Source: Tenacibaculum soleae
Lineage (GTDB): Bacteria; Bacteroidota; Bacteroidia; Flavobacteriales; Flavobacteriaceae
Assembly: GCF_001693415.1 (NCBI RefSeq)
Contig: NZ_MAKX01000001.1
Span: 300 to 64,299, forward strand
DNA length: 64,000 nucleotides
Reading direction: 5' to 3'
Shown here: piece by piece, positions 1 through 64,000 of the stretch
Layout of the letters: each line of letters starts with the position of its first letter
Position numbering within the stretch: position 1 is the first letter of the stretch
Position numbers and translations under genes: made by a program
Notes under the pieces: generated by a model
The model's database searches: none
The model's input: the letters and a program-made list of their open reading frames with translations, nothing else
What the model was told of the DNA's origin: nothing

Positions 1-124
1 CAAGTATTTTCAACTTGATTATCTTCTCAGACTTCTTGTAGAAATGTTAGATTCGAACTAACTGATTTTGTTACCAAATCATTCCAAAATTTCTCTGATC
101 GTTTTCGCTTTCTTAAAGCGGTTG

Positions 125-154
125 CAAATCTATAAACTTTTTAAAAACTGACAA
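125..154 (-). promoter_or_regulatory. Minus-strand promoter P1, rRNA type
   Basis: On the minus strand this reads TTG, 19 bases, then TAGATTTG, an exact match to the Bacteroidota housekeeping promoter (-33 TTG, -7 TAnnTTTG). It is the most downstream of three similar promoters that all point out of the left edge. The stacking and strength suggest a ribosomal RNA operon just outside the window; that is inference, because no rRNA sequence is visible. Confidence 0.6.
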
Positions 155-190
155 AACTTTTTTTGAAGTTTTTTTTAGTTTATTTTCGCG

Positions 191-321
191 ATGTTTTTAA
201 TGAACTTCCGAGTTTTAAACGGACTGCAAAGATACTTTCTTTCTTTTGATTTAAACAAGTTATTTGCAACTTATTTTTAATCTTTTCTTGATGATATCTT
301 AACAATGTTTTTAATGAACTT
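191..321. repeat. 17-bp direct repeat between tandem promoters
   Basis: The 17-mer ATGTTTTTAATGAACTT occurs at 191-207 and again at 305-321, 114 bases apart. Each copy lies in the transcribed leader of one of the minus-strand promoters P2 and P3. It may be a relic of promoter duplication or a leader/antitermination element. Confidence 0.55.
227..258 (-). promoter_or_regulatory. Minus-strand promoter P2
   Basis: Minus-strand TTG, 21 bases, TATCTTTG. The spacer is two bases longer than in P1 and P3 but the -7 box is perfect. Downstream of it lies a 17-base sequence (191-207) that recurs downstream of P3 at 305-321, which suggests the promoter units arose by duplication. Confidence 0.5.
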
Positions 322-359
322 TTACTAATCTTAAACTTGCGTTTTTCCCTTAGCGGGTG

Positions 360-389
360 CAAATATAGATCCCTTTTTTAACATGACAA
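360..389 (-). promoter_or_regulatory. Minus-strand promoter P3
   Basis: Minus-strand TTG, 19 bases, TATATTTG: an ideal Bacteroidota promoter, the most upstream of the three that face left. Confidence 0.6.
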
Positions 390-486
390 TGCTTTATTTT
401 ATGTTTTTTTTGACGCTTTTTACTTCGTGTTGTTTTTTAGATAGTTAGCTGTTTTTTATTTTATATAATCATCTTTAAATAGTTTT

Positions 487-584
487 GCGCGAGGGATTGA
501 ACGACCTGTTTGAGCTCTTTTTGCTTGGTAAAACTAAAAAGCGAGAAGTGAAAGCCCGACAATTTTTGCGAAAAATTGTCGCGC
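487..584. repeat. Structured intergenic element, copy 1
   Basis: This GC-richer island in an AT-rich gap ends in a perfect 11-bp hairpin (557-567 against 571-581, loop GCG). Its 5' part shares the string TGTTTGAGCTC, then AGCGAG and GAAA-GC motifs in the same order, with the element at 37891-37962. It belongs to a dispersed palindromic family; similarity to the flavobacterial Flavo-1 RNA motif is possible but untested. Confidence 0.5.
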
Positions 585-605
585 CATAAAAATAACAAAC
601 TTATA

Positions 606-636
606 TTGTATTAAAAACGCTTTTGCAATACCTTTG
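606..636 (+). promoter_or_regulatory. thrS operon promoter
   Basis: TTG at 606-608, 20 bases, TACCTTTG at 629-636. The predicted start of transcription near 641 leaves a leader of about 45 bases before the ATG at 686. This also argues against the TTG codon at 623 as the thrS start, since it lies inside the promoter. Confidence 0.6.
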
Positions 637-685
637 CTTTTTGAAAATTTCCACTTGTAAGGAAATTAAACGTAACATATATACA

Positions 686-2632
686 ATGATTAAAATTACA
701 TTACCAGACGGAAGCGTCAGAGAGTTTGAAGTAAACAGCACACCAATGGATGTTGCTAAAGGTATAAGTGAAGGTTTTGCTAGAAATGTTATTTCAGCAA
801 ACTTTAATGGTACAACTATCGAAACTACCACCCCGCTTACCAGCGATGGCTCTTTAATACTATATACTTTTAACGATGAAGGCGGGAAAAAAGCTTTCTG
901 GCATTCATCGGCACACGTATTAGCGCAAGCTATCTTAACATTTCATCCGAATGCTAAATTAACTATTGGTCCTGCTATTGATAATGGGTTTTATTATGAC
1001 ATTGATTTAGGAGAAAAGACAATTTCTGAAAAAGACTTTTCAGAAATTGAAAAGAAATTTTTAGAATTAGCCCGCGGTAAACATGAATTTAAACTTCGAT
1101 CAATTTCTAAAGCTGATGCTTTAGCTTATTATAAAGAAGAAGGAAATGAATATAAAGTTGAATTAATTGAAAATTTGACTGACGGAGAAATTACTTTTTG
1201 TGATCATAGCGATTTCACTGATTTATGTAGAGGTGGTCATGTACCACATACTGGCATTATAAAAGCTATAAAAGTGATGAATGTTGCTGGGGCTTACTGG
1301 AGAGGTGATGAAAAAAACAATCAGTTAACTCGTATATATGGTATTTCTTTTCCTAAGCAAAAAATGCTTACTGAGTATTTAGAGTTATTGGAAGAGGCTA
1401 AAAAACGCGATCACAGAAAACTTGGTAAAGAGCTAGAACTTTTTACTTTTTCTCAAAGAGTTGGACAAGGGCTACCATTATGGTTGCCGAAAGGAGCTGC
1501 TTTACGTAGCCGTTTAGAAGACTTTTTAAAAGCTGCTCAAAAAAAAGCAGGATATGAAATGGTGATGACGCCACATATTGGACAGAAAGAACTATATGTT
1601 ACCTCTGGACATTATGCTAAATATGGTGAAGATAGTTTTCAACCGATAAGAACTCCGAAAATGGATGAAGAGTTTTTATTAAAACCTATGAACTGTCCGC
1701 ACCACTGTGAAGTTTACAACTTTAAACCACACTCTTATAAAGATTTACCAAAGCGTTTTGCTGAATTTGGTACTGTTTACAGATATGAACAAAGTGGAGA
1801 ACTACATGGACTAACTCGTGTAAGAGGTTTTACACAAGATGATGCACATATTTTTTGTACTCCTGAACAATTAGATGAAGAGTTCAAAAACGTTATTGAT
1901 TTAGTACTATATGTTTTTGGATCTTTAGGATTTAAGGATTTTACTGCACAAGTATCTGTAAGGGATCCTGAAAATCCTGACAAATATATTGGAGCTGTTG
2001 AAAACTGGGAAAAAGCTGAGCAAGCAATTATAAATGCATCAAAAGACAAAGGTTTAGATTTTGTTATTGAAGAAGGTGAAGCTGCTTTTTACGGACCAAA
2101 GTTAGACTTTATGGTAAAAGATGCCTTAGGAAGAAGTTGGCAACTTGGAACCATTCAAGTAGATTACAATTTACCAGAGCGTTTTGACTTAAATTATAAA
2201 GGAAGTGACAACGAATTACACCGACCAGTAATGATTCACCGCGCACCTTTTGGATCAATGGAACGATTTATCGCTGTTTTATTAGAGCATACAGGAGGTA
2301 ATTTTCCGCTTTGGTTAACTCCGGAGCAGGTTATTATACTGCCAATCAGTGAGAAATATCAAAAATATACTAAAAAAGTTTTAACTTTGTTAGAAAATTC
2401 CGAAATTCGCGCCCTCGTGGACAACCGAAGTGAAAAAACAGGAAGGAAGATTCGTGATGCCGAAGTTAACAAAATACCATTCATGGTTATTGTTGGTGAA
2501 AAGGAAGAACAAGACGGCACGGTATCTGTAAGAAAACACGGAGAAGGAGACATAGGAACTTTTTCAATTGAAGAATTTGTATCTTTGATTCAAAAAGAAG
2601 TAAGTAAAGTACTGGTTCCTTTTGGAAACTAA
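686..2632 (+). CDS. thrS: Threonine--tRNA ligase
   Basis: Class II aminoacyl-tRNA synthetase that charges tRNA-Thr in the cytoplasm. The 648 residues show the full family order: N-terminal TGS domain, the HSSAHVLA editing-domain motif, the catalytic core with the zinc-ligand motif MNCPHH, and a C-terminal anticodon-binding domain. Length is normal for the bacterial enzyme. I chose the ATG at 686 because the protein then begins MIKITLPDG, the usual TGS start; the longer frame from a TTG at 623 overlaps the promoter. infC follows after 30 bases, so thrS, infC, rpmI and rplT probably form one translation operon, as in many bacteria. Confidence 0.97.
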
Positions 2633-2662
2633 AAATAGATAATAATTTTAAATTCATAAGTT

Positions 2663-3223
2663 ATAGCAATTAGAAGAAGAGGCGGACGTAGACCGCTCAG
2701 AGTAATCAAAGAAGATCAACATAGAATTAATGAAAAAATTAGATATGTTGATGAAGTTCGTCTTGTAGGCGAAAACATTGAGATAGGTGTTTATCCTTTG
2801 GAAAAAGCCAAAGAAATAGCACGCGAACAAGAACTAGATTTAGTTGAAATTTCACCTAAAGCTGTTCCTCCTGTTTGTAAAGTTATTGATTATAAAAAGT
2901 TTTTATACGAACAAAAGAAACGTGATAAAGCTTTAAAATCAAAAGCTACTAAAGTTACCGTAAAAGAAATTCGTTTTGGACCACAAACTGATGAGCATGA
3001 TTATGAATTTAAAAAGAAACATGCTATTAAGTTTTTACAGGACGGTGCTAAATTAAAAGCATTTGTTTTCTTTAAAGGACGTTCGATTGTCTTTAAAGAG
3101 CAAGGGCAGATTTTACTATTAAAATTAGCACAAGAATTAGAAGACTATGGTAAAGTAGAACAAATGCCTAAGTTAGAAGGAAAACGTATGATTATGTTTA
3201 TTGCTCCTAAAAAGAGTAAATAA
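2663..3223 (+). CDS. infC: Translation initiation factor IF-3, non-AUG start
   Basis: IF-3 binds the 30S subunit and checks initiator tRNA and start codon. The 186 residues hold both IF-3 domains joined by a lysine-rich linker. The first ATG (2798) would cut off the conserved N-terminal domain, which in this frame begins [11 protein letters not shown] and continues RINEKIRYV. An in-frame TAA at 2657-2659 limits the start to GTT 2660, ATA 2663 or ATT 2669. ATA gives the family N-terminus. IF-3 rejects non-AUG starts, so a rare start codon lets it repress its own synthesis, as known for the AUU start of E. coli infC. It sits in the thrS-rplT operon. Confidence 0.93.
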
Positions 3224-3268
3224 TAAAATCATTCACAATATATAAGCAAGATAAACTAAAGAACAAAG

Positions 3269-3466
3269 ATGCCTAAAATCAAAACAAAGTCTAGTGCCAA
3301 AAAACGTTTCAAGTTAACAGGTTCTGGAAAGATCAAAAGAAAGCATGCGTTTAAGAGTCACATCTTAACAAAGAAGTCTAAAAAACGTAAGCTAGCTTTA
3401 ACACACGCAACATTAGTACACAAGTCTGATGAAGCAAACATTAAGCAACAACTAGTTTTAAAATAA
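3269..3466 (+). CDS. rpmI: 50S ribosomal protein L35
   Basis: Small basic ribosomal protein of 65 residues, normal for bL35. It begins [20 protein letters not shown], the family's typical lysine-rich N-terminus, and lies in the standard infC-rpmI-rplT order. It is a structural part of the large subunit. The gap to rplT (107 bases) is longer than the other gaps in this operon and may hold a leader structure. Confidence 0.97.
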
Positions 3467-3573
3467 TCGTTAAAACTAATTTGTTAGCCAGGGAATTTAA
3501 TTATTAACCATGGAGTTAGGCTCAATAAAGTATTGATTAATTTCAATCGCCTACTACAAAAAACATTTGAATT
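3467..3573 (+). promoter_or_regulatory. Possible structured leader of rplT
   Basis: The 107-base rpmI-rplT gap can form a hairpin pairing TAGGC (about 3517) with GCCTA (about 3550), and has a second GTTAGCC segment upstream that could compete for pairing. L20 binds such leaders to repress its own operon in several bacteria. That this is an L20-binding leader is inference from place and fold only. Confidence 0.3.
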
Positions 3574-3918
3574 ATGCCAAGATCAGTAAATTCAGTAGCC
3601 TCAAGAAGAAGAAGAAAAAAAATCTTGAAGGCAGCAAAAGGTTACTTTGGAAGACGTAAAAACGTTTACACAGTAGCAAAAAATGCGGTAGAAAAAGCGA
3701 TGACATATGCGTATCGTGACCGTAAAAACAATAAGAGAAACTTCCGTTCATTATGGATTCAGCGTATTAACGCAGGAGCTCGTCAGTTTGGAATGTCTTA
3801 CTCTCAGTTTATGGGGAAAGTAAAAGCTAATAATATCGAATTAAACCGTAAGGTTTTAGCCGATTTAGCTATGAACAACCCAGAAGCTTTTAAGGCCATT
3901 GTAGAAAAAGTAAAATAA
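3574..3918 (+). CDS. rplT: 50S ribosomal protein L20
   Basis: Early-assembling large-subunit protein that binds 23S rRNA. The 114 residues start [19 protein letters not shown] and keep the basic N-terminal helix and the globular C-terminal part, with normal length. It ends the translation operon: a strong hairpin terminator lies directly behind it at 3941-3972. In other bacteria L20 represses infC-rpmI-rplT translation, and the long preceding gap leaves room for such control here. Confidence 0.97.
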
Positions 3919-3940
3919 GTTTCATAACCTTGCTTATACT

Positions 3941-3972
3941 AAAAACCCAAACTTAAACGTTTGGGTTTTTTT
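3941..3972 (+). terminator. Terminator of thrS-infC-rpmI-rplT operon
   Basis: Stem AACCCAAAC / GTTTGGGTT with a 6-base loop followed by a run of T: a clear Rho-independent terminator. Confidence 0.85.
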
Positions 3973-4012
3973 AAACCAATTAGTTATCAATACATATATA
4001 ATATTCTTACCT

Positions 4013-4612
4013 ATGAAAATTTTAAGAATCCTATTACTAGCATTTTTAGTGCAAAATATCTCTGCTCAAAACCGTTTATCGAAAACAGAAGTAGAAGCGT
4101 TACCAAATACAATAGAAAACCAGTTTACTAAAATTTATAGATTATCTAATAACTGGCAAGAATACAAAATGATTAAGCGTACGCATTTTACGAGTTTTCA
4201 AAAAAATATACTTGATAGCATTTCTACTATAAAAAAAGATATTGTAACAAAGCAGCTTAAAATAGACGAACAGTTAAAAAACGCAACTCTTTTAAAAAAT
4301 GAAATTATTACTTTAAAAGACAGCCTTGCTACTTCAATAAAAAAAGAAGATGCGTTTTCTTTTTTAGGAACATTCTTAGATAAAAACACCTATAACACAA
4401 TTCTTTGGAGTATTATTTGCGCGTTATTAGCTGGACTTGCTTTTTTTATTTTTAAGTTTAAAAGTAGCTATTTTGTAATTAAGGAAACAAAAAATGCCTT
4501 GACAGATGTTGAAGATGAACTTGAACAATACAAAAGAAATGCTATTGATAAAGAACAAAAATTAAGACGACAATTACAAGATGAAATTAATAAACAACGT
4601 GGTGTTAATTAA
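4013..4612 (+). CDS. Exported coiled-coil membrane protein, unknown function
   Basis: The 199 residues have an N-terminal signal peptide ending near LVQNISAQ, a helical lysine/glutamate-rich middle likely to form coiled coil, one strong transmembrane segment around 132-150 (TILWSIICALLAGLAFFIFKF), and a charged cytoplasmic coiled-coil tail. I see no catalytic motif. Homologs behind rplT in flavobacteria are sometimes labelled tRNA (guanine-N1)-methyltransferase; nothing here supports an enzyme of that kind. The gene stands between two terminators and is probably transcribed alone. Its membrane topology suggests a structural or scaffolding role, which is only a guess. Confidence 0.8.
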   Translation: MKILRILLLAFLVQNISAQNRLSKTEVEALPNTIENQFTKIYRLSNNWQEYKMIKRTHFTSFQKNILDSISTIKKDIVTKQLKIDEQLKNATLLKNEIITLKDSLATSIKKEDAFSFLGTFLDKNTYNTILWSIICALLAGLAFFIFKFKSSYFVIKETKNALTDVEDELEQYKRNAIDKEQKLRRQLQDEINKQRGVN

Positions 4613-4627
4613 TTTTTACAACAAAAT

Positions 4628-4671
4628 AAAAACAACAAATCCTGAGTTTTAGCTCAGGATTTGTTGTTTTT
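4628..4671. terminator. Bidirectional terminator
   Basis: Stem AACAACAAATCCTGAG with its complement around loop TTTTA, with A-run before and T-run behind, so it works for the plus-strand gene to its left and the minus-strand fhs gene. Confidence 0.85.
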
Positions 4672-4686
4672 ATAGATAAGCTAATT

Positions 4687-6363
4687 TTATGACAACCCTG
4701 AAATTACTCCATGACTATCAATACTCATATTCTCTGAAGCTGGAGTTGCTGGTAAGCCAGGCATGCGCATCATTTTTCCTAAAATAGGAATTACAAATTG
4801 TGCTCCCGCTGCAATTTCAATTTCACGAACATTAATTGTAAATCCTTCTGGTCTCCCTATCAATTTATCATCATCAGAAAAAGATTTTTGAGTTTTTGCC
4901 ATACAAACTGCAAAATCATTAAACCCTAATCTATCAATTCTACGTAAATTTAATGCTGCTTTTTTATCATAAGTAACAGCATCGGCTCCATAAATTTCTT
5001 TTGCAATCTTTTCTATTTTATCTTTCACTGGGCTTTTCCAATCGTACAAAGGTTTAAATTGTGTTGCTTTATTTTCAACCACATTAACTACAGCTTTTGC
5101 AAGATTTTTAGTTCCTTCGCCACCTTTTGCCCATCCTTCAGAAACGACAGCTTCGACACCTAGCTTTTTACACGCATCAATTACAAAACTTACTTCTTCG
5201 TCTGAATCAGAAATAAATGAGTTAATTGCAACTACTGGCTCAATATTAAACTTACGAATATTCTCAATATGTTTTTCTATATTTTTGAATCCGTCTTGAA
5301 CTTTCACCAAACTAGGTGTATTGTACTCCTCTTTCTTTGCTCCACCATGGTGACGTAATGCTCTTATTGTTGCCACTAATACAACACACTTTGGATTTAA
5401 TCCTGCGTATGCAGATTTAATATTTAAAAACTTTTCAGCACCTAAATCTGCACCGAAACCTGCTTCAGTAACCACATAATTAGATAATGATAATCCCATT
5501 TTGGTTGCAATAATCGTATTTGTTCCTTGTGCTATATTAGCAAATGGACCTCCATGAATAATAGCAGGGTTTCCCTCTAGGGTTTGTACTAAATTTGGTT
5601 TAATTGCATCTTTTAATAAAATAGCCATGGCATCTTGAGCCTTTAAATCGGCAGCAAAAACTGGTTTTTTATCAAAAGTAAATCCTATAAAAATATTTCC
5701 TAATCGTTTTTTTAAATCATCAAAATTTATCGCCATACAAAGTATTGCCATTACTTCGGATGCTGGTGTGATGTTAAATCCATCCTCACGAGGAATACCA
5801 TTTGCTGTTCCTCCTAGCCCAATAGTTATTTGGCGTAACGCACGATCATTCATATCAATAACGCGTTTCCATAAAATAGTACGTGGGTCAATATTTAAAT
5901 TACCTACCTTACTTTGTAAATTATTATCTATTAATGCAGATAAAAGATTGTTTGCTTTTTCGATGGCGTTAAAATCTCCTGTAAAATGCAAGTTAATATC
6001 TTCCATTGGTACTACTTGAGAATAACCTCCACCAGCTGCTCCTCCTTTAATACCAAACACTGGTCCTAAAGATGGTTCACGCAAAACAACTGTAGCTTGC
6101 TTATTAATTTTATTTAATCCTTCGGTTAAACCAATAGAAACTGTTGTTTTTCCTTCGCCAGCTGGGGTTGGTGTTAAGGCAGTTACTAAAACTAAATTAT
6201 TATTATTAATTTTTTTATCATCAATTAAATTTAGTGGCAATTTAGCTTTGTATTTACCATACATTTCTAAATCATCTTCTTGTACTTGCAACTTATTTGC
6301 TATGTACTTAATATGTTGTAAATCTTTTGCTTGAGCTATCTCAATATCGGTTAAATGCGCCAT
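4687..6363 (-). CDS. fhs: Formate--tetrahydrofolate ligase
   Basis: ATP-dependent enzyme joining formate to tetrahydrofolate to give 10-formyl-THF for one-carbon metabolism. The 558 residues show the nucleotide-binding loop PTPAGEGKTT near residue 67, the GGAAGGGYSQV and MNDRALRQI blocks, and the C-terminal GLPATPASENM motif, all diagnostic. Length is normal. The gene is alone on the minus strand, diverging from secDF, with its 3' end at a bidirectional terminator. Confidence 0.96.
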   Translation of the reverse strand: MAHLTDIEIAQAKDLQHIKYIANKLQVQEDDLEMYGKYKAKLPLNLIDDKKINNNNLVLVTALTPTPAGEGKTTVSIGLTEGLNKINKQATVVLREPSLGPVFGIKGGAAGGGYSQVVPMEDINLHFTGDFNAIEKANNLLSALIDNNLQSKVGNLNIDPRTILWKRVIDMNDRALRQITIGLGGTANGIPREDGFNITPASEVMAILCMAINFDDLKKRLGNIFIGFTFDKKPVFAADLKAQDAMAILLKDAIKPNLVQTLEGNPAIIHGGPFANIAQGTNTIIATKMGLSLSNYVVTEAGFGADLGAEKFLNIKSAYAGLNPKCVVLVATIRALRHHGGAKKEEYNTPSLVKVQDGFKNIEKHIENIRKFNIEPVVAINSFISDSDEEVSFVIDACKKLGVEAVVSEGWAKGGEGTKNLAKAVVNVVENKATQFKPLYDWKSPVKDKIEKIAKEIYGADAVTYDKKAALNLRRIDRLGFNDFAVCMAKTQKSFSDDDKLIGRPEGFTINVREIEIAAGAQFVIPILGKMMRMPGLPATPASENMSIDSHGVISGLS

Positions 6364-6501
6364 AGCGAATTGTATAATTTTATGTGATTATTTATGCTTT
6401 AAAAAACAAGTAAATATACATAATACAATCCTTATAAAAACTGATAATTGTTAGCATTTTTTAACTAAACATAGCGTAAACAGATAAATATGATAAAAGA
6501 A

Positions 6502-6532
6502 TTGGCAAATCTTTTTTGAAATACTATATTTG
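6502..6532 (+). promoter_or_regulatory. secDF promoter
   Basis: TTG at 6502-6504, 20 bases, TATATTTG at 6525-6532; predicted transcription start near 6537, about 33 bases before the ATG. Confidence 0.6.
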
Positions 6533-6569
6533 CACGTTTTAAAAAAGAACTCGAATTAAATTATTATAG

Positions 6570-9548
6570 ATGCAAAACAAAGGTCTTATTAAATTATTTG
6601 CTGTCCTTTTCGGATTAGTAAGTTTATACCAATTGTCGTTTACATTTTTTGCTAACAAAGTAGAAGACAACGCAAAAGTATATGCGAAAGAAAACGTTAA
6701 AGATAACAACGGTAGAGCGTTAGCTAAATTCGAGAGAAAATATCTTGATAGTGTAGCTAATAATGAAGTAGTAAATTTAGGTGTTTCTAAGTACACTTAT
6801 AACGACATTAAGGAGCGTGAAATGAACCTTGGTTTAGACTTAAAAGGTGGTATCAACGCAATTTTACAAGTGTCTGTTAAGGATATTTTAGTTGCTTTAG
6901 CAAACGATTCAAACAACACAGTTTTTAGAAAAGCTTTAGCAAATGCGAATGAAGCTCAAAAGGCTAGTCAAGATAATTACTTAGATTTATTTTTTAATGA
7001 ATTTGAAACGTTAAGTAACGGAAGCGTTAAATTAAGTGACCCTGCAATATTCGGAACAAAATCTTTACGTGAAAAAATCGATTTTAATAAAACGAATGCT
7101 GAAGTAAAAGAAGTTCTTCAAGAAGAAATTAATACCTCTATCAATACCTCTTTTGAAGTATTACGTAGTCGTATTGATAAATTTGGGGTAACACAACCAA
7201 GTATACAACGTATAGGTACTTCTGGTAGAATTCAAATTGAATTAGCAGGAGCCAAAGATATTGAGCGTGTTACTAAATTAATTACAAGTACTGCTGAATT
7301 ACAATTTTGGGAAGTATATACAAATGCTGAAATTCAAAACTTTTTCTTTGCTGCAAATGCAAAGGTTGCTGAGTTATTAAAAGATGATTCAACTACTAAG
7401 GTTGCCAAAGATTCAACGAAAGCTGATGATATTGATGATTTATTAGGAGAAACTGCTGATTCGACAAAAGTTGAAAACCAAAAAAACTTATTTACCTACT
7501 TATTTCCAAACGTAGCTCAAAACCAACAGCAAATGAGCTCTTTAGTTGCACAAGCTAAAGTGCAAGATACAGCTAAGGTAAATAGCTTATTAGCTAATAA
7601 GAGTGTAAGAGCTTTATTACCTGCAAATTTAAAATATGTTAAGTTTTTATGGGATTATAAAGCACAAACTGGAGCTGATGGATCTGCTGAAATTATTGGT
7701 TTATATGCAATAAAATCTAACAGAAATGACAAAGCTGCCATTGATGGTGATGTAATTGCAGATGCAAAACAAGATTTCAATGAAGTAAGCAAGCCTGTTG
7801 TTTCTATGTCAATGAATGGTGTAGGATCTAAAAAATGGGCTAAATTAACTGGTGATAACACTGGTCGTTTTGTGGCTGTTGTATTAGATGACTATGTATA
7901 TACCGCACCATCTGTTCCTGGAGCAATTACAGGAGGTCAAACTCAAATTTCTGGAGGATCAATGACTGTTGAAGAAGCACAAGATATTGCTACAGTATTA
8001 AAAGCCGGTAAATTACCTGCTCCTGCAAGAATTATTCAAATGGAAGTTGTTGGACCATCATTAGGTCAAGAATCTATTGACGCAAGTATTTGGTCATTCG
8101 GGTTGGCAATTTTCTTAATATTAATTTGGATGGTTTTATACTACGGTAAAGCAGGTTTATTCTCAAACATTGCACTTTTAGTAAACATCTTATTCATATT
8201 CGGATGGTTAGTATCGTTTAATGCAGTATTAACATTACCTGGTATTGCTGGTATTATCTTAACAATAGGTATGTCGGTAGATGCGAACGTAATTATTTTT
8301 GAAAGAATTAAAGAAGCCTTAAGAGGTGGTAAAGATTTAAATACCGCTGTTAGTGAAGGATTTAGTTTTAAAGGAGCTTTATCAGCAATTATCGATGCAA
8401 ACATTACTACTTTCTTAACAGGACTTATCTTATTTGTTTTTGGTACAGGACCAATTAAAGGTTTTGCTTATACCTTAATGCTAGGTATTGCAACTTCTTT
8501 ATTTACAGCTATTTTTATTACTCGTTTATTTATAGATAGTACAGTTAACAAAGGAACAAACTTAACATTTAATACAAAAATTTCTAAAAACTGGTTTAAC
8601 AACATTAATATCGAGTTTTTAAAGAAGCGTAAATTAGCTTACATTATTTCAGGATTCTTTATCCTAGTTGGATTAATATCTATCTTTACTTTAGGATTAA
8701 AACAAGGAGTTGATTTTAAAGGAGGACGTTCATACGTTGTTCGTTTTGATCAGGCAATGAATGCAACTGAAGTTGCCTCTTCTTTACAAGGTGCTTTTGA
8801 AGCTGCTCCTGAAGTTAAAACCTATGGTTCTGATCATCAATTAAAAATTACTACTACTTTTAAAATTGATGAAGAAGGTACTGAGGTTGACGAACAAGTT
8901 CAGAATGCTTTATATACTGGATTAAAATCATATTTAGGTACTACTTCTTACGAAGATTTTAAACCAGGGTTTGAAAAAGTTGGTAGCGGAATTATGAGCT
9001 ACATGAAAGTAGAACCTACTATTGCTGATGATATTAAAAAATCTGCATTATGGGCAGTAATCGGATCATTACTTGTAGTATTCTTATACATTTTATTGCG
9101 TTTTAGAAAAATGTCATACTCTATTGGTGCAGTATCAGCAGTATTTCACGATGTATTGGTAGTATTAGGAGTGTTTTCTATCTGTTACAAATTCATGCCT
9201 TTTGATATGGAAATCGGGCAATCATTTATCGCAGCCATCTTAACAGTTGTTGGATACTCACTAAATGATACCGTGGTAATTTTTGATAGAATTAGAGAAT
9301 ATGCTGATAACAGCAACTCTTTAACTGCTGGTTTAGTAGACAAAGCTTTAAGTAGTACTTTAGGAAGAACAATTAATACCTCTTTAACTACTTTATTAGT
9401 AATGTTAGCAATCTTCTTCTTTGGAGGAGACAGTATTAAAGGATTTATGTTCGCGCTAATCGTAGGGGTAGTTGTAGGTACCTACTCTTCATTATTCGTA
9501 GCAACACCAATTATGTTTGATTCTTCTAAAAAAGAAGAGAAAAAATAA
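6570..9548 (+). CDS. secDF: Fused protein translocase SecDF
   Basis: Accessory unit of the Sec translocon that uses the proton gradient to pull proteins across the inner membrane. The 992 residues are a natural SecD-SecF fusion, common in Bacteroidota: first transmembrane helix, large periplasmic region with the DLKGGIN motif, a block of helices with GIAGIILTIGMSVDANVIIFERI, then a second unit starting with the GVDFKGGRSYVVRF motif and ending with VVGYSLNDTVVIFDRIRE. An unusual Asp/Ser/Thr-rich stretch around residues 280-310 (KADDIDDLLGE) lies within the SecD periplasmic part. It has its own promoter and terminator. Confidence 0.96.
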   Translation: MQNKGLIKLFAVLFGLVSLYQLSFTFFANKVEDNAKVYAKENVKDNNGRALAKFERKYLDSVANNEVVNLGVSKYTYNDIKEREMNLGLDLKGGINAILQVSVKDILVALANDSNNTVFRKALANANEAQKASQDNYLDLFFNEFETLSNGSVKLSDPAIFGTKSLREKIDFNKTNAEVKEVLQEEINTSINTSFEVLRSRIDKFGVTQPSIQRIGTSGRIQIELAGAKDIERVTKLITSTAELQFWEVYTNAEIQNFFFAANAKVAELLKDDSTTKVAKDSTKADDIDDLLGETADSTKVENQKNLFTYLFPNVAQNQQQMSSLVAQAKVQDTAKVNSLLANKSVRALLPANLKYVKFLWDYKAQTGADGSAEIIGLYAIKSNRNDKAAIDGDVIADAKQDFNEVSKPVVSMSMNGVGSKKWAKLTGDNTGRFVAVVLDDYVYTAPSVPGAITGGQTQISGGSMTVEEAQDIATVLKAGKLPAPARIIQMEVVGPSLGQESIDASIWSFGLAIFLILIWMVLYYGKAGLFSNIALLVNILFIFGWLVSFNAVLTLPGIAGIILTIGMSVDANVIIFERIKEALRGGKDLNTAVSEGFSFKGALSAIIDANITTFLTGLILFVFGTGPIKGFAYTLMLGIATSLFTAIFITRLFIDSTVNKGTNLTFNTKISKNWFNNINIEFLKKRKLAYIISGFFILVGLISIFTLGLKQGVDFKGGRSYVVRFDQAMNATEVASSLQGAFEAAPEVKTYGSDHQLKITTTFKIDEEGTEVDEQVQNALYTGLKSYLGTTSYEDFKPGFEKVGSGIMSYMKVEPTIADDIKKSALWAVIGSLLVVFLYILLRFRKMSYSIGAVSAVFHDVLVVLGVFSICYKFMPFDMEIGQSFIAAILTVVGYSLNDTVVIFDRIREYADNSNSLTAGLVDKALSSTLGRTINTSLTTLLVMLAIFFFGGDSIKGFMFALIVGVVVGTYSSLFVATPIMFDSSKKEEKK

Positions 9549-9566
9549 AACTATAATATATTTTAC

Positions 9567-9602
9567 AAAAACCGTTTTGAATAATATTCAAAACGGTTTT
9601 TT
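9567..9602 (+). terminator. secDF terminator
   Basis: Long stem AAAACCGTTTTGAAT / ATTCAAAACGGTTTT followed by T's. Its T-run also lies where the -33 element of the next promoter would be. Confidence 0.85.
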
Positions 9603-9620
9603 CATTTACAATCAAGCAAC

Positions 9621-9628
9621 TATCTTTG
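9621..9628 (+). promoter_or_regulatory. hpt-adk -7 element, near-leaderless
   Basis: TATCTTTG sits only 8 bases before the ATG at 9636, so the predicted start of transcription falls within a few bases of the start codon. No TTG is found at -33; a TTT in the secDF terminator T-run occupies that place. Confidence 0.4.
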
Positions 9629-9635
9629 CAGTCTG

Positions 9636-10754
9636 ATGAAAATTACAAAACTACACGATTTATATTTTAAGGAATTCATTTCAACAAATGAACTTTCTGA
9701 TATTATTAAAAGATTAGCGCAACAAGTAAAAAAAGATTTACCGAAAGATGAAGTTCCATTATTTGTAGGAATTTTAAACGGATGCTTTGTTTTTACTGCC
9801 GATTTTTTACGAGAATATAAAGGTGATTGCGAAATTAGTTTTGTAAAATTAGCATCTTACGAAGGAACAACATCAACCGAAAAAGTAAAAAAACTCATCG
9901 GTATTAATGAAGATTTAACAAACCGAACAGTTGTTATTTTAGAAGACATTATTGACACAGGTGCTACTTTACAAGATATTTACGAAATATTCAAAACAAA
10001 AAATATAAAAGAACTAAAAATAGTTACTCTTTTTTACAAACCAGATGTATATCGTAAAGAACTACACATAAATTATATCGGAAAAAGTATTGAAGATAAA
10101 TTTATCGTCGGTTACGGATTGGATTACAACGGTTATGGTAGAAATTTACCCGCTATTTACCAACTAACAACACAACCCAAAATGACAAATATTGTATTAT
10201 TTGGCCCTCCTGGTGCCGGAAAAGGAACACAAGCCGATTTATTAAAAGAAAAATATAATTTAGTACACATTTCTACAGGAGATGTTTTCCGTTTTAATAT
10301 TAAAAACGAAACTGAATTAGGTTTATTAGCAAAAACATATATGGATGACGGTAATTTAGTACCTGATGAAGTAACTATTAATATGTTAAAGGCTGAAGTA
10401 GAACGAAATGCAGGTGCAAACGGATTTATTTTTGATGGTTTTCCAAGAACTGAATCACAAGCCAAAGCTTTAGATGCTTTTTTAGCTGAAAAAAATGAAC
10501 GTATTAACGGAATGGTTGCTTTAGAAGTTTCTGAAGACTTATTAGTTGAACGCTTACTGGAAAGAGGAAAAACAAGTGGAAGAACTGATGATACTGATGA
10601 AGGTAAAATTAGAAACCGTTTTAACGAGTACAATACTAAAACAGCTGTTTTAAAAGATTTTTACCAAGAACAAGGTAATTATTACGGAGTAAACGGAGTA
10701 GGCTCTATAGAGGAGATTACACAACGTTTATCAGCCGTGTTTGATACATTATAA
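9636..10754 (+). CDS. HPRT-adenylate kinase fusion
   Basis: One 372-residue frame encodes two nucleotide enzymes. Residues 1-180 are hypoxanthine phosphoribosyltransferase, with the PRPP loop VVILEDIIDTGAT at 99-111. Residues 183-372 are a complete adenylate kinase starting MTNIVLFGPPGAGKGTQA, with the P-loop at 190-198, DGFPRT, and a short LID without zinc cysteines. There is no stop or frameshift between them. The joint TTQPKMTN places a Met at 183, which could serve as an internal start (10182) for free Adk. The pairing links purine salvage (IMP/GMP formation) to adenylate balance. obg follows after 44 bases. Confidence 0.95.
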   Translation: MKITKLHDLYFKEFISTNELSDIIKRLAQQVKKDLPKDEVPLFVGILNGCFVFTADFLREYKGDCEISFVKLASYEGTTSTEKVKKLIGINEDLTNRTVVILEDIIDTGATLQDIYEIFKTKNIKELKIVTLFYKPDVYRKELHINYIGKSIEDKFIVGYGLDYNGYGRNLPAIYQLTTQPKMTNIVLFGPPGAGKGTQADLLKEKYNLVHISTGDVFRFNIKNETELGLLAKTYMDDGNLVPDEVTINMLKAEVERNAGANGFIFDGFPRTESQAKALDAFLAEKNERINGMVALEVSEDLLVERLLERGKTSGRTDDTDEGKIRNRFNEYNTKTAVLKDFYQEQGNYYGVNGVGSIEEITQRLSAVFDTL

Positions 10755-10798
10755 TTTACATAAAGAGAAAACACTAGCTCTTTAAATATTTAAAAAAA

Positions 10799-11788
10799 AT
10801 GACTGAAGGAAATTTTGTTGACTATATAAAAATCTACGCATCATCTGGTAAAGGTGGTCGAGGATCTGTACACTTACATCGTGAAAAATTTATTACCAAA
10901 GGTGGTCCTGATGGAGGTGATGGTGGTCGTGGAGGTCACATTATTTTACGAGGTGATAAAAGTATGTGGACACTTTTTCACTTAAAATTTAAACGTCATT
11001 TTAGAGCAGAATCTGGTGGCGATGGAAGTGCAAGCCGTAGTACTGGGCACGATGCGAAAGATATTATCGTACCAGTACCGTTAGGAACTATTATTCGTGA
11101 TGCTGACACTGATGAAATTTTATATGAAGTTACACATCATGACCAAGACATTATTTTGTTAGAAGGAGGTAAAGGTGGTCGTGGTAACTGGCATTTTAAA
11201 TCATCAACAAACCAAGCACCTCGATATGCACAACCTGGTGTTGATGGTGTAGATGGATGGTTTCGTATTGAACTAAAAATTTTAGCAGATGTTGGTTTAG
11301 TTGGCTTTCCAAATGCAGGAAAATCTACTTTATTATCTGTAATTACCGCAGCTAAACCTAAAATTGCAGATTATGCTTTTACAACACTTAAACCAAACTT
11401 AGGTATTGTGGAACACCGTAATCATCAAAGTTTTGTGGTTGCTGATATTCCTGGAATTATAGAAGGTGCTGCCGAAGGTAAAGGTTTAGGTCATTACTTT
11501 TTACGACATATTGAGCGTAACTCTACCTTATTATTTTTAATTCCTGCTGATAGTGATGATATTCAAAAAGAATATGAAATTCTGTTAAATGAACTTCGCA
11601 AACACAATCCTGAATTGTTAGACAAAGATCGTTTGTTAGCCATCTCTAAAGCTGATATGCTAGATGATGAGTTAAAAGAAGAAATTAAAAAAGAATTACC
11701 TGAAGGTATCGAAACTTTATTTATATCATCTGTAGCTCAATTAGGATTACAAGAATTAAAAGATAAATTATGGAGCATGTTAAACTAA
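10799..11788 (+). CDS. obgE: GTPase Obg
   Basis: Ribosome-associated GTPase acting in 50S maturation and stress control. The 329 residues carry the glycine-rich Obg fold ([15 protein letters not shown], then repeated GGDGGRGG) in the first 155 residues and a G domain with GFPNAGKST (P-loop), DIPGII (Walker B) and SKAD (base recognition). It lacks the extra C-terminal domain of longer Obg proteins, as usual in Bacteroidota. Likely co-transcribed with hpt-adk; a terminator follows at 11808. Confidence 0.96.
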
Positions 11789-11807
11789 CATATTACATGA
11801 AATAAAC

Positions 11808-11839
11808 AAAAAAGCAACCTCAAATGAGGTTGCTTTTTT
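11808..11839 (+). terminator. obg terminator
   Basis: Stem AAAAGCAACCTC / GAGGTTGCTTTT with AAAT loop and T-run. Confidence 0.85.
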
Positions 11840-11934
11840 GTTTATTTTTATTTTTTTGTTATTAAATAATAAACGTATATGTTTAAGTACTTTAAACTAA
11901 AAAAGTTGTTTTCATTAATTAGACACGCTACTAA

Positions 11935-12564
11935 ATGATCAAAAAGGTTAGAAAAAATTTGGATTATATTTTTCTTTATCTATCTCTAATAATTATTACA
12001 TCAGTAATATTTTATTTATTTTTTAATTGTAAAATTATTGACGGAACAGATAAAATACTTGCTGCTCTAATTCCATTACTTGCCTTAATAGTAGGTGTTT
12101 TTCAAATCTTATTAAATCAAATTAATCAAAAAAAGAATAAGCTTTTTGAGCTTAGATACCAAGAGCTTCAAAACCAAATAACATTATTACAAAAAATCAC
12201 TAATTTGATTAGTGAGAATATGACAAATTATTCAATTACCAATATTCATGGGTTAGTAAGTCAACTAATCAATCTTCTTAATGAGTTTATAAATTTCAAT
12301 CGATTTCAAAAGGAATTCTTATTCAAAGGTATTACTCATAAAGAATCTGCAAAAAAATTAAAAGACATTTTACGGAAAATTCTAGAAAGAACTGATGAAT
12401 TCAGAAAACAAATTGACGATAATAACAAAAATGAGTCTCCAAATATTAAATTACATAAAATTAAATGGCACAATGATATTAAAAGCTATTTAAAAGAACT
12501 AGATGAAAAGAACATCACTTATGACTACCTCAATGAATTAAAAAGTTTTCTAGAAGTACCATAA
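11935..12564 (+). CDS. Two-helix membrane protein, unknown function
   Basis: I do not recognise a family. The 209 residues have two hydrophobic segments (about 11-31 and 42-61) and a long cytoplasmic helical domain rich in Lys, Asn and Leu, with probable coiled coil at 65-110. It lies isolated between two terminators, at the junction of the housekeeping block and the SusCD locus, and reads like an accessory single gene. The layout of two helices plus a helical cytosolic tail resembles orphan membrane effectors or sensors, but no motif confirms that. Confidence 0.7.
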   Translation: MIKKVRKNLDYIFLYLSLIIITSVIFYLFFNCKIIDGTDKILAALIPLLALIVGVFQILLNQINQKKNKLFELRYQELQNQITLLQKITNLISENMTNYSITNIHGLVSQLINLLNEFINFNRFQKEFLFKGITHKESAKKLKDILRKILERTDEFRKQIDDNNKNESPNIKLHKIKWHNDIKSYLKELDEKNITYDYLNELKSFLEVP

Positions 12565-12574
12565 TAATCTCTTA

Positions 12575-12612
12575 TAAAAAACAAAAGCGCCCTCTGGGAC
12601 GCTTTTGTTTTA
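12575..12612. terminator. Bidirectional terminator
   Basis: Stem ACAAAAGCG / CGCTTTTGT with a GC-rich loop, flanked by A- and T-runs. The stop codon of the minus-strand metallopeptidase gene lies in its right edge. Confidence 0.8.
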
Positions 12613-13239
12613 ATCCATATTCCATATCTTTTCAAAAATTTCTTCAAAAGCTATGTTTGGATCTTCATTAAAGCTTTTTTCAATATACAAATTCATTAGC
12701 TCTACTCTATCTACAGCACTTGGATGTGTAAATATTTCTGGCCCTAATAAAGATTGAACTACTTCTAAATTTTGTTTTAATTCTTCTCCTAAAGTTTTCT
12801 CTTTGGTTAGCATTAAATGTATGGCAATTAAATCTGCCAAATACTCAGCTTTCTTATAATCATTTGTTTTAATTCCAGAAGGTATTTGCGAACCTAATTC
12901 AAACTTTTGTGCTTGATTAAGTGTTACAATATGACCTATTTCATGAGATAACACATAAACTTTTATATACTCTTTATCATAATCTACTAATCCTTGACTT
13001 ACTTCTATATAACCGTCTGCTGCTCCAGCATTAATAGAACTATCTTCTTTATCTATTCTAAAATCATTAGGTATCCCTATATCTTTATATGCACTAAATA
13101 GAGGTTTTATTCTTTCTTGATACAATTTATTTAGTTGCTCTTCATTTGTCAACTCTATAGTTATATCTTCGTTTTTTGTAGCACTTGTTTTACAGCCAAT
13201 TAGTAAAATAGTTATTAATAATATGGTTAATCTTTTCAT
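12610..13239 (-). CDS. M48-like zinc metallopeptidase lipoprotein
   Basis: Start taken at MKRLTILLIT, which gives a short lipoprotein signal ending LLIGC (Cys16); a frame extending 9 codons upstream spoils the signal. The motif SHEIGH near residue 98-103 supplies two zinc His and the catalytic Glu, and EYLAD near 132-136 supplies the third ligand, the pattern of M48 peptidases. At 209 residues it is a minimal catalytic domain anchored in a membrane. A terminator-like hairpin at 13256-13301 separates it from the SusCD operon upstream, so it probably has its own promoter. Target unknown. Confidence 0.75.
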   Translation of the reverse strand: MKRLTILLITILLIGCKTSATKNEDITIELTNEEQLNKLYQERIKPLFSAYKDIGIPNDFRIDKEDSSINAGAADGYIEVSQGLVDYDKEYIKVYVLSHEIGHIVTLNQAQKFELGSQIPSGIKTNDYKKAEYLADLIAIHLMLTKEKTLGEELKQNLEVVQSLLGPEIFTHPSAVDRVELMNLYIEKSFNEDPNIAFEEIFEKIWNMD

Positions 13240-13255
13240 AATAATAAATTTGCAT

Positions 13256-13301
13256 AAAAAAAACACCCCTAAAATAAATTTTAAGAGTGCTTAACTAGGG
13301 G
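13256..13301 (-). terminator. Likely terminator of the SusCD operon
   Basis: Minus-strand stem CCCCTA / TAGGGG with a long loop followed by TG and eight T's. It lies 10 bases behind the stop of the DUF5018-type lipoprotein gene. Confidence 0.55.
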
Positions 13302-13310
13302 AAACATCAA

Positions 13311-14324
13311 TTAATTCAAATATGTATATGTTACATTAGTATTAATGAACCCAAATACTACATATGAAGCAGTTAAAGGATACCCGTCTGTATTATATGT
13401 ATAAACTACAGGTGTATCAGTTGAAAAACTACCTTGTACAGGGTTATTTACATTAACCTCTGATAGGCCAACTCCTACATTAATTTTAGCATAAGATGAA
13501 GGATATAAACCTTTAAATGGGTTATTTTTGTTGTCGTAGTTATTCTCTAATGTTTCTGCCCCAATTGTTGTTGTTTTAACATTTCCTGAAGCATCATAAG
13601 TATAACTTGTATTTGTTACTCTATCATTCTCTTTGTTTATTCTTTCTTTTTTTTCTAATCTTTTATCATCATTATAAGTGTAAGAAAATGTGTAAGACTC
13701 AGTACCTTCATCGGTCTGTTTAGCACTTATTATTAAACCTTCATCATTATATGTATATATAACACTTTGTGTATCTGATTCTCTTTTTATTATTTGATTT
13801 TTATCATTGTAAACATAGGTATATGTTGTGGTAGATCCTCCTGCTTCTTCTGAATAAGATTTCATAAAATTAGAAACATCATCATAAGTATAAGTCGTTT
13901 TACTTTCGCTAAAATCGTCTTTAAAATGATAAGTTGCTATCTGTGAACCACTACCCACTTCTCCACGAATATTTATGGTTACGTTATATACTTTATCTGT
14001 ACCATTTTCGGCAGTAACAACAAAAGGCATTTCTTGTCCATCTACAAAACTTACAGCTTGCCCTGACGCAGGAACAATTGTAGCATTTTCAGATATCGTT
14101 ATATTCGTAACCAAATCTGAAATGTTCGTTTTATAAGGAACACTAATAGTAATATTATTTCCTAAGTTATAAATAACATCATCTTCATTTAAGCCTTCAA
14201 AATTAATTTTGAAACTTGTAATACTATTTAACGATGATTGAGATACGTTATCTTTATCATCACTAGAACAACCTATTATTATAAGTGCTATAATTAAAGA
14301 TAAAAAAGGGAAAACTTTTTTCAT
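13311..14324 (-). CDS. Surface lipoprotein, DUF5018-like plus YD-like repeats
   Basis: The 337 residues start with a lipoprotein signal ending IIIGC followed by SSDDKD, the acidic-type signal linked to outer-surface display in Bacteroidota. Residues about 35-120 look like a DUF5018-type beta domain (ITSFKI... TENGTDKVYNVT-like ending). The rest repeats a 20-odd residue Tyr/Asp pattern with YTYND, YTYDAS and YTYNTD, like RHS/YD beta repeats. It is the last gene of the SusC/SusD operon, where such lipoproteins usually help bind the ligand on the cell surface. No catalytic residues seen. Confidence 0.75.
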   Translation of the reverse strand: MKKVFPFLSLIIALIIIGCSSDDKDNVSQSSLNSITSFKINFEGLNEDDVIYNLGNNITISVPYKTNISDLVTNITISENATIVPASGQAVSFVDGQEMPFVVTAENGTDKVYNVTINIRGEVGSGSQIATYHFKDDFSESKTTYTYDDVSNFMKSYSEEAGGSTTTYTYVYNDKNQIIKRESDTQSVIYTYNDEGLIISAKQTDEGTESYTFSYTYNDDKRLEKKERINKENDRVTNTSYTYDASGNVKTTTIGAETLENNYDNKNNPFKGLYPSSYAKINVGVGLSEVNVNNPVQGSFSTDTPVVYTYNTDGYPLTASYVVFGFINTNVTYTYLN

Positions 14325-14398
14325 AATGTATATATTTAATTTGTTAATTTTTGAGTGTCAATTATTTTAATCCGTTTGACACTTACCGGAGTTATATT

Positions 14399-15715
14399 TT
14401 AAAAATTGGGATTATTTATTTTAGCATCATTAGGAAATTGTATTACGTACCGATCATCATTTTGTTGTAATGTATAATTTGTACCTTCATACCATTTAAT
14501 TATTTTTGGCTGCAAGGTTCTTTTTAAATCATTCCAACGATGTCCTTCAATTGCCAACTCACGCGCTCTTTCTTCTAATAATTCTTTGTAAAAATCTTCT
14601 TTATTTAAAGAGTTTATGAATGTTATATATGTAGCCATCTTAGACGGGGTATATCTATTTTCAGCTACTTTTAACAACTCTAATTTTGCTAAAGCTAATT
14701 CATTGTTTTGTAGATAAGCTTCTGATAAATTAAAATATAATTCAGCAACTCTAAAAGTTGACTTATACTTTAAATTTGCTGTTTTGGCTGGTCTATAAAC
14801 GCTTCCGTCTTTCTTAAAGTACAAATTAAACCTTAAGTCATTTGTTCGATCATATTTATTTAATAGTTGATCTGAAACTGCAGCATTACTTGCTATATCA
14901 AACGATGATACTTGATCTAATGCTAAAATAGATTCTACAGAACTAAACTCTGATGGCATAATTGAATCATCTATATTTAAATCTTGTATTGTATTTTTTA
15001 TAGCAAGTGCCTCTTTACTTGCGATGATAGCTTTTTGCCATTCTTTTTTATATAAATACACTTTCGATTCTAAGCTTTTTAATGCAATCTTTGAAAATCT
15101 ATAGTTTAAACCAGTAGCTTGTTGTTCAATATTTAAACGTGCTTCAGCATTAGAAAGATCATTTAAAATCTGTACATAAACTTCCTCAATTGATTGAATA
15201 TCATATTTTTGATCTAAGTTATATTCAGTCACTATAGGAATACCATTATCACTGTTAGCAGAAGTAGTACTATATGCTTTTGCATATAAATTAACTAACT
15301 GAAAATATTGTAGTGCTCGTAATGCATAAGCCTCTCCTACCAACTGGTTAACAGCTGTTACGTCACCAGTAATTTCAGTTTCTTTTTCAATTACATGATT
15401 TGCATGAAAAATTATTTTATAGAAACTAGCGTATGAAAAAGGAGTTGTTAATGGTGAGGTGTTTGTATCATTCCATAAGTAAATATCTTCATATTGCGAT
15501 GATCCTGGAGAGCTTTTACTCAACTGTAATTCATCAGCTCTATATGTTGTTAAAATATGATTATTTTTTTTGGTTCCGTAAGCTGTAGTTAAAAAACTTC
15601 TATAATCTTCTACTGATTTAGGTATTACTTGACCAACTGGCTCAATATCTAAATAATCATCGCATGAAACTAGCGTAATTATTGTTACAAATAATATGTA
15701 TATGTATTTTTTCAT
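14399..15715 (-). CDS. SusD/RagB-family nutrient-binding lipoprotein
   Basis: SusD-type lid protein that captures ligand on the outer membrane and sits on top of the SusC channel. The 438 residues have a lipoprotein signal ending TLVSC followed by DDYLDIEP, the classic mature start of SusD proteins, then a TPR-like helical region (QLVGEAYALRALQYFQLVNLYA) and the C-terminal ARELAIEGHRWNDLKR motif. Length is at the short end of the family. It lies 15 bases behind SusC. With a secreted metalloprotease in the same operon the ligand may be peptide rather than glycan; that is inference. Confidence 0.93.
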   Translation of the reverse strand: MKKYIYILFVTIITLVSCDDYLDIEPVGQVIPKSVEDYRSFLTTAYGTKKNNHILTTYRADELQLSKSSPGSSQYEDIYLWNDTNTSPLTTPFSYASFYKIIFHANHVIEKETEITGDVTAVNQLVGEAYALRALQYFQLVNLYAKAYSTTSANSDNGIPIVTEYNLDQKYDIQSIEEVYVQILNDLSNAEARLNIEQQATGLNYRFSKIALKSLESKVYLYKKEWQKAIIASKEALAIKNTIQDLNIDDSIMPSEFSSVESILALDQVSSFDIASNAAVSDQLLNKYDRTNDLRFNLYFKKDGSVYRPAKTANLKYKSTFRVAELYFNLSEAYLQNNELALAKLELLKVAENRYTPSKMATYITFINSLNKEDFYKELLEERARELAIEGHRWNDLKRTLQPKIIKWYEGTNYTLQQNDDRYVIQFPNDAKINNPNF

Positions 15716-15730
15716 CTTTATATGTATTTT

Positions 15731-18700
15731 TTAAAAAGAAAGATTAAATCCGAAAGAAATAATTTTTGGTATTGGTTGTGAATATGAACTACCAAAAGTT
15801 TCTGGGTCAAAATATCCGTCATAATCTGTTCCGAAAACAAATAGATTTCTCCCTTCAAGGTTAAAACTTAACCTTGAAACATTCATACTTTCTAGATATT
15901 TACTTGGCACACTATATCCAAACTTTATACTATTAACTCTTATGTATGATATTTTATCTATCCATATATCTAAGTCTCTGAATGTATTACCTGTATCATA
16001 TGTGTGATACCAATTATACACTAAGTCTGTTTCAAACCCAGGAGTTGTACTACCAATCAATGCAGGGTAATTTCCTGTACCTGCTTTTAAAATTTCTTTA
16101 TTATAATTATAAGTAGGACTTACTTGTGTAGGATGGTATGTTGGTGTTCTTTTTACAGTTTGATTTATATTAAAATTAGTTGCTATGCTTAGACTAAAAT
16201 CTTTGTATTGAAACTTATTAATAAAACCTCCACTAAATTCAGGATCTGCATTACCTACATAAGTATATAAATTTCTATGCTCTTCTCTTGTTAATTGATT
16301 TCCATCAACCCCTTCTGATAAGTTATAAAAATCTACCGCTGTTACTTTATTACCATCTTTCCAAAATAATGGCAACCCATTGCTATCTAAACCTGCTGTT
16401 TTTATAGCGAAAACTCCGTTAACTCCATATCCTAATAAAGAAGGTTTAAAATCGTTCTCTTTTATTTGAATTTTCTCTACTCTATTCTTATTGTGTGATA
16501 TATTAAAACTTGTACTCCACTTAAAATCATCATTTACTATATTTTTAGTATTAATAGCCAACTCAACACCTTTATTACTTAATGTTGCCCAATTTGTGTT
16601 AATAAAATTGAAACCAGATTCTAGAGGTATTGCTTGTAATCCAATTAAATCAGAACTTTTACGATAATAATAATCTGCTGATACATATACTCTATTATTA
16701 AACAAACCTAAGTCAAACCCTACATTTGATGAGATTGTTTTTTCCCAACGTAAATCTTTATTAGGAGCAGATATTACATTAATTCCTTGTTCAGAATTTC
16801 CTGGTAAAATAGTAACATCTTTATACTCTCCAACCACAAAAGGAGATGTTGATTTATCTATGTTTCCTTGTACACCATATGAACCTCTTATTTTAAAGTC
16901 TTTTATTGCCTCTATATCAAAAAAGCTTTCTTTAGCGACATTCCAAGAACCTGCAACTGACCATAAAGGTAAGTATCTAAACTCTGGGTTTACTCCAAAT
17001 AAGTTTGAACCATCATATCGTAAGCTTCCAAATATTGTATATTTTCTATCGTAAGTATACGAAGCTGTTCCAAAGAAAGATGCATATGCATTTTCGTTAA
17101 TTGTTTTTTTGTAAGGATTAAACAATTCATTTTCTAAAGCTCTTTCATCTGTTATTGGTATGGTTCTTAAAGTATTGCTGTTAAAACCAAACCCTTTTGT
17201 ATGAATTTCTGTACGCTTGTCTTCTCTAAACTCGGTACCTAGCATCACATCAACTTCATGAATATTATTTATAGAAGTGTTGTAATTTAAAGTAGTTTTC
17301 CAATTGTATTGAAAAGCATCACTATTCCAATTTTGATTTATACCTCCTTGTGGCATAAAAAAAGCGTCGTTCCCATCTTCATCTTGATATCTAGACCCAA
17401 ATCTGTATTTTCTAGTATAGTAACTGTTTTTACCTCCAAACTTTTCAGTTTGATCAAAATCGAACTGCATACCTAACTGCGTGTACAATCTTAAAGTCTT
17501 ATCAAATTTATATGTAAGGTCAATTATTGGTTTAATAGAATACGCTGTAAGCTCTTGATTTGTATTCTGTCTTTCTTCTAAAGGATTATAATTTAAATTT
17601 AAATCTGACCTTTCAATTAAATCTGGATCATAATTATAACTACCATCAGTATTATATGGTGTAAAATAAGGGTTTACTCTTCTTGAATAATTTGCTGGGT
17701 TTGTGTATGCATCAATCCCTGTAATATATGATGTGCTTTTATTTCTACTTGCAAAAACTGATACTCCAATATTTAGCTTATCATTTACATCATAGTCATT
17801 TTTAAAAGTAAGGTTATACCTATTTAATCCAGTTCCTTTTGTTGTTCCTTCTTCATCAAAATACCCTAAAGAAAAATAATACCTTGATTTTTCACTTCCT
17901 CCTGAAAGTGTTAACCCATATTGTTGATTTATTGCTGCTTGATACAATTCATTACCCCAATTAGTATTTTTATTTCTTAAATTATTAATAGCATTTTGGG
18001 CTAATGGGTTTATACTTGAAAAACCATTGTTTTGAAAGTTATCATATTCTCCGAAAGCTTGTAAAATACGAGACACTCCACCTCTTTCGCTTTGATATAC
18101 TAAATCTGACCTACTTGCTAAACCTAATTCAAAGTCTACTTTTTCAGAAGCATTCATTAGGTTTAATTTATCAAAATTAGGTCTTAAAGTTAAAAAAGAA
18201 CTTGCGTTAAAATTAATTCTCATTTCGCCTTTTTTACCTTTTTTTGTAGTAATTACAATTACTCCATTAGCTGCTCTAGCTCCATAAATAGATGTTGCTG
18301 AAGCATCTTTTAAAACTGTAATTTCTTCTATATCATCAGGATTTATACCTGCTATAGGGTACGATCTTAAGTTATCAATATTATCTTTATCTGTAAAATC
18401 TTTAGGTATATCATTTCCTTGTAAAGGAATTCCATCTAAAACCCACAAAGGATCTGAAGAACCATTTAAGGTTGAAGTACCTCTAATTTGAATTTTTGCT
18501 GGAGCTCCAGGTGCGCCACTAGTTGGTTGAACAAGTACTCCTGAAATTTCTCCAGAAAGCATTTGATCAATATTAGCCGTACCAGCACGTTTAACATCAT
18601 CTGTTTTTATTTTAACATAAGAGGAAGTCACTTTTCTTTCTTCAATCTTTTGATATCCTGTTACAATTACTTCTCCTAAAATTTCTTCCTTTTCTTCTAA

Positions 18701-19027
18701 AGAAATTATGAGGTTTTTACTCTTATTCTCAACATTAATTTTTTGAGTTTCAAAACCCATATATGATATTATAATGTATTTTATATCTTTTGATCCCTTA
18801 AAAGAAAAGTTTCCATCAAAATCAGTTGTCGAACCTATCATTGAAGCTCGAATAATACCATCTATATTGGTTTTACTACCAATCATTTTTGTTGATGCAT
18901 AAACCGAAACACCCGGTAAAGGATCCATTCTTGACGCATCTATAATTGTACCACTAATTGTTTTCGTTTTTTGTGCAAAAACAGAAAGTGAGATAAAAAA
19001 TAGTATGTAAAATATTTTTTTGTTCAT
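15731..19027 (-). CDS. SusC/RagA-family TonB-dependent transporter
   Basis: Outer-membrane importer energised by TonB. The 1098 residues show a signal peptide ending SVFAQ, a carboxypeptidase-regulatory-like domain (about 24-115), a TonB plug domain with VLKDASATSIYGARAANGVI, and a long beta-barrel ending in the typical C-terminal Phe. The N-terminal domain is odd: a 15-codon unit with MIGS and DG residues occurs twice in tandem (18813-18902), so it is longer than usual. It is translated 5 bases behind the metalloprotease gene and 15 before SusD. Confidence 0.94.
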   Translation of the reverse strand: MNKKIFYILFFISLSVFAQKTKTISGTIIDASRMDPLPGVSVYASTKMIGSKTNIDGIIRASMIGSTTDFDGNFSFKGSKDIKYIIISYMGFETQKINVENKSKNLIISLEEKEEILGEVIVTGYQKIEERKVTSSYVKIKTDDVKRAGTANIDQMLSGEISGVLVQPTSGAPGAPAKIQIRGTSTLNGSSDPLWVLDGIPLQGNDIPKDFTDKDNIDNLRSYPIAGINPDDIEEITVLKDASATSIYGARAANGVIVITTKKGKKGEMRINFNASSFLTLRPNFDKLNLMNASEKVDFELGLASRSDLVYQSERGGVSRILQAFGEYDNFQNNGFSSINPLAQNAINNLRNKNTNWGNELYQAAINQQYGLTLSGGSEKSRYYFSLGYFDEEGTTKGTGLNRYNLTFKNDYDVNDKLNIGVSVFASRNKSTSYITGIDAYTNPANYSRRVNPYFTPYNTDGSYNYDPDLIERSDLNLNYNPLEERQNTNQELTAYSIKPIIDLTYKFDKTLRLYTQLGMQFDFDQTEKFGGKNSYYTRKYRFGSRYQDEDGNDAFFMPQGGINQNWNSDAFQYNWKTTLNYNTSINNIHEVDVMLGTEFREDKRTEIHTKGFGFNSNTLRTIPITDERALENELFNPYKKTINENAYASFFGTASYTYDRKYTIFGSLRYDGSNLFGVNPEFRYLPLWSVAGSWNVAKESFFDIEAIKDFKIRGSYGVQGNIDKSTSPFVVGEYKDVTILPGNSEQGINVISAPNKDLRWEKTISSNVGFDLGLFNNRVYVSADYYYRKSSDLIGLQAIPLESGFNFINTNWATLSNKGVELAINTKNIVNDDFKWSTSFNISHNKNRVEKIQIKENDFKPSLLGYGVNGVFAIKTAGLDSNGLPLFWKDGNKVTAVDFYNLSEGVDGNQLTREEHRNLYTYVGNADPEFSGGFINKFQYKDFSLSIATNFNINQTVKRTPTYHPTQVSPTYNYNKEILKAGTGNYPALIGSTTPGFETDLVYNWYHTYDTGNTFRDLDIWIDKISYIRVNSIKFGYSVPSKYLESMNVSRLSFNLEGRNLFVFGTDYDGYFDPETFGSSYSQPIPKIISFGFNLSF
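18813..18902 (-). repeat. 45-bp tandem duplication in the SusC gene
   Basis: Two adjacent, diverged 45-base copies start at 18813 and 18858 (shared CCATC...ACC-ATCATT). They encode two MIGSxTxxDG-like blocks in the regulatory domain of SusC. Confidence 0.6.
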
Positions 19028-19032
19028 AATTA

Positions 19033-21540
19033 TTAGTTATTCAGGTTATATTCAATTCTAGCTATCATATCATTATAATGGTTTTTTGTAGCTACATTTC
19101 CTTTCTTTCTTTTCTTTTTCAATAATTTTAAGATTCTTTCTAACTCTGCTCTTTTATTTGAACCCGCATCTGACACTCTGGGTATGTAAGTAAAGTGTAC
19201 ATTTTTAAAGTTCTTATGTTCGTTTGTTAATGTTGTTTGTTTTGTTTTCTTTAATAATATGTTTCTATCAACAGTTAATACGTCTACATAATTTTTTTGA
19301 GTCATACGATCAAACATGTCTAGAATTTCATTCTTAATTGTTTTTTTAAAAACAGCTTTAAAAAGTTTATTAAATAAATATTCTTCTGTAAAAACTTTTT
19401 TATTGTCAGGCGTTAACACTTTGTTTTCAGCAATTCTCATTAATCTATCTGTTTCAATAAGACGATAAATCATGTTTGTTTGATAGGCTCGATGCATTGA
19501 GACCGGAGAGTAAAATCGTTCACCATCTGGTGCATCTCTAACAGGGTATACTTTATGAATTAAATCTGGGGTAAACAGCCATTTTTGTGGTAAAATCGCT
19601 TTATTTATTATATACTCTAATGATTTTTTTTGAACCTGTACAGGAACTGGCACAAAGGTGTTTTTATTATCACCATAAATAGTATTGTTGATATAAATTC
19701 CTCCGATATTTGCCATAACGTGATTATTGTATAATACCCACTGATCTATTACTGCTTTATATAACTTAGATGCTCTATAATAATCTTCTCCTTCCTCCTT
19801 TGTCCATGTTAAAATATTAGGAACAATTCTTTGTAAGTTTTTTAATCCGTACTCACTTGCTTTTACTGCATCATCACCTAAATCTTCACTTTGCGACCTT
19901 GGGTCTATAACCTTTCTTTGTTGTGGGCCATAAAAATATAATGGATCATTTTCATGTTTTCTTATCCACTGGTTTAGTATTGGTAATTCTTCATGAGCTG
20001 TTTTTCCTTCTAACCAACGGTACCCCCAATTAATAGCATACTTATCATACACTCCAATTTTCGGACTAATTTCGGTTACATTATCACCTGGTTGAGCTAC
20101 ATAATTATAACGAGCATAATCCATTATAGATGGTGCAGTCCCTCCCATTTTCTTAGTAAAATTAGCTGATCTTAATGAATCTACGGGGTAGCTAAATGAT
20201 GCTCCCATGTTATGTTTTAATCCAAAAGTGTGCCCTACTTCATGAGACGATACAAATTTAATAGACTCCCCCATTATTTCATCTGAAAAAACATTAGCTC
20301 TTGCTTTAGGGTTTATAGGCCCTGTTTGAACACGAATCCATTGGTGTAGACCTTTCATTAAATTATGCCACCAAATGATATCTGACTCTAAAATTTCTCC
20401 ACTTCTAGGATCTACTATTGAAGGTCCCATTGCATTTTGTCTTTCTGATGCCACGTAAGTAATTACAGAATAACGAACATCGTCAATGTCAAAATCTTTA
20501 TCCTGTTTCGTAACTTGTTTAACAACTACTGCGTTTTTAAAACCAGCCTGTTCGAAAGCTTTATTCCAATCATAAACTCCATTTTCAATATATGATATCC
20601 ATTTTTTTGGCGTTGCAGGATCTATATAATATACTATTTGTTTTTTAGGAATTACTAATTCTCCTTTTTTATATCTTTCGATATCTTCTTTTTTGGGTTC
20701 AAGCCTCCAGCGTGTAATTAATTCACGATGCTCTACTTCGTGTTGACTATCAGAATAATAGTCCATCGGTTTACTAAAGTAACCTATTCGTTTATCACCA
20801 AAACGCGGCTTCATTATATTAGTTGGCAACAAAACTATATTGGTAGTCACACCTACTGATAAAGATAACGCTGCACTTTTCCCTTCAGATACAGAAGTTG
20901 TTAAAAGAGATTTTACTACTATATTTTTAGAAAAAGTTTTTACGCTCTCAATCTTTGATAGTTTTGTTTTAACACTACCACCTAAACCTATATTTGACAA
21001 TAAATCATTAAAACTTTTGTCGTTCCCGTCAAAAACTCTATTTACTTTAATTAAAGCCGATGTTTTCTTTTCGTTTTCTGACTCAATTTTAAATCCCTCT
21101 ATAATAGATTCTCCAAAATTATCATGTACTGAAAGTGTAATTGTATTATTTTTTGGAGAAGTTACTCTTGGGTTAATTGTTTTTACCCAAACCTTATTTA
21201 ATACTGTATCTTTATAAAACCTAATTAATTTAGTTTCATAAGCCATACCTTTATTTAATCCGTGTCCGTTTAGTGCATAAGGAACTTGAGAAACTTTATT
21301 GACAATTAAAAAGTCTTTTGATAATAACGAATCTGGAATCTCAAAATAGATATCTTCTTTTAATCTATAAACGTTAAACAATCCTTCTTTCTTACTTCCT
21401 TCTTTTTGTAATTTCTTGTACGAAACCTTGCTAGTACTTTTAATAGTATCTTTTTTCTCTTCTTTATTTTGTGCTATTACTACTGTAGTAGTAAAAAACA
21501 CCAAGAATAAACCAAGTACTTTTAAATTAATGTTCTTCAT
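19033..21540 (-). CDS. Zinc metalloprotease of the DUF5117/DUF4953 type
   Basis: Large exported protease of about 835 residues. I start it at MKNINLKVLG, giving a clean signal peptide ending VVIAQ; the frame can extend 6 codons upstream. The N-terminal half matches DUF5118/DUF5117-type regions and the C-terminal half holds HEVGHTFGLKHN near residue 433, a metzincin zinc motif HExxHxxGxxH with the three His and catalytic Glu intact, and a later SIMDY Met-turn-like segment. It leads the SusC-SusD operon and likely cuts proteins outside the cell or in the periplasm for the importer. A promoter and direct repeat lie upstream. Confidence 0.88.
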   Translation of the reverse strand: MKNINLKVLGLFLVFFTTTVVIAQNKEEKKDTIKSTSKVSYKKLQKEGSKKEGLFNVYRLKEDIYFEIPDSLLSKDFLIVNKVSQVPYALNGHGLNKGMAYETKLIRFYKDTVLNKVWVKTINPRVTSPKNNTITLSVHDNFGESIIEGFKIESENEKKTSALIKVNRVFDGNDKSFNDLLSNIGLGGSVKTKLSKIESVKTFSKNIVVKSLLTTSVSEGKSAALSLSVGVTTNIVLLPTNIMKPRFGDKRIGYFSKPMDYYSDSQHEVEHRELITRWRLEPKKEDIERYKKGELVIPKKQIVYYIDPATPKKWISYIENGVYDWNKAFEQAGFKNAVVVKQVTKQDKDFDIDDVRYSVITYVASERQNAMGPSIVDPRSGEILESDIIWWHNLMKGLHQWIRVQTGPINPKARANVFSDEIMGESIKFVSSHEVGHTFGLKHNMGASFSYPVDSLRSANFTKKMGGTAPSIMDYARYNYVAQPGDNVTEISPKIGVYDKYAINWGYRWLEGKTAHEELPILNQWIRKHENDPLYFYGPQQRKVIDPRSQSEDLGDDAVKASEYGLKNLQRIVPNILTWTKEEGEDYYRASKLYKAVIDQWVLYNNHVMANIGGIYINNTIYGDNKNTFVPVPVQVQKKSLEYIINKAILPQKWLFTPDLIHKVYPVRDAPDGERFYSPVSMHRAYQTNMIYRLIETDRLMRIAENKVLTPDNKKVFTEEYLFNKLFKAVFKKTIKNEILDMFDRMTQKNYVDVLTVDRNILLKKTKQTTLTNEHKNFKNVHFTYIPRVSDAGSNKRAELERILKLLKKKRKKGNVATKNHYNDMIARIEYNLNN

Positions 21541-21582
21541 TTGAGAATACCTCTTCATAAATTATTTTGATTAACAAGAAAC

Positions 21583-21590
21583 CAAATGTA
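21583..21590 (-). promoter_or_regulatory. -7 element of the metalloprotease-SusCD operon
   Basis: Minus-strand TACATTTG, with TTT rather than TTG 20 bases upstream. The weak -33 fits a promoter that depends on an activator. Confidence 0.4.
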
Positions 21591-21621
21591 GAACTGAAGA
21601 TGCTTTTTAAAAACTAAATGA

Positions 21622-21648
21622 GAGTGAAATAACTTTTTAAAGGAGTGA
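21622..21648 (-). promoter_or_regulatory. Candidate LytTR-type binding direct repeat
   Basis: GAGTGA (plus-strand reading) occurs at 21622-21627 and 21643-21648, exactly 21 bases apart. LytTR regulators bind two direct repeats one helical double-turn apart, usually 21-22 bases. The pair lies about 45-70 bases upstream of the predicted transcription start, a normal activator position, and the LytTR regulator gene is next door. Binding is inferred. Confidence 0.4.
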
Positions 21649-21654
21649 GTTTTA

Positions 21655-23265
21655 TTATTTTGACAATAAAGGAAGATAACATTTAAATTTACCCCAAACA
21701 ATCTCTGTTTTAAATGAATTTACATTATAAAATGCATAAAAATTATTCAAATAACTTAAACCGACACTGTAGCTTGCTTCTTTCTCGCCTTTTCTTGGAT
21801 TATAATTGTTACTCACTATAATTATATCGTTTTCTATTAAAACCTCAACAAAAAGAGGGTTCTTTTTTGTTATCTCATTATGTTTAATAGCATTTTCTAC
21901 TAATGTTTCTAATGCTAGAAATGGAATTCTCTTCAATAATGCTTTACCCTCTTCACTATTATCTACAATACTTAAGTTTATACTATTATTAAATCTGATT
22001 TTTTGCAAAAAGAAATATTGCTTTAAAAAATCTAGCTCTTCTTTAACAGTAGTAAAATTAGCCTCTCTTTCTTTTAATAAGTACCTATAAACTTCAGATA
22101 ATTTTAGTACAAACTGCTGAGAGGTTGTTTTATCTAAACCTATTAGAGCATGTAAAGAATTTAACGTGTTGAATAAAAAATGGGGGTTTAACTTTTTTCG
22201 TAACTGACTTAACTGTAATCGAGCATTTTTTTGTTGATACTGTTCATTACTTATAGCCAATCGTTTTCTTTCTTGCTCGTACTGAAGCGTTTTTAAATAC
22301 TGACTTCTTAGTTGACTTCGGGAAAAAGCGAGTATTAACAAAAAGGTTAGTAATGCTAATAAACTCATCCATAGTAAATATTGCTTTATATTGTTCACAG
22401 ACTCTTTGATAAAAATATTTAAAGGAAAACTTGTTATTAAAATCAATTCCGAGTTACCTACCTGTATAACATCATAATAACGCATTACTTCTAAATTCAA
22501 ATATTCAGAAGTTACAGCTACTTTAACTTGATTTTTCTTTTCATAATCTTGCTGTTCAAAGTTCTTGACAATCTGGCTCAACGAAACTTTATCAAAAAAA
22601 GAAGTCTCATATTTTCCTATATATCCTATTTCAGGATGTAGCATACAAACACCCTCTTTATTCGTTAAAGTAACATACCCTCCTTTACCACTATATTTTT
22701 GTGAAAAATAATCCCAATACTTCAATAGGTTAATATCATAACCAAAAACAACGAAAGTGCCATCTTGCAATTTATGTTTGATAACCTTTCGGTAGTATAT
22801 TTTACCTCTTAAATTTAAAATTGTATCAAAAACTTGGTTTTTATCTTCAAGAGATTTCGCCTTTTCTAATACACTTTTATTAGCATCCATACTACCAAAA
22901 AAGTAAGAATCTAAAACTTTATTATCGTCTAGAAAGTAAACAAAACTAATATCTATATTTTCTTCAGAGAAAGCTAATTCACTATTAAAAAGTAATCTAT
23001 TTTTTAGCTCACTTCTACCTAAGTCATCACTACTTTCTATAATTTTTTGAGTATCGATAATGAATTTATTAAATTCATTAAAATCAAATTGCAAAATACT
23101 TTCCTTTTCTTTTGCATATTGTTTTATAACAACCTCTATCAAGCTCTCAGCTTCTAAAGCTATTTTATTAGTTATTAATCTATATCCAATAAAAAACAAT
23201 ACGATTAACGATACACTTACTAAGAGATAATATTGATGCTTTCTTTTTTTTAACGGAAACTTCAT
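21655..23265 (-). CDS. LytS-type sensor histidine kinase with periplasmic sensor
   Basis: Membrane sensor of 536 residues: transmembrane helix at about 11-31, a roughly 260-residue extracytoplasmic domain of probable Cache fold, second helix near 290-312, a coiled linker, then the His_kinase domain with LNPHFLFNTLN (phospho-acceptor His) and an ATPase domain with ETLVENAIKHN. The large outer domain points to sensing of a small periplasmic molecule. It is 5 bases from the LytTR regulator upstream and directly precedes the metalloprotease-SusCD genes, which it probably controls. Confidence 0.9.
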   Translation of the reverse strand: MKFPLKKRKHQYYLLVSVSLIVLFFIGYRLITNKIALEAESLIEVVIKQYAKEKESILQFDFNEFNKFIIDTQKIIESSDDLGRSELKNRLLFNSELAFSEENIDISFVYFLDDNKVLDSYFFGSMDANKSVLEKAKSLEDKNQVFDTILNLRGKIYYRKVIKHKLQDGTFVVFGYDINLLKYWDYFSQKYSGKGGYVTLTNKEGVCMLHPEIGYIGKYETSFFDKVSLSQIVKNFEQQDYEKKNQVKVAVTSEYLNLEVMRYYDVIQVGNSELILITSFPLNIFIKESVNNIKQYLLWMSLLALLTFLLILAFSRSQLRSQYLKTLQYEQERKRLAISNEQYQQKNARLQLSQLRKKLNPHFLFNTLNSLHALIGLDKTTSQQFVLKLSEVYRYLLKEREANFTTVKEELDFLKQYFFLQKIRFNNSINLSIVDNSEEGKALLKRIPFLALETLVENAIKHNEITKKNPLFVEVLIENDIIIVSNNYNPRKGEKEASYSVGLSYLNNFYAFYNVNSFKTEIVWGKFKCYLPLLSK

Positions 23266-23270
23266 AAAAA

Positions 23271-24047
23271 CTAGTTATCCAACCACTTTTTAAATTCTTT
23301 TATTCTTTGAGCGCTCACTAAAAGCATTTCCTCTACATTTAAGTTTGGTTGTAATTCTATTTTTATACGATTGTTACTGTATTTTGATATGTTATTAATC
23401 GCTGAATGCTGTAAAATATATTTCCTATTAATTTTAAAAAAGTATTTTTCAGATAGTTCTTCTTCTAAGCTAGAAATTGTCCCGTCATAAAGGTAACTTT
23501 CGTTATCAAAAGTAAATAAGAACAAATACTTTCCTTGCGCCATAAAATAAGCTACATCTTCTCTTTTTATAGAAATAGACAAACTTCCTTTTGATACCAA
23601 AAAACGTTCTTTTTCTTTTTGATGCTGTATTTTGCTATTCATTTGTAATAATAATTGCTCTAGCTTATCAGTATACCCTTTATTTTCATTAAGGTTTATG
23701 TATTTTTCTATCGCTTTGTTAAGTAATTCTTCACTATATGGTTTTAATAAATAATCTATAGCAAAAAACTGAAAAGACTTGATTGCATACTCGTCAAAAG
23801 CTGTTGTAAAAATAATAGGTGTTGAGATTTTTAAATTCTCAAAAATTTCAAAACTATAACCATCACCAAGGTGAATGTCGCTTAAAATTAAATCACAAGT
23901 GTTTTCTTTAAGCCAAAGAATTGAATCTTCAACACTTTCCAATCGCTTTTTTACAGAAATTGAATGTGAACTTTTAAGCAATAAACTTTCTAAAGAAGAG
24001 GCAGCTAAATCTTCATCTTCAATAATAACTACATTCAATGTGTTCAT
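23271..24047 (-). CDS. LytTR-family response regulator
   Basis: Transcription regulator of 258 residues with a receiver domain (acidic pocket E10-D11 and phospho-acceptor Asp57 in LILSDIHLG), a linker of about 40 residues and a C-terminal LytTR DNA-binding domain (ISIKREDVAYFMAQGKYLF, then FKINRKYILQHSAI). It partners the kinase gene next to it. The candidate direct repeat at 21622-21648 is the obvious target. Confidence 0.93.
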   Translation of the reverse strand: MNTLNVVIIEDEDLAASSLESLLLKSSHSISVKKRLESVEDSILWLKENTCDLILSDIHLGDGYSFEIFENLKISTPIIFTTAFDEYAIKSFQFFAIDYLLKPYSEELLNKAIEKYINLNENKGYTDKLEQLLLQMNSKIQHQKEKERFLVSKGSLSISIKREDVAYFMAQGKYLFLFTFDNESYLYDGTISSLEEELSEKYFFKINRKYILQHSAINNISKYSNNRIKIELQPNLNVEEMLLVSAQRIKEFKKWLDN

Positions 24048-24131
24048 TTTTAAATAAGGTTTTAAGGGATATGTTCAAAAGTATTAAATTATTTTAATAC
24101 TATTAACGTCACTAATTATTTTATGAATAGA

Positions 24132-24629
24132 TTAAAATATTCGCTTCGCTAGTACAAACTCCTTTTCCCAATACGATTCATTCATTGAAGATATAATAAC
24201 CCCTTTTAAAGTTGTTGAATGGATAAAAAATATTTCACCACTCTCTATTGAAGTTATTAATCCAACATGATTTATTCGGCCTTTTAAACGAGCAATATCA
24301 AAAAAAAGCAAATCTCCTAATCTCACATCAACTAGCGGAATTTCTTTTCCTTTAGTACTTATTGCTTTTGATGAACGCGGTAATTTAATACCTATTTGTC
24401 TAAACGATGTGTTTACAAGCCCAGAACAATCCATTCCGTTTTTTGTTGTTCCTCCAGCCTTATAAGAAACATCTTTATATGAATTTGCTATCGCTAACAA
24501 CTTCTTAATCTTTGTTTTTTCTGTAGCTACCTGCCCCTCTTTTTCACCTAATTCTTGATCATCTTGACTGATAAATTGAAAAGCGATAAACCCAATAATA
24601 ATTAACAGTAAAATTTTGTTTTTATACAT
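24132..24629 (-). CDS. NlpC/P60 cell-wall peptidase, copy 1
   Basis: Exported or membrane-anchored cysteine peptidase of 165 residues, likely cutting cell-wall peptides. One hydrophobic N-terminal helix (6-20) without a lipobox Cys, then the NlpC/P60 domain: catalytic Cys68 in MDCSG, His in INHVG and the third His in FIHST. It is 3 bases behind a close paralogue; the two share the domain layout, while the second is a lipoprotein. Confidence 0.9.
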   Translation of the reverse strand: MYKNKILLLIIIGFIAFQFISQDDQELGEKEGQVATEKTKIKKLLAIANSYKDVSYKAGGTTKNGMDCSGLVNTSFRQIGIKLPRSSKAISTKGKEIPLVDVRLGDLLFFDIARLKGRINHVGLITSIESGEIFFIHSTTLKGVIISSMNESYWEKEFVLAKRIF

Positions 24630-24632
24630 CTA

Positions 24633-25145
24633 TCACAAAACTCTTTTCGCTTTTATAAACGCCCTACTCCAATAATTTTCATGTAGTGACGTAACAATAA
24701 CTCCACGAGAACTTGTAGAGTGAATAAAACGAATATCTCCATTTTTAATAGAAGTAACCAAACCTACATGATTAACGCCTCGGCCTTTTCTAGATGTTTT
24801 AAAAAATAATAAATCACCACGTTGTACCTGTCGTAAAGAAATTACATAGCCTTTAGTGTACATATCACTTGATGTTCTAGGCAATTGAACTTTACGCTGC
24901 TTAAAAGAAGTATGAATTAAGCCAGAACAATCCATTCCTCTGTTTGTTATCCCTCCATATTTATAAGGCACACCTTTATATGTTACCGCCGTCCAAACAA
25001 TTTTATCTGCTATGGTTGGTTTTCCTTTTGAAGGGGTTCTTTTTACTATAACTTTTTTTGGTTTTTTATATACTGTTACATTTTTTGATGCTCCACACGA
25101 AACCATCAAAAAAGAAAGCATTAAAATAAATAGTATCTTTTTCAT
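24633..25145 (-). CDS. NlpC/P60 lipoprotein, copy 2
   Basis: Paralogue of the preceding-numbered gene and the promoter-proximal one of the pair. I start at MKKILFILML because this gives a lipoprotein signal ending LMVSC (Cys17); the longer frame runs 28 codons upstream through a palindromic repeat and is not credible. A basic linker (KKPKKVIVKRTPSKGK) precedes the peptidase domain with Cys73 in MDCSG, His in VNHVG and His in FIHST. Length 170. It follows lpxB after 83 bases that hold the repeat. Confidence 0.9.
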   Translation of the reverse strand: MKKILFILMLSFLMVSCGASKNVTVYKKPKKVIVKRTPSKGKPTIADKIVWTAVTYKGVPYKYGGITNRGMDCSGLIHTSFKQRKVQLPRTSSDMYTKGYVISLRQVQRGDLLFFKTSRKGRGVNHVGLVTSIKNGDIRFIHSTSSRGVIVTSLHENYWSRAFIKAKRVL

Positions 25146-25160
25146 CTTACTTTTATCAAA

Positions 25161-25217
25161 TCGAGCGCAGTCGAAATTTAATTCTACGTATTCTATATAT
25201 ATCTCAACTGCGCTCGA
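25161..25217. repeat. Inverted repeat TCGAGCGCAGT pair
   Basis: Perfect 11-bp arms at 25161-25171 and 25207-25217 separated by 35 AT-rich bases. The core TCGA-GCGCAGT-CGA is of the type scattered between genes in many flavobacterial genomes; a diverged copy occurs within the gene at 50241. Confidence 0.65.
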
Positions 25218-25228
25218 GAAAATATACA

Positions 25229-26338
25229 CTAACTTAGTCCACTCACAATTAACTTGGCTGTTTTTTCTGAAGCACCTTTACCTCCTAACTTTTGCTCTAA
25301 ATCAAAATACTCCAAAAACAAATGTTCTCTTTGTTTTTCATCAAGAATCTTAGTTAATTCAGTTTTTAAATTTTCTTTTGTAAAGTCATCTTGGATCAAT
25401 TCGGTTACAACTTCCTTATCCATAATTAAATTTACCAACGAAATATACTTAAGTGTAATAATTCGTTTTGCTATTTGATATGAAATATTGCTTCCTTTGT
25501 AACAAACAACTTGAGGCACTTTAAACAAGGCTGTTTCTAAAGTTGCGGTTCCTGATGCTACCAAAGCTGAATGTGAAATGCTTAATAAATCGTATGTTTT
25601 ATTATTGATAAATTTCACATTTTTATCGCCGATAAATCCTTTATAAAATTCGTTAGTTTGACTTGGTGCTCCTGCTACTACAAACTGATAATTAGAAAAA
25701 TCATTTACTAAAGATAACATTACCGACAACATTTTAGTAATTTCTTGTTTTCTGCTACCCGGTAATAAAGCTATAATTTCTTTATTTCCTAAACCATGTT
25801 TTTCTCTAAAAGTAGTTTCGTCTATTTGTTTTCTACCAGCTACTCCGTCAATTAACGGATGTCCAACAAAATTTACGTCGTAATCATATTTTTTATAAAA
25901 CGCTTTTTCAAAAGGAAGAATTACAAACATTTGATCTACGTCGCGTTTAATATCCTTTACCCTACCGGCTCTACTAGCCCAAACTTGGGGCGAAATATAA
26001 TAATTGGTTTTAAAATTATGTTTTTTTGCCCATTTAGCTATCCGAAGATTAAACCCAGAGTTATCAATAAAAACAAGTACATCAGGATTAAATTGAGCAA
26101 TATCTTTTTTACAAAAAGATAGCATTCCTAGTACTTTGGGTAAATTCATTAATACCTCAACAAATCCCATAAAAGCCCTTTCCTTGTAGTGCTTTACAAG
26201 TGTTCCGCCAACTTGTTGCATTAAATCGCCTCCCCAAAAACGAATTTCTGCTTTTGAATCTTCTCTTAACAAAGCTTTCATCAAGTTAGCACCATGCAAA
26301 TCACCAGAAGCTTCTCCTACAAGAATATAATATTTCAT
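25229..26338 (-). CDS. lpxB: Lipid-A-disaccharide synthase
   Basis: Glycosyltransferase (GT19) that joins UDP-diacylglucosamine and lipid X in lipid A synthesis at the inner membrane. The 369 residues begin MKYYILVGEASGDLHGANL, a signature of the family, and include SPQVWASR and the LLPGSRKQEI nucleotide-binding motif; the last third has ATLETALF and PQVVCYKGS. Length normal. It is 5 bases behind a small membrane gene and follows surE, an order common in Bacteroidota. Confidence 0.96.
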   Translation of the reverse strand: MKYYILVGEASGDLHGANLMKALLREDSKAEIRFWGGDLMQQVGGTLVKHYKERAFMGFVEVLMNLPKVLGMLSFCKKDIAQFNPDVLVFIDNSGFNLRIAKWAKKHNFKTNYYISPQVWASRAGRVKDIKRDVDQMFVILPFEKAFYKKYDYDVNFVGHPLIDGVAGRKQIDETTFREKHGLGNKEIIALLPGSRKQEITKMLSVMLSLVNDFSNYQFVVAGAPSQTNEFYKGFIGDKNVKFINNKTYDLLSISHSALVASGTATLETALFKVPQVVCYKGSNISYQIAKRIITLKYISLVNLIMDKEVVTELIQDDFTKENLKTELTKILDEKQREHLFLEYFDLEQKLGGKGASEKTAKLIVSGLS

Positions 26339-26343
26339 GAAAA

Positions 26344-26631
26344 CTATCTAAATTTTAAAATCAACGTTATCAATGCTATCACAACAGTAGTAATTAATAC
26401 ACCTCTTGCTCTATAATCTTGATTCTTTTTTAAAAACACCCAAAAAACAAATAAATTAGGAATGGCTGCCAAAGCTAAAACAGGCCCTAATACTCCTCCT
26501 TCTATCACTTTTTTAAAAGTTTCGGCAAAGGAATGAATAGATATAAATTCTAAATAAATAAACAACCCGCATGCAGTAGCGAATATTGATGTTAAAGCGC
26601 CAATTATTACTTCTTTACTTATATGTCCCAT
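26344..26631 (-). CDS. Small three-helix membrane protein, unknown
   Basis: The 95 residues form three hydrophobic helices with short basic loops; no motif is known to me. Its start overlaps the end of surE by 13 bases and its stop lies 5 bases from lpxB, so translation coupling in a surE-orf-lpxB operon is likely. The conserved place suggests an envelope role; function unknown. Confidence 0.8.
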   Translation of the reverse strand: MGHISKEVIIGALTSIFATACGLFIYLEFISIHSFAETFKKVIEGGVLGPVLALAAIPNLFVFWVFLKKNQDYRARGVLITTVVIALITLILKFR

Positions 26632-27389
26632 GAATTAAGTTTTTGGATTGCGTGATGTGCAGTCATATCAAATTGAACAGGAACAATAGAAATAAATCCG
26701 TTTTCTAAAGCCCAAATATCAGTATCCTGCCCTTTATCTTTATTTACAAATTCACCCGATAGCCAATAATACTCTTTACCATAGGGACTTTTGCGCTTGT
26801 CGAAATTTTCTTTCCAATATCCATTTGCTTGACGACAAACACGTACTCCTTTTATCTCTTCTTCTTTTAACTTTGGAATGTTTACATTTAAAACTACTCC
26901 GTCTGGCAATCCATTTAATAAAACGTTTAATACTATTTTTTCGATAAATTTTTTAGCGGCTCTAAAATCTGCATGCCAATCAAAATCTAATAATGAAAAA
27001 CCAATGGCAGGAATCCCTTCAATACCCGCTTCAACAGCCGCACTCATAGTACCAGAATAAAGTACATTTATTGATGAATTTGCACCATGATTAATACCTG
27101 AAACACATAAATCTGGTGTTTTATTTAAAATTTCATTTTTTGCCATTTTAACACAATCTGCTGGGGTACCAGAACAACTATATTCAATTTGCGGTCCTTC
27201 ATCAATGGTAATAGGATTACAGCGTAATACATTATCAACTGTAATAGCATGCCCCATTCCACTTTGTGGACTATCAGGAGCTACAACAACAACATCACCA
27301 ATTTTATTCATTATTTCAATAAGCATACGAATACCAGGTGCTGTAATTCCATCATCGTTTGTTACTAAAATTAAGGGTCTTTCTTGCAT
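26619..27389 (-). CDS. surE: 5'/3'-nucleotidase SurE
   Basis: Metal-dependent phosphatase for nucleoside monophosphates, linked to survival in stationary phase. The 256 residues start with LILVTNDDGITAPGI, whose Asp pair binds the metal, followed by the PDSPQSGMG and SGINHGANS blocks. Length normal. First gene of the surE-lpxB set. Confidence 0.96.
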   Translation of the reverse strand: MQERPLILVTNDDGITAPGIRMLIEIMNKIGDVVVVAPDSPQSGMGHAITVDNVLRCNPITIDEGPQIEYSCSGTPADCVKMAKNEILNKTPDLCVSGINHGANSSINVLYSGTMSAAVEAGIEGIPAIGFSLLDFDWHADFRAAKKFIEKIVLNVLLNGLPDGVVLNVNIPKLKEEEIKGVRVCRQANGYWKENFDKRKSPYGKEYYWLSGEFVNKDKGQDTDIWALENGFISIVPVQFDMTAHHAIQKLNSWDI

Positions 27390-27753
27390 AGTATGTAAGT
27401 TTTACAACAAATGTAACATAAAAAAAGCATTCTTATTTTAACATTTTATAAAGAAACAATCCTACATATTATTCGTAAAATTGTAGTAATCAAACACTAA
27501 TAACATGGTTCGAATTATTATCTATTTATCTGTTTTTATTATTTCTACTTTTTCTGCAATAATAAAAGCTTCATAAAAAGATCTTGCTTTTCATTTTTAA
27601 TTTATAAAACTACAAACTAAAAAGCACGACCAATATAACATATAGATTATAAAAACAACTCAATATTTAGTTATATACAAGCATCACTATTAAATATGGC
27701 ATTATTTTAGTAGCTTAGCAACATTAGTACTTAATTATAAAGACAGTAGATAT
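27390..27753. other. 364-base divergent gap between surE and prc
   Basis: Very AT-rich space between diverging genes. It contains one short hydrophobic frame (27505-27576, listed separately). I see no clear TTG/TAnnTTTG promoter for prc and no strong hairpin. Confidence 0.5.
27505..27576 (+). CDS. Possible 23-residue hydrophobic small protein
   Basis: A frame ATG to TAA encodes MVRIIIYLSVFIISTFSAII plus three residues, a single membrane-spanning helix. It stands alone in the surE-prc gap. A frame of this size could be chance in AT-rich DNA; no promoter or conservation is visible. Low confidence. Confidence 0.2.
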   Translation: MVRIIIYLSVFIISTFSAIIKAS

Positions 27754-29874
27754 ATGAAGACGAAATTTATCATTCCTTTTTTAGCGATAACGCTATTATT
27801 TTCAAACATTATTTTTTCAAATACCGTTTCAAAATCAGACCCAGAAAAGGATAGAGTAATTATTTATGTCTTAAAAAACATTTTAAGCAGATATCATTAT
27901 GTTCAAAAAGATTTAAACGATGATTTTTCAGCACATGTTTACACTAATTTTATTGATGGATTAGACCCTAACAAAAGATACTTTACACAAGAGGATTTAA
28001 AAGAGTTTTCGCAATTTAAATACCAAATAGACGATCAATTAAAAAGTAGTAACATTGACTTTTATAAATTGGTATACAATCGATTTTTATCTAAGTTAAA
28101 AACTGCAAAAAAAAATTACCGTGCTTTGCTAACCGAATCTTTTAATTACAAAAAGAAGGAAGTTATTGATATGGATTTTGAAAAAATTCCTTTTGCTAAA
28201 AATGAAAGTGAATTGGTAGATTATTGGAGAAAACAATTGAAACTTTCTATTTTAAGTAGAATTGAAGATGCAGAAGACTTACAAAACGATAAAGCAAAAA
28301 AGGATAAAACGTTTAAAAAGAAAACATTTTCTGTATTAGAAAAAGAAGCTCGGAAAGAAGTTTTAAAAAATATGAACGAATTGTACCAACGTATTGATGA
28401 ACTTGAAAATTCTGATTGGTATTCAACTTTTTTAAACAGTGTAGTCAGTGGGTTTGATCCACATACAACCTACATGTCTCCTCGTTTAAAATCTCGTTTC
28501 GATCAAGAAATGTCAGGTAAATTAGAAGGTATTGGTGCTCGTTTACAAAAAAAAGGAATTTATACCCATATTGTTGAGTTAATTTCTGGAGGACCTGCTT
28601 GGAAACAAGGTGACTTAGAACCAGATGACATTATCTTAAAAGTAGCTCAAGGAGATGCAGAACCTTTAGACATTGTTGGAATGCGTTTAGATGATGCAAT
28701 TAAATTTATAAAAGGAAAAAAAGGCACTGAAGTTCGTTTAACCGTTAAGAAAAAATTTGATGGTTCTACAAAAGTAATCTCAATTATTAGAGATGTTGTG
28801 GAACTAGACGAAACGTTTGTAAAATCGAGTATTGTTGAAAAAAATGGTCAAAAATACGGAGTTATCGACCTACCAAGGTTTTATATTGATTTTAATGACT
28901 TAAGCCGTAGAGATGCTGCTAAGGATATGGAAAAAGAAATTGAGCGTTTAAAAAAAGAAAACGTAAAAGGATTGATTGTTGATTTACGTGATAATGGTGG
29001 TGGCTCTTTAAAAACAGCTATTGAGATTGGTGGATTATTTATTGAAAAAGGCCCTATTGTACAAGTAAAATACAGAGATGAAGACCCGTTGGTTAAAAAC
29101 GATACTGACGCTAAAGTTCAATGGAATGGTCCTTTAGTTGTAATGGTTAACGAGTTTTCTGCTTCTGCTTCTGAAATCTTTGCAGCTGCAATGCAAGATT
29201 ATAAACGTGGAGTAATTATTGGTGGTAAACAAACCTACGGAAAAGGAACCGTGCAAAATGTATTACCTATTAATCGTTTTTACGAAAAATACCCGAGTGA
29301 TTTAGGTGCGTTGAAAATGACGATTCAAAAATTTTACAGAATAAATGGAGGTTCTACACAAATAGAAGGAGTTTATTCTGATATTTCATTACCTAGCAGA
29401 TACAGTTATATGAAATTCGGTGAACGTGATTTAGAAGGTGCATTACCTTGGGACAAGGTACAACAAGCCAAATACCAAACAACAAACTCATACAGTAATT
29501 TTGGTGATGCTGTTTATAACAGCCAACAGCGTGTTTTAAATGATAAAAAGTTTAAAAAAATTAACGAATACGCAAAATGGCTTAAGAAAAACCAGGAAGA
29601 AAGAGTGTATTCTTTAAACTACAATACTTTTAAAAAAGAAAGTCATGATAAGATAGAGGAAACTAAACAATTTAAAGATATTTTTAAATTCAACTCTAAT
29701 TTAACTTTTAACTCCCCTAAATACGAATTGAACCTATTTGCTAAAGACACCGTTTTAAAAGAAAAACGCGTGGTATGGCACAAAAATTTGAAAAAAGATA
29801 TTTATTTAAATGAAGCTCTTAATGTACTGAGTGAGTTAAAAATGAATAAAAATTACACAATAGTAAAACAATAA
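27754..29874 (+). CDS. prc: Carboxy-terminal processing protease (Prc/tail-specific)
   Basis: Periplasmic S41 serine protease that trims or degrades proteins from the C-terminus. The 706 residues have a signal peptide, an N-terminal helical domain typical of Prc/Tsp (SRYHYVQKDLNDDFS), a PDZ domain (about 250-330, with SGGPAWKQGDLEPDD), the S41 core with the catalytic Ser in FSASASEIFAAA (near 469) and Lys in QTYGKGTVQ (near 494), and the long C-terminal DUF3340-type helical region. Length normal for the long Prc form. A terminator follows. Confidence 0.95.
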   Translation: MKTKFIIPFLAITLLFSNIIFSNTVSKSDPEKDRVIIYVLKNILSRYHYVQKDLNDDFSAHVYTNFIDGLDPNKRYFTQEDLKEFSQFKYQIDDQLKSSNIDFYKLVYNRFLSKLKTAKKNYRALLTESFNYKKKEVIDMDFEKIPFAKNESELVDYWRKQLKLSILSRIEDAEDLQNDKAKKDKTFKKKTFSVLEKEARKEVLKNMNELYQRIDELENSDWYSTFLNSVVSGFDPHTTYMSPRLKSRFDQEMSGKLEGIGARLQKKGIYTHIVELISGGPAWKQGDLEPDDIILKVAQGDAEPLDIVGMRLDDAIKFIKGKKGTEVRLTVKKKFDGSTKVISIIRDVVELDETFVKSSIVEKNGQKYGVIDLPRFYIDFNDLSRRDAAKDMEKEIERLKKENVKGLIVDLRDNGGGSLKTAIEIGGLFIEKGPIVQVKYRDEDPLVKNDTDAKVQWNGPLVVMVNEFSASASEIFAAAMQDYKRGVIIGGKQTYGKGTVQNVLPINRFYEKYPSDLGALKMTIQKFYRINGGSTQIEGVYSDISLPSRYSYMKFGERDLEGALPWDKVQQAKYQTTNSYSNFGDAVYNSQQRVLNDKKFKKINEYAKWLKKNQEERVYSLNYNTFKKESHDKIEETKQFKDIFKFNSNLTFNSPKYELNLFAKDTVLKEKRVVWHKNLKKDIYLNEALNVLSELKMNKNYTIVKQ

Positions 29875-29901
29875 AAAAGCAGCCTTTGGGCTGCTTTTTT
29901 A
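29872..29901 (+). terminator. prc terminator
   Basis: Stem AAAAAGCAGCC / GGCTGCTTTTT with TTTG loop, starting at the stop codon. Confidence 0.85.
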
Positions 29902-29929
29902 TTATATCTCTTTCTAATTATGATCTAAA

Positions 29930-29960
29930 GTCATTCTGAACTTGATTCAGAATCTCATCC
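29930..29960. repeat. Dispersed palindrome ATTCTGAA-N5-TTCAGAAT
   Basis: Perfect 8-bp arms (29933-29940, 29946-29953) within GTCATTCTGAACTTGATTC-type sequence, a short palindrome found scattered in intergenic DNA of many Bacteroidota. It lies between the converging prc and DUF2797 genes. Confidence 0.6.
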
Positions 29961-29976
29961 TAATAGTAATTGCCTA

Positions 29977-30771
29977 CTAAACCAACTCTAATTTTACTAC
30001 CAAGCCTTCGTTAGCTCGAACATTAAAAACAGTTTCGTCTTCAAAAATTAAATACTGCCCTTTTACACCAACTAAAACCCCCGTATAAGTTTGTTCTTTT
30101 ACAATATTTAAACTTTTAGGCTTTAAAGGATATTTTTCAACAGGAAAATTAATCGTAGTCTCTTCATTATTTTCAATAATATACTGTTGAGCTTCTACAG
30201 GAATAAAGCCTTTTAATTTTTCTTTCCAAGATATTAAACTTTCATCTTCAACATCATTCTTAAGCATTTTACGCCAATTAGTTTTATCAGCTACATATTC
30301 TTTTAAAGCAACTTCTGTAATTCCTGCTAAATAACGATTAGGCACCTCAACAATTTCAATTGCCTCATGCGCCCCTTGGTCTATCCAACGTGTTGGTACT
30401 TGTTGCTTTCTAGTAACTCCAACTTTTACATTACTAGAATTGGCTAAATACACAATATGTGGTTTTAATTGCACGCTTTTTTCGTATTCTAAATCACGAT
30501 CTTCAATACCTAAATGTGCTTTACTTAATTCTGGTCGCATAATCCAATCACCAGCATTGGGTGTTTCAAAAAAACATTTTTTACAAAACCCTTGACGGTA
30601 TATCGTTTTTTCTAAATGACAGTTTAAACATTCGTACGTAACAAAACTTAGTGTTATTTCTTTATTTAACAACTGATTTACATTTATAAAATCAGATTTC
30701 ATATCTAAATAATACGCAACCGTCTCTAAATTTTCGGTTCTCATTTTTTTTAAAACTCCTTGGTATTGCAT
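29977..30771 (-). CDS. DUF2797 family protein
   Basis: The 264 residues include a CxxC pair (ECLNCH and FCKKC) that may bind zinc, and the conserved block VKVGVTRKQQVPTRWIDQGA near 115-135, typical of DUF2797. That block recalls the GIY-YIG nuclease core but the match is partial. Function is unknown in the family. It diverges from the GH3 gene after 66 bases. Confidence 0.88.
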   Translation of the reverse strand: MQYQGVLKKMRTENLETVAYYLDMKSDFINVNQLLNKEITLSFVTYECLNCHLEKTIYRQGFCKKCFFETPNAGDWIMRPELSKAHLGIEDRDLEYEKSVQLKPHIVYLANSSNVKVGVTRKQQVPTRWIDQGAHEAIEIVEVPNRYLAGITEVALKEYVADKTNWRKMLKNDVEDESLISWKEKLKGFIPVEAQQYIIENNEETTINFPVEKYPLKPKSLNIVKEQTYTGVLVGVKGQYLIFEDETVFNVRANEGLVVKLELV

Positions 30772-30837
30772 GTCTTAAATTTTATTACTTTTAGCTTCAC
30801 AAACTTACAGTAAAAAAATTAAATTAAGAGCTAATCT

Positions 30838-32346
30838 ATGTCGTTTCCATTTATAAATTCTATCATTTCTTGGTTTTTAAAAAAGCGCAAACATCAAGTA
30901 GAATTGTTTTTAAAATATCCAATTGATGTACAAAACGAGTTATTACAAAAATTATTAAATACTGCAAAAAAAACTGAATTTGGTAAACTGTATAGCTTTT
31001 CGTCAATAAAAAACTATACTGATTTTGCCGCCAATGTTCCTATTCAAAAATATGAAAGCATAGAGCCTCTAATTGAACGCTGCAGAAAAGGTGAACAAAA
31101 TTTATTTTGGCCCACCCCTATTCATTGGTTTGCAAAAAGTAGCGGAACAACAAATGCTAAAAGTAAGTTTATACCTGTTAGTGATGAAGCGCTAGAAGAC
31201 TGCCACTTAAAAGCAGGAAAAGACATGCTGTGTTTATACATCAACAACAACGAAGAAACACAAATGTTTACAGGTAAAGGATTAAAACTAGGCGGTAGTA
31301 CGGCTATTTACGAAGATAATAATTCTTATTTCGGGGATTTATCGGCAATTATTACCGAAAACTTACCTTTTTGGGCAGATTTTAGCTCTGCTCCTAGCTC
31401 TGAAGTTTCTTTAATGGCTGAATGGGAAACTAAAATGGAAGCTATCATTGATGAGACTATTAACGAAAACATTACGAGTTTAGTTGGTGTTCCTAGCTGG
31501 ATGTTAGTTTTATTAAATCGTGTTTTAGAAAAAACAGGGAAAAATAATATTTTAGAAGTATGGCCTAATTTAGAAGTCTATTTTCATGGTGGCGTAAATT
31601 TTAATCCATATCGAGAGCAATATAAAAAGCTGATCCCTAAAGAAAGTTTCAAATATTATGAAACCTACAACGCATCAGAAGGTTTTTTTGGTATTCAAGA
31701 CAGAAATAATTCTAACGAAATGTTACTCATGTTAGATTATGGTATCTTTTATGAATTTATCCCAATGAGTGATTATAATGGTGAAAACTCAGTTGCTATA
31801 CAGCTTTCTGAAGTAAAAAAAGGAATTAATTACGCTGTAATAATTACAACTAACGGTGGTTTATGGCGTTATTTAATAGGTGATACTGTTAAATTTACAT
31901 CAACAAATCCATATCGTATAAAAATTACTGGACGCACCAAACATCATATTAATGTTTTTGGCGAAGAATTAATTATCGAGAATGCTGAAAAAGCATTGAA
32001 AATTGCTAGCCAAAAAACCAACGCTAATATTAAAGATTATACTGTTGGCCCTGTTTTTATGAATGACAAAAAAAGTGGTGCGCATGAGTGGATTATTGAA
32101 TTTAGTAATCCACCAAAAAATATTACTTATTTTACTCAATTATTAGACGATGCTTTAAAAACTATTAATTCTGATTATGAAGCTAAACGGTATAACAATA
32201 TGACTTTAGCGATGCCTATAATACACGAAGCTCGTAAAAATTTATTTTATGATTGGTTAAGAGAAAAAGGTAAATTAGGTGGGCAACATAAAGTTCCTCG
32301 TTTATCTAACAAACGTGATTTTGTTGAAGAACTACTAAAATTGTAA
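30838..32346 (+). CDS. GH3-family adenylate-forming enzyme
   Basis: Member of the GH3 family, named from plant auxin-response enzymes that adenylate a carboxylic acid and pass it to an amine or thiol. The 502 residues show the ATP-binding motif KSSGTTNAKSKFIP near 100-115, YNASEGFFGIQ near 285, and GRTKHHINVFGEEL near 365 with the C-terminal cap domain. The bacterial substrate is unknown. The regulator gene begins 3 bases behind its stop, so the two are co-transcribed. Confidence 0.9.
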   Translation: MSFPFINSIISWFLKKRKHQVELFLKYPIDVQNELLQKLLNTAKKTEFGKLYSFSSIKNYTDFAANVPIQKYESIEPLIERCRKGEQNLFWPTPIHWFAKSSGTTNAKSKFIPVSDEALEDCHLKAGKDMLCLYINNNEETQMFTGKGLKLGGSTAIYEDNNSYFGDLSAIITENLPFWADFSSAPSSEVSLMAEWETKMEAIIDETINENITSLVGVPSWMLVLLNRVLEKTGKNNILEVWPNLEVYFHGGVNFNPYREQYKKLIPKESFKYYETYNASEGFFGIQDRNNSNEMLLMLDYGIFYEFIPMSDYNGENSVAIQLSEVKKGINYAVIITTNGGLWRYLIGDTVKFTSTNPYRIKITGRTKHHINVFGEELIIENAEKALKIASQKTNANIKDYTVGPVFMNDKKSGAHEWIIEFSNPPKNITYFTQLLDDALKTINSDYEAKRYNNMTLAMPIIHEARKNLFYDWLREKGKLGGQHKVPRLSNKRDFVEELLKL

Positions 32347-32349
32347 TTT

Positions 32350-32910
32350 ATGAATTCTTTCTTAGAACAAAATGCTTCTTTGCTATTAGAAGACCCTGAA
32401 TTAGCTGCTGCTTTTAAAAATACTGTGAAGTTTGAGAAATACCCAAAACATCACATTTTACATGAAGCAGGCAAAATTTGCAATTACATGTATATAATTA
32501 CATCTGGTATTGCTCGTGTATTTTATTACAAAGAAGATAAAGATGTTACCGTTCATATTTCAGCAGAGCAAGAAACTATTACAGCTATAGATAGTTTTAT
32601 TCAACGTAAAAAAAGTAAATATACTATTGAAGCCCTAGAAGATTTAGAGGTTTTAAAAATTGAGCATGCCGATTTAGAAAACCTATTTGAAATAAACCCA
32701 AAATTTGAACGTTTCGGCAGATTATTTTTACAACAAATTTATGTTGAATTAGTAGAACGAATTGATGACTTACAGCTACACACTACACAAGAACGTTATC
32801 AAATTTTATTAGATAAAAAACCGCATCTTTTTAAGAGAATTTCAGCAAAGCACATTGCTTCTTTTTTAGGTATGACTCCGGAAACTTTTAGTAGAATTAG
32901 AGCAAAGTAG
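32350..32910 (+). CDS. Crp/Fnr-family regulator with FNR-type recognition helix
   Basis: Transcription factor of 186 residues: cyclic-nucleotide-binding-like beta barrel (25-115), dimer helix, and a short winged HTH at the C-terminus. The recognition helix reads E178-T-F-S-R182, the same E-T-x-S-R pattern as E. coli FNR, which reads TTGAT, and unlike CRP (E-T-x-G-R). It has only one Cys (Cys44) and no N-terminal Cys cluster, so an FNR-like Fe-S sensor is absent and the signal is unknown. The chain ends just after the recognition helix. It is translationally tied to the GH3 gene and an FNR-type box begins 3 bases after its stop. Confidence 0.88.
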   Translation: MNSFLEQNASLLLEDPELAAAFKNTVKFEKYPKHHILHEAGKICNYMYIITSGIARVFYYKEDKDVTVHISAEQETITAIDSFIQRKKSKYTIEALEDLEVLKIEHADLENLFEINPKFERFGRLFLQQIYVELVERIDDLQLHTTQERYQILLDKKPHLFKRISAKHIASFLGMTPETFSRIRAK

Positions 32911-32912
32911 TT

Positions 32913-32932
32913 TTCTTGATAATTGTCAAGAA
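32913..32932. promoter_or_regulatory. FNR-type operator
   Basis: TTCTTGATAATTGTCAAGAA is palindromic except for one pair. Its core TTGAT-AATT-GTCAA matches the FNR box TTGATnnnnATCAA at 9 of 10 bases. Centre at 32922.5, about 41-42 bases before the predicted transcription start of the next gene, the class II activator position. Confidence 0.6.
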
Positions 32933-32951
32933 TTTATAGCAAACTATAAAA

Positions 32952-32959
32952 TACCTTTG
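32952..32959 (+). promoter_or_regulatory. -7 element of the Coq4-like gene
   Basis: TACCTTTG, 17 bases before the ATG at 32977. No TTG occurs 19-21 bases upstream, which fits a promoter needing the activator bound at 32913-32932. Confidence 0.5.
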
Positions 32960-32976
32960 TCTTATAATCTACAATA

Positions 32977-33516
32977 ATGATAATAGCAAACGCTTTACAA
33001 CAGTTTTATAAAGAAAATAATTTTGCAAAAGATGGTGGTGAAAGTGAAGACACTTTTAACTTAAAATTTAAACTATTCACTTTAAAACTCCCTAATTCTC
33101 AATTCAGAAAAAAAGTCGTTCACATTCATGATATTCAACATATTTTATATAATTGTGATACGACATGGAAAGGAGAAGCCTTTATTGCGGGTTGGGAAAT
33201 ATCAACAGGTATATGGAAACATTTCCCCATAGGTTTTATGAGTTTATGGGCAATGGGATTTTCTTTATTAAACTACCCTAAAGATGTTTTTAAAGGCTAT
33301 AAAGCGGGTATAAACACAATTGGTATAGTAGATTTAAAACTTAGTAAACAAGAATTATTAGTATTATCAATTGATCATTTAAAAAAGAAAATTCAAAAGA
33401 AAAAAAATATTAAAATGGATATTTTACAATATCTTATTTTTACTTTTTGGATACTAGTTAGTCTTATTGTTTTTTTATTTCCTTTTAGTACATTACCTTT
33501 TTTTCTATTATTCTAA
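32977..33516 (+). CDS. Coq4-like protein
   Basis: The 179 residues contain HDIQH (51-55), then exactly 11 residues and Glu67, matching the HDxxHx11E metal-binding signature of Coq4, a protein of ubiquinone synthesis. Flavobacteria normally use menaquinone, so the bacterial role is probably different. Beyond the motif lies a GFMSLWAMGFSL-type helix and a C-terminal transmembrane segment (about 150-179) that should tie it to the membrane. It follows the FNR-like regulator and an FNR-type box. Its last 32 bases overlap the converging gene at 33485. Confidence 0.7.
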   Translation: MIIANALQQFYKENNFAKDGGESEDTFNLKFKLFTLKLPNSQFRKKVVHIHDIQHILYNCDTTWKGEAFIAGWEISTGIWKHFPIGFMSLWAMGFSLLNYPKDVFKGYKAGINTIGIVDLKLSKQELLVLSIDHLKKKIQKKKNIKMDILQYLIFTFWILVSLIVFLFPFSTLPFFLLF

Positions 33517-33961
33517 CAGGCAATTTATATTGCGTAGCTACTGGAATGCCTCTTTTGTAAGCAGGTGTTATTTGGGGTAATTTCATAATCGACGCTCTTA
33601 AAACACTATCTAATTTCGGAAACTGCTGAATAACCTTTTTTGAATATTTTATTTCTTCTAATTTAAATATGCCTCTTTTGTCAACTAACAAATCAATTAA
33701 AATAGTTTCATTAATTGTTTCTTTTGTTATAAACTTATAAGTAGCAATCGAGTTTTGTATTCTTTTAGTCACTTCTTCATAAAAACAAGCTTTTTTTTCA
33801 CTAATCGGTAATTGATTACAAATTTTAAACGTAGGTGATATATCTACTTTTGTAAAGTCAATTATCGAATTAAAGTTATTTTTTGTAGTTTTCTTTGAAA
33901 AAGAATCGCACGATAAAAACAAGAAAAGCATTATTACAAAAACTACATCATAAAATCGCAT
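33485..33961 (-). CDS. Lipoprotein with TonB C-terminal-like domain
   Basis: The 158 residues start with a signal ending LFLSC (Cys18). Residues 80-155 have the shape of a TonB C-terminal domain: ILIDLLVDKRGIFKLEEIKYSK, then PKLDSVLRASIMKLPQITPAYKRGIPVATQYKLPV. Proteins of this kind lack the TonB membrane anchor and proline spacer and are common partners in Bacteroidota envelope systems. It ends inside the converging gene by 32 bases and lies 35 bases downstream of the TPR gene, in the same direction as the M56 set. Confidence 0.7.
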   Translation of the reverse strand: MRFYDVVFVIMLFLFLSCDSFSKKTTKNNFNSIIDFTKVDISPTFKICNQLPISEKKACFYEEVTKRIQNSIATYKFITKETINETILIDLLVDKRGIFKLEEIKYSKKVIQQFPKLDSVLRASIMKLPQITPAYKRGIPVATQYKLPVRIIEKKVMY

Positions 33962-33996
33962 CTAACTGATTTTTAGATGAAAATACAAAAAATAAT

Positions 33997-35250
33997 TTAC
34001 TCTAACACCTCGCCTTTTAAGAAATAAAACTTTTTAATTTCCTTTAATCTTGTTTTTACTTGACTCGTTAATAAAGAATCACTTGTTCTAAACTTGTTCA
34101 TATAGTTTTTATAATATTTATAGGCTATCCTTTTATCCTTATAAAAATGTTCTGAAGTATTTGCCAACTGAAACAATGCTCTGTAGTTTTTATAATTTTC
34201 ATCATAAGCATCTTTATACGCATTCATTTCTTTTTTAGGCTCACCTAACTCTTTATAAACTCTAGCTATCTGATAATATTCTGTATCACGCGCTTCTTTA
34301 CCCACAAATGTTGCAAACCAATAGTTAAAACGAGCACTTTTATAGTCTTTTTCAGCAAAATCAATATCGCCTAAATACGTGTATGATTTAAAATCTGCTC
34401 TATCTATTTTTAATGCTTTTTTAAAATTATTTCTTGCATTTTCATAGTCTTTTAATTTAAAAAAACTGCGTCCTAACATTTTTTTTGTGTAGTGCTCGTT
34501 TGGCTCTAATGAATCAATTTTTTCCAATAAGTCAATAGCTTTTAAGTATTGTTTACTCCTATATAGCTTATTAATTTTTAATCTATTTAAAGCAACATGG
34601 TTTGTATTTACTTTTAACCCTTTATCAATAAATAAATTTGACGAATCTTTATCCCTTAAAAGTGTATACGCGACTGCCAACTGATGAATTGCTTTTATAT
34701 GTTCATTATCATTCTTATAGGTATCTAAAAAACTATTAATTTTTAAATCTCTCTTTTTTAGCATTGCGTACGCAATCCCTATTTGATAATGATAACTTGC
34801 ATTAGTTTTATCTTTTTGTAGTAAAAAAGCAAAAACCTTTTTAGCTTTTTTAGGTTGCTTTGTTTGTAAATACAGTTTTCCTAACCTATACTTTATTAAT
34901 AAATTATCTGAATCATCAGCAGTAATTTCTTCAAAAATTTTAATTGCTTTTTGCAGCTTTTTTTCTTTTTGATAACTTTTACCTAAGGCTATTTTAGTAG
35001 AATATTCGTCTTTTAATAAAAGCGCTTTTTCGTAATATTTAGATGCTTGTTTATAATTATCTATCGAACTATAAATACTTGCAATTTTTTTGTTTGATTT
35101 ATAATTCTCAGGCAATTTTTTAAGTTGTATTAATGCTTTTTGATAACGACCAATATGTACCAAGTTATCAATAGATTTAAAAGCCGAGGTTTGCGCCCCG
35201 ACTTTTAAAAATGAAATAATAAGAACAATACTTAAAATTTTATTTTTCAT
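33997..35250 (-). CDS. Exported TPR-repeat protein
   Basis: The 417 residues have a signal peptide (ending FLKVGAQ) and about ten tetratricopeptide repeats, seen as recurring ALLLKDEYSTKIALGKSY and FKKALKIDRADFKSYTYLGD-type units, so it is a periplasmic protein-interaction scaffold. It starts 6 bases after the M56-TonB gene and is surely in the BlaI-M56 operon. No enzyme motif. Confidence 0.88.
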   Translation of the reverse strand: MKNKILSIVLIISFLKVGAQTSAFKSIDNLVHIGRYQKALIQLKKLPENYKSNKKIASIYSSIDNYKQASKYYEKALLLKDEYSTKIALGKSYQKEKKLQKAIKIFEEITADDSDNLLIKYRLGKLYLQTKQPKKAKKVFAFLLQKDKTNASYHYQIGIAYAMLKKRDLKINSFLDTYKNDNEHIKAIHQLAVAYTLLRDKDSSNLFIDKGLKVNTNHVALNRLKINKLYRSKQYLKAIDLLEKIDSLEPNEHYTKKMLGRSFFKLKDYENARNNFKKALKIDRADFKSYTYLGDIDFAEKDYKSARFNYWFATFVGKEARDTEYYQIARVYKELGEPKKEMNAYKDAYDENYKNYRALFQLANTSEHFYKDKRIAYKYYKNYMNKFRTSDSLLTSQVKTRLKEIKKFYFLKGEVLE

Positions 35251-35256
35251 ATAATT

Positions 35257-36771
35257 TTACTCAACTATAAATGATATTGGTAACACATATCCGACCTTTA
35301 CTTTTTTACCTTCATGCTCACCTGGTTTCATTTGGGGTAACTTTTTAATCATTTCCATTGCCGCTTCTTTTAGTTTCGGGTGTGGTGCTCTTGCTTTTAC
35401 ATCTGTAATGCTACCATCTTTATCTATTTTGAACTGTACATAAATTTTCTTTTTTCCTGATTTCAACCCTAAAGCATTTGCTAATTTGACATCAAAATTT
35501 TCTTTTACAAAATCCTGTAAACTTCTATTTAAACAACTTTTATTTCCTTCTTCACAACCTGGAAACGTTGGTGCATTTTCTATGATTGAAAATGGAATAT
35601 CCTCGCCTTTTATGTGTTTTTTTCTTTCACTTTTTGAGAAATCAAATAAATGAGCAATAATTTTTCGTCCATTAAATCCTGAGAAAATTTTCACATTCAT
35701 CGTTGAACCAATTTTACTCGAATTAACTTTATCCCTTATATTAAAAAACTCTTGTTTTTCTTCTTCAGATAATTCCTTTATAGATAATTCTTTTCCTAAA
35801 TCTACCTTACTATCTCCATAATAAGAATCTAGTAAGCTAGTTTTCTCTCCTTTTATTGATGTTAATTTACCTTCTTTACTATTATAAATTGTCATCAGTT
35901 CTTCTTCGGATTCTTTTTTTTCATTATCACTACACGCTGTGTAGAGCACCATACTAGCCAGCAACGGAATTAATAATAAATACTTTAATTGCTTCACTTG
36001 TTTTGATTTTCCTTTTGTCATCATAATAATTCTTTTTTTAATTAATGAATGTTTATAAAATTGATTTACGAATGAGATGTTTTCTACCTGAAAAATATCA
36101 GCTAATAAATTATTAATGTAATTTTCTTTTTCGGTTGCTTTACTTACCACATCATCTGAAATATATTCGTGTACTAACGATATGCGGTTTTGATACACAT
36201 ACACCATCGGATTAAACCACATGAATATTCTTAAAAACTCAAAAAACAATAAATCTAAGGTGTGTTTTTGTGTACTGTGAACTAATTCGTGTTCAATTAT
36301 CTTTTCTTGCTTTTCAGTAGGAATCCCTTTTCCTAAGAAGATATAATTGAAAAACGAAAAAGCTTTTGCATTTTTAGGCAACAACACTAATTTGTATGCC
36401 TGTCTGTTTTCGCTTCCGTATTTAAAAATCAAACGAACTATTCGCTGTAGTTTTATAATAAAAATGGTTAAAAAAAGTAAACTCCCCGCTACAAACAAAA
36501 CATCTAAATAGTTTATAGATTGATACCAAGCTGCTTTTTCTAATACACTTTGTGGCGACAAAACTACTTCGGGTAATAAAATGGTGTATTCTAACGGAAC
36601 TACTTTTTGTATGGTTGGTATTTTAAAAAGTGGTAATAAAAATGAAATAACCGATGTACTTAATAAATACCACCTGTTTTTAGTGAAAAAAGTTTCTTTA
36701 CTAAAAAAGAAATCATATACTGCCACAAATAACACCTGAAATAAGATGACTTGAATTATATAATTTATCAT
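35257..36771 (-). CDS. M56 metallopeptidase fused to TonB C-terminal domain
   Basis: BlaR1/MecR1-like membrane peptidase of 504 residues. N-terminal helices, then HELVH near residue 162 (zinc His pair and catalytic Glu) in the cytoplasmic loop with STQKHTLDLLFFE after it, a further membrane helix near 265-282 ending TACS, and an extracytoplasmic region of 200 residues whose end (VQFKIDKDGSITDVKARAP, LPQMKPGEHEGKKVKVGY) is a TonB C-terminal-type domain. Instead of the penicillin sensor of BlaR1 it therefore carries a TonB-like fold. It lies in the operon with the BlaI-type repressor, the usual cleavage target. Confidence 0.88.
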   Translation of the reverse strand: MINYIIQVILFQVLFVAVYDFFFSKETFFTKNRWYLLSTSVISFLLPLFKIPTIQKVVPLEYTILLPEVVLSPQSVLEKAAWYQSINYLDVLFVAGSLLFLTIFIIKLQRIVRLIFKYGSENRQAYKLVLLPKNAKAFSFFNYIFLGKGIPTEKQEKIIEHELVHSTQKHTLDLLFFEFLRIFMWFNPMVYVYQNRISLVHEYISDDVVSKATEKENYINNLLADIFQVENISFVNQFYKHSLIKKRIIMMTKGKSKQVKQLKYLLLIPLLASMVLYTACSDNEKKESEEELMTIYNSKEGKLTSIKGEKTSLLDSYYGDSKVDLGKELSIKELSEEEKQEFFNIRDKVNSSKIGSTMNVKIFSGFNGRKIIAHLFDFSKSERKKHIKGEDIPFSIIENAPTFPGCEEGNKSCLNRSLQDFVKENFDVKLANALGLKSGKKKIYVQFKIDKDGSITDVKARAPHPKLKEAAMEMIKKLPQMKPGEHEGKKVKVGYVLPISFIVE

Positions 36772-36830
36772 GAGTCTTTATTTTATGTTATCACTTTGAG
36801 TTTTATTGATAGAGATAAACTTGTAAAATG

Positions 36831-36877
36831 CTCTCGATACAAATTTTTCATATTTCAAAATTTACTCGAACTAACGA
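36831..36877. repeat. Dispersed repeat CTCGATACAA...TACTCGAACTAAC, copy A
   Basis: Lies in the 106-base M56-BlaI gap. It shares its two ends and an AT-rich palindromic middle with the sequence at 51195-51240, and its CTCGA / TCGA ends resemble other flavobacterial intergenic palindromes. Confidence 0.5.
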
Positions 36878-37243
36878 TTACTTTTTGTTTTTATTAACTT
36901 CTTTTAAAATACTTTCAAGCTCGTTAATATTCATTTCGTTTTCTTTCATAAAAAACGACACCATGCTTTTAAACGAACCTCCAAAATAACCATCCATTAA
37001 CTTATGTAAGCTTTGGTTACTATAAGAAGATTTTTCAATTAAAGGATAATACACATAACCTCTTCCTTTTGTTCTGTGCCCAACAAATTCTTTAGTTTCT
37101 AAAATTCTGATAATTGTTGAAACTGTATTGTATGCTGGTTTCGGAATGGGTAATTCTTCAATTACATTTTTTACAGATGCCTCTTTTAACTCCCATAAAA
37201 CTTGCATTATTTGCTCTTCGGCTTTTGTTAATTGTTTATTCAT
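36878..37243 (-). CDS. BlaI/MecI/CopY-family repressor
   Basis: Winged-helix repressor of 121 residues: TKAEEQIMQVLWELKEASVKNV and PAYNTVSTIIRILETKEFV in the DNA-binding domain, then the C-terminal dimer helices. Family members bind a dyad at their own promoter and are cut by the partner M56 peptidase. Upstream lies a large double palindrome covering the promoter. It leads the operon BlaI, M56-TonB, TPR, TonB-like lipoprotein. Confidence 0.95.
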   Translation of the reverse strand: MNKQLTKAEEQIMQVLWELKEASVKNVIEELPIPKPAYNTVSTIIRILETKEFVGHRTKGRGYVYYPLIEKSSYSNQSLHKLMDGYFGGSFKSMVSFFMKENEMNINELESILKEVNKNKK

Positions 37244-37268
37244 ACTGTATGTTTTAATAACTTCGATT

Positions 37269-37310
37269 CAAATATAACTAAAAAATTAGTTAAAACTAAT
37301 TTTTTAGTTA
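37269..37310 (-). promoter_or_regulatory. Double-dyad operator over the blaI-type promoter
   Basis: A 36-base palindrome (37275-37310) has perfect 17-base arms, TAACTAAAAAATTAGTT and its complement, around AA. Each arm is itself a dyad ACTAA-N4-TTAGT, so two repressor dimers could bind. The minus-strand -7 box TATATTTG (37269-37276) touches its edge, so bound repressor would cover the -33 to -7 region. Confidence 0.7.
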
Positions 37311-37370
37311 CAAATATGTAACAAACAATTCTTATTTTCGTCTTATAGTTAGATAATTAATAGTTTTTAT

Positions 37371-37871
37371 ATGGATGTGTTTTTAATTTTAGTAGGCTTT
37401 TGTTTTGTTTGTTTAGGAATCATTGGTGCTTTTTTACCAGTTTTACCTGGCCCAATTACAAGTTGGATTGGCTTATTATTACTGCACTTAACAAAAGTAA
37501 TTCCGCAAGATTGGTGGTTTTTAGGAATCACCTTAGCTATTGCTGTTATTATATTTATTCTAGATTATTTTATTCCTGCCATGGGAGCCAAACGTTTTGG
37601 GGGCACTAAATACGGAGTATACGGTACAACGATCGGACTAATTATTGGTTTATTATCTCCTATTCCTTTCGGAATTATAATCGGTGCTTTTTTAGGAGCA
37701 TTAATTGGCGAATTAATTTATGACAGCAAAGATACCAGCAGAGCTTTAAAAGCATCGTTTGGAGCTTTGCTTGGTTTTATTACTTCAGCAACCATTAAAT
37801 TTTCGATTGCTGTTGTTTATTTTGTTTTGTTTTTTACTACTCTTTGGGAATACAGAAATGCTTTTATTTAA
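37371..37871 (+). CDS. DUF456 family membrane protein
   Basis: The 166 residues form five or six hydrophobic helices with the glycine-rich FGGTKYGVYGTTIGLIIG segment typical of DUF456, and a PVLPGP motif near residue 25. Function unknown in the family. It diverges from the BlaI-type gene across the shared operator region, so it might share control, but no plus-strand promoter overlaps the dyad. Confidence 0.85.
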   Translation: MDVFLILVGFCFVCLGIIGAFLPVLPGPITSWIGLLLLHLTKVIPQDWWFLGITLAIAVIIFILDYFIPAMGAKRFGGTKYGVYGTTIGLIIGLLSPIPFGIIIGAFLGALIGELIYDSKDTSRALKASFGALLGFITSATIKFSIAVVYFVLFFTTLWEYRNAFI

Positions 37872-37890
37872 GTTAAACACTTAGTAAATA

Positions 37891-37962
37891 AGCTTAGCCC
37901 CGATTGTAGTATTTGTTTGAGCTCCTCGCAGAGAGCGAGTGCGAAAAGCGGGAAATAGCTTC
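37891..37962. repeat. Structured intergenic element, copy 2
   Basis: Closed by AGCT...AGCT and CCCG...CGGG ends with an internal hairpin CTCGC-AGAGA-GCGAG (37924-37938). It shares GATTG, TGTTTGAGCTC, AGCGAG and GCG-type blocks with 487-584. It sits 20 bases behind the DUF456 gene. Confidence 0.55.
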
Positions 37963-37992
37963 AAAAAAAATAGATTATTTTAAATTTAGAAC

Positions 37993-38100
37993 AAAAAAAA
38001 AGCAACCCATCTCAGGGAAGCTTTCCATTGGTTAACAAAACCATGACACTATTTAAAGTGCCTAACAACACAACTAAATGCTACTTTTAAAAAAAAGCAG
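37993..38100 (-). ncRNA. Candidate small RNA, possibly 6S-like
   Basis: A non-coding stretch of about 108 bases on the minus strand with a perfect promoter before it and a terminator-type end: AAAGC/GCTTT and CCC/GGG paired around two U-U mismatches, then nine T's. The middle folds as an imperfect rod: apical hairpin GGCACT-TTAAAT-AGTGTC, with flanking AAG/CTT, CATT/AATG and GTT/AAC pairs separated by unpaired zones. A long interrupted hairpin is the 6S RNA shape, and a flavobacterial 6S class is known; I could not test the match. No tmRNA, SRP or 5S signature is present. Confidence 0.5.
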
Positions 38101-38104
38101 CCTG

Positions 38105-38134
38105 CAAATATACAACCATTTTTAAGACTACCAA
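38105..38134 (-). promoter_or_regulatory. Promoter of the candidate small RNA
   Basis: Minus-strand TTG, 19 bases, TATATTTG, the same ideal layout as the rRNA-type promoters at the left edge. It points away from lysS into a region with no reading frame. Confidence 0.65.
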
Positions 38135-38176
38135 ATTTTTTTATTTTTTTCTGTAAAAACTTGCATTTGTTTAGCG

Positions 38177-38207
38177 TTGTTTAATTCTGCAATTGATTGT
38201 ATCTTTG
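38177..38207 (+). promoter_or_regulatory. lysS promoter
   Basis: TTG at 38177-38179, 20 bases, TATCTTTG at 38200-38207; leader of about 27 bases. The TTG codon at 38197 that would extend lysS lies in this promoter and is rejected as start. Confidence 0.6.
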
Positions 38208-38238
38208 CAGCTTCATTAAAAATTATAAAAAACAACCC

Positions 38239-39936
38239 ATGCAATTATCAGAACAAGAAGTTGTACGTAGAGAAAAGTTAGGGAAACTACGCGAATTAGG
38301 TATTAATCCGTACCCTGCTGATTTATTTCCATTAGATTCAAATTCAACAAGTATTAAAAACGAATTTGAAGAAGGTAAAAAGGTGGTAATTGCTGGTAGA
38401 TTAATGAGTCGTCGTATTCAAGGAAAAGCTTCTTTTGCTGAATTACAAGATAGCGATGGAAGAATTCAAGTATATTTTAATCGTGATGAAATTTGTGCTG
38501 GCGAAGATAAAACCTTGTACAATGAAGTATATAAAAAACTACTAGATATTGGTGATTTTATTGGTATTGAAGGTGAGTTATTTACTACCAAAGTAGGCGA
38601 AAAAACCGTAATGGTTAAAGGCTTTAAATTGTTAAGTAAATCATTAAAACCTTTACCACTACCTAAAGTCGATGCTGAAGGAAATACGTTTGATGGGTTT
38701 ACAGACCCTGAAATGCGTTACCGTCAGCGTTATGCCGATTTAGTGGTAAACCCCCATGTAAAAGATGTGTTTGTTAAGCGTACAAAGTTGTTTACTGCAA
38801 TGCGTAACTTTTTTAATAACGCTGGTTATTTTGAAGTTGAAACTCCTGTTTTACAACCTATTGCTGGTGGTGCTTCTGCAAGACCTTTTGTAACGCATCA
38901 TAATGCTTTAGATGTGCCTTTATACATGCGTATTGCTAACGAATTATATCTTAAAAGATTAATTGTTGGTGGTTTTGATGGTGTGTATGAGTTTTCTAAA
39001 AACTTTAGAAACGAAGGAATGGATAGAACTCATAATCCTGAATTTACAGCGATGGAAATTTATGTAGCTTACAAAGACTACAACTGGATGATGGATTTTA
39101 CAGAGCGCTTATTAGAGCACTGTGCTATTGCTGTAAACGGAACAACAAAAACTACTTTTGGTGAACACGAGGTAGATTTTAAAGCACCGTACGCAAGAGT
39201 TACCATGGCCGATTCTATAAAACATTTTACAGGGTTTGATATTACCGGAAAATCTGAAAGTGAGCTTTTTGAAGCTGCTAAAGAAATGGGTATTGAGGTT
39301 GATGCAACCATGGGTAAAGGAAAATTAATTGATGAAATGTTTGGTGAAAAATGTGAAGGAAATTACATTCAGCCTACTTTTATTACTGATTATCCGAAGG
39401 AAATGTCGCCTTTATGTAAAGAACACAGAGACAACCCTGAATTAACAGAACGTTTTGAATTAATGGTTTGTGGTAAAGAAATTGCCAATGCTTATTCTGA
39501 GTTAAACGACCCTATCGATCAGCGCGAGCGTTTTGAAGCGCAGCTTAAATTAGCTGAACGTGGTGATGATGAAGCGAGTGAATTTATAGATCATGATTTT
39601 TTACGTGCTTTAGAATACGGTATGCCTCCAACATCTGGTTTAGGAATTGGTATGGACCGTTTAATTATGTACTTAACAAACAATCCATCAATACAAGAAG
39701 TATTGTTTTTCCCTCAAATGAGACCTGAAAAAAAAGCTCCTGCTGTTGAATTAAATGATGATGAAAAAGCAGTGTTAGCATTGATTGAAAAGGCTGAAAA
39801 TATTGCTTTAAATGATTTAAAAACGCAAAGTGGCTTATCAAACAAAAAATGGGACAAAACCATTAAGGGTTTAACCAAAAACAAATTAGCGAAAGTTGAA
39901 AAAACAGACGATGGTTTATTTGTTGAAATAGTATAA
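38239..39936 (+). CDS. lysS: Lysine--tRNA ligase, class II
   Basis: Charges tRNA-Lys. The 565 residues start MQLSEQEVVRREKL, with the OB-fold anticodon domain (VVIAGRLMSRRIQGKASFAEL), class II motif 2 (FRNEGMDRTHNPEFT) and motif 3 (GLGIGMDRLIMYLT). After the catalytic core there is a 65-residue C-terminal tail with a short helix-turn-helix-like segment (LNDLKTQSGLSNKKWDKTIK), an extension also seen in other Flavobacteriia enzymes as I recall. Single gene with its own promoter and terminator. Confidence 0.97.
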   Translation: MQLSEQEVVRREKLGKLRELGINPYPADLFPLDSNSTSIKNEFEEGKKVVIAGRLMSRRIQGKASFAELQDSDGRIQVYFNRDEICAGEDKTLYNEVYKKLLDIGDFIGIEGELFTTKVGEKTVMVKGFKLLSKSLKPLPLPKVDAEGNTFDGFTDPEMRYRQRYADLVVNPHVKDVFVKRTKLFTAMRNFFNNAGYFEVETPVLQPIAGGASARPFVTHHNALDVPLYMRIANELYLKRLIVGGFDGVYEFSKNFRNEGMDRTHNPEFTAMEIYVAYKDYNWMMDFTERLLEHCAIAVNGTTKTTFGEHEVDFKAPYARVTMADSIKHFTGFDITGKSESELFEAAKEMGIEVDATMGKGKLIDEMFGEKCEGNYIQPTFITDYPKEMSPLCKEHRDNPELTERFELMVCGKEIANAYSELNDPIDQRERFEAQLKLAERGDDEASEFIDHDFLRALEYGMPPTSGLGIGMDRLIMYLTNNPSIQEVLFFPQMRPEKKAPAVELNDDEKAVLALIEKAENIALNDLKTQSGLSNKKWDKTIKGLTKNKLAKVEKTDDGLFVEIV

Positions 39937-39954
39937 ATATTCTTTTAAAGAAAT

Positions 39955-39985
39955 AAAAAAGCAACCAAATTTGGTTGCTTTTTTT
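39955..39985 (+). terminator. lysS terminator
   Basis: Stem AAAAAGCAACCAAA / TTTGGTTGCTTTTT, long T-run. Confidence 0.85.
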
Positions 39986-40017
39986 ATTTCTTTTTCTAAA
40001 TACCATTCTTATTAAAA

Positions 40018-40815
40018 TTAACAACCTGCGTCTCCAATCGTTAATTCAAATTGTTGTTTTACCAACTTTCCTTTGTTGTTTTTTGCAGGCATCCACTTAG
40101 GCATTTGTTCTAGTAATTGTATTATAGATTTATCTACAGAAATCACTCTTGAAGATTCTGTTACTTTTATACTGGTCGTCTCACCTTTCTCATCAACCGT
40201 AAATGTAATTTTAGTACTTTGTCCTGATTCAAATTCCCAATTTCTAATCTCAGTACTACTATTATTTCTTAAATATACTGTTAAGTCATTTTCTCCTCCT
40301 TTAAAACGAGCTGGAACATCAGGAACAATCGTTACTCTTTTTTTTATTTCGCTAGTATCTACTCCCTTTTTCACAGAGTTTTTCGTTTTATAAACGATTC
40401 TAACTAACATATCATCACCAACCTTTGCACTCTTTAAGAGTGCCTGTTGTTTACTTGTTAAAGCTACATTTTTACTTAATTCTTTTTTTTCTTTATTATT
40501 ACTAATTCTTGTAATTTCAACTAAAACATATTCTTCAATCCAACTAGAAGGATAATACTCAAATATTTCTTTTACTGTTTTAGCTTTACTTAAAATACCT
40601 TTTGTAGTTGTTTTATTGTTTGCACTCCTTACGGAATACGTAAGTTTTCTTATAGGAGTTGGTTTTAAAATCGTATTACTAAAACCTGTAGACATAACGT
40701 CCGCACAGTTTTTTAGGGCAACCTTTTTTTGATAATCTTTCTTATCTATAAAACTAAATATGATAAAACTTGTAATAATTAATAAACTTGTTGAAATAAA
40801 AATTTTTGTTCTCAT
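40018..40815 (-). CDS. TonB C-terminal-domain protein
   Basis: The 265 residues have one N-terminal membrane helix (5-22), a middle region without clear family, and a TonB-type C-terminal domain (TKITFTVDEKGETTSIKVTESS, then LEQMPKWMPAKNNKGKLVKQQFELTI). It could contact a TonB-dependent receptor, although no Pro-rich spacer is visible. It is an orphan gene, diverging from comEC; a long perfect hairpin lies between them. Confidence 0.75.
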   Translation of the reverse strand: MRTKIFISTSLLIITSFIIFSFIDKKDYQKKVALKNCADVMSTGFSNTILKPTPIRKLTYSVRSANNKTTTKGILSKAKTVKEIFEYYPSSWIEEYVLVEITRISNNKEKKELSKNVALTSKQQALLKSAKVGDDMLVRIVYKTKNSVKKGVDTSEIKKRVTIVPDVPARFKGGENDLTVYLRNNSSTEIRNWEFESGQSTKITFTVDEKGETTSIKVTESSRVISVDKSIIQLLEQMPKWMPAKNNKGKLVKQQFELTIGDAGC

Positions 40816-40869
40816 AAATGTCTTCTTTTACATAGTAAATATACTTATTAGTACATAAGTATCTGAAAA

Positions 40870-40922
40870 TTAAATGTAAAAAAAGTGTAAAACCTTAATT
40901 TTTACACTTTTTTTACATTTAA
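40870..40922. repeat. Perfect 23-bp inverted repeat
   Basis: Arms 40870-40892 and 40900-40922 are exact complements with a 7-base loop CCTTAAT. It lies between two diverging genes, where no terminator is expected. Confidence 0.75.
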
Positions 40923-40949
40923 TTCAACTTATAAATAGCTAATTATTTT

Positions 40950-40965
40950 TCACTAACTTTAGTGA
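40950..40965. promoter_or_regulatory. 16-bp dyad at the comEC start
   Basis: TCACTAA-CT-TTAGTGA lies 3 bases before the ATG and includes a -7-like TAACTTTA (40954-40961). A factor bound here would block comEC transcription or initiation. No regulator is assigned. Confidence 0.35.
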
Positions 40966-40968
40966 GCT

Positions 40969-42996
40969 ATGAAAAAACTAATTGAATATTTACCTTTTCA
41001 ATTTCTGATTTGTTTGATAATTGGGATTATTTTACAGTATTACAATCGTATATGGTATTATGATTTTAATTATCTAATTGCATGTACACTCTTATTTCTA
41101 CTTTTTTTATACGTATTAAAAAGAAAGAAATTTCGAAAGTTGTTTTCTATTAATGCGTTGTTCTTTTTTATAATTATCGGAATTTCATCTGTATTTATAC
41201 ACAACCCTAAAAATTACAACGATTATTACCAATATCATATCTCTAACAATTCAACAGCAATAGTAAGTATTCATAAAGTTTTAAAATCAGACAATTACAA
41301 TCATAAATTTATTGCCGATGTAACTCAAGTTGATTCTAAAAAAACTAGTGGATCGATTTTAATAAATCTAAAAAAAGACAGCGTTTCTACAACTTTAACT
41401 ATTGATGATCGTATCTTTTTAAAACCTGATTTTAAAAACTTAACAGCTCCATTAAATCTGCATCAATTTAATTACAAAAAATACTTAGATAAACAGTATA
41501 TCTATCAACAGATTTTCATCCATAAAAAAGAATATAAAGTATTACAAAAAGAAACTGTTTCTTTGTATGGATTATCCGCACAATTCAGAAATAAAATACA
41601 AACTTCCTTAAAAAGATACTCTTTTACTAAAGATCAACTTTCAGTAATTAATGCTTTGTTATTAGGGCAGCGTCAAGATATTTCTAAAAACCTTCTTGAA
41701 AGTTATATCAATGCTGGAGCTGTACATATTTTAGCCATTTCTGGTTTACATATCGGTATTATCTTACTACTGTTATCATCTTTATTTAAACCTTTAGAGC
41801 GTTTAAAATATGGAGCAACAATAAAAGCAATACTCGTCGTTATTTTACTATGGATGTTTGCTTTTATCGCTGGTTTATCAGCTTCAGTTGTTAGAGCAGT
41901 TACTATGTTTACATTTATTGCCTTTGGTGCTTCTTTTAAGAAAAAAAGAATCGTAGAACATTCATTAATAAGCTCGATGTTTCTTTTATTATTAGTAAAA
42001 CCTATGTTTTTATTTGATGTAGGTTTTCAATTAAGTTATCTGGCTGTTTTCGGAATTATTTGGATACAACCACTACTATACAAACTATACAAACCTAAAC
42101 TTTGGTTGCTCGATAAAGTTTGGAGTTTACTTACAGTTTCTGTTGCTGCACAAGTAGGAATATTACCTGTTAGCTTGTATTATTTTCATCAATTTCCTGG
42201 GCTTTTTATTATATCAAATCTACTAATCATTCCTTTTTTAGGCGGTATCTTAATCGGCGGAATTTTAGTTATATTATTTGCGTTGTTAAATTTACTCCCG
42301 CAATTTCTTGTTGATGTTTACGGATTTGTTATTTCTTTAATGAATAAAATAGTTGATGGGATTGCAAATCAAGAAACTTTTTTATGGCAAGAAATATCGA
42401 TGTCTTTTTACGAAATGATTTGCTGGTATTTTATAATCATATTTACGTATCAATTTATACTTGTTAGAAAAGCAAAACAACTGTTGTTTTTATTTACATC
42501 CATCGTTATTATACAAACCGTGTTTATTTTCGAAAAAAGGGATCGACAACAAAAACAGGAATTTATAGTTTTTAATAGAAGTAGAAAAAATATTTTAGCA
42601 AAAAGAAATGGGAATCAACTATGTGTTTTTCACAACTTGGATAGTCTTAAAATAACTGCTAACAAAGCAATTATAGATTATCAGATAAATGAAAATGTAA
42701 GAAGTAAGTTTACTAATAAAATACCTAATTACTTTAAGTTTAATTCTGATGAAATTATAATCATTGATAGTTTAGGTGTTTATAATATTGGTACTAAAAA
42801 CCCTATTGTGATATTACAACATTCTCCTAAAATTAATTTAACTCGCTTGATAAACATCTTAAAACCTAAACAAATAGTTGCTGACGGAAGTAATTACAAG
42901 AGTTATATAAACCAATGGAAGGTAACTTGTAGAAAACAAAAAATTCCGTTTCATCATACTGGACAAAACGGAGCATATATTCTTTTTAAAAACTAA
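40969..42996 (+). CDS. comEC: ComEC/Rec2 DNA-uptake channel, no visible beta-lactamase domain
   Basis: Inner-membrane channel for single-stranded DNA in natural transformation. The 675 residues show an N-terminal membrane pair, a DUF4131-type soluble domain (about 75-190), and the Competence domain with HILAISGLHIGIILLLLSS and ASVVRAVTMFTF, followed by many helices. The C-terminal 150 residues lack the HxHxDH metal motif of the beta-lactamase domain found in longer ComEC proteins. Its stop touches the stop of the converging thioredoxin gene with no gap. Confidence 0.92.
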   Translation: MKKLIEYLPFQFLICLIIGIILQYYNRIWYYDFNYLIACTLLFLLFLYVLKRKKFRKLFSINALFFFIIIGISSVFIHNPKNYNDYYQYHISNNSTAIVSIHKVLKSDNYNHKFIADVTQVDSKKTSGSILINLKKDSVSTTLTIDDRIFLKPDFKNLTAPLNLHQFNYKKYLDKQYIYQQIFIHKKEYKVLQKETVSLYGLSAQFRNKIQTSLKRYSFTKDQLSVINALLLGQRQDISKNLLESYINAGAVHILAISGLHIGIILLLLSSLFKPLERLKYGATIKAILVVILLWMFAFIAGLSASVVRAVTMFTFIAFGASFKKKRIVEHSLISSMFLLLLVKPMFLFDVGFQLSYLAVFGIIWIQPLLYKLYKPKLWLLDKVWSLLTVSVAAQVGILPVSLYYFHQFPGLFIISNLLIIPFLGGILIGGILVILFALLNLLPQFLVDVYGFVISLMNKIVDGIANQETFLWQEISMSFYEMICWYFIIIFTYQFILVRKAKQLLFLFTSIVIIQTVFIFEKRDRQQKQEFIVFNRSRKNILAKRNGNQLCVFHNLDSLKITANKAIIDYQINENVRSKFTNKIPNYFKFNSDEIIIIDSLGVYNIGTKNPIVILQHSPKINLTRLINILKPKQIVADGSNYKSYINQWKVTCRKQKIPFHHTGQNGAYILFKN

Positions 42997-43515
42997 TTAG
43001 ATAGTCCCTTTAAAGTTTTTTGAAAATTTTTGCCACTTAGTTTTTTTATAATTGTCTTTTGCAAAATATGCTAAAATTTTTTCAAACTTTTTTTCATCTA
43101 AATAACCAGGAACTGCTTGAATTAATTGCTCTTTTGGAGTAAAAAAAGCAGTAGAAGGATAACTCATTTTTCCTTTTAAAATAGCAGCAGCTAATTCATG
43201 ATATTTACTTCTACCCTGTTGTACAAACTTATAAGTTTTACCTTTAAAAGTAATATCTTCTTTTCCTTCACCATCCATTTTTACTGCATAATAATTATCA
43301 TTAATATACTTAACGATAACCTCATTTTTATAGGTAGTTTTATCCATCTTTTTGCACCATCCACACCAATCTGTATATAAATCTACTAAAATAGGCTTTG
43401 GGTTTTCTTTGTTTTTTTCTATCGCTTCTTCAAAAGTTAACCAATTAACTTCTTCTTGTGCTTTTACTACGACTGAAATAAATGCAAATACAGCTACTAA
43501 AATTATTTTTCTCAT
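42997..43515 (-). CDS. Periplasmic thioredoxin-fold protein
   Basis: The 172 residues have a signal peptide ending VVVKAQ and a thioredoxin fold with CGWC at 51-54 (LVDLYTDWCGWCKKMD) and the cis-Pro region YPSTAFF. The CGWC-K-x-M type is common in exported thioredoxin-like proteins that reduce or isomerise disulfides. Monocistronic by spacing. Confidence 0.9.
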   Translation of the reverse strand: MRKIILVAVFAFISVVVKAQEEVNWLTFEEAIEKNKENPKPILVDLYTDWCGWCKKMDKTTYKNEVIVKYINDNYYAVKMDGEGKEDITFKGKTYKFVQQGRSKYHELAAAILKGKMSYPSTAFFTPKEQLIQAVPGYLDEKKFEKILAYFAKDNYKKTKWQKFSKNFKGTI

Positions 43516-43549
43516 ATCTCTTTGGTCTCAATAAGTGTTCCAAATTTAC

Positions 43550-43585
43550 AAAAAAACCTATCAAGTTTTTATTCTTGATAGGCTT
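43550..43585 (-). terminator. Terminator behind the downstream POT transporter
   Basis: Minus-strand stem GCCTATCAAGAATAA-type arms (CCTATCAAG / CTTGATAGG) followed by seven T's. Confidence 0.8.
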
Positions 43586-43613
43586 TATATATATTTTAAC
43601 GTTTGTGATTTAA

Positions 43614-45194
43614 CTATTTCACTCCGTGCATTAGTTTTTTAATTACTGGAGTTAACCCCATTAAAATAACTCCTGCCAGTATTGGTACAATAGTAAAAAT
43701 TAAAAAGAATGTACTCATATCATAAGCAGCTGTAATTTTATCAATCATACCTCCCATTGAACCTGCTGCCTTATTACCCATACCTACAGCAATATACCAA
43801 AGACCAAACATAACACCAATAGTAGATGCTGGTACAAGTTTAGATACATAAGATAAACCTACTGGTGATAAACATAACTCGCCTAAAGTATGCAATAAAT
43901 AAGCCAATATTAACCAAATCATACTTACAGATGCTGTTTGTGCTCCTTGTGGTATTTCAGCCGAACCGTATGCTAGCACACCAAAACCTAATCCTAAAAG
44001 AACTAATCCCATTCCGAATTTTACAGTTGCTGGTGGATTAAATTTACTTTCCCATATTTTTGAAATTAATGGTGCAAAAGCAATAATATAAAATGAGTTT
44101 AAAATAGAAAACCATGATGCCGGAACCTCAGTTTTAACATCACTAAATTGGTTTTTTAACATCCAAATAACAATACACCAAATAATAGCAAAACTAGCCC
44201 CTAAAAAAAGATTAGACAATGCATACTTTTTAAAAGTTATTTTAAACAATTGAAATAAAACATAAGTTATTATTAATAATGGAATTACTGTTAATAATGT
44301 ATTAGCAATTCTAAATACATTGGCAGACCCTCCTTCTAAAACTCTGTTTGTATAATCTCCAGCAAAAATAGTCATAGACCCTCCTGCTTGCTCGAAAGCA
44401 GCCCAAAAGAATACCGTAAAAAATGCTAAAATACCTACAACAATATATCTATCTCTTTGAACCTTTGCCGGAACTTTTTCTTCCTCAACTAATTTTTCCT
44501 CATTGTTATCAATAGCATCATTGTATTCAATTGTTTTAGATGGAGACAAACCAATACTTCCAAAAATTCCTTGAGCAAACCAAAATTGTAACATTCCTAA
44601 AAACATGAATATTCCTGCTAGTCCAAAACCATAGTGCCATCCAGATGTCTCACCCACATATCCACAAAGTAATATCCCAACAAATGCACCAGCGTTTACA
44701 CCCATATAAAATATGGTAAAGGCTCCATCTTTTTTATCTTGTGCATTTTTGTAAACTCCGTTAATAATAGATGTAATATTTGGTTTAAATAAACCATTCC
44801 CTGCAACTAAAAACCCTATTCCTAAATACAAACTCCAGGGAGTATCTAAAGCCATTGCAGCGTGTCCGACTGTCATAATTAATGCTCCTATAGCTACCGC
44901 ATATCTATATCCTAAAAATTTATCAGCTAAATAACCTCCTATAATAGGTGAAAAATACACAAGCATTGTGTAAGTACCATATAACCCTAAAGCATCTTCT
45001 CTAGACCAACCCCAACCTGGATTATCTCCTGTAATTGCTGATGTTAAAAATAATACTAAAATTGCACGCATTCCATAATACGAAAAGCGCTCCCACATTT
45101 CTGTAAAAAAAAGGACAAATAATCCTGATGGGTGTCCCATTAATAACTTACGGTTCATCTCAGAACCTTCAAATCTAACAGTGTTTGTACTCAT
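43614..45194 (-). CDS. POT-family peptide:proton symporter, copy 1
   Basis: Takes up di- and tripeptides across the inner membrane with protons. The 526 residues have 12-14 helices and family motifs: EMWERFSYYGMRAILVLFLT at the start (ExxERFxYY), FYMGVNAGAFVGILLCGY and a C-terminal FxxYF-like GELCLSPVGLSYV block. It is paralogous to the next gene. Terminators lie on both sides, so it may be expressed apart from its neighbour. Confidence 0.95.
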   Translation of the reverse strand: MSTNTVRFEGSEMNRKLLMGHPSGLFVLFFTEMWERFSYYGMRAILVLFLTSAITGDNPGWGWSREDALGLYGTYTMLVYFSPIIGGYLADKFLGYRYAVAIGALIMTVGHAAMALDTPWSLYLGIGFLVAGNGLFKPNITSIINGVYKNAQDKKDGAFTIFYMGVNAGAFVGILLCGYVGETSGWHYGFGLAGIFMFLGMLQFWFAQGIFGSIGLSPSKTIEYNDAIDNNEEKLVEEEKVPAKVQRDRYIVVGILAFFTVFFWAAFEQAGGSMTIFAGDYTNRVLEGGSANVFRIANTLLTVIPLLIITYVLFQLFKITFKKYALSNLFLGASFAIIWCIVIWMLKNQFSDVKTEVPASWFSILNSFYIIAFAPLISKIWESKFNPPATVKFGMGLVLLGLGFGVLAYGSAEIPQGAQTASVSMIWLILAYLLHTLGELCLSPVGLSYVSKLVPASTIGVMFGLWYIAVGMGNKAAGSMGGMIDKITAAYDMSTFFLIFTIVPILAGVILMGLTPVIKKLMHGVK

Positions 45195-45220
45195 ATTTTT
45201 GTTATATAATTTATAAATGA

Positions 45221-45257
45221 AAAAGTCTTGTAATGCTCAAATACATTACAAGACTTT
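45221..45257 (-). terminator. Terminator between the two POT genes
   Basis: Stem AAAGTCTTGTAATG and its complement, loop of 8. It lies just behind the upstream POT gene, so readthrough sets the level of the second transporter. Confidence 0.75.
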
Positions 45258-45266
45258 ATTTTATTT

Positions 45267-46676
45267 TTAGTTATTGTCTGCTAATTCAAAACCTTCAGTT
45301 TCTTCTTTTGAAGTTACCTCAATATCTTCAGCTCCGTGTGTTAATCTTTTTAAAGGTTTTAATATTAATAAAATTAGTATTCCAAACAATGTACAAAACA
45401 CTGCTATACCTGTAAATACTTGAAACTCTCCAGCCCCTTCTGACATTTCTCCTACTAATCCAGCAACTTTGTTTCCTAATCCTGTAGCAGCAAAATAAGC
45501 TCCCATCATAAAAGACGCATACTTTACTGGTGCCAATTTTGTAATAAATGATAATGCTACTGGTGATGCGCATAACTCACCTATCGTGTGAAATAAATAC
45601 GCTAATACCAACCATGTCATAGCTGATTTTTCAACCACATTATCTCCATTCATTACCACCTCAGTGCTTGCTTTACTCATAAAGAAAAAACCAAAAGCCA
45701 TAATAATTACACCAATTGCCATTTTAAATAAAGAAGAAGATTCTTTCCCTTTTCTTCCCCATTTATGCCAAAATCCTCCTACTAATGTACCTAGAACGAT
45801 GATAAAAAAAGCATTGACTGATTGAAAAACAGCAGCTGGAACTTCATATTGATAATCTAAAAACGATATTAATCTATCAGTTTTCTGTTCTGTATATAAA
45901 CTCATTAAGCCTCCTGCTTGCTCGAAAGCTCCCCAAAAAACAATAATGATTAAAAATGATAAAAACATTACTAACATTCTATCTTTTTCAACTTTGGTTA
46001 ATGGTTTTTTCATTAACTCTTTATCAGGTGAATCTTTTTTACCTAAAAACTCCCCAACGCCTTCTAAATATTTAAGCCCGAACATGTATACAATTTGCCC
46101 TAAAGCCATACCAATACCTGCTAAACCAAAACCATAATGCCAGCCATACTCAGCGGCTACAATTCCAACAGCTAAAGCACCAAAAAAAGCACCTAAATTA
46201 ATCCCTATGTAAAAAACATAAAAGCCTTTATCCCTTCTATCATCTCCTTTTGGATACAACCCACCAACCATTGTTGAAATATTCGGTTTTAAAAAACCAA
46301 CTCCAATTACAATAAATAATAGTCCTGTAAAAAATGCCCATTGTGCATCAACTGCTAAAATACCATGACCAATACATAATAAAAGACCTCCTAACATTAC
46401 CGCTTTTTTCTGTCCTATAAATTTATCAGCAATCCAACCACCAGGTATAGAAGTTAAATAAACAAGCATTGTATATGTCCCGTAAAAAGAAATTGTTTCA
46501 GCATTTGTCCAACCAAAACCAGATTGTGGGTCACCTAATAATATAGGAGCTGCTAAATACAATGTTAAAATTGCTCTCATTCCGTAATATGAAAAACGCT
46601 CCCACATTTCTACGAAAAATAATACATACAAGCCTTTAGGATGTCCCAAAAACTCTTCTTGTTTAACTGTGTCCAT
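45267..46676 (-). CDS. POT-family peptide:proton symporter, copy 2
   Basis: Second di/tripeptide transporter, 469 residues, with FVEMWERFSYYGMRAILTLY, FYVFYIGINLGAFFGA and HTIGELCASPVALSFITK. It starts 4 bases behind the dipeptidyl peptidase gene, so peptide cleavage and uptake are co-expressed. Its helices are shorter than copy 1 by a loop; no defects seen. Confidence 0.95.
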   Translation of the reverse strand: MDTVKQEEFLGHPKGLYVLFFVEMWERFSYYGMRAILTLYLAAPILLGDPQSGFGWTNAETISFYGTYTMLVYLTSIPGGWIADKFIGQKKAVMLGGLLLCIGHGILAVDAQWAFFTGLLFIVIGVGFLKPNISTMVGGLYPKGDDRRDKGFYVFYIGINLGAFFGALAVGIVAAEYGWHYGFGLAGIGMALGQIVYMFGLKYLEGVGEFLGKKDSPDKELMKKPLTKVEKDRMLVMFLSFLIIIVFWGAFEQAGGLMSLYTEQKTDRLISFLDYQYEVPAAVFQSVNAFFIIVLGTLVGGFWHKWGRKGKESSSLFKMAIGVIIMAFGFFFMSKASTEVVMNGDNVVEKSAMTWLVLAYLFHTIGELCASPVALSFITKLAPVKYASFMMGAYFAATGLGNKVAGLVGEMSEGAGEFQVFTGIAVFCTLFGILILLILKPLKRLTHGAEDIEVTSKEETEGFELADNN

Positions 46677-46679
46677 ATT

Positions 46680-48824
46680 TTATAAATTATTTTTAATAAA
46701 GTTTGTCATTTTAGTATACAGGTGCAAACGTGTATTACCTCCATAAATACCGTGATTCTTATCAGGATACATTCCCCATTCAAATTGCTTATTTGCTTGA
46801 ATTAAAGCTTCTGCCATTCTGTAAGCGTTTTGCACATGTACATTATCATCACCTGTACCATGAATTAATAAATACTTACCTTTTAATAATTCTGGGTAGT
46901 TTAATGGTGAGTTATCATCATATCCTGCAGGGTTTTCTTCTGGAGTTCTCATATAACGCTCAGTATAAATACTATCATAAAAACGCCAAGTTGTAACAGG
47001 TGCCACTGCTATTGCTGCTGCAAAAACATCATTTCCTTTTAATAAACAGTTAGTACTCATGTGTCCTCCAAACGACCATCCCCAAATACCGATTCTTTTT
47101 GCATCTACATATGGTAACTCAGTTAATTTTTTAGCTACTGAAATTTGATCTTCTGTTTCGTGTTTTACCAAATTCATATAAGTAACTTTTTTAAAGTCTC
47201 TTCCTTTAAAACCTGTTCCTCTTCCATCAACACAAACAACAATATAACCGTTTTGTGCTAACATTTGATGCCAGTAATCATTAGCTCCATTCCAGCTATT
47301 TTTTACATTTTGTGAACCAGGCCCAGAGTATTGATACATTAATACTGGGTATTTTTTATTTGCATCAAAATTAGCAGGTTTAATGGTATACATATTTAAG
47401 TCGTTTCCGTTTACATTAATTGTAGAAAACTCTTTTTTACTTAAATTATACCCAGCAATAACTTCTTTTAAGGCAGCATTATCTTTTACTGTTTTTAATA
47501 CTTTACCATCGGCATTTCTTAAAGAATATACTGTTGGTGTATTTGCATCAGAAAAAGTATTGATAAAATAATGATTGTTTTTACTAAAAGAGGCGCTGTT
47601 TGTTCCTGAAGGATTACTAATTATTTTTTTATTCTCTCCAGTTAAAGAAATACTATAAACACCACGATTTATTGAACCATTTTCTACTGACTGGTAGTAA
47701 ACAGTGTTTTTATCAGCATTAAAACCATAGTAAGAAGTTACTTCCCAGTTACCTTTAGTTACTTGATTGATTAATTCTCCTTTATTGTTGTAATGGTAAA
47801 TATGGTTGAATCCGTCTTTTTCACTTGTCCATATAAAACTATTATCATTTAAAAATGTTAAATCATCTGTTACATCAACATAAGCAGCATCTGTTTCATT
47901 TAAAATTAAAGTAGTATCGTATGTTTTTGCATTTATAAAATACATTTTTAAATCATTTTGATGACGATTTAAAGTACGTACTGCTAAAATATTACCATCT
48001 TTTGTCCAATTAATTCTTGGAATGTATTCATATTCTCCAAAAATAATTTTTGCGGTTCCGTTTGTTTTTAACGAGTATACGTGTAAGGTAACTTTTGCAT
48101 TGTCTTCACCAGCTTTTGGGTATTTAAAAACATCTTGTGTTGGATATTTTCCTTTTCCATATACATCCATAGAAAATGTTTTCACAGCACTTTCATCAAA
48201 ACGTAAAAAAGCAAGATTACTACCATCCGCACTCCATTCAAATGCTTTTACAAAACCAAATTCTTCTTCATAAACCCAATCGGTGATACCGTTAATAATT
48301 TTATTTTTTTCTCCGTCTTTTGTAATCTGAACAAGTGTGTTGCTAGAAAAATCTCTAATAAATAAATTATTATCTTTTGCATACGCTACCCTTTTGCTAT
48401 CTGGCGAAAAAGTAGGACGTTGAATATCTTCTCCAATCAATTTTAATGATTTTGAAGCAATATCATACACATAGAAAGTTCCTAAAAAAGAACGACGAAA
48501 AATAGGTTTAAAATTAGTTCCTAAAATTAATTTTGTTTCATCACTATTAAAACTATAAGAACTAAATGATTTTAATCCGTTTAAATCTTTACTATCTACA
48601 ATTGTTGCAACTTTTTCTAAAGTCTTATAATCGTATTTATCTACTGATGAACTTCCGTTACTATAGTTTAATAATGAGTAAAAATCTCCATTCATTGAGT
48701 TCAATGAATTCATATAATCGCCTCTAAATGTGCCTTTTCTCCATATATCTTCTAAAGAAATATCTTTTTTCTGAGCTTGTAAAAGCGAAGAAAATCCAAT
48801 GAAAAGTATTAATATTTTTTTCAT
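46680..48824 (-). CDS. Dipeptidyl peptidase IV (S9 family)
   Basis: Periplasmic serine peptidase releasing dipeptides, often after Pro or Ala. I start at MKKILILFIGFSSLLQAQ, a signal peptide; an 11-codon longer frame adds no signal. About 714 residues: beta-propeller in the first two thirds with the conserved DWVYEEEF motif (substrate N-terminus contact), then the hydrolase domain with catalytic Ser in GWSFGG, Asp in HGTGDDNVHVQNA and His in DKNHGIYGG. Upstream of two peptide symporters. Confidence 0.95.
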   Translation of the reverse strand: MKKILILFIGFSSLLQAQKKDISLEDIWRKGTFRGDYMNSLNSMNGDFYSLLNYSNGSSSVDKYDYKTLEKVATIVDSKDLNGLKSFSSYSFNSDETKLILGTNFKPIFRRSFLGTFYVYDIASKSLKLIGEDIQRPTFSPDSKRVAYAKDNNLFIRDFSSNTLVQITKDGEKNKIINGITDWVYEEEFGFVKAFEWSADGSNLAFLRFDESAVKTFSMDVYGKGKYPTQDVFKYPKAGEDNAKVTLHVYSLKTNGTAKIIFGEYEYIPRINWTKDGNILAVRTLNRHQNDLKMYFINAKTYDTTLILNETDAAYVDVTDDLTFLNDNSFIWTSEKDGFNHIYHYNNKGELINQVTKGNWEVTSYYGFNADKNTVYYQSVENGSINRGVYSISLTGENKKIISNPSGTNSASFSKNNHYFINTFSDANTPTVYSLRNADGKVLKTVKDNAALKEVIAGYNLSKKEFSTINVNGNDLNMYTIKPANFDANKKYPVLMYQYSGPGSQNVKNSWNGANDYWHQMLAQNGYIVVCVDGRGTGFKGRDFKKVTYMNLVKHETEDQISVAKKLTELPYVDAKRIGIWGWSFGGHMSTNCLLKGNDVFAAAIAVAPVTTWRFYDSIYTERYMRTPEENPAGYDDNSPLNYPELLKGKYLLIHGTGDDNVHVQNAYRMAEALIQANKQFEWGMYPDKNHGIYGGNTRLHLYTKMTNFIKNNL

Positions 48825-48936
48825 GTTATGTTGTTGTTTATCTAAAAAGTTTGCCAAGTTTACGGAAAAATCGCCAAAAAATGCCTCAAAAAAAGTAGAA
48901 ATCGTAAATAAGAACGCTATTTTAACAGGATTAATT

Positions 48937-48944
48937 TATCTTTG
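48937..48944 (+). promoter_or_regulatory. -7 element of the mevalonate block
   Basis: TATCTTTG, 22 bases before the ATG of the HMG-CoA reductase gene; no clear TTG at -33. Confidence 0.4.
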
Positions 48945-48966
48945 AACCACCTAAATTAATCAATGA

Positions 48967-50238
48967 ATGTCTAAAATTGTTGCTGGATTTTCTAAACTTA
49001 CCAAAGAAGAAAAAATAGATTGGTTGGCTAAAACTTATTTTAATAACCAACCTGAAATTATACAAACACTTAAAAAATACTGGAATGTAGATGAAAAATT
49101 ACAACAGCTACACGACGATTTTATAGAAAACACCATATCTAACTTTTACATGCCGTATGGTATTGCACCTAACTTTGTTATTAACGGTAGCGACTACGTT
49201 ATACCAATGGTTGTTGAAGAAAGCTCTGTCGTAGCTGCTGCTTCTTTGGTTGCTAAATACTGGAGTACTCGTGGCGGATTTAAAACCGAAGTTATATCAA
49301 CTACCAAAATTGGTCAGGTGCATTTTATGTATCAAGGAAACAAAGCTGATTTAACAACTTATTTTAAACAACAAAAAGAAAAACTATACGCAGCAACCGC
49401 TTCTATTACCAAAAACATGGAAAAACGTGGTGGCGGTATTTTAGATATTCAATTAGTTGACAAAACAAATAAACTTGATAATTACTATCAGTTACATGTT
49501 ACTTTTGAAACCAAAGATAGCATGGGTGCCAATTTTATCAACTCATGCTTAGAAGCTATCGCAAAAACTTTTAGAAAAGATGATATTGAAGTTGTAATGA
49601 GTATTCTATCTAATTACGTACCTCAATGTATCGTAAAAGCCGAGGTAAGCTGTAAAGTAGAAGAACTTGGTGGTGAAAACCCTCAAAAATTTGCACAAAA
49701 ATTTCATCAAGCTGTTAAAATAGCAGAAATAGAACCATACCGAGCCGTAACTCATAACAAAGGAATTATGAACGGTATTGATGCCGTTGTTTTAGCTACT
49801 GGTAACGATTTTAGAGCTATTGAAGCTGGTGCACATGCTTATGCTAGTAAAGACGGACAGTACAAAAGCTTAACGCATTGTGAAGTTAAAAATGATATAT
49901 TTCGTTTTTGGATTGAAATCCCTTTAGCTCTTGGTACTGTTGGTGGACTAACTGCTTTACACCCCATGGCAAAATTATCGTTAAACATGATGCAAAAACC
50001 ATCTGCAAGAAAACTAATGGAAATTATTGCTACCGCAGGATTGGCTCAAAATTTTGCTGCTTTACGAGCTTTAACAACTAAAGGAATTCAACATGGACAC
50101 ATGAAAATGCACTTGCAAAATATTTTAAATCAGTTAGAAGCTACACGTTCAGAAAAAGAAATTATTACCGCTTATTTTGAAAACAAAACAGTTTCGCATA
50201 GTGCTGTGGTTGCAAAATTTAACGAATTAAGAAAATAA
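48967..50238 (+). CDS. Hydroxymethylglutaryl-CoA reductase, class II type
   Basis: Makes mevalonate from HMG-CoA with NAD(P)H, the committing step of the mevalonate route. The 423 residues show PMVVEESSVVAAASLVAKYW (catalytic Glu), NKGIMNGIDAVVLATGNDFR (Lys and Asp) and GTVGGLTALHPMAK, in the bacterial class II pattern. Next gene starts 2 bases after the stop. An earlier ATG at 48963 is out of frame and hits a stop at once. Confidence 0.95.
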   Translation: MSKIVAGFSKLTKEEKIDWLAKTYFNNQPEIIQTLKKYWNVDEKLQQLHDDFIENTISNFYMPYGIAPNFVINGSDYVIPMVVEESSVVAAASLVAKYWSTRGGFKTEVISTTKIGQVHFMYQGNKADLTTYFKQQKEKLYAATASITKNMEKRGGGILDIQLVDKTNKLDNYYQLHVTFETKDSMGANFINSCLEAIAKTFRKDDIEVVMSILSNYVPQCIVKAEVSCKVEELGGENPQKFAQKFHQAVKIAEIEPYRAVTHNKGIMNGIDAVVLATGNDFRAIEAGAHAYASKDGQYKSLTHCEVKNDIFRFWIEIPLALGTVGGLTALHPMAKLSLNMMQKPSARKLMEIIATAGLAQNFAALRALTTKGIQHGHMKMHLQNILNQLEATRSEKEIITAYFENKTVSHSAVVAKFNELRK

Positions 50239-50240
50239 TT

Positions 50241-51191
50241 TTGGATAGATTTTACAGTAACGGAAAATTATTATTGACAGGCGAATATGTAGTTCTTGAT
50301 GGAGCAACTTCTTTGGCGGTTCCTACAAAATTTGGGCAAGATTTAACTATTCAACCAATTAAAGAACCTCAAATTATTTGGGGTAGTTTTACCAATACTG
50401 GCGAATGCTGGTTTGAAGCCACTTTTGATTTACCTAATTTACGATTAACCTCAGCCACTTTTAATTCTGATAAAGAAGGTAGTGCCGAATTTATAGCAGA
50501 AACATTATCCGATATTTTACAAGAAGCAAAAAAGTTAAATTCTAATTTTTTAAATTCTGAAAACGGATTTATCGTAAAAACCAATTTAACATTCCCTCAA
50601 AATTGGGGACTCGGAAGTTCATCAACTTTAATTAACAACATTGCTACTTGGGCTAATATAAATCCGTTTAAGTTGTTATGGAATGCTTTTTCTGGTAGTG
50701 GCTACGACATTGCTTGCGCTAGTAACAACTCGCCTATTTTATATCAACTAAAAAAGAACCTCTCGACTACGCTCGAGTTGACACCTATTGTTAGCGAGGT
50801 AAAATTCAACCCGAATTTTAAAGACGAATTGTTTTTTGTATACTTAAATCAGAAACAAAATAGCAGAGAGGGAATTGCGCATTATAAACAACATCGAGAG
50901 GTTGCTGAAAATTTAATTCCTGAAATAAATAAGCTTACGCAAGAGTTTTTAAAAGCCAACGCTTCTTTAAATTTAAACAAAATAATATTTGAGCACGAAC
51001 AATTAATTAGTTCAATTATTAAACAAACACCTGTAAAAAAACGGTTATTTCCTGATTATTTTGGTGAAATAAAAAGTTTAGGCGCATGGGGTGGCGATTT
51101 CGTTCTGGCTACAGGAAATGACAACACCTTATCTTATTTTAAACAGAAAGGGTACGATACAATTGTACCTTATAAAGAAATGGTTTTATAA
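50241..51191 (+). CDS. GYDIA-type GHMP kinase, mevalonate pathway
   Basis: Kinase of the GHMP fold, probably phosphomevalonate kinase by pathway logic. The 316 residues begin at a TTG codon (MDRFYSNGKLLLTGEYVVLDGATSL) because no ATG is available before the conserved start; it contains the ATP-loop WGLGSSSTLINN and SGSGYDIACA, the motif that names the group. In the middle (about residue 175-181) the palindrome TCGACTACGCTCGAG of a dispersed repeat lies in frame. It is coupled to the reductase gene by a 2-base gap. Confidence 0.88.
   Translation: MDRFYSNGKLLLTGEYVVLDGATSLAVPTKFGQDLTIQPIKEPQIIWGSFTNTGECWFEATFDLPNLRLTSATFNSDKEGSAEFIAETLSDILQEAKKLNSNFLNSENGFIVKTNLTFPQNWGLGSSSTLINNIATWANINPFKLLWNAFSGSGYDIACASNNSPILYQLKKNLSTTLELTPIVSEVKFNPNFKDELFFVYLNQKQNSREGIAHYKQHREVAENLIPEINKLTQEFLKANASLNLNKIIFEHEQLISSIIKQTPVKKRLFPDYFGEIKSLGAWGGDFVLATGNDNTLSYFKQKGYDTIVPYKEMVL
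50761..50783. repeat. Dispersed palindrome within coding sequence
   Basis: CTCTCGACTACGCTCGAG followed by TTGACA matches the repeat type found in intergenic DNA at 25161-25217. Here it is read in frame and adds LSTTLELT to the kinase. Confidence 0.5.
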
Positions 51192-51194
51192 AAA

Positions 51195-51240
51195 GTTCTT
51201 GATACAATTTTGACTAAAAATCAAAATTACTCGAACTAAC
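51195..51240. repeat. Dispersed repeat CTTGATACAA...TACTCGAACTAAC, copy B
   Basis: Starts 3 bases behind the kinase stop codon. It has an inner hairpin ATTTTGA / TCAAAAT and the same end sequences as copy A at 36831-36877. Confidence 0.5.
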
Positions 51241-51250
51241 AAAATACAAA

Positions 51251-52459
51251 ATGAAGAAAGTAATTATAATTGGTGGTGGTGCAGCAGGATATTTTACAGC
51301 AATAAATGCAAAAGAAAATAATCCTGATTTAGATATTACGATTCTTGAAAAAGGAAAAGAAGTTTTACAGAAAGTTAAAATTTCAGGTGGTGGACGTTGC
51401 AATGTTACACACGCTTGTTTTGAACCTAAAGAACTCGTAAAATTTTATCCTAGAGGAGAAAAAGAACTTTTAGGGCCTTTTCATCAGTTTATGACTGGTG
51501 ATACTTTTGAGTGGTTTGACGACAGAGGAATTCCTTTAAAAATTGAAAGTGACAATCGTGTATTTCCTGAAGCAAATACATCGCAAGCAATTATTGATTG
51601 TTTTCAAAAAAATGTTGATAGTTTAGGTATTACAGTTTTAAAAAATCATGGTGTAAATTCTATCGAACAACAAGAAGAAAAATGGCTTGTAAAAACAAAA
51701 AACCAGGAATTTACGGCTGATTTTGTAGTCGTTGCTGCTGGAAGTTCTAAAAAAGTATGGGATTTATGTAAAACACTAAATCATACAATTATTGAACCCG
51801 TACCTTCTTTATTTACATTTAATATAAAAGATAAACGAATTATAGATCTAGGCGGTATTGCTGTACCAAATGCCGAAGTAAAATTAGCAGGAACAAATTT
51901 TGAAAATTCTGGCCCGTTATTAATTACACATTGGGGATTAAGTGGCCCAGCTATTTTAAAACTATCTGCCTTTGGCGCAAGAATATTAGCTGACAAAAAT
52001 TACCAATACAATGTTATAGTAAATTGGCTAGGGCAAGATTTTGATTTGGTTTTAGAAGAATTATTGCAGTTAAAAAAATCACAACCAAAAAAACAAGTTC
52101 ATTTAAAATCGCCTTTTACTGATATTCCTCGTCGTTTATGGGAACGTTTTGTTGCCGCTGCAGAAATTAAAACTAATCAAAATTGGGGAGATTTAAGTAA
52201 TAAACATTTAAATAATTTAGCAACTCAATTGACCAAAGGTTTATTTAATGCTAACGGACGAACCACTTTTAAAGATGAATTTGTTACCGCTGGTGGTGTA
52301 GATTTAAAAGAAATAAACTTTAAACGTTTTGAAAGCAAAAAACATAAAAACCTCTTTTTTGTAGGTGAAGTTTTAAATATTGATGCCGTAACTGGCGGGT
52401 TTAACTTTCAAAATGCTTGGACAGGCGGATTTATTTGTGCAAAAAGTATTGCTGAATAA
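51251..52459 (+). CDS. HI0933/BaiN-type flavoprotein
   Basis: FAD-dependent oxidoreductase of 402 residues with the dinucleotide motif IIIGGGAAGYFTAINA at the start, KISGGGRCNVTHA, and the C-terminal FVTAGGVDLKEIN and NIDAVTGGFNFQNAWTGG FAD contacts. Substrate unknown for most members. It follows the kinase after 59 bases and shares the terminator at 52471, so it may be part of the transcript. Confidence 0.92.
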   Translation: MKKVIIIGGGAAGYFTAINAKENNPDLDITILEKGKEVLQKVKISGGGRCNVTHACFEPKELVKFYPRGEKELLGPFHQFMTGDTFEWFDDRGIPLKIESDNRVFPEANTSQAIIDCFQKNVDSLGITVLKNHGVNSIEQQEEKWLVKTKNQEFTADFVVVAAGSSKKVWDLCKTLNHTIIEPVPSLFTFNIKDKRIIDLGGIAVPNAEVKLAGTNFENSGPLLITHWGLSGPAILKLSAFGARILADKNYQYNVIVNWLGQDFDLVLEELLQLKKSQPKKQVHLKSPFTDIPRRLWERFVAAAEIKTNQNWGDLSNKHLNNLATQLTKGLFNANGRTTFKDEFVTAGGVDLKEINFKRFESKKHKNLFFVGEVLNIDAVTGGFNFQNAWTGGFICAKSIAE

Positions 52460-52470
52460 ATTTATTAATA

Positions 52471-52512
52471 AAAAAAGACCTTTTACTGTATTTAGTAAAA
52501 GGTCTTTTTTTA
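52471..52512. terminator. Bidirectional terminator
   Basis: Stem AAAAGACCTTTTACT / AGTAAAAGGTCTTTT with A- and T-runs on both sides, between converging genes. Confidence 0.85.
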
Positions 52513-52529
52513 TGTTATCCGATTTTAGC

Positions 52530-52976
52530 TTAAACCGTAGCAGATGCTTTCATCGACTTTCTATAAGTATAAGAATTAAAAATATTTCTTTTACCATAGT
52601 TATTAATAGATTTAGCATTAATAAACTTAAGAAATATTTTTTTTGTTACTCCAAAATACTCATAAGTATTACCATCAGTAAAAGTTACCTCCAACAACAT
52701 ACTTTTATGCTGATAATCGGCAACTTTAAACTCGGTAATTGTGGTATTATAAGCCTCTAAATTGTCTTCTTTTGTTTTTGGCGCTATACTTACTAAAAAA
52801 TGATAACCATCAATAATTTTAGTACTTACCTCTTCGGCTTCTAACTTTTTATCTTCCTCTAAAAACTTATCTGGATGCCATTCTTTTACCAATCCGCGAT
52901 ATGTTTTTTTAAGCTCTTTTAAATCGATAGCTCCTTCTACATTAAAAAGCTTCTTATATTCTTTAATACGTTTCAT
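52530..52976 (-). CDS. J-domain protein with KTSC domain
   Basis: The 148 residues join an N-terminal J domain (KTYRGLVKEWHPDKF, with the HPD that stimulates Hsp70) to a C-terminal KTSC-type domain (LEVTFTDGNTYEYFGVTKKIF, then NIFNSYTYRKS). The KTSC domain is small and has been linked to RNA/DNA metabolism. A J domain with such a tail suggests recruiting DnaK to a specific client. Monocistronic by spacing. Confidence 0.85.
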   Translation of the reverse strand: MKRIKEYKKLFNVEGAIDLKELKKTYRGLVKEWHPDKFLEEDKKLEAEEVSTKIIDGYHFLVSIAPKTKEDNLEAYNTTITEFKVADYQHKSMLLEVTFTDGNTYEYFGVTKKIFLKFINAKSINNYGKRNIFNSYTYRKSMKASATV

Positions 52977-53060
52977 TTGTATGAAATAATTTAGCCCGCG
53001 AAATTAGTTAAATTATCTGAATATGAGCCACAAAGCTATTTTATTTTAGCAAGTAATTAT

Positions 53061-53681
53061 TTAGTAACTCATTACGGTTCCATAGTATAATAATTGAAAT
53101 GTCTTTACATCTAAAATCAAGCAGTTCATGGCCATCATAATTCCGTAATTAGACTTATCATAAAATAGGTGTTGAAAATAATTTAATTCATTTTCATCGA
53201 AATCATAAAAAACATTGCTTGTTTTAAAATGTGAATCTGCAAAATTACTTATTTGAGATAGTTTATGTACATTCATTTTTATTGAGTAATTATACAAGCT
53301 ATCTATTTTAATTTTTAATTGATCACCTTTAAAAGTTAACTCATTATTACTTTGAAAAAGAATGTTTTTATAAAAACCATTGGTTAGCATATCATACAAA
53401 ACCTGTTCGGTATTTACCTTACTCTGAATTTCTTCAATATATTTTGATACATTATTTGACAAACGATTAAACTCAGCCACTATAATTTTAGTTTTTTGAA
53501 ACATTAATGGTTTTTGAGCAGCTTGTTTTTCAAAAAAAGAAGTACGTCCTGCAATTACTTCGGTATTTATCCGAATCGCTTCGGTAATCGATTTATGCGC
53601 GGTATAAGTAGAAAGTTTATACTGTGCTTGTATTGAAACACACATTAAAAACACCGTAAAAAAAAGAAGCCTATTTTTCAT
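53061..53681 (-). CDS. Exported protein with weak GldM-N likeness
   Basis: The 206 residues have a signal peptide ending VSIQAQ and an alpha-helical body with FQKTKIIVAEFNRLSNNVSKYIEEIQS and KIKIDSLYNYSIKM, helices that recall the N-terminal domain of the gliding protein GldM. There is no membrane anchor, so at best it is a paralogous fragment; this is a tentative hint. Its start codon lies in a 12-bp hairpin shared with the end of the gene upstream. Confidence 0.65.
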   Translation of the reverse strand: MKNRLLFFTVFLMCVSIQAQYKLSTYTAHKSITEAIRINTEVIAGRTSFFEKQAAQKPLMFQKTKIIVAEFNRLSNNVSKYIEEIQSKVNTEQVLYDMLTNGFYKNILFQSNNELTFKGDQLKIKIDSLYNYSIKMNVHKLSQISNFADSHFKTSNVFYDFDENELNYFQHLFYDKSNYGIMMAMNCLILDVKTFQLLYYGTVMSY

Positions 53682-53707
53682 AAAATAATTTTACTGAAAG
53701 ATAGGCT
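53668..53707 (-). promoter_or_regulatory. Hairpin over a start codon
   Basis: Arms AGCCTATTTTTC (53668-53679) and GAAAGATAGGCT (53696-53707) pair except one position. In the mRNA the 3' arm is codons 2-5 of the gene ending at 53061 and the AUG lies at the stem base. It could lower translation or end the preceding transcript. Confidence 0.4.
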
Positions 53708-53729
53708 ATTTTATTAACTTTTTTAGCTG

Positions 53730-54014
53730 TTATTCTTCTTCATAACAGTTAAAAACAATGGTATATCCATATTCAATGGCTTCATTGTATAACTCTTTTT
53801 GATCTTCGTCAACATCATCAACAGAATCAAGTGTAAAATACTCTTCTTCTATTTCAGTTACTTTCCATCCTTCAGATTTTATGTAATATTTGGCAAGTCT
53901 AAGTGCGCCTTCAATATCTTTATAATCGATATATAAACTTACATAAGCTCCTAAAACCTCGTCGTAATGTTCAGATGATTTTTTTGGTTTTGCTAAAGCA
54001 TTTATTAAAAACAT
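53730..54014 (-). CDS. Small acidic protein, unknown
   Basis: The 94 residues are rich in Glu, Asp and Tyr, soluble, without signal. The region EGALRLAKYYIKSEGWKVTEIEEEYF reads like a helix-strand ligand-binding or ACT-like small domain. It lies 22 bases after the 77-residue gene in the same direction, so they are probably co-expressed. Family not recognised. Confidence 0.7.
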   Translation of the reverse strand: MFLINALAKPKKSSEHYDEVLGAYVSLYIDYKDIEGALRLAKYYIKSEGWKVTEIEEEYFTLDSVDDVDEDQKELYNEAIEYGYTIVFNCYEEE

Positions 54015-54036
54015 AATTTTATTTTTTTTAGTTTAA

Positions 54037-54270
54037 TTAAGCGAGTTCTCCTCTATGTGGTTTTAAAGCGTCTCTAAAAGTTTTCATATTACTTTCATCA
54101 ACAATAATAAAAGCAATGGTATGCATTGGGTTTAATTCTTTATGATTTACTTCGTGATATGTTAACTGATCAATTTGTGCAAATTCCTTTAAATGAATAC
54201 AATGATGCTTTGCGGTTGCTAATCCGTCAGGGCCTTTAAAATCCCATATTAGTTTTATTTTTCTATCCAC
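54037..54270 (-). CDS. Small protein, unknown
   Basis: The 77 residues form a compact alpha/beta domain with several His (KHHCIHLKEF, TYHEVNHKELNPMH), which could bind metal; this is only suggested by their spacing. No signal peptide. Start at MDRKIKLIWDFKGPDG. It probably shares a transcript with the 94-residue gene behind it. Confidence 0.7.
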   Translation of the reverse strand: MDRKIKLIWDFKGPDGLATAKHHCIHLKEFAQIDQLTYHEVNHKELNPMHTIAFIIVDESNMKTFRDALKPHRGELA

Positions 54271-54360
54271 AATTTATGTGTTTTATAAAAACAAAAATAC
54301 TCATTTCTATGATTGAAATGAGCATTTAAATAAACTAACTGATTTTAAGAATTTTGCTAT

Positions 54361-54696
54361 TTACTTTTTCTTAATTGCTAAACCTATAAGTCCTAATCTT
54401 CCTATTAAAAAAATTACCATACCAAAAGTTGGCTCTAATAAACTATACTTCATACCTCCAGCCAAAACTTGTGGAGCTATTTCATTTGCTCTTTCCATAA
54501 CCCCAAGTGCTTCTATCCAACCAATAACAAAACATAAAACTCCAAAAAACAAAGCAAACAAACTAATCTCTTTTATTAAGTTTGAGTTTTTATCTGTGTT
54601 GTTTTTAATTCCTTTAAAAATAAAAAACACTACCAGTATTAGTAAAATTAACAATGGTATTCTAAATTCTAAAGCGCCATCTGTAATAAATCTCAT
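54361..54696 (-). CDS. Small MotA/TolQ/ExbB-like membrane protein
   Basis: The 111 residues have three membrane helices; the end VLAGGMKYSLLEPTFGMVIFLIGRLGLI resembles the last two channel helices of MotA/TolQ/ExbB proteins. No partner (ExbD/TolR) is next to it, so a proton-channel role is not shown. Single gene. Confidence 0.65.
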   Translation of the reverse strand: MRFITDGALEFRIPLLILLILVVFFIFKGIKNNTDKNSNLIKEISLFALFFGVLCFVIGWIEALGVMERANEIAPQVLAGGMKYSLLEPTFGMVIFLIGRLGLIGLAIKKK

Positions 54697-54879
54697 AATA
54701 TTATATTTTAAGTTATTTTATGGTAAAAGTATATTCAACTTATAATTCTTTTTATTTAAATAGATAGATCGACAATTTAAGTACATAGATAACAAGAATA
54801 GCGCTTAAACACTAAATTATGTAAAACAACTCACTAAAGATGCAATTAATCGCATATTATTTTTTTATTAGTAAAAAAA

Positions 54880-55947
54880 ATGTTCATTTGTAAAATGAAA
54901 AAAAAAATTCAGTGTCTTTTAAAAAAAACGATATTGCACCTATTTTTTTGGCTTATTGTATGTTTTTTCTTTTATTCTTTTTTTAGTATTGGCTCCGCAA
55001 ATATTAATTTTTTACTTTACTTTTCAATAACACTCTCTGCAATCGCAATAAGTGGCTCATATGTTATAGGTTATAAATTAATTCCAGAGTTTTTAATATT
55101 AGAAAAATATTGGAAATTCTCTCTTTACGTAAGCTATCTAATAATTTTTATACTTTTTAGTGTTTTAGTAACTGTGCTTTTTGGATTTATGTTCTTTTTC
55201 AATCTAGAATATAAACAAATGCCCGATTTAACAAAAAACACCTATGTAATATTTGTTTGTGTTATTTTAACAATAGTATTGTTTACGAGCTTCAAAATAT
55301 TAAAACACAATCACAAATCTACAGAAGATAAAAAAGATATTGAAAACAAATTCTTGGCAACGCAACTACAATTAAAAGAACAAGAATTGAAGTTCTTAAA
55401 AATGCAAATTCATCCGCATTTTTTATTCAATACTTTAAACACCTTGTATGGTTTTGCTTTAAAAAAAGCAGATGATGCTCCTGAAATGATTTTAAAACTA
55501 TCAAACTTATTAGATTATATTTTGTATCAGGTAGACAAACCTTTGGTTTTTTTAGAAGATGAAATTAATCATATTGAAAACTACATTTCGCTAGAAAAAA
55601 TGCGCTTTCAAGAAAGTTTAAGTATCAACTTCATCATAGAAACCGATTTAAAAAACATCCAAATTGCACCGATGTTATTATTACCTTTTGTAGAAAACGC
55701 CTTTAAGCATGGTTCACAAATTAACGATGTTTTAAAAATCAACATCTATCTAAAAACCACGAATGATTTCTTGTTTTTTGAGATTAATAATTCAACAAAA
55801 AATAACTCAACCTTAAAAAAGGGGATTGGATTAGATAATATTAGAAAAAGATTAAATATGTTGTACAATAATAAACACCAACTAAACATTGCCCGAAATG
55901 AAAATTTATTTAATGTTCAATTAAAAATTTCCTTAAAAAATGGCTAA
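54880..55947 (+). CDS. LytS-type histidine kinase
   Basis: The 355 residues have four membrane helices in the first 145 residues with short loops and no outer domain, so it senses within or near the membrane. Then a coiled linker, KMQIHPHFLFNTLNTLYG with the phospho-acceptor His, and the ATP-binding box LPFVENAFKHGS. The start could also be the ATG at 54895. The stop overlaps the regulator gene by 8 bases. It sits between mevalonate genes. Confidence 0.92.
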   Translation: MFICKMKKKIQCLLKKTILHLFFWLIVCFFFYSFFSIGSANINFLLYFSITLSAIAISGSYVIGYKLIPEFLILEKYWKFSLYVSYLIIFILFSVLVTVLFGFMFFFNLEYKQMPDLTKNTYVIFVCVILTIVLFTSFKILKHNHKSTEDKKDIENKFLATQLQLKEQELKFLKMQIHPHFLFNTLNTLYGFALKKADDAPEMILKLSNLLDYILYQVDKPLVFLEDEINHIENYISLEKMRFQESLSINFIIETDLKNIQIAPMLLLPFVENAFKHGSQINDVLKINIYLKTTNDFLFFEINNSTKNNSTLKKGIGLDNIRKRLNMLYNNKHQLNIARNENLFNVQLKISLKNG

Positions 55948-56647
55948 TATACTCCGTTGTGTTATTGTTGATGATGAACCTATGGCTAGAGAAATTATAG
56001 CAACTTATATAAAAAAAACACCAAACTTACACCTAATAAAAACCTGTAAAAATGCCTCTGAAGCAATTATTTTTACACAAACTAACGAAGTTGATTTGTT
56101 TTTTTTAGACATTAATATGCCCGAAATAAATGGCTTGAGTTTGGCTAAAATCATCAATAAAAAATCAAAAATTATTTTTACCACCGCTTATAGAGATTAT
56201 GCTGTTGACGGTTTTAATTTAAACGTGGTAGATTATTTATTAAAACCAATTGCTTTTGATCGTTTTTTACAGGCTACGCAAAAAGTGCTTCAACAAAATA
56301 TTACTGTAAACGCTTCGCTAAACAAAGAGTTAGAAAAAGATTTTATTTTTGTTAGAGCTGACAGAAAAATGATAAAAATAAACCTAAACAATATCTTATA
56401 CGCAGAAAGTTTAGGCGATTATTTAAAAATTTTTACTGATAACACAACTATTGTTACTCGAGAAACTATGAGTAATTTATTATCTAAACTACCAATTAAT
56501 CAATTTTTACGAATTCATCGATCTTATATTATTTCTATTCAAAAAATAAGTTCTTATACAAACGAATTTATTGAAATTGAGAGAAAAGCAATACCAATAA
56601 GCAGAAGCTATAAAGAATCCGTTTTGCAAAAATTAGCACAAGTGTAG
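55940..56647 (+). CDS. LytTR-family response regulator
   Basis: The 235 residues are a receiver domain (D11-D12-E pocket, Asp57 in LFFLDINMPEING) and a C-terminal LytTR domain (MIKINLNNILYAESLGDYLKI, FLRIHRSYIISIQKI). It is translated with overlap from the kinase gene. The mevalonate genes start 35 bases downstream in the same direction, so it may share their transcript or control it. Confidence 0.93.
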   Translation: MANILRCVIVDDEPMAREIIATYIKKTPNLHLIKTCKNASEAIIFTQTNEVDLFFLDINMPEINGLSLAKIINKKSKIIFTTAYRDYAVDGFNLNVVDYLLKPIAFDRFLQATQKVLQQNITVNASLNKELEKDFIFVRADRKMIKINLNNILYAESLGDYLKIFTDNTTIVTRETMSNLLSKLPINQFLRIHRSYIISIQKISSYTNEFIEIERKAIPISRSYKESVLQKLAQV

Positions 56648-56681
56648 GGTAAATTTTATCTTTACAGCAAAATTTTACACG

Positions 56682-57761
56682 TTGAATACATCAGAATTTA
56701 TATTTTCTTCAGAAGAAAAAACAGTAAAAAACTTATCAACTTCTTGGCAAACACCAAGTAATATTGCTTTGGTAAAATATTGGGGAAAAAGTGATCCCCA
56801 AATACCAAAAAATGCCTCTATAAGTTTTACGCTTAATAATTGTCATACTAACACAGCAATTGATTTCGAAAAAAAAGAAAACAATACTGTTGTTGATTTT
56901 GAATTATTTTTTGAAGGAAAAAAGAAGGATGATTTTAAACCAAAAATTGCAAAATTCTTTGAGCGAATAGCAGTCTATTGCCCATATATTTTAGATTATA
57001 GAATGGTGATTTCGTCTGAAAATTCTTTCCCACACAGTAGTGGAATTGCTTCTTCAGCAAGTGGTATGAGTGCGATAGCAATGTGTCTATTAAGTTTAGA
57101 AAAAGAACTAAACCCTAATTTAACTGATACTTATATTAATAAAAAAGCTTCTTTTTTAGCACGTTTAGGCTCTGGTAGTGCTAGTAGAAGTATTGAAGGC
57201 CCTTTAGTTGTTTGGGGAACACATCCTGAAATAGAAGGAAGTTCAGATTTATTTGGTGTAAAATATCCATACAAAGTACATCCAGTTTTTGAAAACTATT
57301 GCGACACTATTTTATTGGTTGATAAAGGAGAAAAGCAAGTTTCATCAACCGTAGGGCATAACTTAATGCACAATCATCCGTATGCTCAACAGCGCTTTAA
57401 GCAAGCCAATGATAATTTAACCAAATTGTCAGAAATTCTTCAAAACGGAAATATTAAAGAATTTATCAACTTAGTAGAAAGTGAAGCTTTAACCTTGCAT
57501 GCTATGATGCTTACAAGTAATCCATATTTTATATTAATGAAGCCAAACACTTTAGAAGTTATTAATAAAATTTGGGAATACAGAGAACAAAATGACAGTA
57601 ATATTTGTTTTACATTAGACGCTGGTGCCAATGTACATGTTTTATATCCAAACATCGAAAAAACTGATATTGAAAACTTTATTAAAAACACATTAGCCAA
57701 TTACTGCCAAAAAAATCAGTATATTTGTGATAATGTGGGCTTTGGAGCAAAGGCTCTTTAA
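56682..57761 (+). CDS. mvaD: Diphosphomevalonate decarboxylase
   Basis: Turns mevalonate diphosphate into isopentenyl diphosphate with ATP. The 359 residues carry the conserved start WQTPSNIALVKYWGKSD, the ATP-loop-like SSGIASSASGMSAIA, GSGSASRSIEGPLVVW and the catalytic Asp in FTLDAGANVHVLYP. It begins at TTG (56682), since no ATG lies before the conserved region; a TATCTTTA -7-like box stands about 20 bases upstream. Followed by a MORN-type gene after 17 bases. Confidence 0.95.
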   Translation: MNTSEFIFSSEEKTVKNLSTSWQTPSNIALVKYWGKSDPQIPKNASISFTLNNCHTNTAIDFEKKENNTVVDFELFFEGKKKDDFKPKIAKFFERIAVYCPYILDYRMVISSENSFPHSSGIASSASGMSAIAMCLLSLEKELNPNLTDTYINKKASFLARLGSGSASRSIEGPLVVWGTHPEIEGSSDLFGVKYPYKVHPVFENYCDTILLVDKGEKQVSSTVGHNLMHNHPYAQQRFKQANDNLTKLSEILQNGNIKEFINLVESEALTLHAMMLTSNPYFILMKPNTLEVINKIWEYREQNDSNICFTLDAGANVHVLYPNIEKTDIENFIKNTLANYCQKNQYICDNVGFGAKAL

Positions 57762-57778
57762 CTTAAATTCTCTGCCGT

Positions 57779-58273
57779 ATGAAAACTTCAGCATTAATAA
57801 TTACTGTATTTATTTGTTTTTTTTCTGCAGCAATAAATGCACAAGAAACAATTTGGTTTGATACCAATTGGCAAGAAACTACTAAAGAAAACCATGAATA
57901 TTACCGACCTGCACCAAAAAAAATTAAAAATGGCTTTTGGTTAGTTGATTACCACAAAAATGGTAAAGTTCAAATGGAAGGTTTTAGCACTAAAAAAACT
58001 CCAAATCAAGAAGTTTTTGATGGTTTAGTGATGTATTATCATGCAAGCGGAAACATTTTTCACAAAGCCAACTATGTAAACGGAAAACTTGATGGTGTTC
58101 GTAAGGTATTTTACGAAACAGGAGAACTTAAAGAACAAGGAAAATATACCGACGGGCAAAGAAATGGCGTTTGGAAAACTTTTTATAAAAACGGAAAAAT
58201 AGAAACCAAAGGAAAATATCGTAATAACGAAAAAGTAGGCGTTTGGAAAACTTTTTACAAAAACGTATACTAG
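57779..58273 (+). CDS. Exported MORN-repeat protein
   Basis: The 164 residues have a signal peptide (ending AINAQ) and four to five MORN-type units, e.g. GVRKVFYETGELKEQGKYTDG and GVWKTFYKNGKIETKGKY, the last cut off at the C-terminus. Such proteins (YwqK-like) are periplasmic or surface proteins of unknown role. Placed between mvaD and the mevalonate kinase gene it is likely co-transcribed, with no obvious link to isoprenoids. Confidence 0.88.
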   Translation: MKTSALIITVFICFFSAAINAQETIWFDTNWQETTKENHEYYRPAPKKIKNGFWLVDYHKNGKVQMEGFSTKKTPNQEVFDGLVMYYHASGNIFHKANYVNGKLDGVRKVFYETGELKEQGKYTDGQRNGVWKTFYKNGKIETKGKYRNNEKVGVWKTFYKNVY

Positions 58274-58324
58274 TTTGTAAACTAGCGCTTTTACTTGTAC
58301 TTTTGCTAAGTAATTAAATCAACT

Positions 58325-59251
58325 ATGAAAGGACCTTTATTTTATGCTAAAATATTACTTTTTGGAGAATACGGAATTATAAAAGACTCCAAAGGTCTTG
58401 CTATTCCCTTTAATTCTTACAAAGGTGTTTTAAAATCAGCAACAAATTTAACCGGTGAAGCCGAAAAGTCAAACCATAATTTAACACGTTTTTACAATTA
58501 CTTAAACGATTTAAACTCTGATTTAGTTTCTTTTGATTTAATTTCTTTTAAAAATGATATTGACAACGGTATGTACTTTGACTCGTCTATTCCGCAAGGA
58601 TATGGAGTAGGAAGTTCAGGAGCTTTAGTTGCTTCTATTTACGACAAATACGCAACAAACAAAATTACCGTTTTAGAAAACTTAACCCGTGATAAATTAT
58701 TAGTTTTAAAACAGATTTTTTCTTTCATGGAATCTTTTTTTCACGGTAAAAGTTCTGGATTAGACCCTTTAAACTCTTATCTAAGCTTACCAATCTTAAT
58801 CAATTCAAAAGAACATATAGAACCAGCAGGTATTCCATCTCAAAAAGAAGGAAAAGGCGCAGTCTTTTTATTAGATTCTGAACAAATTGGAGAAACCGAA
58901 CCAATGGTAAACATCTTTATGAATAAGATGAAAAATGAAGGGTTTCGTAAAATGATAAGCGAAGAATTTTCTTTACACACCGATGCTTGTATCGATAATT
59001 TTTTACACGGCGATATAAAATCATTATTTGGTAATGTAAAAAAATTATCAAAAGTTGTTTTAACCAACTTCAAACCAATGATTCCGAGTGCTTTTCACAA
59101 GATTTGGGAAAAAGGAATCCAAACAAATGAATACTACTTAAAACTTTGTGGCTCTGGAGGTGGAGGTTATATTTTAGGTTTTACTGAAGATTATGAAAAA
59201 GCCAAAACAAGTTTAAAAGATTATAAATTAGAACTAGTGTATAGATTTTAA
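58325..59251 (+). CDS. Mevalonate kinase-like GHMP kinase
   Basis: Phosphorylates mevalonate (by pathway logic). The 308 residues begin GPLFYAKILLFGEYGIIKD, with the ATP-loop PQGYGVGSSGALVA near 93 and KSSGLDPLNSY and a C-terminal CGSGGGGYILGFT. Length is normal for a GHMP kinase. With the reductase, the second kinase and the decarboxylase it fills the mevalonate route from HMG-CoA to isopentenyl diphosphate in this window. The prenyltransferase gene starts 11 bases on. Confidence 0.9.
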   Translation: MKGPLFYAKILLFGEYGIIKDSKGLAIPFNSYKGVLKSATNLTGEAEKSNHNLTRFYNYLNDLNSDLVSFDLISFKNDIDNGMYFDSSIPQGYGVGSSGALVASIYDKYATNKITVLENLTRDKLLVLKQIFSFMESFFHGKSSGLDPLNSYLSLPILINSKEHIEPAGIPSQKEGKGAVFLLDSEQIGETEPMVNIFMNKMKNEGFRKMISEEFSLHTDACIDNFLHGDIKSLFGNVKKLSKVVLTNFKPMIPSAFHKIWEKGIQTNEYYLKLCGSGGGGYILGFTEDYEKAKTSLKDYKLELVYRF

Positions 59252-59262
59252 AATGCAATTTA

Positions 59263-60183
59263 ATGAGTAGTGCATTAAAATTAAATACATTAATTAAAAA
59301 GATATTTAGCCTCTTATCAGTTATTAGAGGATATAATATATTAGTATTAATAGCAGCCCAATATTTGGCTGCTATTTTTATTTTTTCTGAACAAAAATCG
59401 GTAAAACCTGTGCTTTTTGATTGGCATTTACTATACTTAGTAATTGCTACAGTTACCACGGTTGCTGCCGGATATATTATTAACAACTTTTATGATGAAA
59501 AGTCAGATAAAATAAACCGGCCTATAAAAACTGGAGTTGATGCTTACATTAAACAAGAAACAAAATTATCACTTTACTTCTTATTAAACTTTATTGGATT
59601 TGGTTTTGGCTGGCTAGTTTCTTTAAGAGCTGCTTTTTTCTTTGCCATCTATATTTTTGGTATATGGTTTTACTCTCATAAACTTAAAAAACACCCTCTT
59701 ATAGGGTTAATTAGTGCTACAATCTTAACAATACTACCTTTTTTTGTAGTTTTTGTACATTATAAAAATTTCTCTGAAGTAATTTTTGTACACGCTATTT
59801 TTCTTTTTTTAATTATAATGATTCGTGAATTAATAAAAAAGCTAGAAAACATAAAAGGGGCAATCATAAATAATTATAGTACTTTCCCTGTAAAATACGG
59901 TGAAGAAATCACTAAAAAATTAATCATTTTATTAATGATTTTTACGCTGATTCCTGTCGGAATATTATTCAATTACCCAGCAATTGAGTATATGAAATAT
60001 TATTTTTATTTAACTGCTATTGTATTATTCTTTATTGGTTTTTACACTTGGAAAGCAACAAAAACAAATCAATACCGCCTATTACATAACGTTTTAAAGA
60101 TATTATTATTAATAGGAGTTTTTAGTTTGCTTTTTATTGATAAATCATTAATTTTAGACAAAGTCGTACATGTTTTAGATTAA
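59263..60183 (+). CDS. UbiA-family prenyltransferase with degenerate second motif
   Basis: Integral membrane prenyltransferase of 306 residues with eight to nine helices. The first metal motif is NNFYDEKSD at 74-82 (NDxxDxxxD type, Asp78 and Asp82 kept). The second motif, normally DxxD with a following GD, here reads KKLENIKGA at 192-200, so most of its acids are lost. Flavobacterial homologs are labelled geranylgeranylglycerol-phosphate geranylgeranyltransferase, an archaeal-type lipid enzyme. It sits directly behind mevalonate kinase, consistent with isoprenoid use. Confidence 0.82.
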   Translation: MSSALKLNTLIKKIFSLLSVIRGYNILVLIAAQYLAAIFIFSEQKSVKPVLFDWHLLYLVIATVTTVAAGYIINNFYDEKSDKINRPIKTGVDAYIKQETKLSLYFLLNFIGFGFGWLVSLRAAFFFAIYIFGIWFYSHKLKKHPLIGLISATILTILPFFVVFVHYKNFSEVIFVHAIFLFLIIMIRELIKKLENIKGAIINNYSTFPVKYGEEITKKLIILLMIFTLIPVGILFNYPAIEYMKYYFYLTAIVLFFIGFYTWKATKTNQYRLLHNVLKILLLIGVFSLLFIDKSLILDKVVHVLD

Positions 60184-60200
60184 CACTCAAATATTTACTG

Positions 60201-60208
60201 TACATTTG
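60201..60208 (+). promoter_or_regulatory. -7 element of the pseudouridine synthase gene
   Basis: TACATTTG, 22 bases before the ATG; no TTG at -33. Confidence 0.4.
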
Positions 60209-60229
60209 CACCCTTTTTAAAACAAAATT

Positions 60230-61141
60230 ATGAACTCAAAAAAATCGTCGAGAGGACGACAAGCTGACAGAAACAGCAATCCTCAAGAAAAAAAATCTTT
60301 TAAAACTGATAGAAGCAACAATTCTTCTGATAAAAAAAGATTTGTAACTAGCGCTTCTGACAACAGAAAACAGTTTAAAAAAGATTTTAAAAAATCACAA
60401 GCTAGTAAAACAACTCAAAAAAACACTGAAGATACTGGTATTCGTTTAAATAAATATATCTCAAATTCAGGAATTTGTTCTCGTAGAGAAGCAGATACTT
60501 ATATTGAACACGGTAGTGTTTCTGTTAACGGAAAATTAATGACTCAAATGGGTTACAAAGTACAACCTACTGATGAAGTTCGTTTTGACGGAACCTTAAT
60601 TTCAATAGAACAAAAACGTTATATTTTATTAAACAAACCTAAAAATTACATTACAACCATGGAGGATGACCGTGGACGTAAAACTGTAATGGAAATTATT
60701 GCTAACGCGACTAAAGAACGTATTTATCCTGTTGGAAGATTAGATAGAAATACCACTGGATTATTACTATTTACAAACGATGGTGAATTAGCTAAAAAAT
60801 TAACACACCCAAAGCATAACGTACGTAAACTATACCATGCCTCATTAGATAAAAAATTAACCTTAGCTGATTTAGACAAATTACGAGGGGAAGTAATTAT
60901 TGAAGGACGAAAAGTTTTTATTGATGCCGTTTCTTATGTAGAAGGCGAACGTAAAACCGAAGTTGGTATTGAAATACACTCTGGAAGAAATAGAATTGTA
61001 CGTAAAATATTTGAAAACTTTGGATATACAGTTACAAAACTAGATCGTGTGGTTTTTGCTGGTATGACAAAAAAGAATTTACCTCGCGGTAGATGGCGTG
61101 AATTAACCAGTCAAGAAGTAAACACTTTACAAATGTTATAA
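60230..61141 (+). CDS. rRNA pseudouridine synthase, RluB/RsuA type
   Basis: Isomerises uridine in rRNA. The 303 residues have a basic, Ser/Asn/Lys-rich extension of about 70 residues (disordered), an S4 RNA-binding domain (RLNKYISNSGICSRREADTYI) and the catalytic domain with YPVGRLDRNTTGLLLFTNDG holding the catalytic Asp. The long N-terminal tail is a common Bacteroidota feature. Own promoter-like box and terminator. Confidence 0.94.
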   Translation: MNSKKSSRGRQADRNSNPQEKKSFKTDRSNNSSDKKRFVTSASDNRKQFKKDFKKSQASKTTQKNTEDTGIRLNKYISNSGICSRREADTYIEHGSVSVNGKLMTQMGYKVQPTDEVRFDGTLISIEQKRYILLNKPKNYITTMEDDRGRKTVMEIIANATKERIYPVGRLDRNTTGLLLFTNDGELAKKLTHPKHNVRKLYHASLDKKLTLADLDKLRGEVIIEGRKVFIDAVSYVEGERKTEVGIEIHSGRNRIVRKIFENFGYTVTKLDRVVFAGMTKKNLPRGRWRELTSQEVNTLQML

Positions 61142-61142
61142 A

Positions 61143-61173
61143 AAAAATCCCGAGTTTAAAACTCGGGATTTTT
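61143..61173. terminator. Terminator between converging genes
   Basis: Stem AAATCCCGAGTTT / AAACTCGGGATTT followed by T's, with A's before it. Confidence 0.85.
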
Positions 61174-61180
61174 AATTTAC

Positions 61181-61549
61181 TTATTTTTCTTTTTTATGAT
61201 CTTCCTTTATTTCTTCACTCCTATACTTACAACAGGGGTGCAAATTATCATAAGCCTCTTTAGTTGCTTTTATTGCTTTAGTATCATGACCTACATTTGC
61301 TACATTCTGCTGAATGGTTTTAATGGTTGTTTTACGCTCATCAATAATTAACTTTAGCTCATGCGTTTTCACATTCCATTGCGCATACTTAACACCCTTA
61401 CCATTTAAAGCAGCTTTTTCAATACGTCCTTTACACATCATACAAACACCGTCTACATCAATAGATACTTTGGCGTTTTTTTTCTTTTTTTGTGCTGATA
61501 AAGATACACTCATCAACAAAACTACTAGTACTAATACTGTTTTTTTCAT
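61181..61549 (-). CDS. Exported HMA-type metal-binding protein
   Basis: The 122 residues have a signal peptide ending SLSAQ and a heavy-metal-associated domain with CMMC at 36-39 (VDGVCMMCKGRIEKAAL), then a C-terminal HPCCKY and a His/Lys tail. It would act as a periplasmic metal (likely copper) carrier. It starts 1 base behind the receptor gene stop, so the two form an operon. Confidence 0.88.
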   Translation of the reverse strand: MKKTVLVLVVLLMSVSLSAQKKKKNAKVSIDVDGVCMMCKGRIEKAALNGKGVKYAQWNVKTHELKLIIDERKTTIKTIQQNVANVGHDTKAIKATKEAYDNLHPCCKYRSEEIKEDHKKEK

Positions 61550-61550
61550 C

Positions 61551-63800
61551 TTAATCTATTTTAAATCTTAAACCTGTATAAAAATTACTTCCAAATACTG
61601 GAGCATATATAATAGTGGTATCAAAGTTTGCACCAAAAGGATTGTCGCTTCCAAGTATCGGATTTTTTTGTTTATAATTTGTTATATTTTCTGCGCCGGC
61701 ATATATCTCAAACTTTTTAGAAAACACTTTTGTTATTTGAGTGTTTAGTAAATTATAACTTTTTGAATATACTGGTAATTGGTATTCAACTGAGTTAAGT
61801 TGTGTATTAGGTAATCGCTGTTTACCAACCCAATTATAAGTTATATCAAATTTCCAATGCGCATCATTTTCATTTTTTTCAGTTTCGTACGATATATTTG
61901 CAAAAAAGCGATGTTTAGCTTGTAAAGCCTTATCTATGTTTCCTGTTTTATAATCCGTATTAACATCATAATACTTATAAGAAAAACGCGTATTAAAATA
62001 TGGTATTATATTTTGATTTACCTCTACTTGAAAACTATTGGCAACACTATTTCCTTTTAAATTATAAAATGATATTTCTTGCGGATTTTCCCAGTCTACA
62101 ACCACCTGATTTTCGAAATCTGTTCTGTAAAAGTCAAAAGTTATATCACCTTTCTTTCCAAACAACTTATAACCTTGCAAAAATGAAACTCCATAATTCC
62201 AAGCTGTTTCAGGATCTAATCCATATATATTACCCCCAGCTTTATCAATATTAATTTGCCTTGATGATGCAAAAAATTGTTGATTTTCTGCAAAAATATT
62301 CGCACTACGTTTTCCTCTTCCTATTGATGCTCTAAACACCCCTTTTTCCCAAGGCACATATCTAATATGTAAACGAGGTGTAATAAATGTTCCTAATAAA
62401 TTATGTGTATCAACTCTTAAACCTGCTGTTACACTTATATTATCAGAATTATCATAGGCATATTCAAAAAATGCTCCTACTGAATTCTCTTTGCGATCGT
62501 AATTATTAATTGTATTAATTTTTACAAATTCATCATATTTATCGTAAGTAAAGCTAAGCCCTGTTTTAAATTTATTTCTGGTATCACCAATAATTGAATT
62601 AAAAGTAAAACTACTAAAAAAACTTTGATGCTTAATATTATAATCCCTTAAGCCAAAGTATGATTCTTGCTTATGATCACTATAAGCTGCTTGTAAACCC
62701 ATACTTTGAAAAGGCAAATCAGGAAAAACATAACCTATTTTTGCTGAGGCATCAAATCGAGATGTATTTATTTCACTACCCCAAACAGTAGTTGACCCTT
62801 TATCTATATCTGGATTAAAATTAATTTGCCCTACTTGTTTTTGATCATCTAAATATCTAAAATTGATAAAACTTACCCAACCTTTTTCAGCATCAACATA
62901 TTGCCAACGGTTCATTATATTTATTTGTTCCGCAAGCGGATTATCTAAAAAACCATCATTGTTTTTATCAAATTTTTCTCCTCTATAATTTCCATGAACA
63001 TACAAACCTGTTTGCCATTTCTTGCTTATTTTTTTATTCAAATGAGTATTCAGCTCTAACCTACCTCCTGCTGAGCCATATACATTTGCAAAAAAACGAT
63101 GATTTGTATACGGTTTTACCAACTCTGCATTTATTTGACCCGAAATACTTTCGTACCCATTTACAACACTACCTGCCCCTTTGGTTATCTGAATACTTTC
63201 TACCCAAGTACCAGGAGTAAATGAAAGCCCAAATACCTGAGAAGCTCCTCGTATAGATGGAATATTTTCTTGCGTAATTAACAAGTAAGGACTAGTTAAG
63301 CCTAACATTTGTATTTGCTTAGTACCTGTTAAAGCATCAGAAAAATTAACATCTATTGATGGATTTGTTTCAAAACTTTCAGCTAAATTACAACAGGCTG
63401 CTTTTAAAAGTTCTTCACTATTAATCATCATTACATTTTGTGCCTCTAAGTACGATTTTTGAGTGGCGCTTTTTTTAGCTTTTATGGTTACTTCTTTTAA
63501 AGTATTACTTTCTTTTAAAAAATGATGTATTGGTTTTAAATTATTTATTGTAATAGTATCTGTTTTAAAACCAACAAAACTAACTATTAGTTTTTTATAT
63601 TCTGATTTATAAGGTATGGTAAACCATCCTTTTTCGTTTGTAGTTGTTCCTATGTTTGTGTTTAACCAGTAAACACTTGCTCCATAGATCCCTAAATTGT
63701 CTTTAGATCCGTTTTTGTCCATAACCATCCCTTTAAATTTTTCTTGAGAAAAGGATATAGTAGACATCAGTATAAACATACCGATTATATGTATTTTCAT
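61551..63800 (-). CDS. TonB-dependent receptor, likely metal-related
   Basis: Outer-membrane receptor of 749 residues: signal peptide, carboxypeptidase-regulatory-like domain (20-110), plug domain with LGLTSPYLLITQENIPSIRG and ITKGAGSVVNGYESISGQIN, and a barrel ending FYTGLRFKID. A CC pair (KAACCNLAESFETNPSID) sits before the plug. Operon partner is the HMA protein, which suggests metal or metal-complex uptake; the substrate is not shown by the sequence. Confidence 0.92.
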   Translation of the reverse strand: MKIHIIGMFILMSTISFSQEKFKGMVMDKNGSKDNLGIYGASVYWLNTNIGTTTNEKGWFTIPYKSEYKKLIVSFVGFKTDTITINNLKPIHHFLKESNTLKEVTIKAKKSATQKSYLEAQNVMMINSEELLKAACCNLAESFETNPSIDVNFSDALTGTKQIQMLGLTSPYLLITQENIPSIRGASQVFGLSFTPGTWVESIQITKGAGSVVNGYESISGQINAELVKPYTNHRFFANVYGSAGGRLELNTHLNKKISKKWQTGLYVHGNYRGEKFDKNNDGFLDNPLAEQINIMNRWQYVDAEKGWVSFINFRYLDDQKQVGQINFNPDIDKGSTTVWGSEINTSRFDASAKIGYVFPDLPFQSMGLQAAYSDHKQESYFGLRDYNIKHQSFFSSFTFNSIIGDTRNKFKTGLSFTYDKYDEFVKINTINNYDRKENSVGAFFEYAYDNSDNISVTAGLRVDTHNLLGTFITPRLHIRYVPWEKGVFRASIGRGKRSANIFAENQQFFASSRQINIDKAGGNIYGLDPETAWNYGVSFLQGYKLFGKKGDITFDFYRTDFENQVVVDWENPQEISFYNLKGNSVANSFQVEVNQNIIPYFNTRFSYKYYDVNTDYKTGNIDKALQAKHRFFANISYETEKNENDAHWKFDITYNWVGKQRLPNTQLNSVEYQLPVYSKSYNLLNTQITKVFSKKFEIYAGAENITNYKQKNPILGSDNPFGANFDTTIIYAPVFGSNFYTGLRFKID

Positions 63801-63855
63801 TATTTTTATATCATATTAAGTTTTACAATTCTTGTTATTTAATAGAATTGTAAAA

Positions 63856-64000
63856 TCAAATGATAAATACTTCGTGAAGAACCTGAATATCAAAAACTAA
63901 ATTAGGCGGAGAATAATATTGGTTAGTTAAAGATTGTTTATCTAAAGTTTGAAACAATAATTTAAATGAAGTACAAAAAGCTAAAATGAATTTAGCTTGA
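63856..64000 (-). CDS. Partial C-terminus of a small protein
   Basis: The frame is open to the right edge and ends at a TGA read from 63858. The last 47 residues include LTNQYYSPPNLVFDIQVLHEV and end FII. A Pro-Pro near the end upstream of a TonB-receptor/HMA pair recalls small HYC_CC_PP-type proteins, whose Cys part would lie outside the window; that assignment is a hypothesis. Confidence 0.5.
   Translation of the reverse strand, partial: QAKFILAFCTSFKLLFQTLDKQSLTNQYYSPPNLVFDIQVLHEVFII

Follow-up and report, generated by a model that had tools for sequence, protein, structure and literature searches.

A conserved FNR-type box between a Crp/Fnr regulator gene and a COQ4-like gene suggests a regulator-operator-target cassette in Tenacibaculum-type genomes

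Results

Gene order at the locus

We analysed a 64-kb stretch of DNA (hereafter the window) from a Tenacibaculum-type genome of 3.0 Mb in 44 contigs. Three plus-strand genes lie there in series, encoding a GH3-family protein, a 186-aa Crp/Fnr regulator and a 179-aa COQ4-like protein (hereafter coq4); their coordinates and those of the features between them are given in Table 1. Among named records, T. ovolyticum DSM 18103 is the closest, with 96% identity for the regulator and 86% for coq4. The top NCBIfam match of the GH3 gene was OlsH_GH3_orni, with a score (431.9 bits) below the cut-off of 620. Because the regulator gene starts 3 nt past the GH3 stop codon, we infer that the two are probably co-transcribed, and a same-strand GH3 match was present at 36 out of 37 regulator ortholog loci. 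No operator was seen in the 140 nt read before the GH3 gene.

Table 1. Features of the regulator-coq4 locus (positions in the window)
Feature	Position	Strand	Basis
GH3-family amide synthetase-like gene	30838..32346	+	ORF; Pfam GH3, 3.2e-69
Crp/Fnr-type regulator, 186 aa	32350..32910	+	ORF; Pfam cNMP_binding; ortholog in 37/166 genus genomes
Recognition-helix codons E178-T-F-S-R182	32881..32895	+	E178 and R182 invariant, S181 in 29/30 orthologs
Putative FNR-type operator, core TTGATAATTGTCAA at 32916-32929	32913..32932		Conserved with its spacing; no binding data
-7 promoter box TACCTTTG	32952..32959	+	22 nt past operator core; no -33 element
Predicted transcription start, A (not mapped)	32964	+	A in 38/40 aligned promoters; column free in search pattern
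COQ4-like gene, 179 aa, long C-terminal hydrophobic helix	32977..33516	+	Zinc motif; nearest folds 3msq, 6e12

The regulator

The regulator met both tests for the Crp/Fnr superfamily: it matched Pfam cNMP_binding (5e-14; 52.5 bits against a cut-off of 27.5), and its structural model (pLDDT 83.7) aligned with full-length CRP structures, the nearest solved fold being 3dn7 from Cytophaga, followed by CRP. A preliminary description of this DNA had called the regulator short. A length of 186 aa is indeed short next to FNR, but it is ordinary beside the genome's other Crp/Fnr genes (17 genes in total, 16 besides the regulator; the 15 that were readable encode 177-199 aa), and that part of the description was not upheld. 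The FNR recognition pattern E-T-x-S-R that it placed at residues 178-182 is present as E178-T-F-S-R182; with this E-x-x-S-R helix and a box matching at 9/10 bases, the criteria for FNR-type recognition were met. The description was also right that the protein lacks an Fe-S cysteine cluster: the regulator of the window has a single cysteine, and only one, C44, is invariant across 30 aligned orthologs, so no Fe-S set is available. An FNR-like oxygen sensor was accordingly rejected, the cluster-cysteine test not being met.

At the position corresponding to residue 180 of CRP lies what we take, from a comparison by hand with the CRP helix, to be Pro177. The criterion for cAMP-CRP (Arg at position 180 together with a TGTGA half-site) was not met, given Pro177 and a TTGA half-site; nor were the criteria for HcpR2, given Glu at position 181, a TTGAy site and a COQ4-like target. 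According to the accessible part of Rodionov et al. 2005 (PMC1274295), Glu at 181 and Ser or Pro at 180 go with TTGAC/GTCAA-type sites, a rule that the regulator's helix, T-P-E-T-F-S-R, fits.

The COQ4-like target

The motif HDxxH-x11-E was invariant in 19 out of 19 members of the target family, which meets the test for the COQ4 zinc motif (HD-xx-H-(x)11-E in the accessible part of PMC7615680, which also reports C1 decarboxylation by a tetrapod-ancestor COQ4). The COQ4 homologues 3msq and 6e12 were the top Foldseek rows for the predicted structure (pLDDT 92.8), with probabilities of 1.00 and 0.98, E values of 0.02-0.09 and a TM score of about 0.4. A second fold comparison gave Z scores of 8.1 and 9.1 for 3msq and 6e12 over 119-121 residues, the next row scoring 2.9, and Z scores below about 13 can arise by chance for helical bundles. 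On the model, then, the COQ4-fold test was met, with weak E values. The Pfam Coq4 test (PF05019) was not met: the target scored 11.6 bits against a cut-off of 22.9 (E 0.17), and 13 out of 19 members gave a sub-threshold match, the best at E 0.039. No match above the cut-off was found for the target in Pfam or NCBIfam, and a profile search of PDB sequences returned none. We call the target COQ4-like because its score stays below the Pfam cut-off; the earlier assignment as Coq4-like stands as far as the zinc motif and the nearest fold go and fails at the Pfam threshold. MenD is present in the genome and no COQ7 match was found in it (other ubi genes were outside the search).

The box and the promoter

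The 66-nt gap between the regulator and coq4 holds both the box, which starts 2 nt past the regulator stop codon, and the -7 box. The box reads TTCTTGATAATTGTCAAGAA, with nine out of ten pairs complementary, and its core agrees with TTGATnnnnATCAA at nine out of ten fixed bases, the same count as had been reported for this palindrome. The motif TACCTTTG is the sole NAnnTTTG between the two genes. A -33 element is usual in Bacteroidota promoters; no TTG occurs in the 28 nt preceding the -7 box, so the coq4 promoter lacks this element, in agreement with the preliminary description.

The box is centred at 32922.5, and when the conserved A at 32964 is taken as the start, the centre falls at -41.5, the class II position for FNR and CRP. 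Class II criteria (a site near -41.5 and no need for an upstream element) were met with a start that is predicted, not mapped. The distance of about 41.5 nt proposed earlier recurred in the relatives, an A lying 41.5 nt after the centre in 38 out of 40 promoters. In the same alignment, TTTC before the core, the AATT centre and the A at +1 stood out, and most spacer columns were near background. The alignment was drawn from 41 loci; L125, with neither regulator nor site, was left outside the counts (n = 40, window included), and where a locus had several matches, the one with the AATT centre was taken. Columns 0-3, 10-13, 36, 37 and 40-42, and partly 4 and 9, are set by the search pattern, and their invariance is no evidence.

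On its own, the match is weak: the 64-kb window holds 16 such matches against 7.7 expected, with one out of 100 shuffles giving as many. It is the comparative evidence that carries the box. At the window's own density, about 0.014 matches would be expected in the regulator-coq4 gap. Across the 3.0-Mb genome, the sequence TTGAYAATTRTCAA has a single location. A large regulon was rejected on the single occurrence of the exact core in the window's genome; relaxed cores are not ruled out. Elsewhere in the window, a perfect 10/10 FNR-type match, TTGATTTCCATCAA, lies at 16295-16308.

Conservation of the box with coq4

Orthologs of the regulator, defined as matches with E values up to 1e-50, were found in 37 out of 166 genomes of the genus. 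At 28 of the 37 loci, including the window, the box follows the regulator stop and always lies 22 nt before TAnnTTT[GA]; the distance from stop to core was 4-10 nt in 27 of these loci and 53 nt in one. At the other nine, coq4 is not adjacent and lies about 0.9-13.5 kb off, carrying the box and the 22-nt spacing upstream. The expectation that relatives with both genes would keep box and spacing was therefore met in 36 out of 36 genus genomes, always upstream of coq4 and at 22 nt (in G002 the box was found beyond the 100-nt upstream limit used for other coq4 genes). Since the box precedes coq4 in all 36 two-gene genomes, it belongs to the coq4 promoter.

Across the 166 genomes, 36 have both genes, one the regulator alone, three coq4 alone and 126 neither. 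Fisher's test gave 9e-32, a value that overstates the link because the genomes are related. Two of the coq4-only genomes, G096 and G104, had no box in the 100 nt upstream of the gene; the third, G163, has the box with no regulator found, in an assembly that is 70% complete. In other genera of the family, none of the seven coq4 genes read had a box in the 140 nt upstream, and the nine boxless coq4 genomes yielded no Crp match better than E 1e-28 (three of their assemblies are 77-88% complete).

Among 56 named loci, 22 had a regulator ortholog (at least 47%) within 3 kb, and all 22 had the box and the spacing; in seven more the box was present but the stretch contained no regulator, and 27 lacked both (among them L208, with a remote Crp close by). 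The sole outlier was a distant pair, L225 (Crp 47%, coq4 50%), with the box TTGACATTTGTCAA and a spacing of 22. In a tree of coq4, from which two short, box-bearing rows (L217 and L223) were omitted, the box-bearing genes formed one clade of 27 (support 100/100) plus L225. Because this tree needs two changes, the boxless coq4 genes are mostly a sister group and not the outcome of repeated losses. Independent losses of the box together with the regulator were likewise unsupported, the boxless genes lying on the other side of the tree.

In two genomes the gene after the regulator's box is not coq4. In G021, which yielded no coq4, it has a flavodoxin fold of the quinone-reductase type (Pfam Flavodoxin_2, 1.3e-26); in G116 the regulator and box are likewise followed by a flavodoxin-fold quinone-reductase-type gene, and coq4 lies elsewhere with its own box.

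Some further features of these loci were recorded. A stop codon lies inside the coq4 match, with the upstream box kept, in G116, G061, G134 and G175, that is, in 4 out of 39 coq4 genomes. In one relative, G176, the full motif with its 22-nt spacing recurs 2.4 kb away from the first copy, in front of a DUF3995 gene (minus strand, position 3542 of L235). A flavodoxin-fold quinone-reductase-type gene follows the stop of a regulator ortholog in two genomes (L003 and L071, the latter judged by eye) and, by eye, a TQRHLSR regulator with the site TAGAC-N4-GTCCT in L025 and L029.

The same layout at other Crp/Fnr genes

Counted by hand, the pattern TTGAYN4RTCAA-N22-TANNTTTG has 134 sites in the 166 genomes, against six for the reversed pattern. 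In ten genomes, 22 box sites lay 17-27 nt from TANNTTTG, and for 13 of them the distance was 22 nt exactly, again by hand count. As far as sequence can tell, this class II geometry is a general feature of the genus. Orthologous or coq4 boxes account for 29 of the 134 sites. We read 81 of the other 105 and found 32 boxes at -8 to +16 nt from the stop-codon end of a non-orthologous Crp/Fnr gene (L237-L303 and L169), plus one 118 nt off such a stop. The 81 sites are not a random sample, since a nearby Crp gene was the reason for picking at least three of the first 20 regions; the 24 unread sites are mostly repeats of the same sequence families, and if none adjoins a Crp gene the count becomes 32 out of 105. 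All but one of the 32 box-adjacent proteins (31/32; the exception is L266) have the Glu. The next genes, readable in 31 of the 32 cases, fell into 15 blastp clusters, with members that include OYE, MBL hydrolase, DinB, glyoxalase, nitroreductase, HIUase and NAD(P)-binding proteins.

A motif-free test used 99 paralogs from the order, chosen by protein similarity (the best-listed matches in 59 genomes and 16 others from the window's own genome; relatives among them are not independent) and scored 14-mer palindromes before the first.A..TTTG past the stop. After 27 paralogs without.A..TTTG in the searched stretch had been dropped, 72 were scorable. Perfect 5-4-5 palindromes stood at 22 nt in 25 out of 72, compared with 10 out of 2841 windows at other distances. 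The box TTGAY-N4-RTCAA lay 22 nt before NAnnTTTG for 18 out of 27 E-T-[LF]-S-R proteins and for 0 out of 72 others; nine out of the 27 had no box at 22 nt. In a sample of 39 genes, the box was found in 8 out of 16 with Glu and 0 out of 23 without (p 2e-4). Exceptions to the layout include L345, a protein with a long tail whose perfect palindrome is 47 nt away from the stop, and L011, with a spacing of 21. In those members of the TTGA class that have an offset of -4, the TGA stop codon is itself part of the half-site.

All 13 perfect TTGAT boxes belong to E-T-[LF]-S-R proteins. The other perfect half-sites were TTGAA, TTAAT and CTACC, with two proteins each, and TTAAA, TTAAC, TCAAC, TTACC, AGGAC and ATGAT, with one each. 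Paired with their helices, these read ETxSR-TTGAT, HEFxS-TTGAA, PEFxS-TTAAT, PEYLSE-TTAAA, PNALSR-CTACC, PVQLSR-TTAAC, PTQLSR-TCAAC, PQSLSR-TTACC and RRTLSR-AGGAC; every pair except the first rests on one or two proteins. In these putative pairings, the half-sites differ with the recognition helix.

Several observations fell outside this pattern. Regulators with the helix T-[AP]-Q-A-L-S-R (L014, L018, L028, L030, L086 and kin) carry, at roughly the position where others have a palindrome, a recurring but imperfect GGTTCAT-type element; the next gene at L086 looks desaturase-like by eye. In two S-R-E-T-L-S-R proteins (L339 and L354), which have Arg where CRP has residue 180, the left halves are of the GTGAC type and not TTGAC, a difference that would be in line with the published R180 rule. 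At L240, L241, L243, L247 and L248, class II boxes of the TTGAC-[CT]TA type precede a gene that appears ribB-like by eye and has no Crp directly upstream, possibly a trans-regulated site. At L244, L245, L250 and L251, a recurring class II box precedes a gene of 97-98 aa (MKKLM..W), with a divergent lipoprotein-like gene behind.

Discussion

The earlier observation of box, regulator and promoter geometry is confirmed by these results, and its interpretation is supported; binding, the choice between activation and repression, and the signal are not shown. The comparisons establish, at the level of sequence alone, that the box is conserved, that its geometry is fixed, that it travels with coq4, that it has one exact site and that it matches the code of the regulator's helix. 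We read the locus as a self-contained regulator-operator-target cassette in which one regulator acts as class II activator of coq4, and we give this reading a probability of roughly 0.8, with binding and activation inferred. What speaks against it is that the distribution of the box needs only two gains or losses on the coq4 tree, that G163 has the box with no regulator found, that other Glu-type paralogs of the genome could bind, and that at the regulators of G021 and G116 the box is followed by a gene other than coq4.

In the cassette as we picture it, the regulator would be made from a transcript common to the GH3 gene, and on sensing a small signal its dimer would bind the palindrome just past its own stop codon. 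From -41.5 it would contact RNA polymerase as a class II activator, and coq4 would be switched on from a promoter with a good -7 box and no -33 element. Coq4 is probably the regulator's single target in the genome. The signal may be a quinone-like, aromatic or lipid compound, a guess that we base on the two genomes in which coq4 is not adjacent and a quinone-reductase-type gene with a flavodoxin fold stands behind the same box.

The box could instead be the site of another Crp/Fnr protein, with the neighbouring regulator merely hitch-hiking. Such a paralog could bind, since 9 out of 17 Crp/Fnr genes in the genome share the Glu-type helix; relatives have TTGA-N4-TCAA-type boxes with other centres before genes without an upstream Crp (one ribB-like by eye), and G163 has the box with no regulator found. 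We nonetheless hold this unlikely: regulator and coq4 co-occur across the 166 genomes, in G021 and G116 the box remains at the regulator stop although a gene other than coq4 follows, the exact core stands at a single place in the window's genome, and other Crp/Fnr paralogs have the same own-stop layout.

CRP/FNR proteins can also repress, and a protein bound to a box that abuts the regulator stop could halt read-through, so the regulator might repress coq4 or block read-through transcripts from its own gene. Against this, the -41.5 position, the missing -33 element and the intact -7 box make up an activator geometry, and once the genes are parted the distance of the box is fixed to the -7 box, not to the regulator stop; we see little room for repression. 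An inverted repeat directly past a stop codon also recalls an RNA hairpin, a terminator or attenuator ending the regulator message. Here the evidence runs almost wholly the other way, for no terminator-like site was scored at the palindrome, there is no RNA reason for a fixed 22-nt link to a -7 box, and where coq4 is separate the box stands before coq4 and is absent after the regulator. A terminator was therefore rejected: there was no terminator hit, and the box goes with coq4 and not with the regulator.

Class II promoters of the E. coli FNR type have a TTGAT-N4-ATCAA-type site at -41.5 and a regulator with an E-x-x-S-R helix, both of which the proposed cassette shares. It departs from FNR in that the regulator has no Fe-S cysteine set (one conserved Cys), the promoter is of the Bacteroidota -7 type, and there is apparently one target in place of a global regulon. 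NemR-NemA is a local regulator-enzyme pair of the TetR/MarR kind. Like it, the cassette places one sensor beside one small enzyme gene, and the targets across the Crp/Fnr cassettes seen here include OYE, nitroreductase, glyoxalase and flavodoxin-type genes; unlike it, the regulator is of the Crp/Fnr family and probably an activator, with the operator at its own gene end.

HcpR1 and HcpR2 are, like the regulator described here, FNR-like proteins without Fe-S cysteines, as far as the accessible part of PMC1274295 goes. There, HcpR1 of delta-proteobacteria has the motif wyTTGACnnnnGTCAArw and Ser or Pro at position 180, which parallels P177 of the regulator; HcpR2 has Pro at 181 and a GTAAC-N4-GTTAC site, is often beside its target hcp, and in most Bacteroides has a predicted regulon of hcp only. 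The present target is COQ4-like and not hcp, and in the same part of that paper neither an operator at the regulator stop nor a fixed class II layout over many paralogs is described for HcpR1 or HcpR2. The target shares with COQ4 (PMC7615680, in the part accessible) the zinc motif HD-xx-H-(x)11-E and the nearest solved folds. It differs in falling below the Pfam cut-off, in its long C-terminal hydrophobic helix and in its genomic setting, where MenD is present and COQ7 is not detectable.

There is precedent for FNR-type boxes, for class II sites and for local regulators of the FNR-like kind with a single target. No match was found in the open-licence literature searched for the COQ4-like target or, more importantly, for the own-stop operator layout; this literature yielded no paper that deals with the regulator-coq4 pair or describes a Crp/Fnr regulator whose operator lies at its own stop. 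A survey of the Crp/Fnr DNA-binding domain (PMC12531629) makes no mention of Bacteroid in the accessible part of its main text.

The general own-stop layout, which the preliminary description had not seen, is a larger result than the single pair. We consider it rather probable, short of the confidence we place in the coq4 cassette, that flavobacterial Crp/Fnr regulators often carry a cognate operator at their own gene end, with the -7 box of the following gene at a fixed class II distance, and that in one large class the TGA stop forms part of the half-site. Paralog-rich genomes would thus display a table of helices and operators, and cassettes would spread as regulator-operator-target modules. 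To our knowledge, Crp/Fnr proteins are many in flavobacteria, and their targets and signals are mostly unknown; if the operator does lie at a regulator's own stop, site and target become readable from sequence, and the choice of DNA base by helix residue could be tabulated over many natural regulator-operator pairs. The regulator-coq4 pair itself offers a direct test of COQ4-like function and of its signal in a bacterium that has a menaquinone gene and in which COQ7 was not detected.
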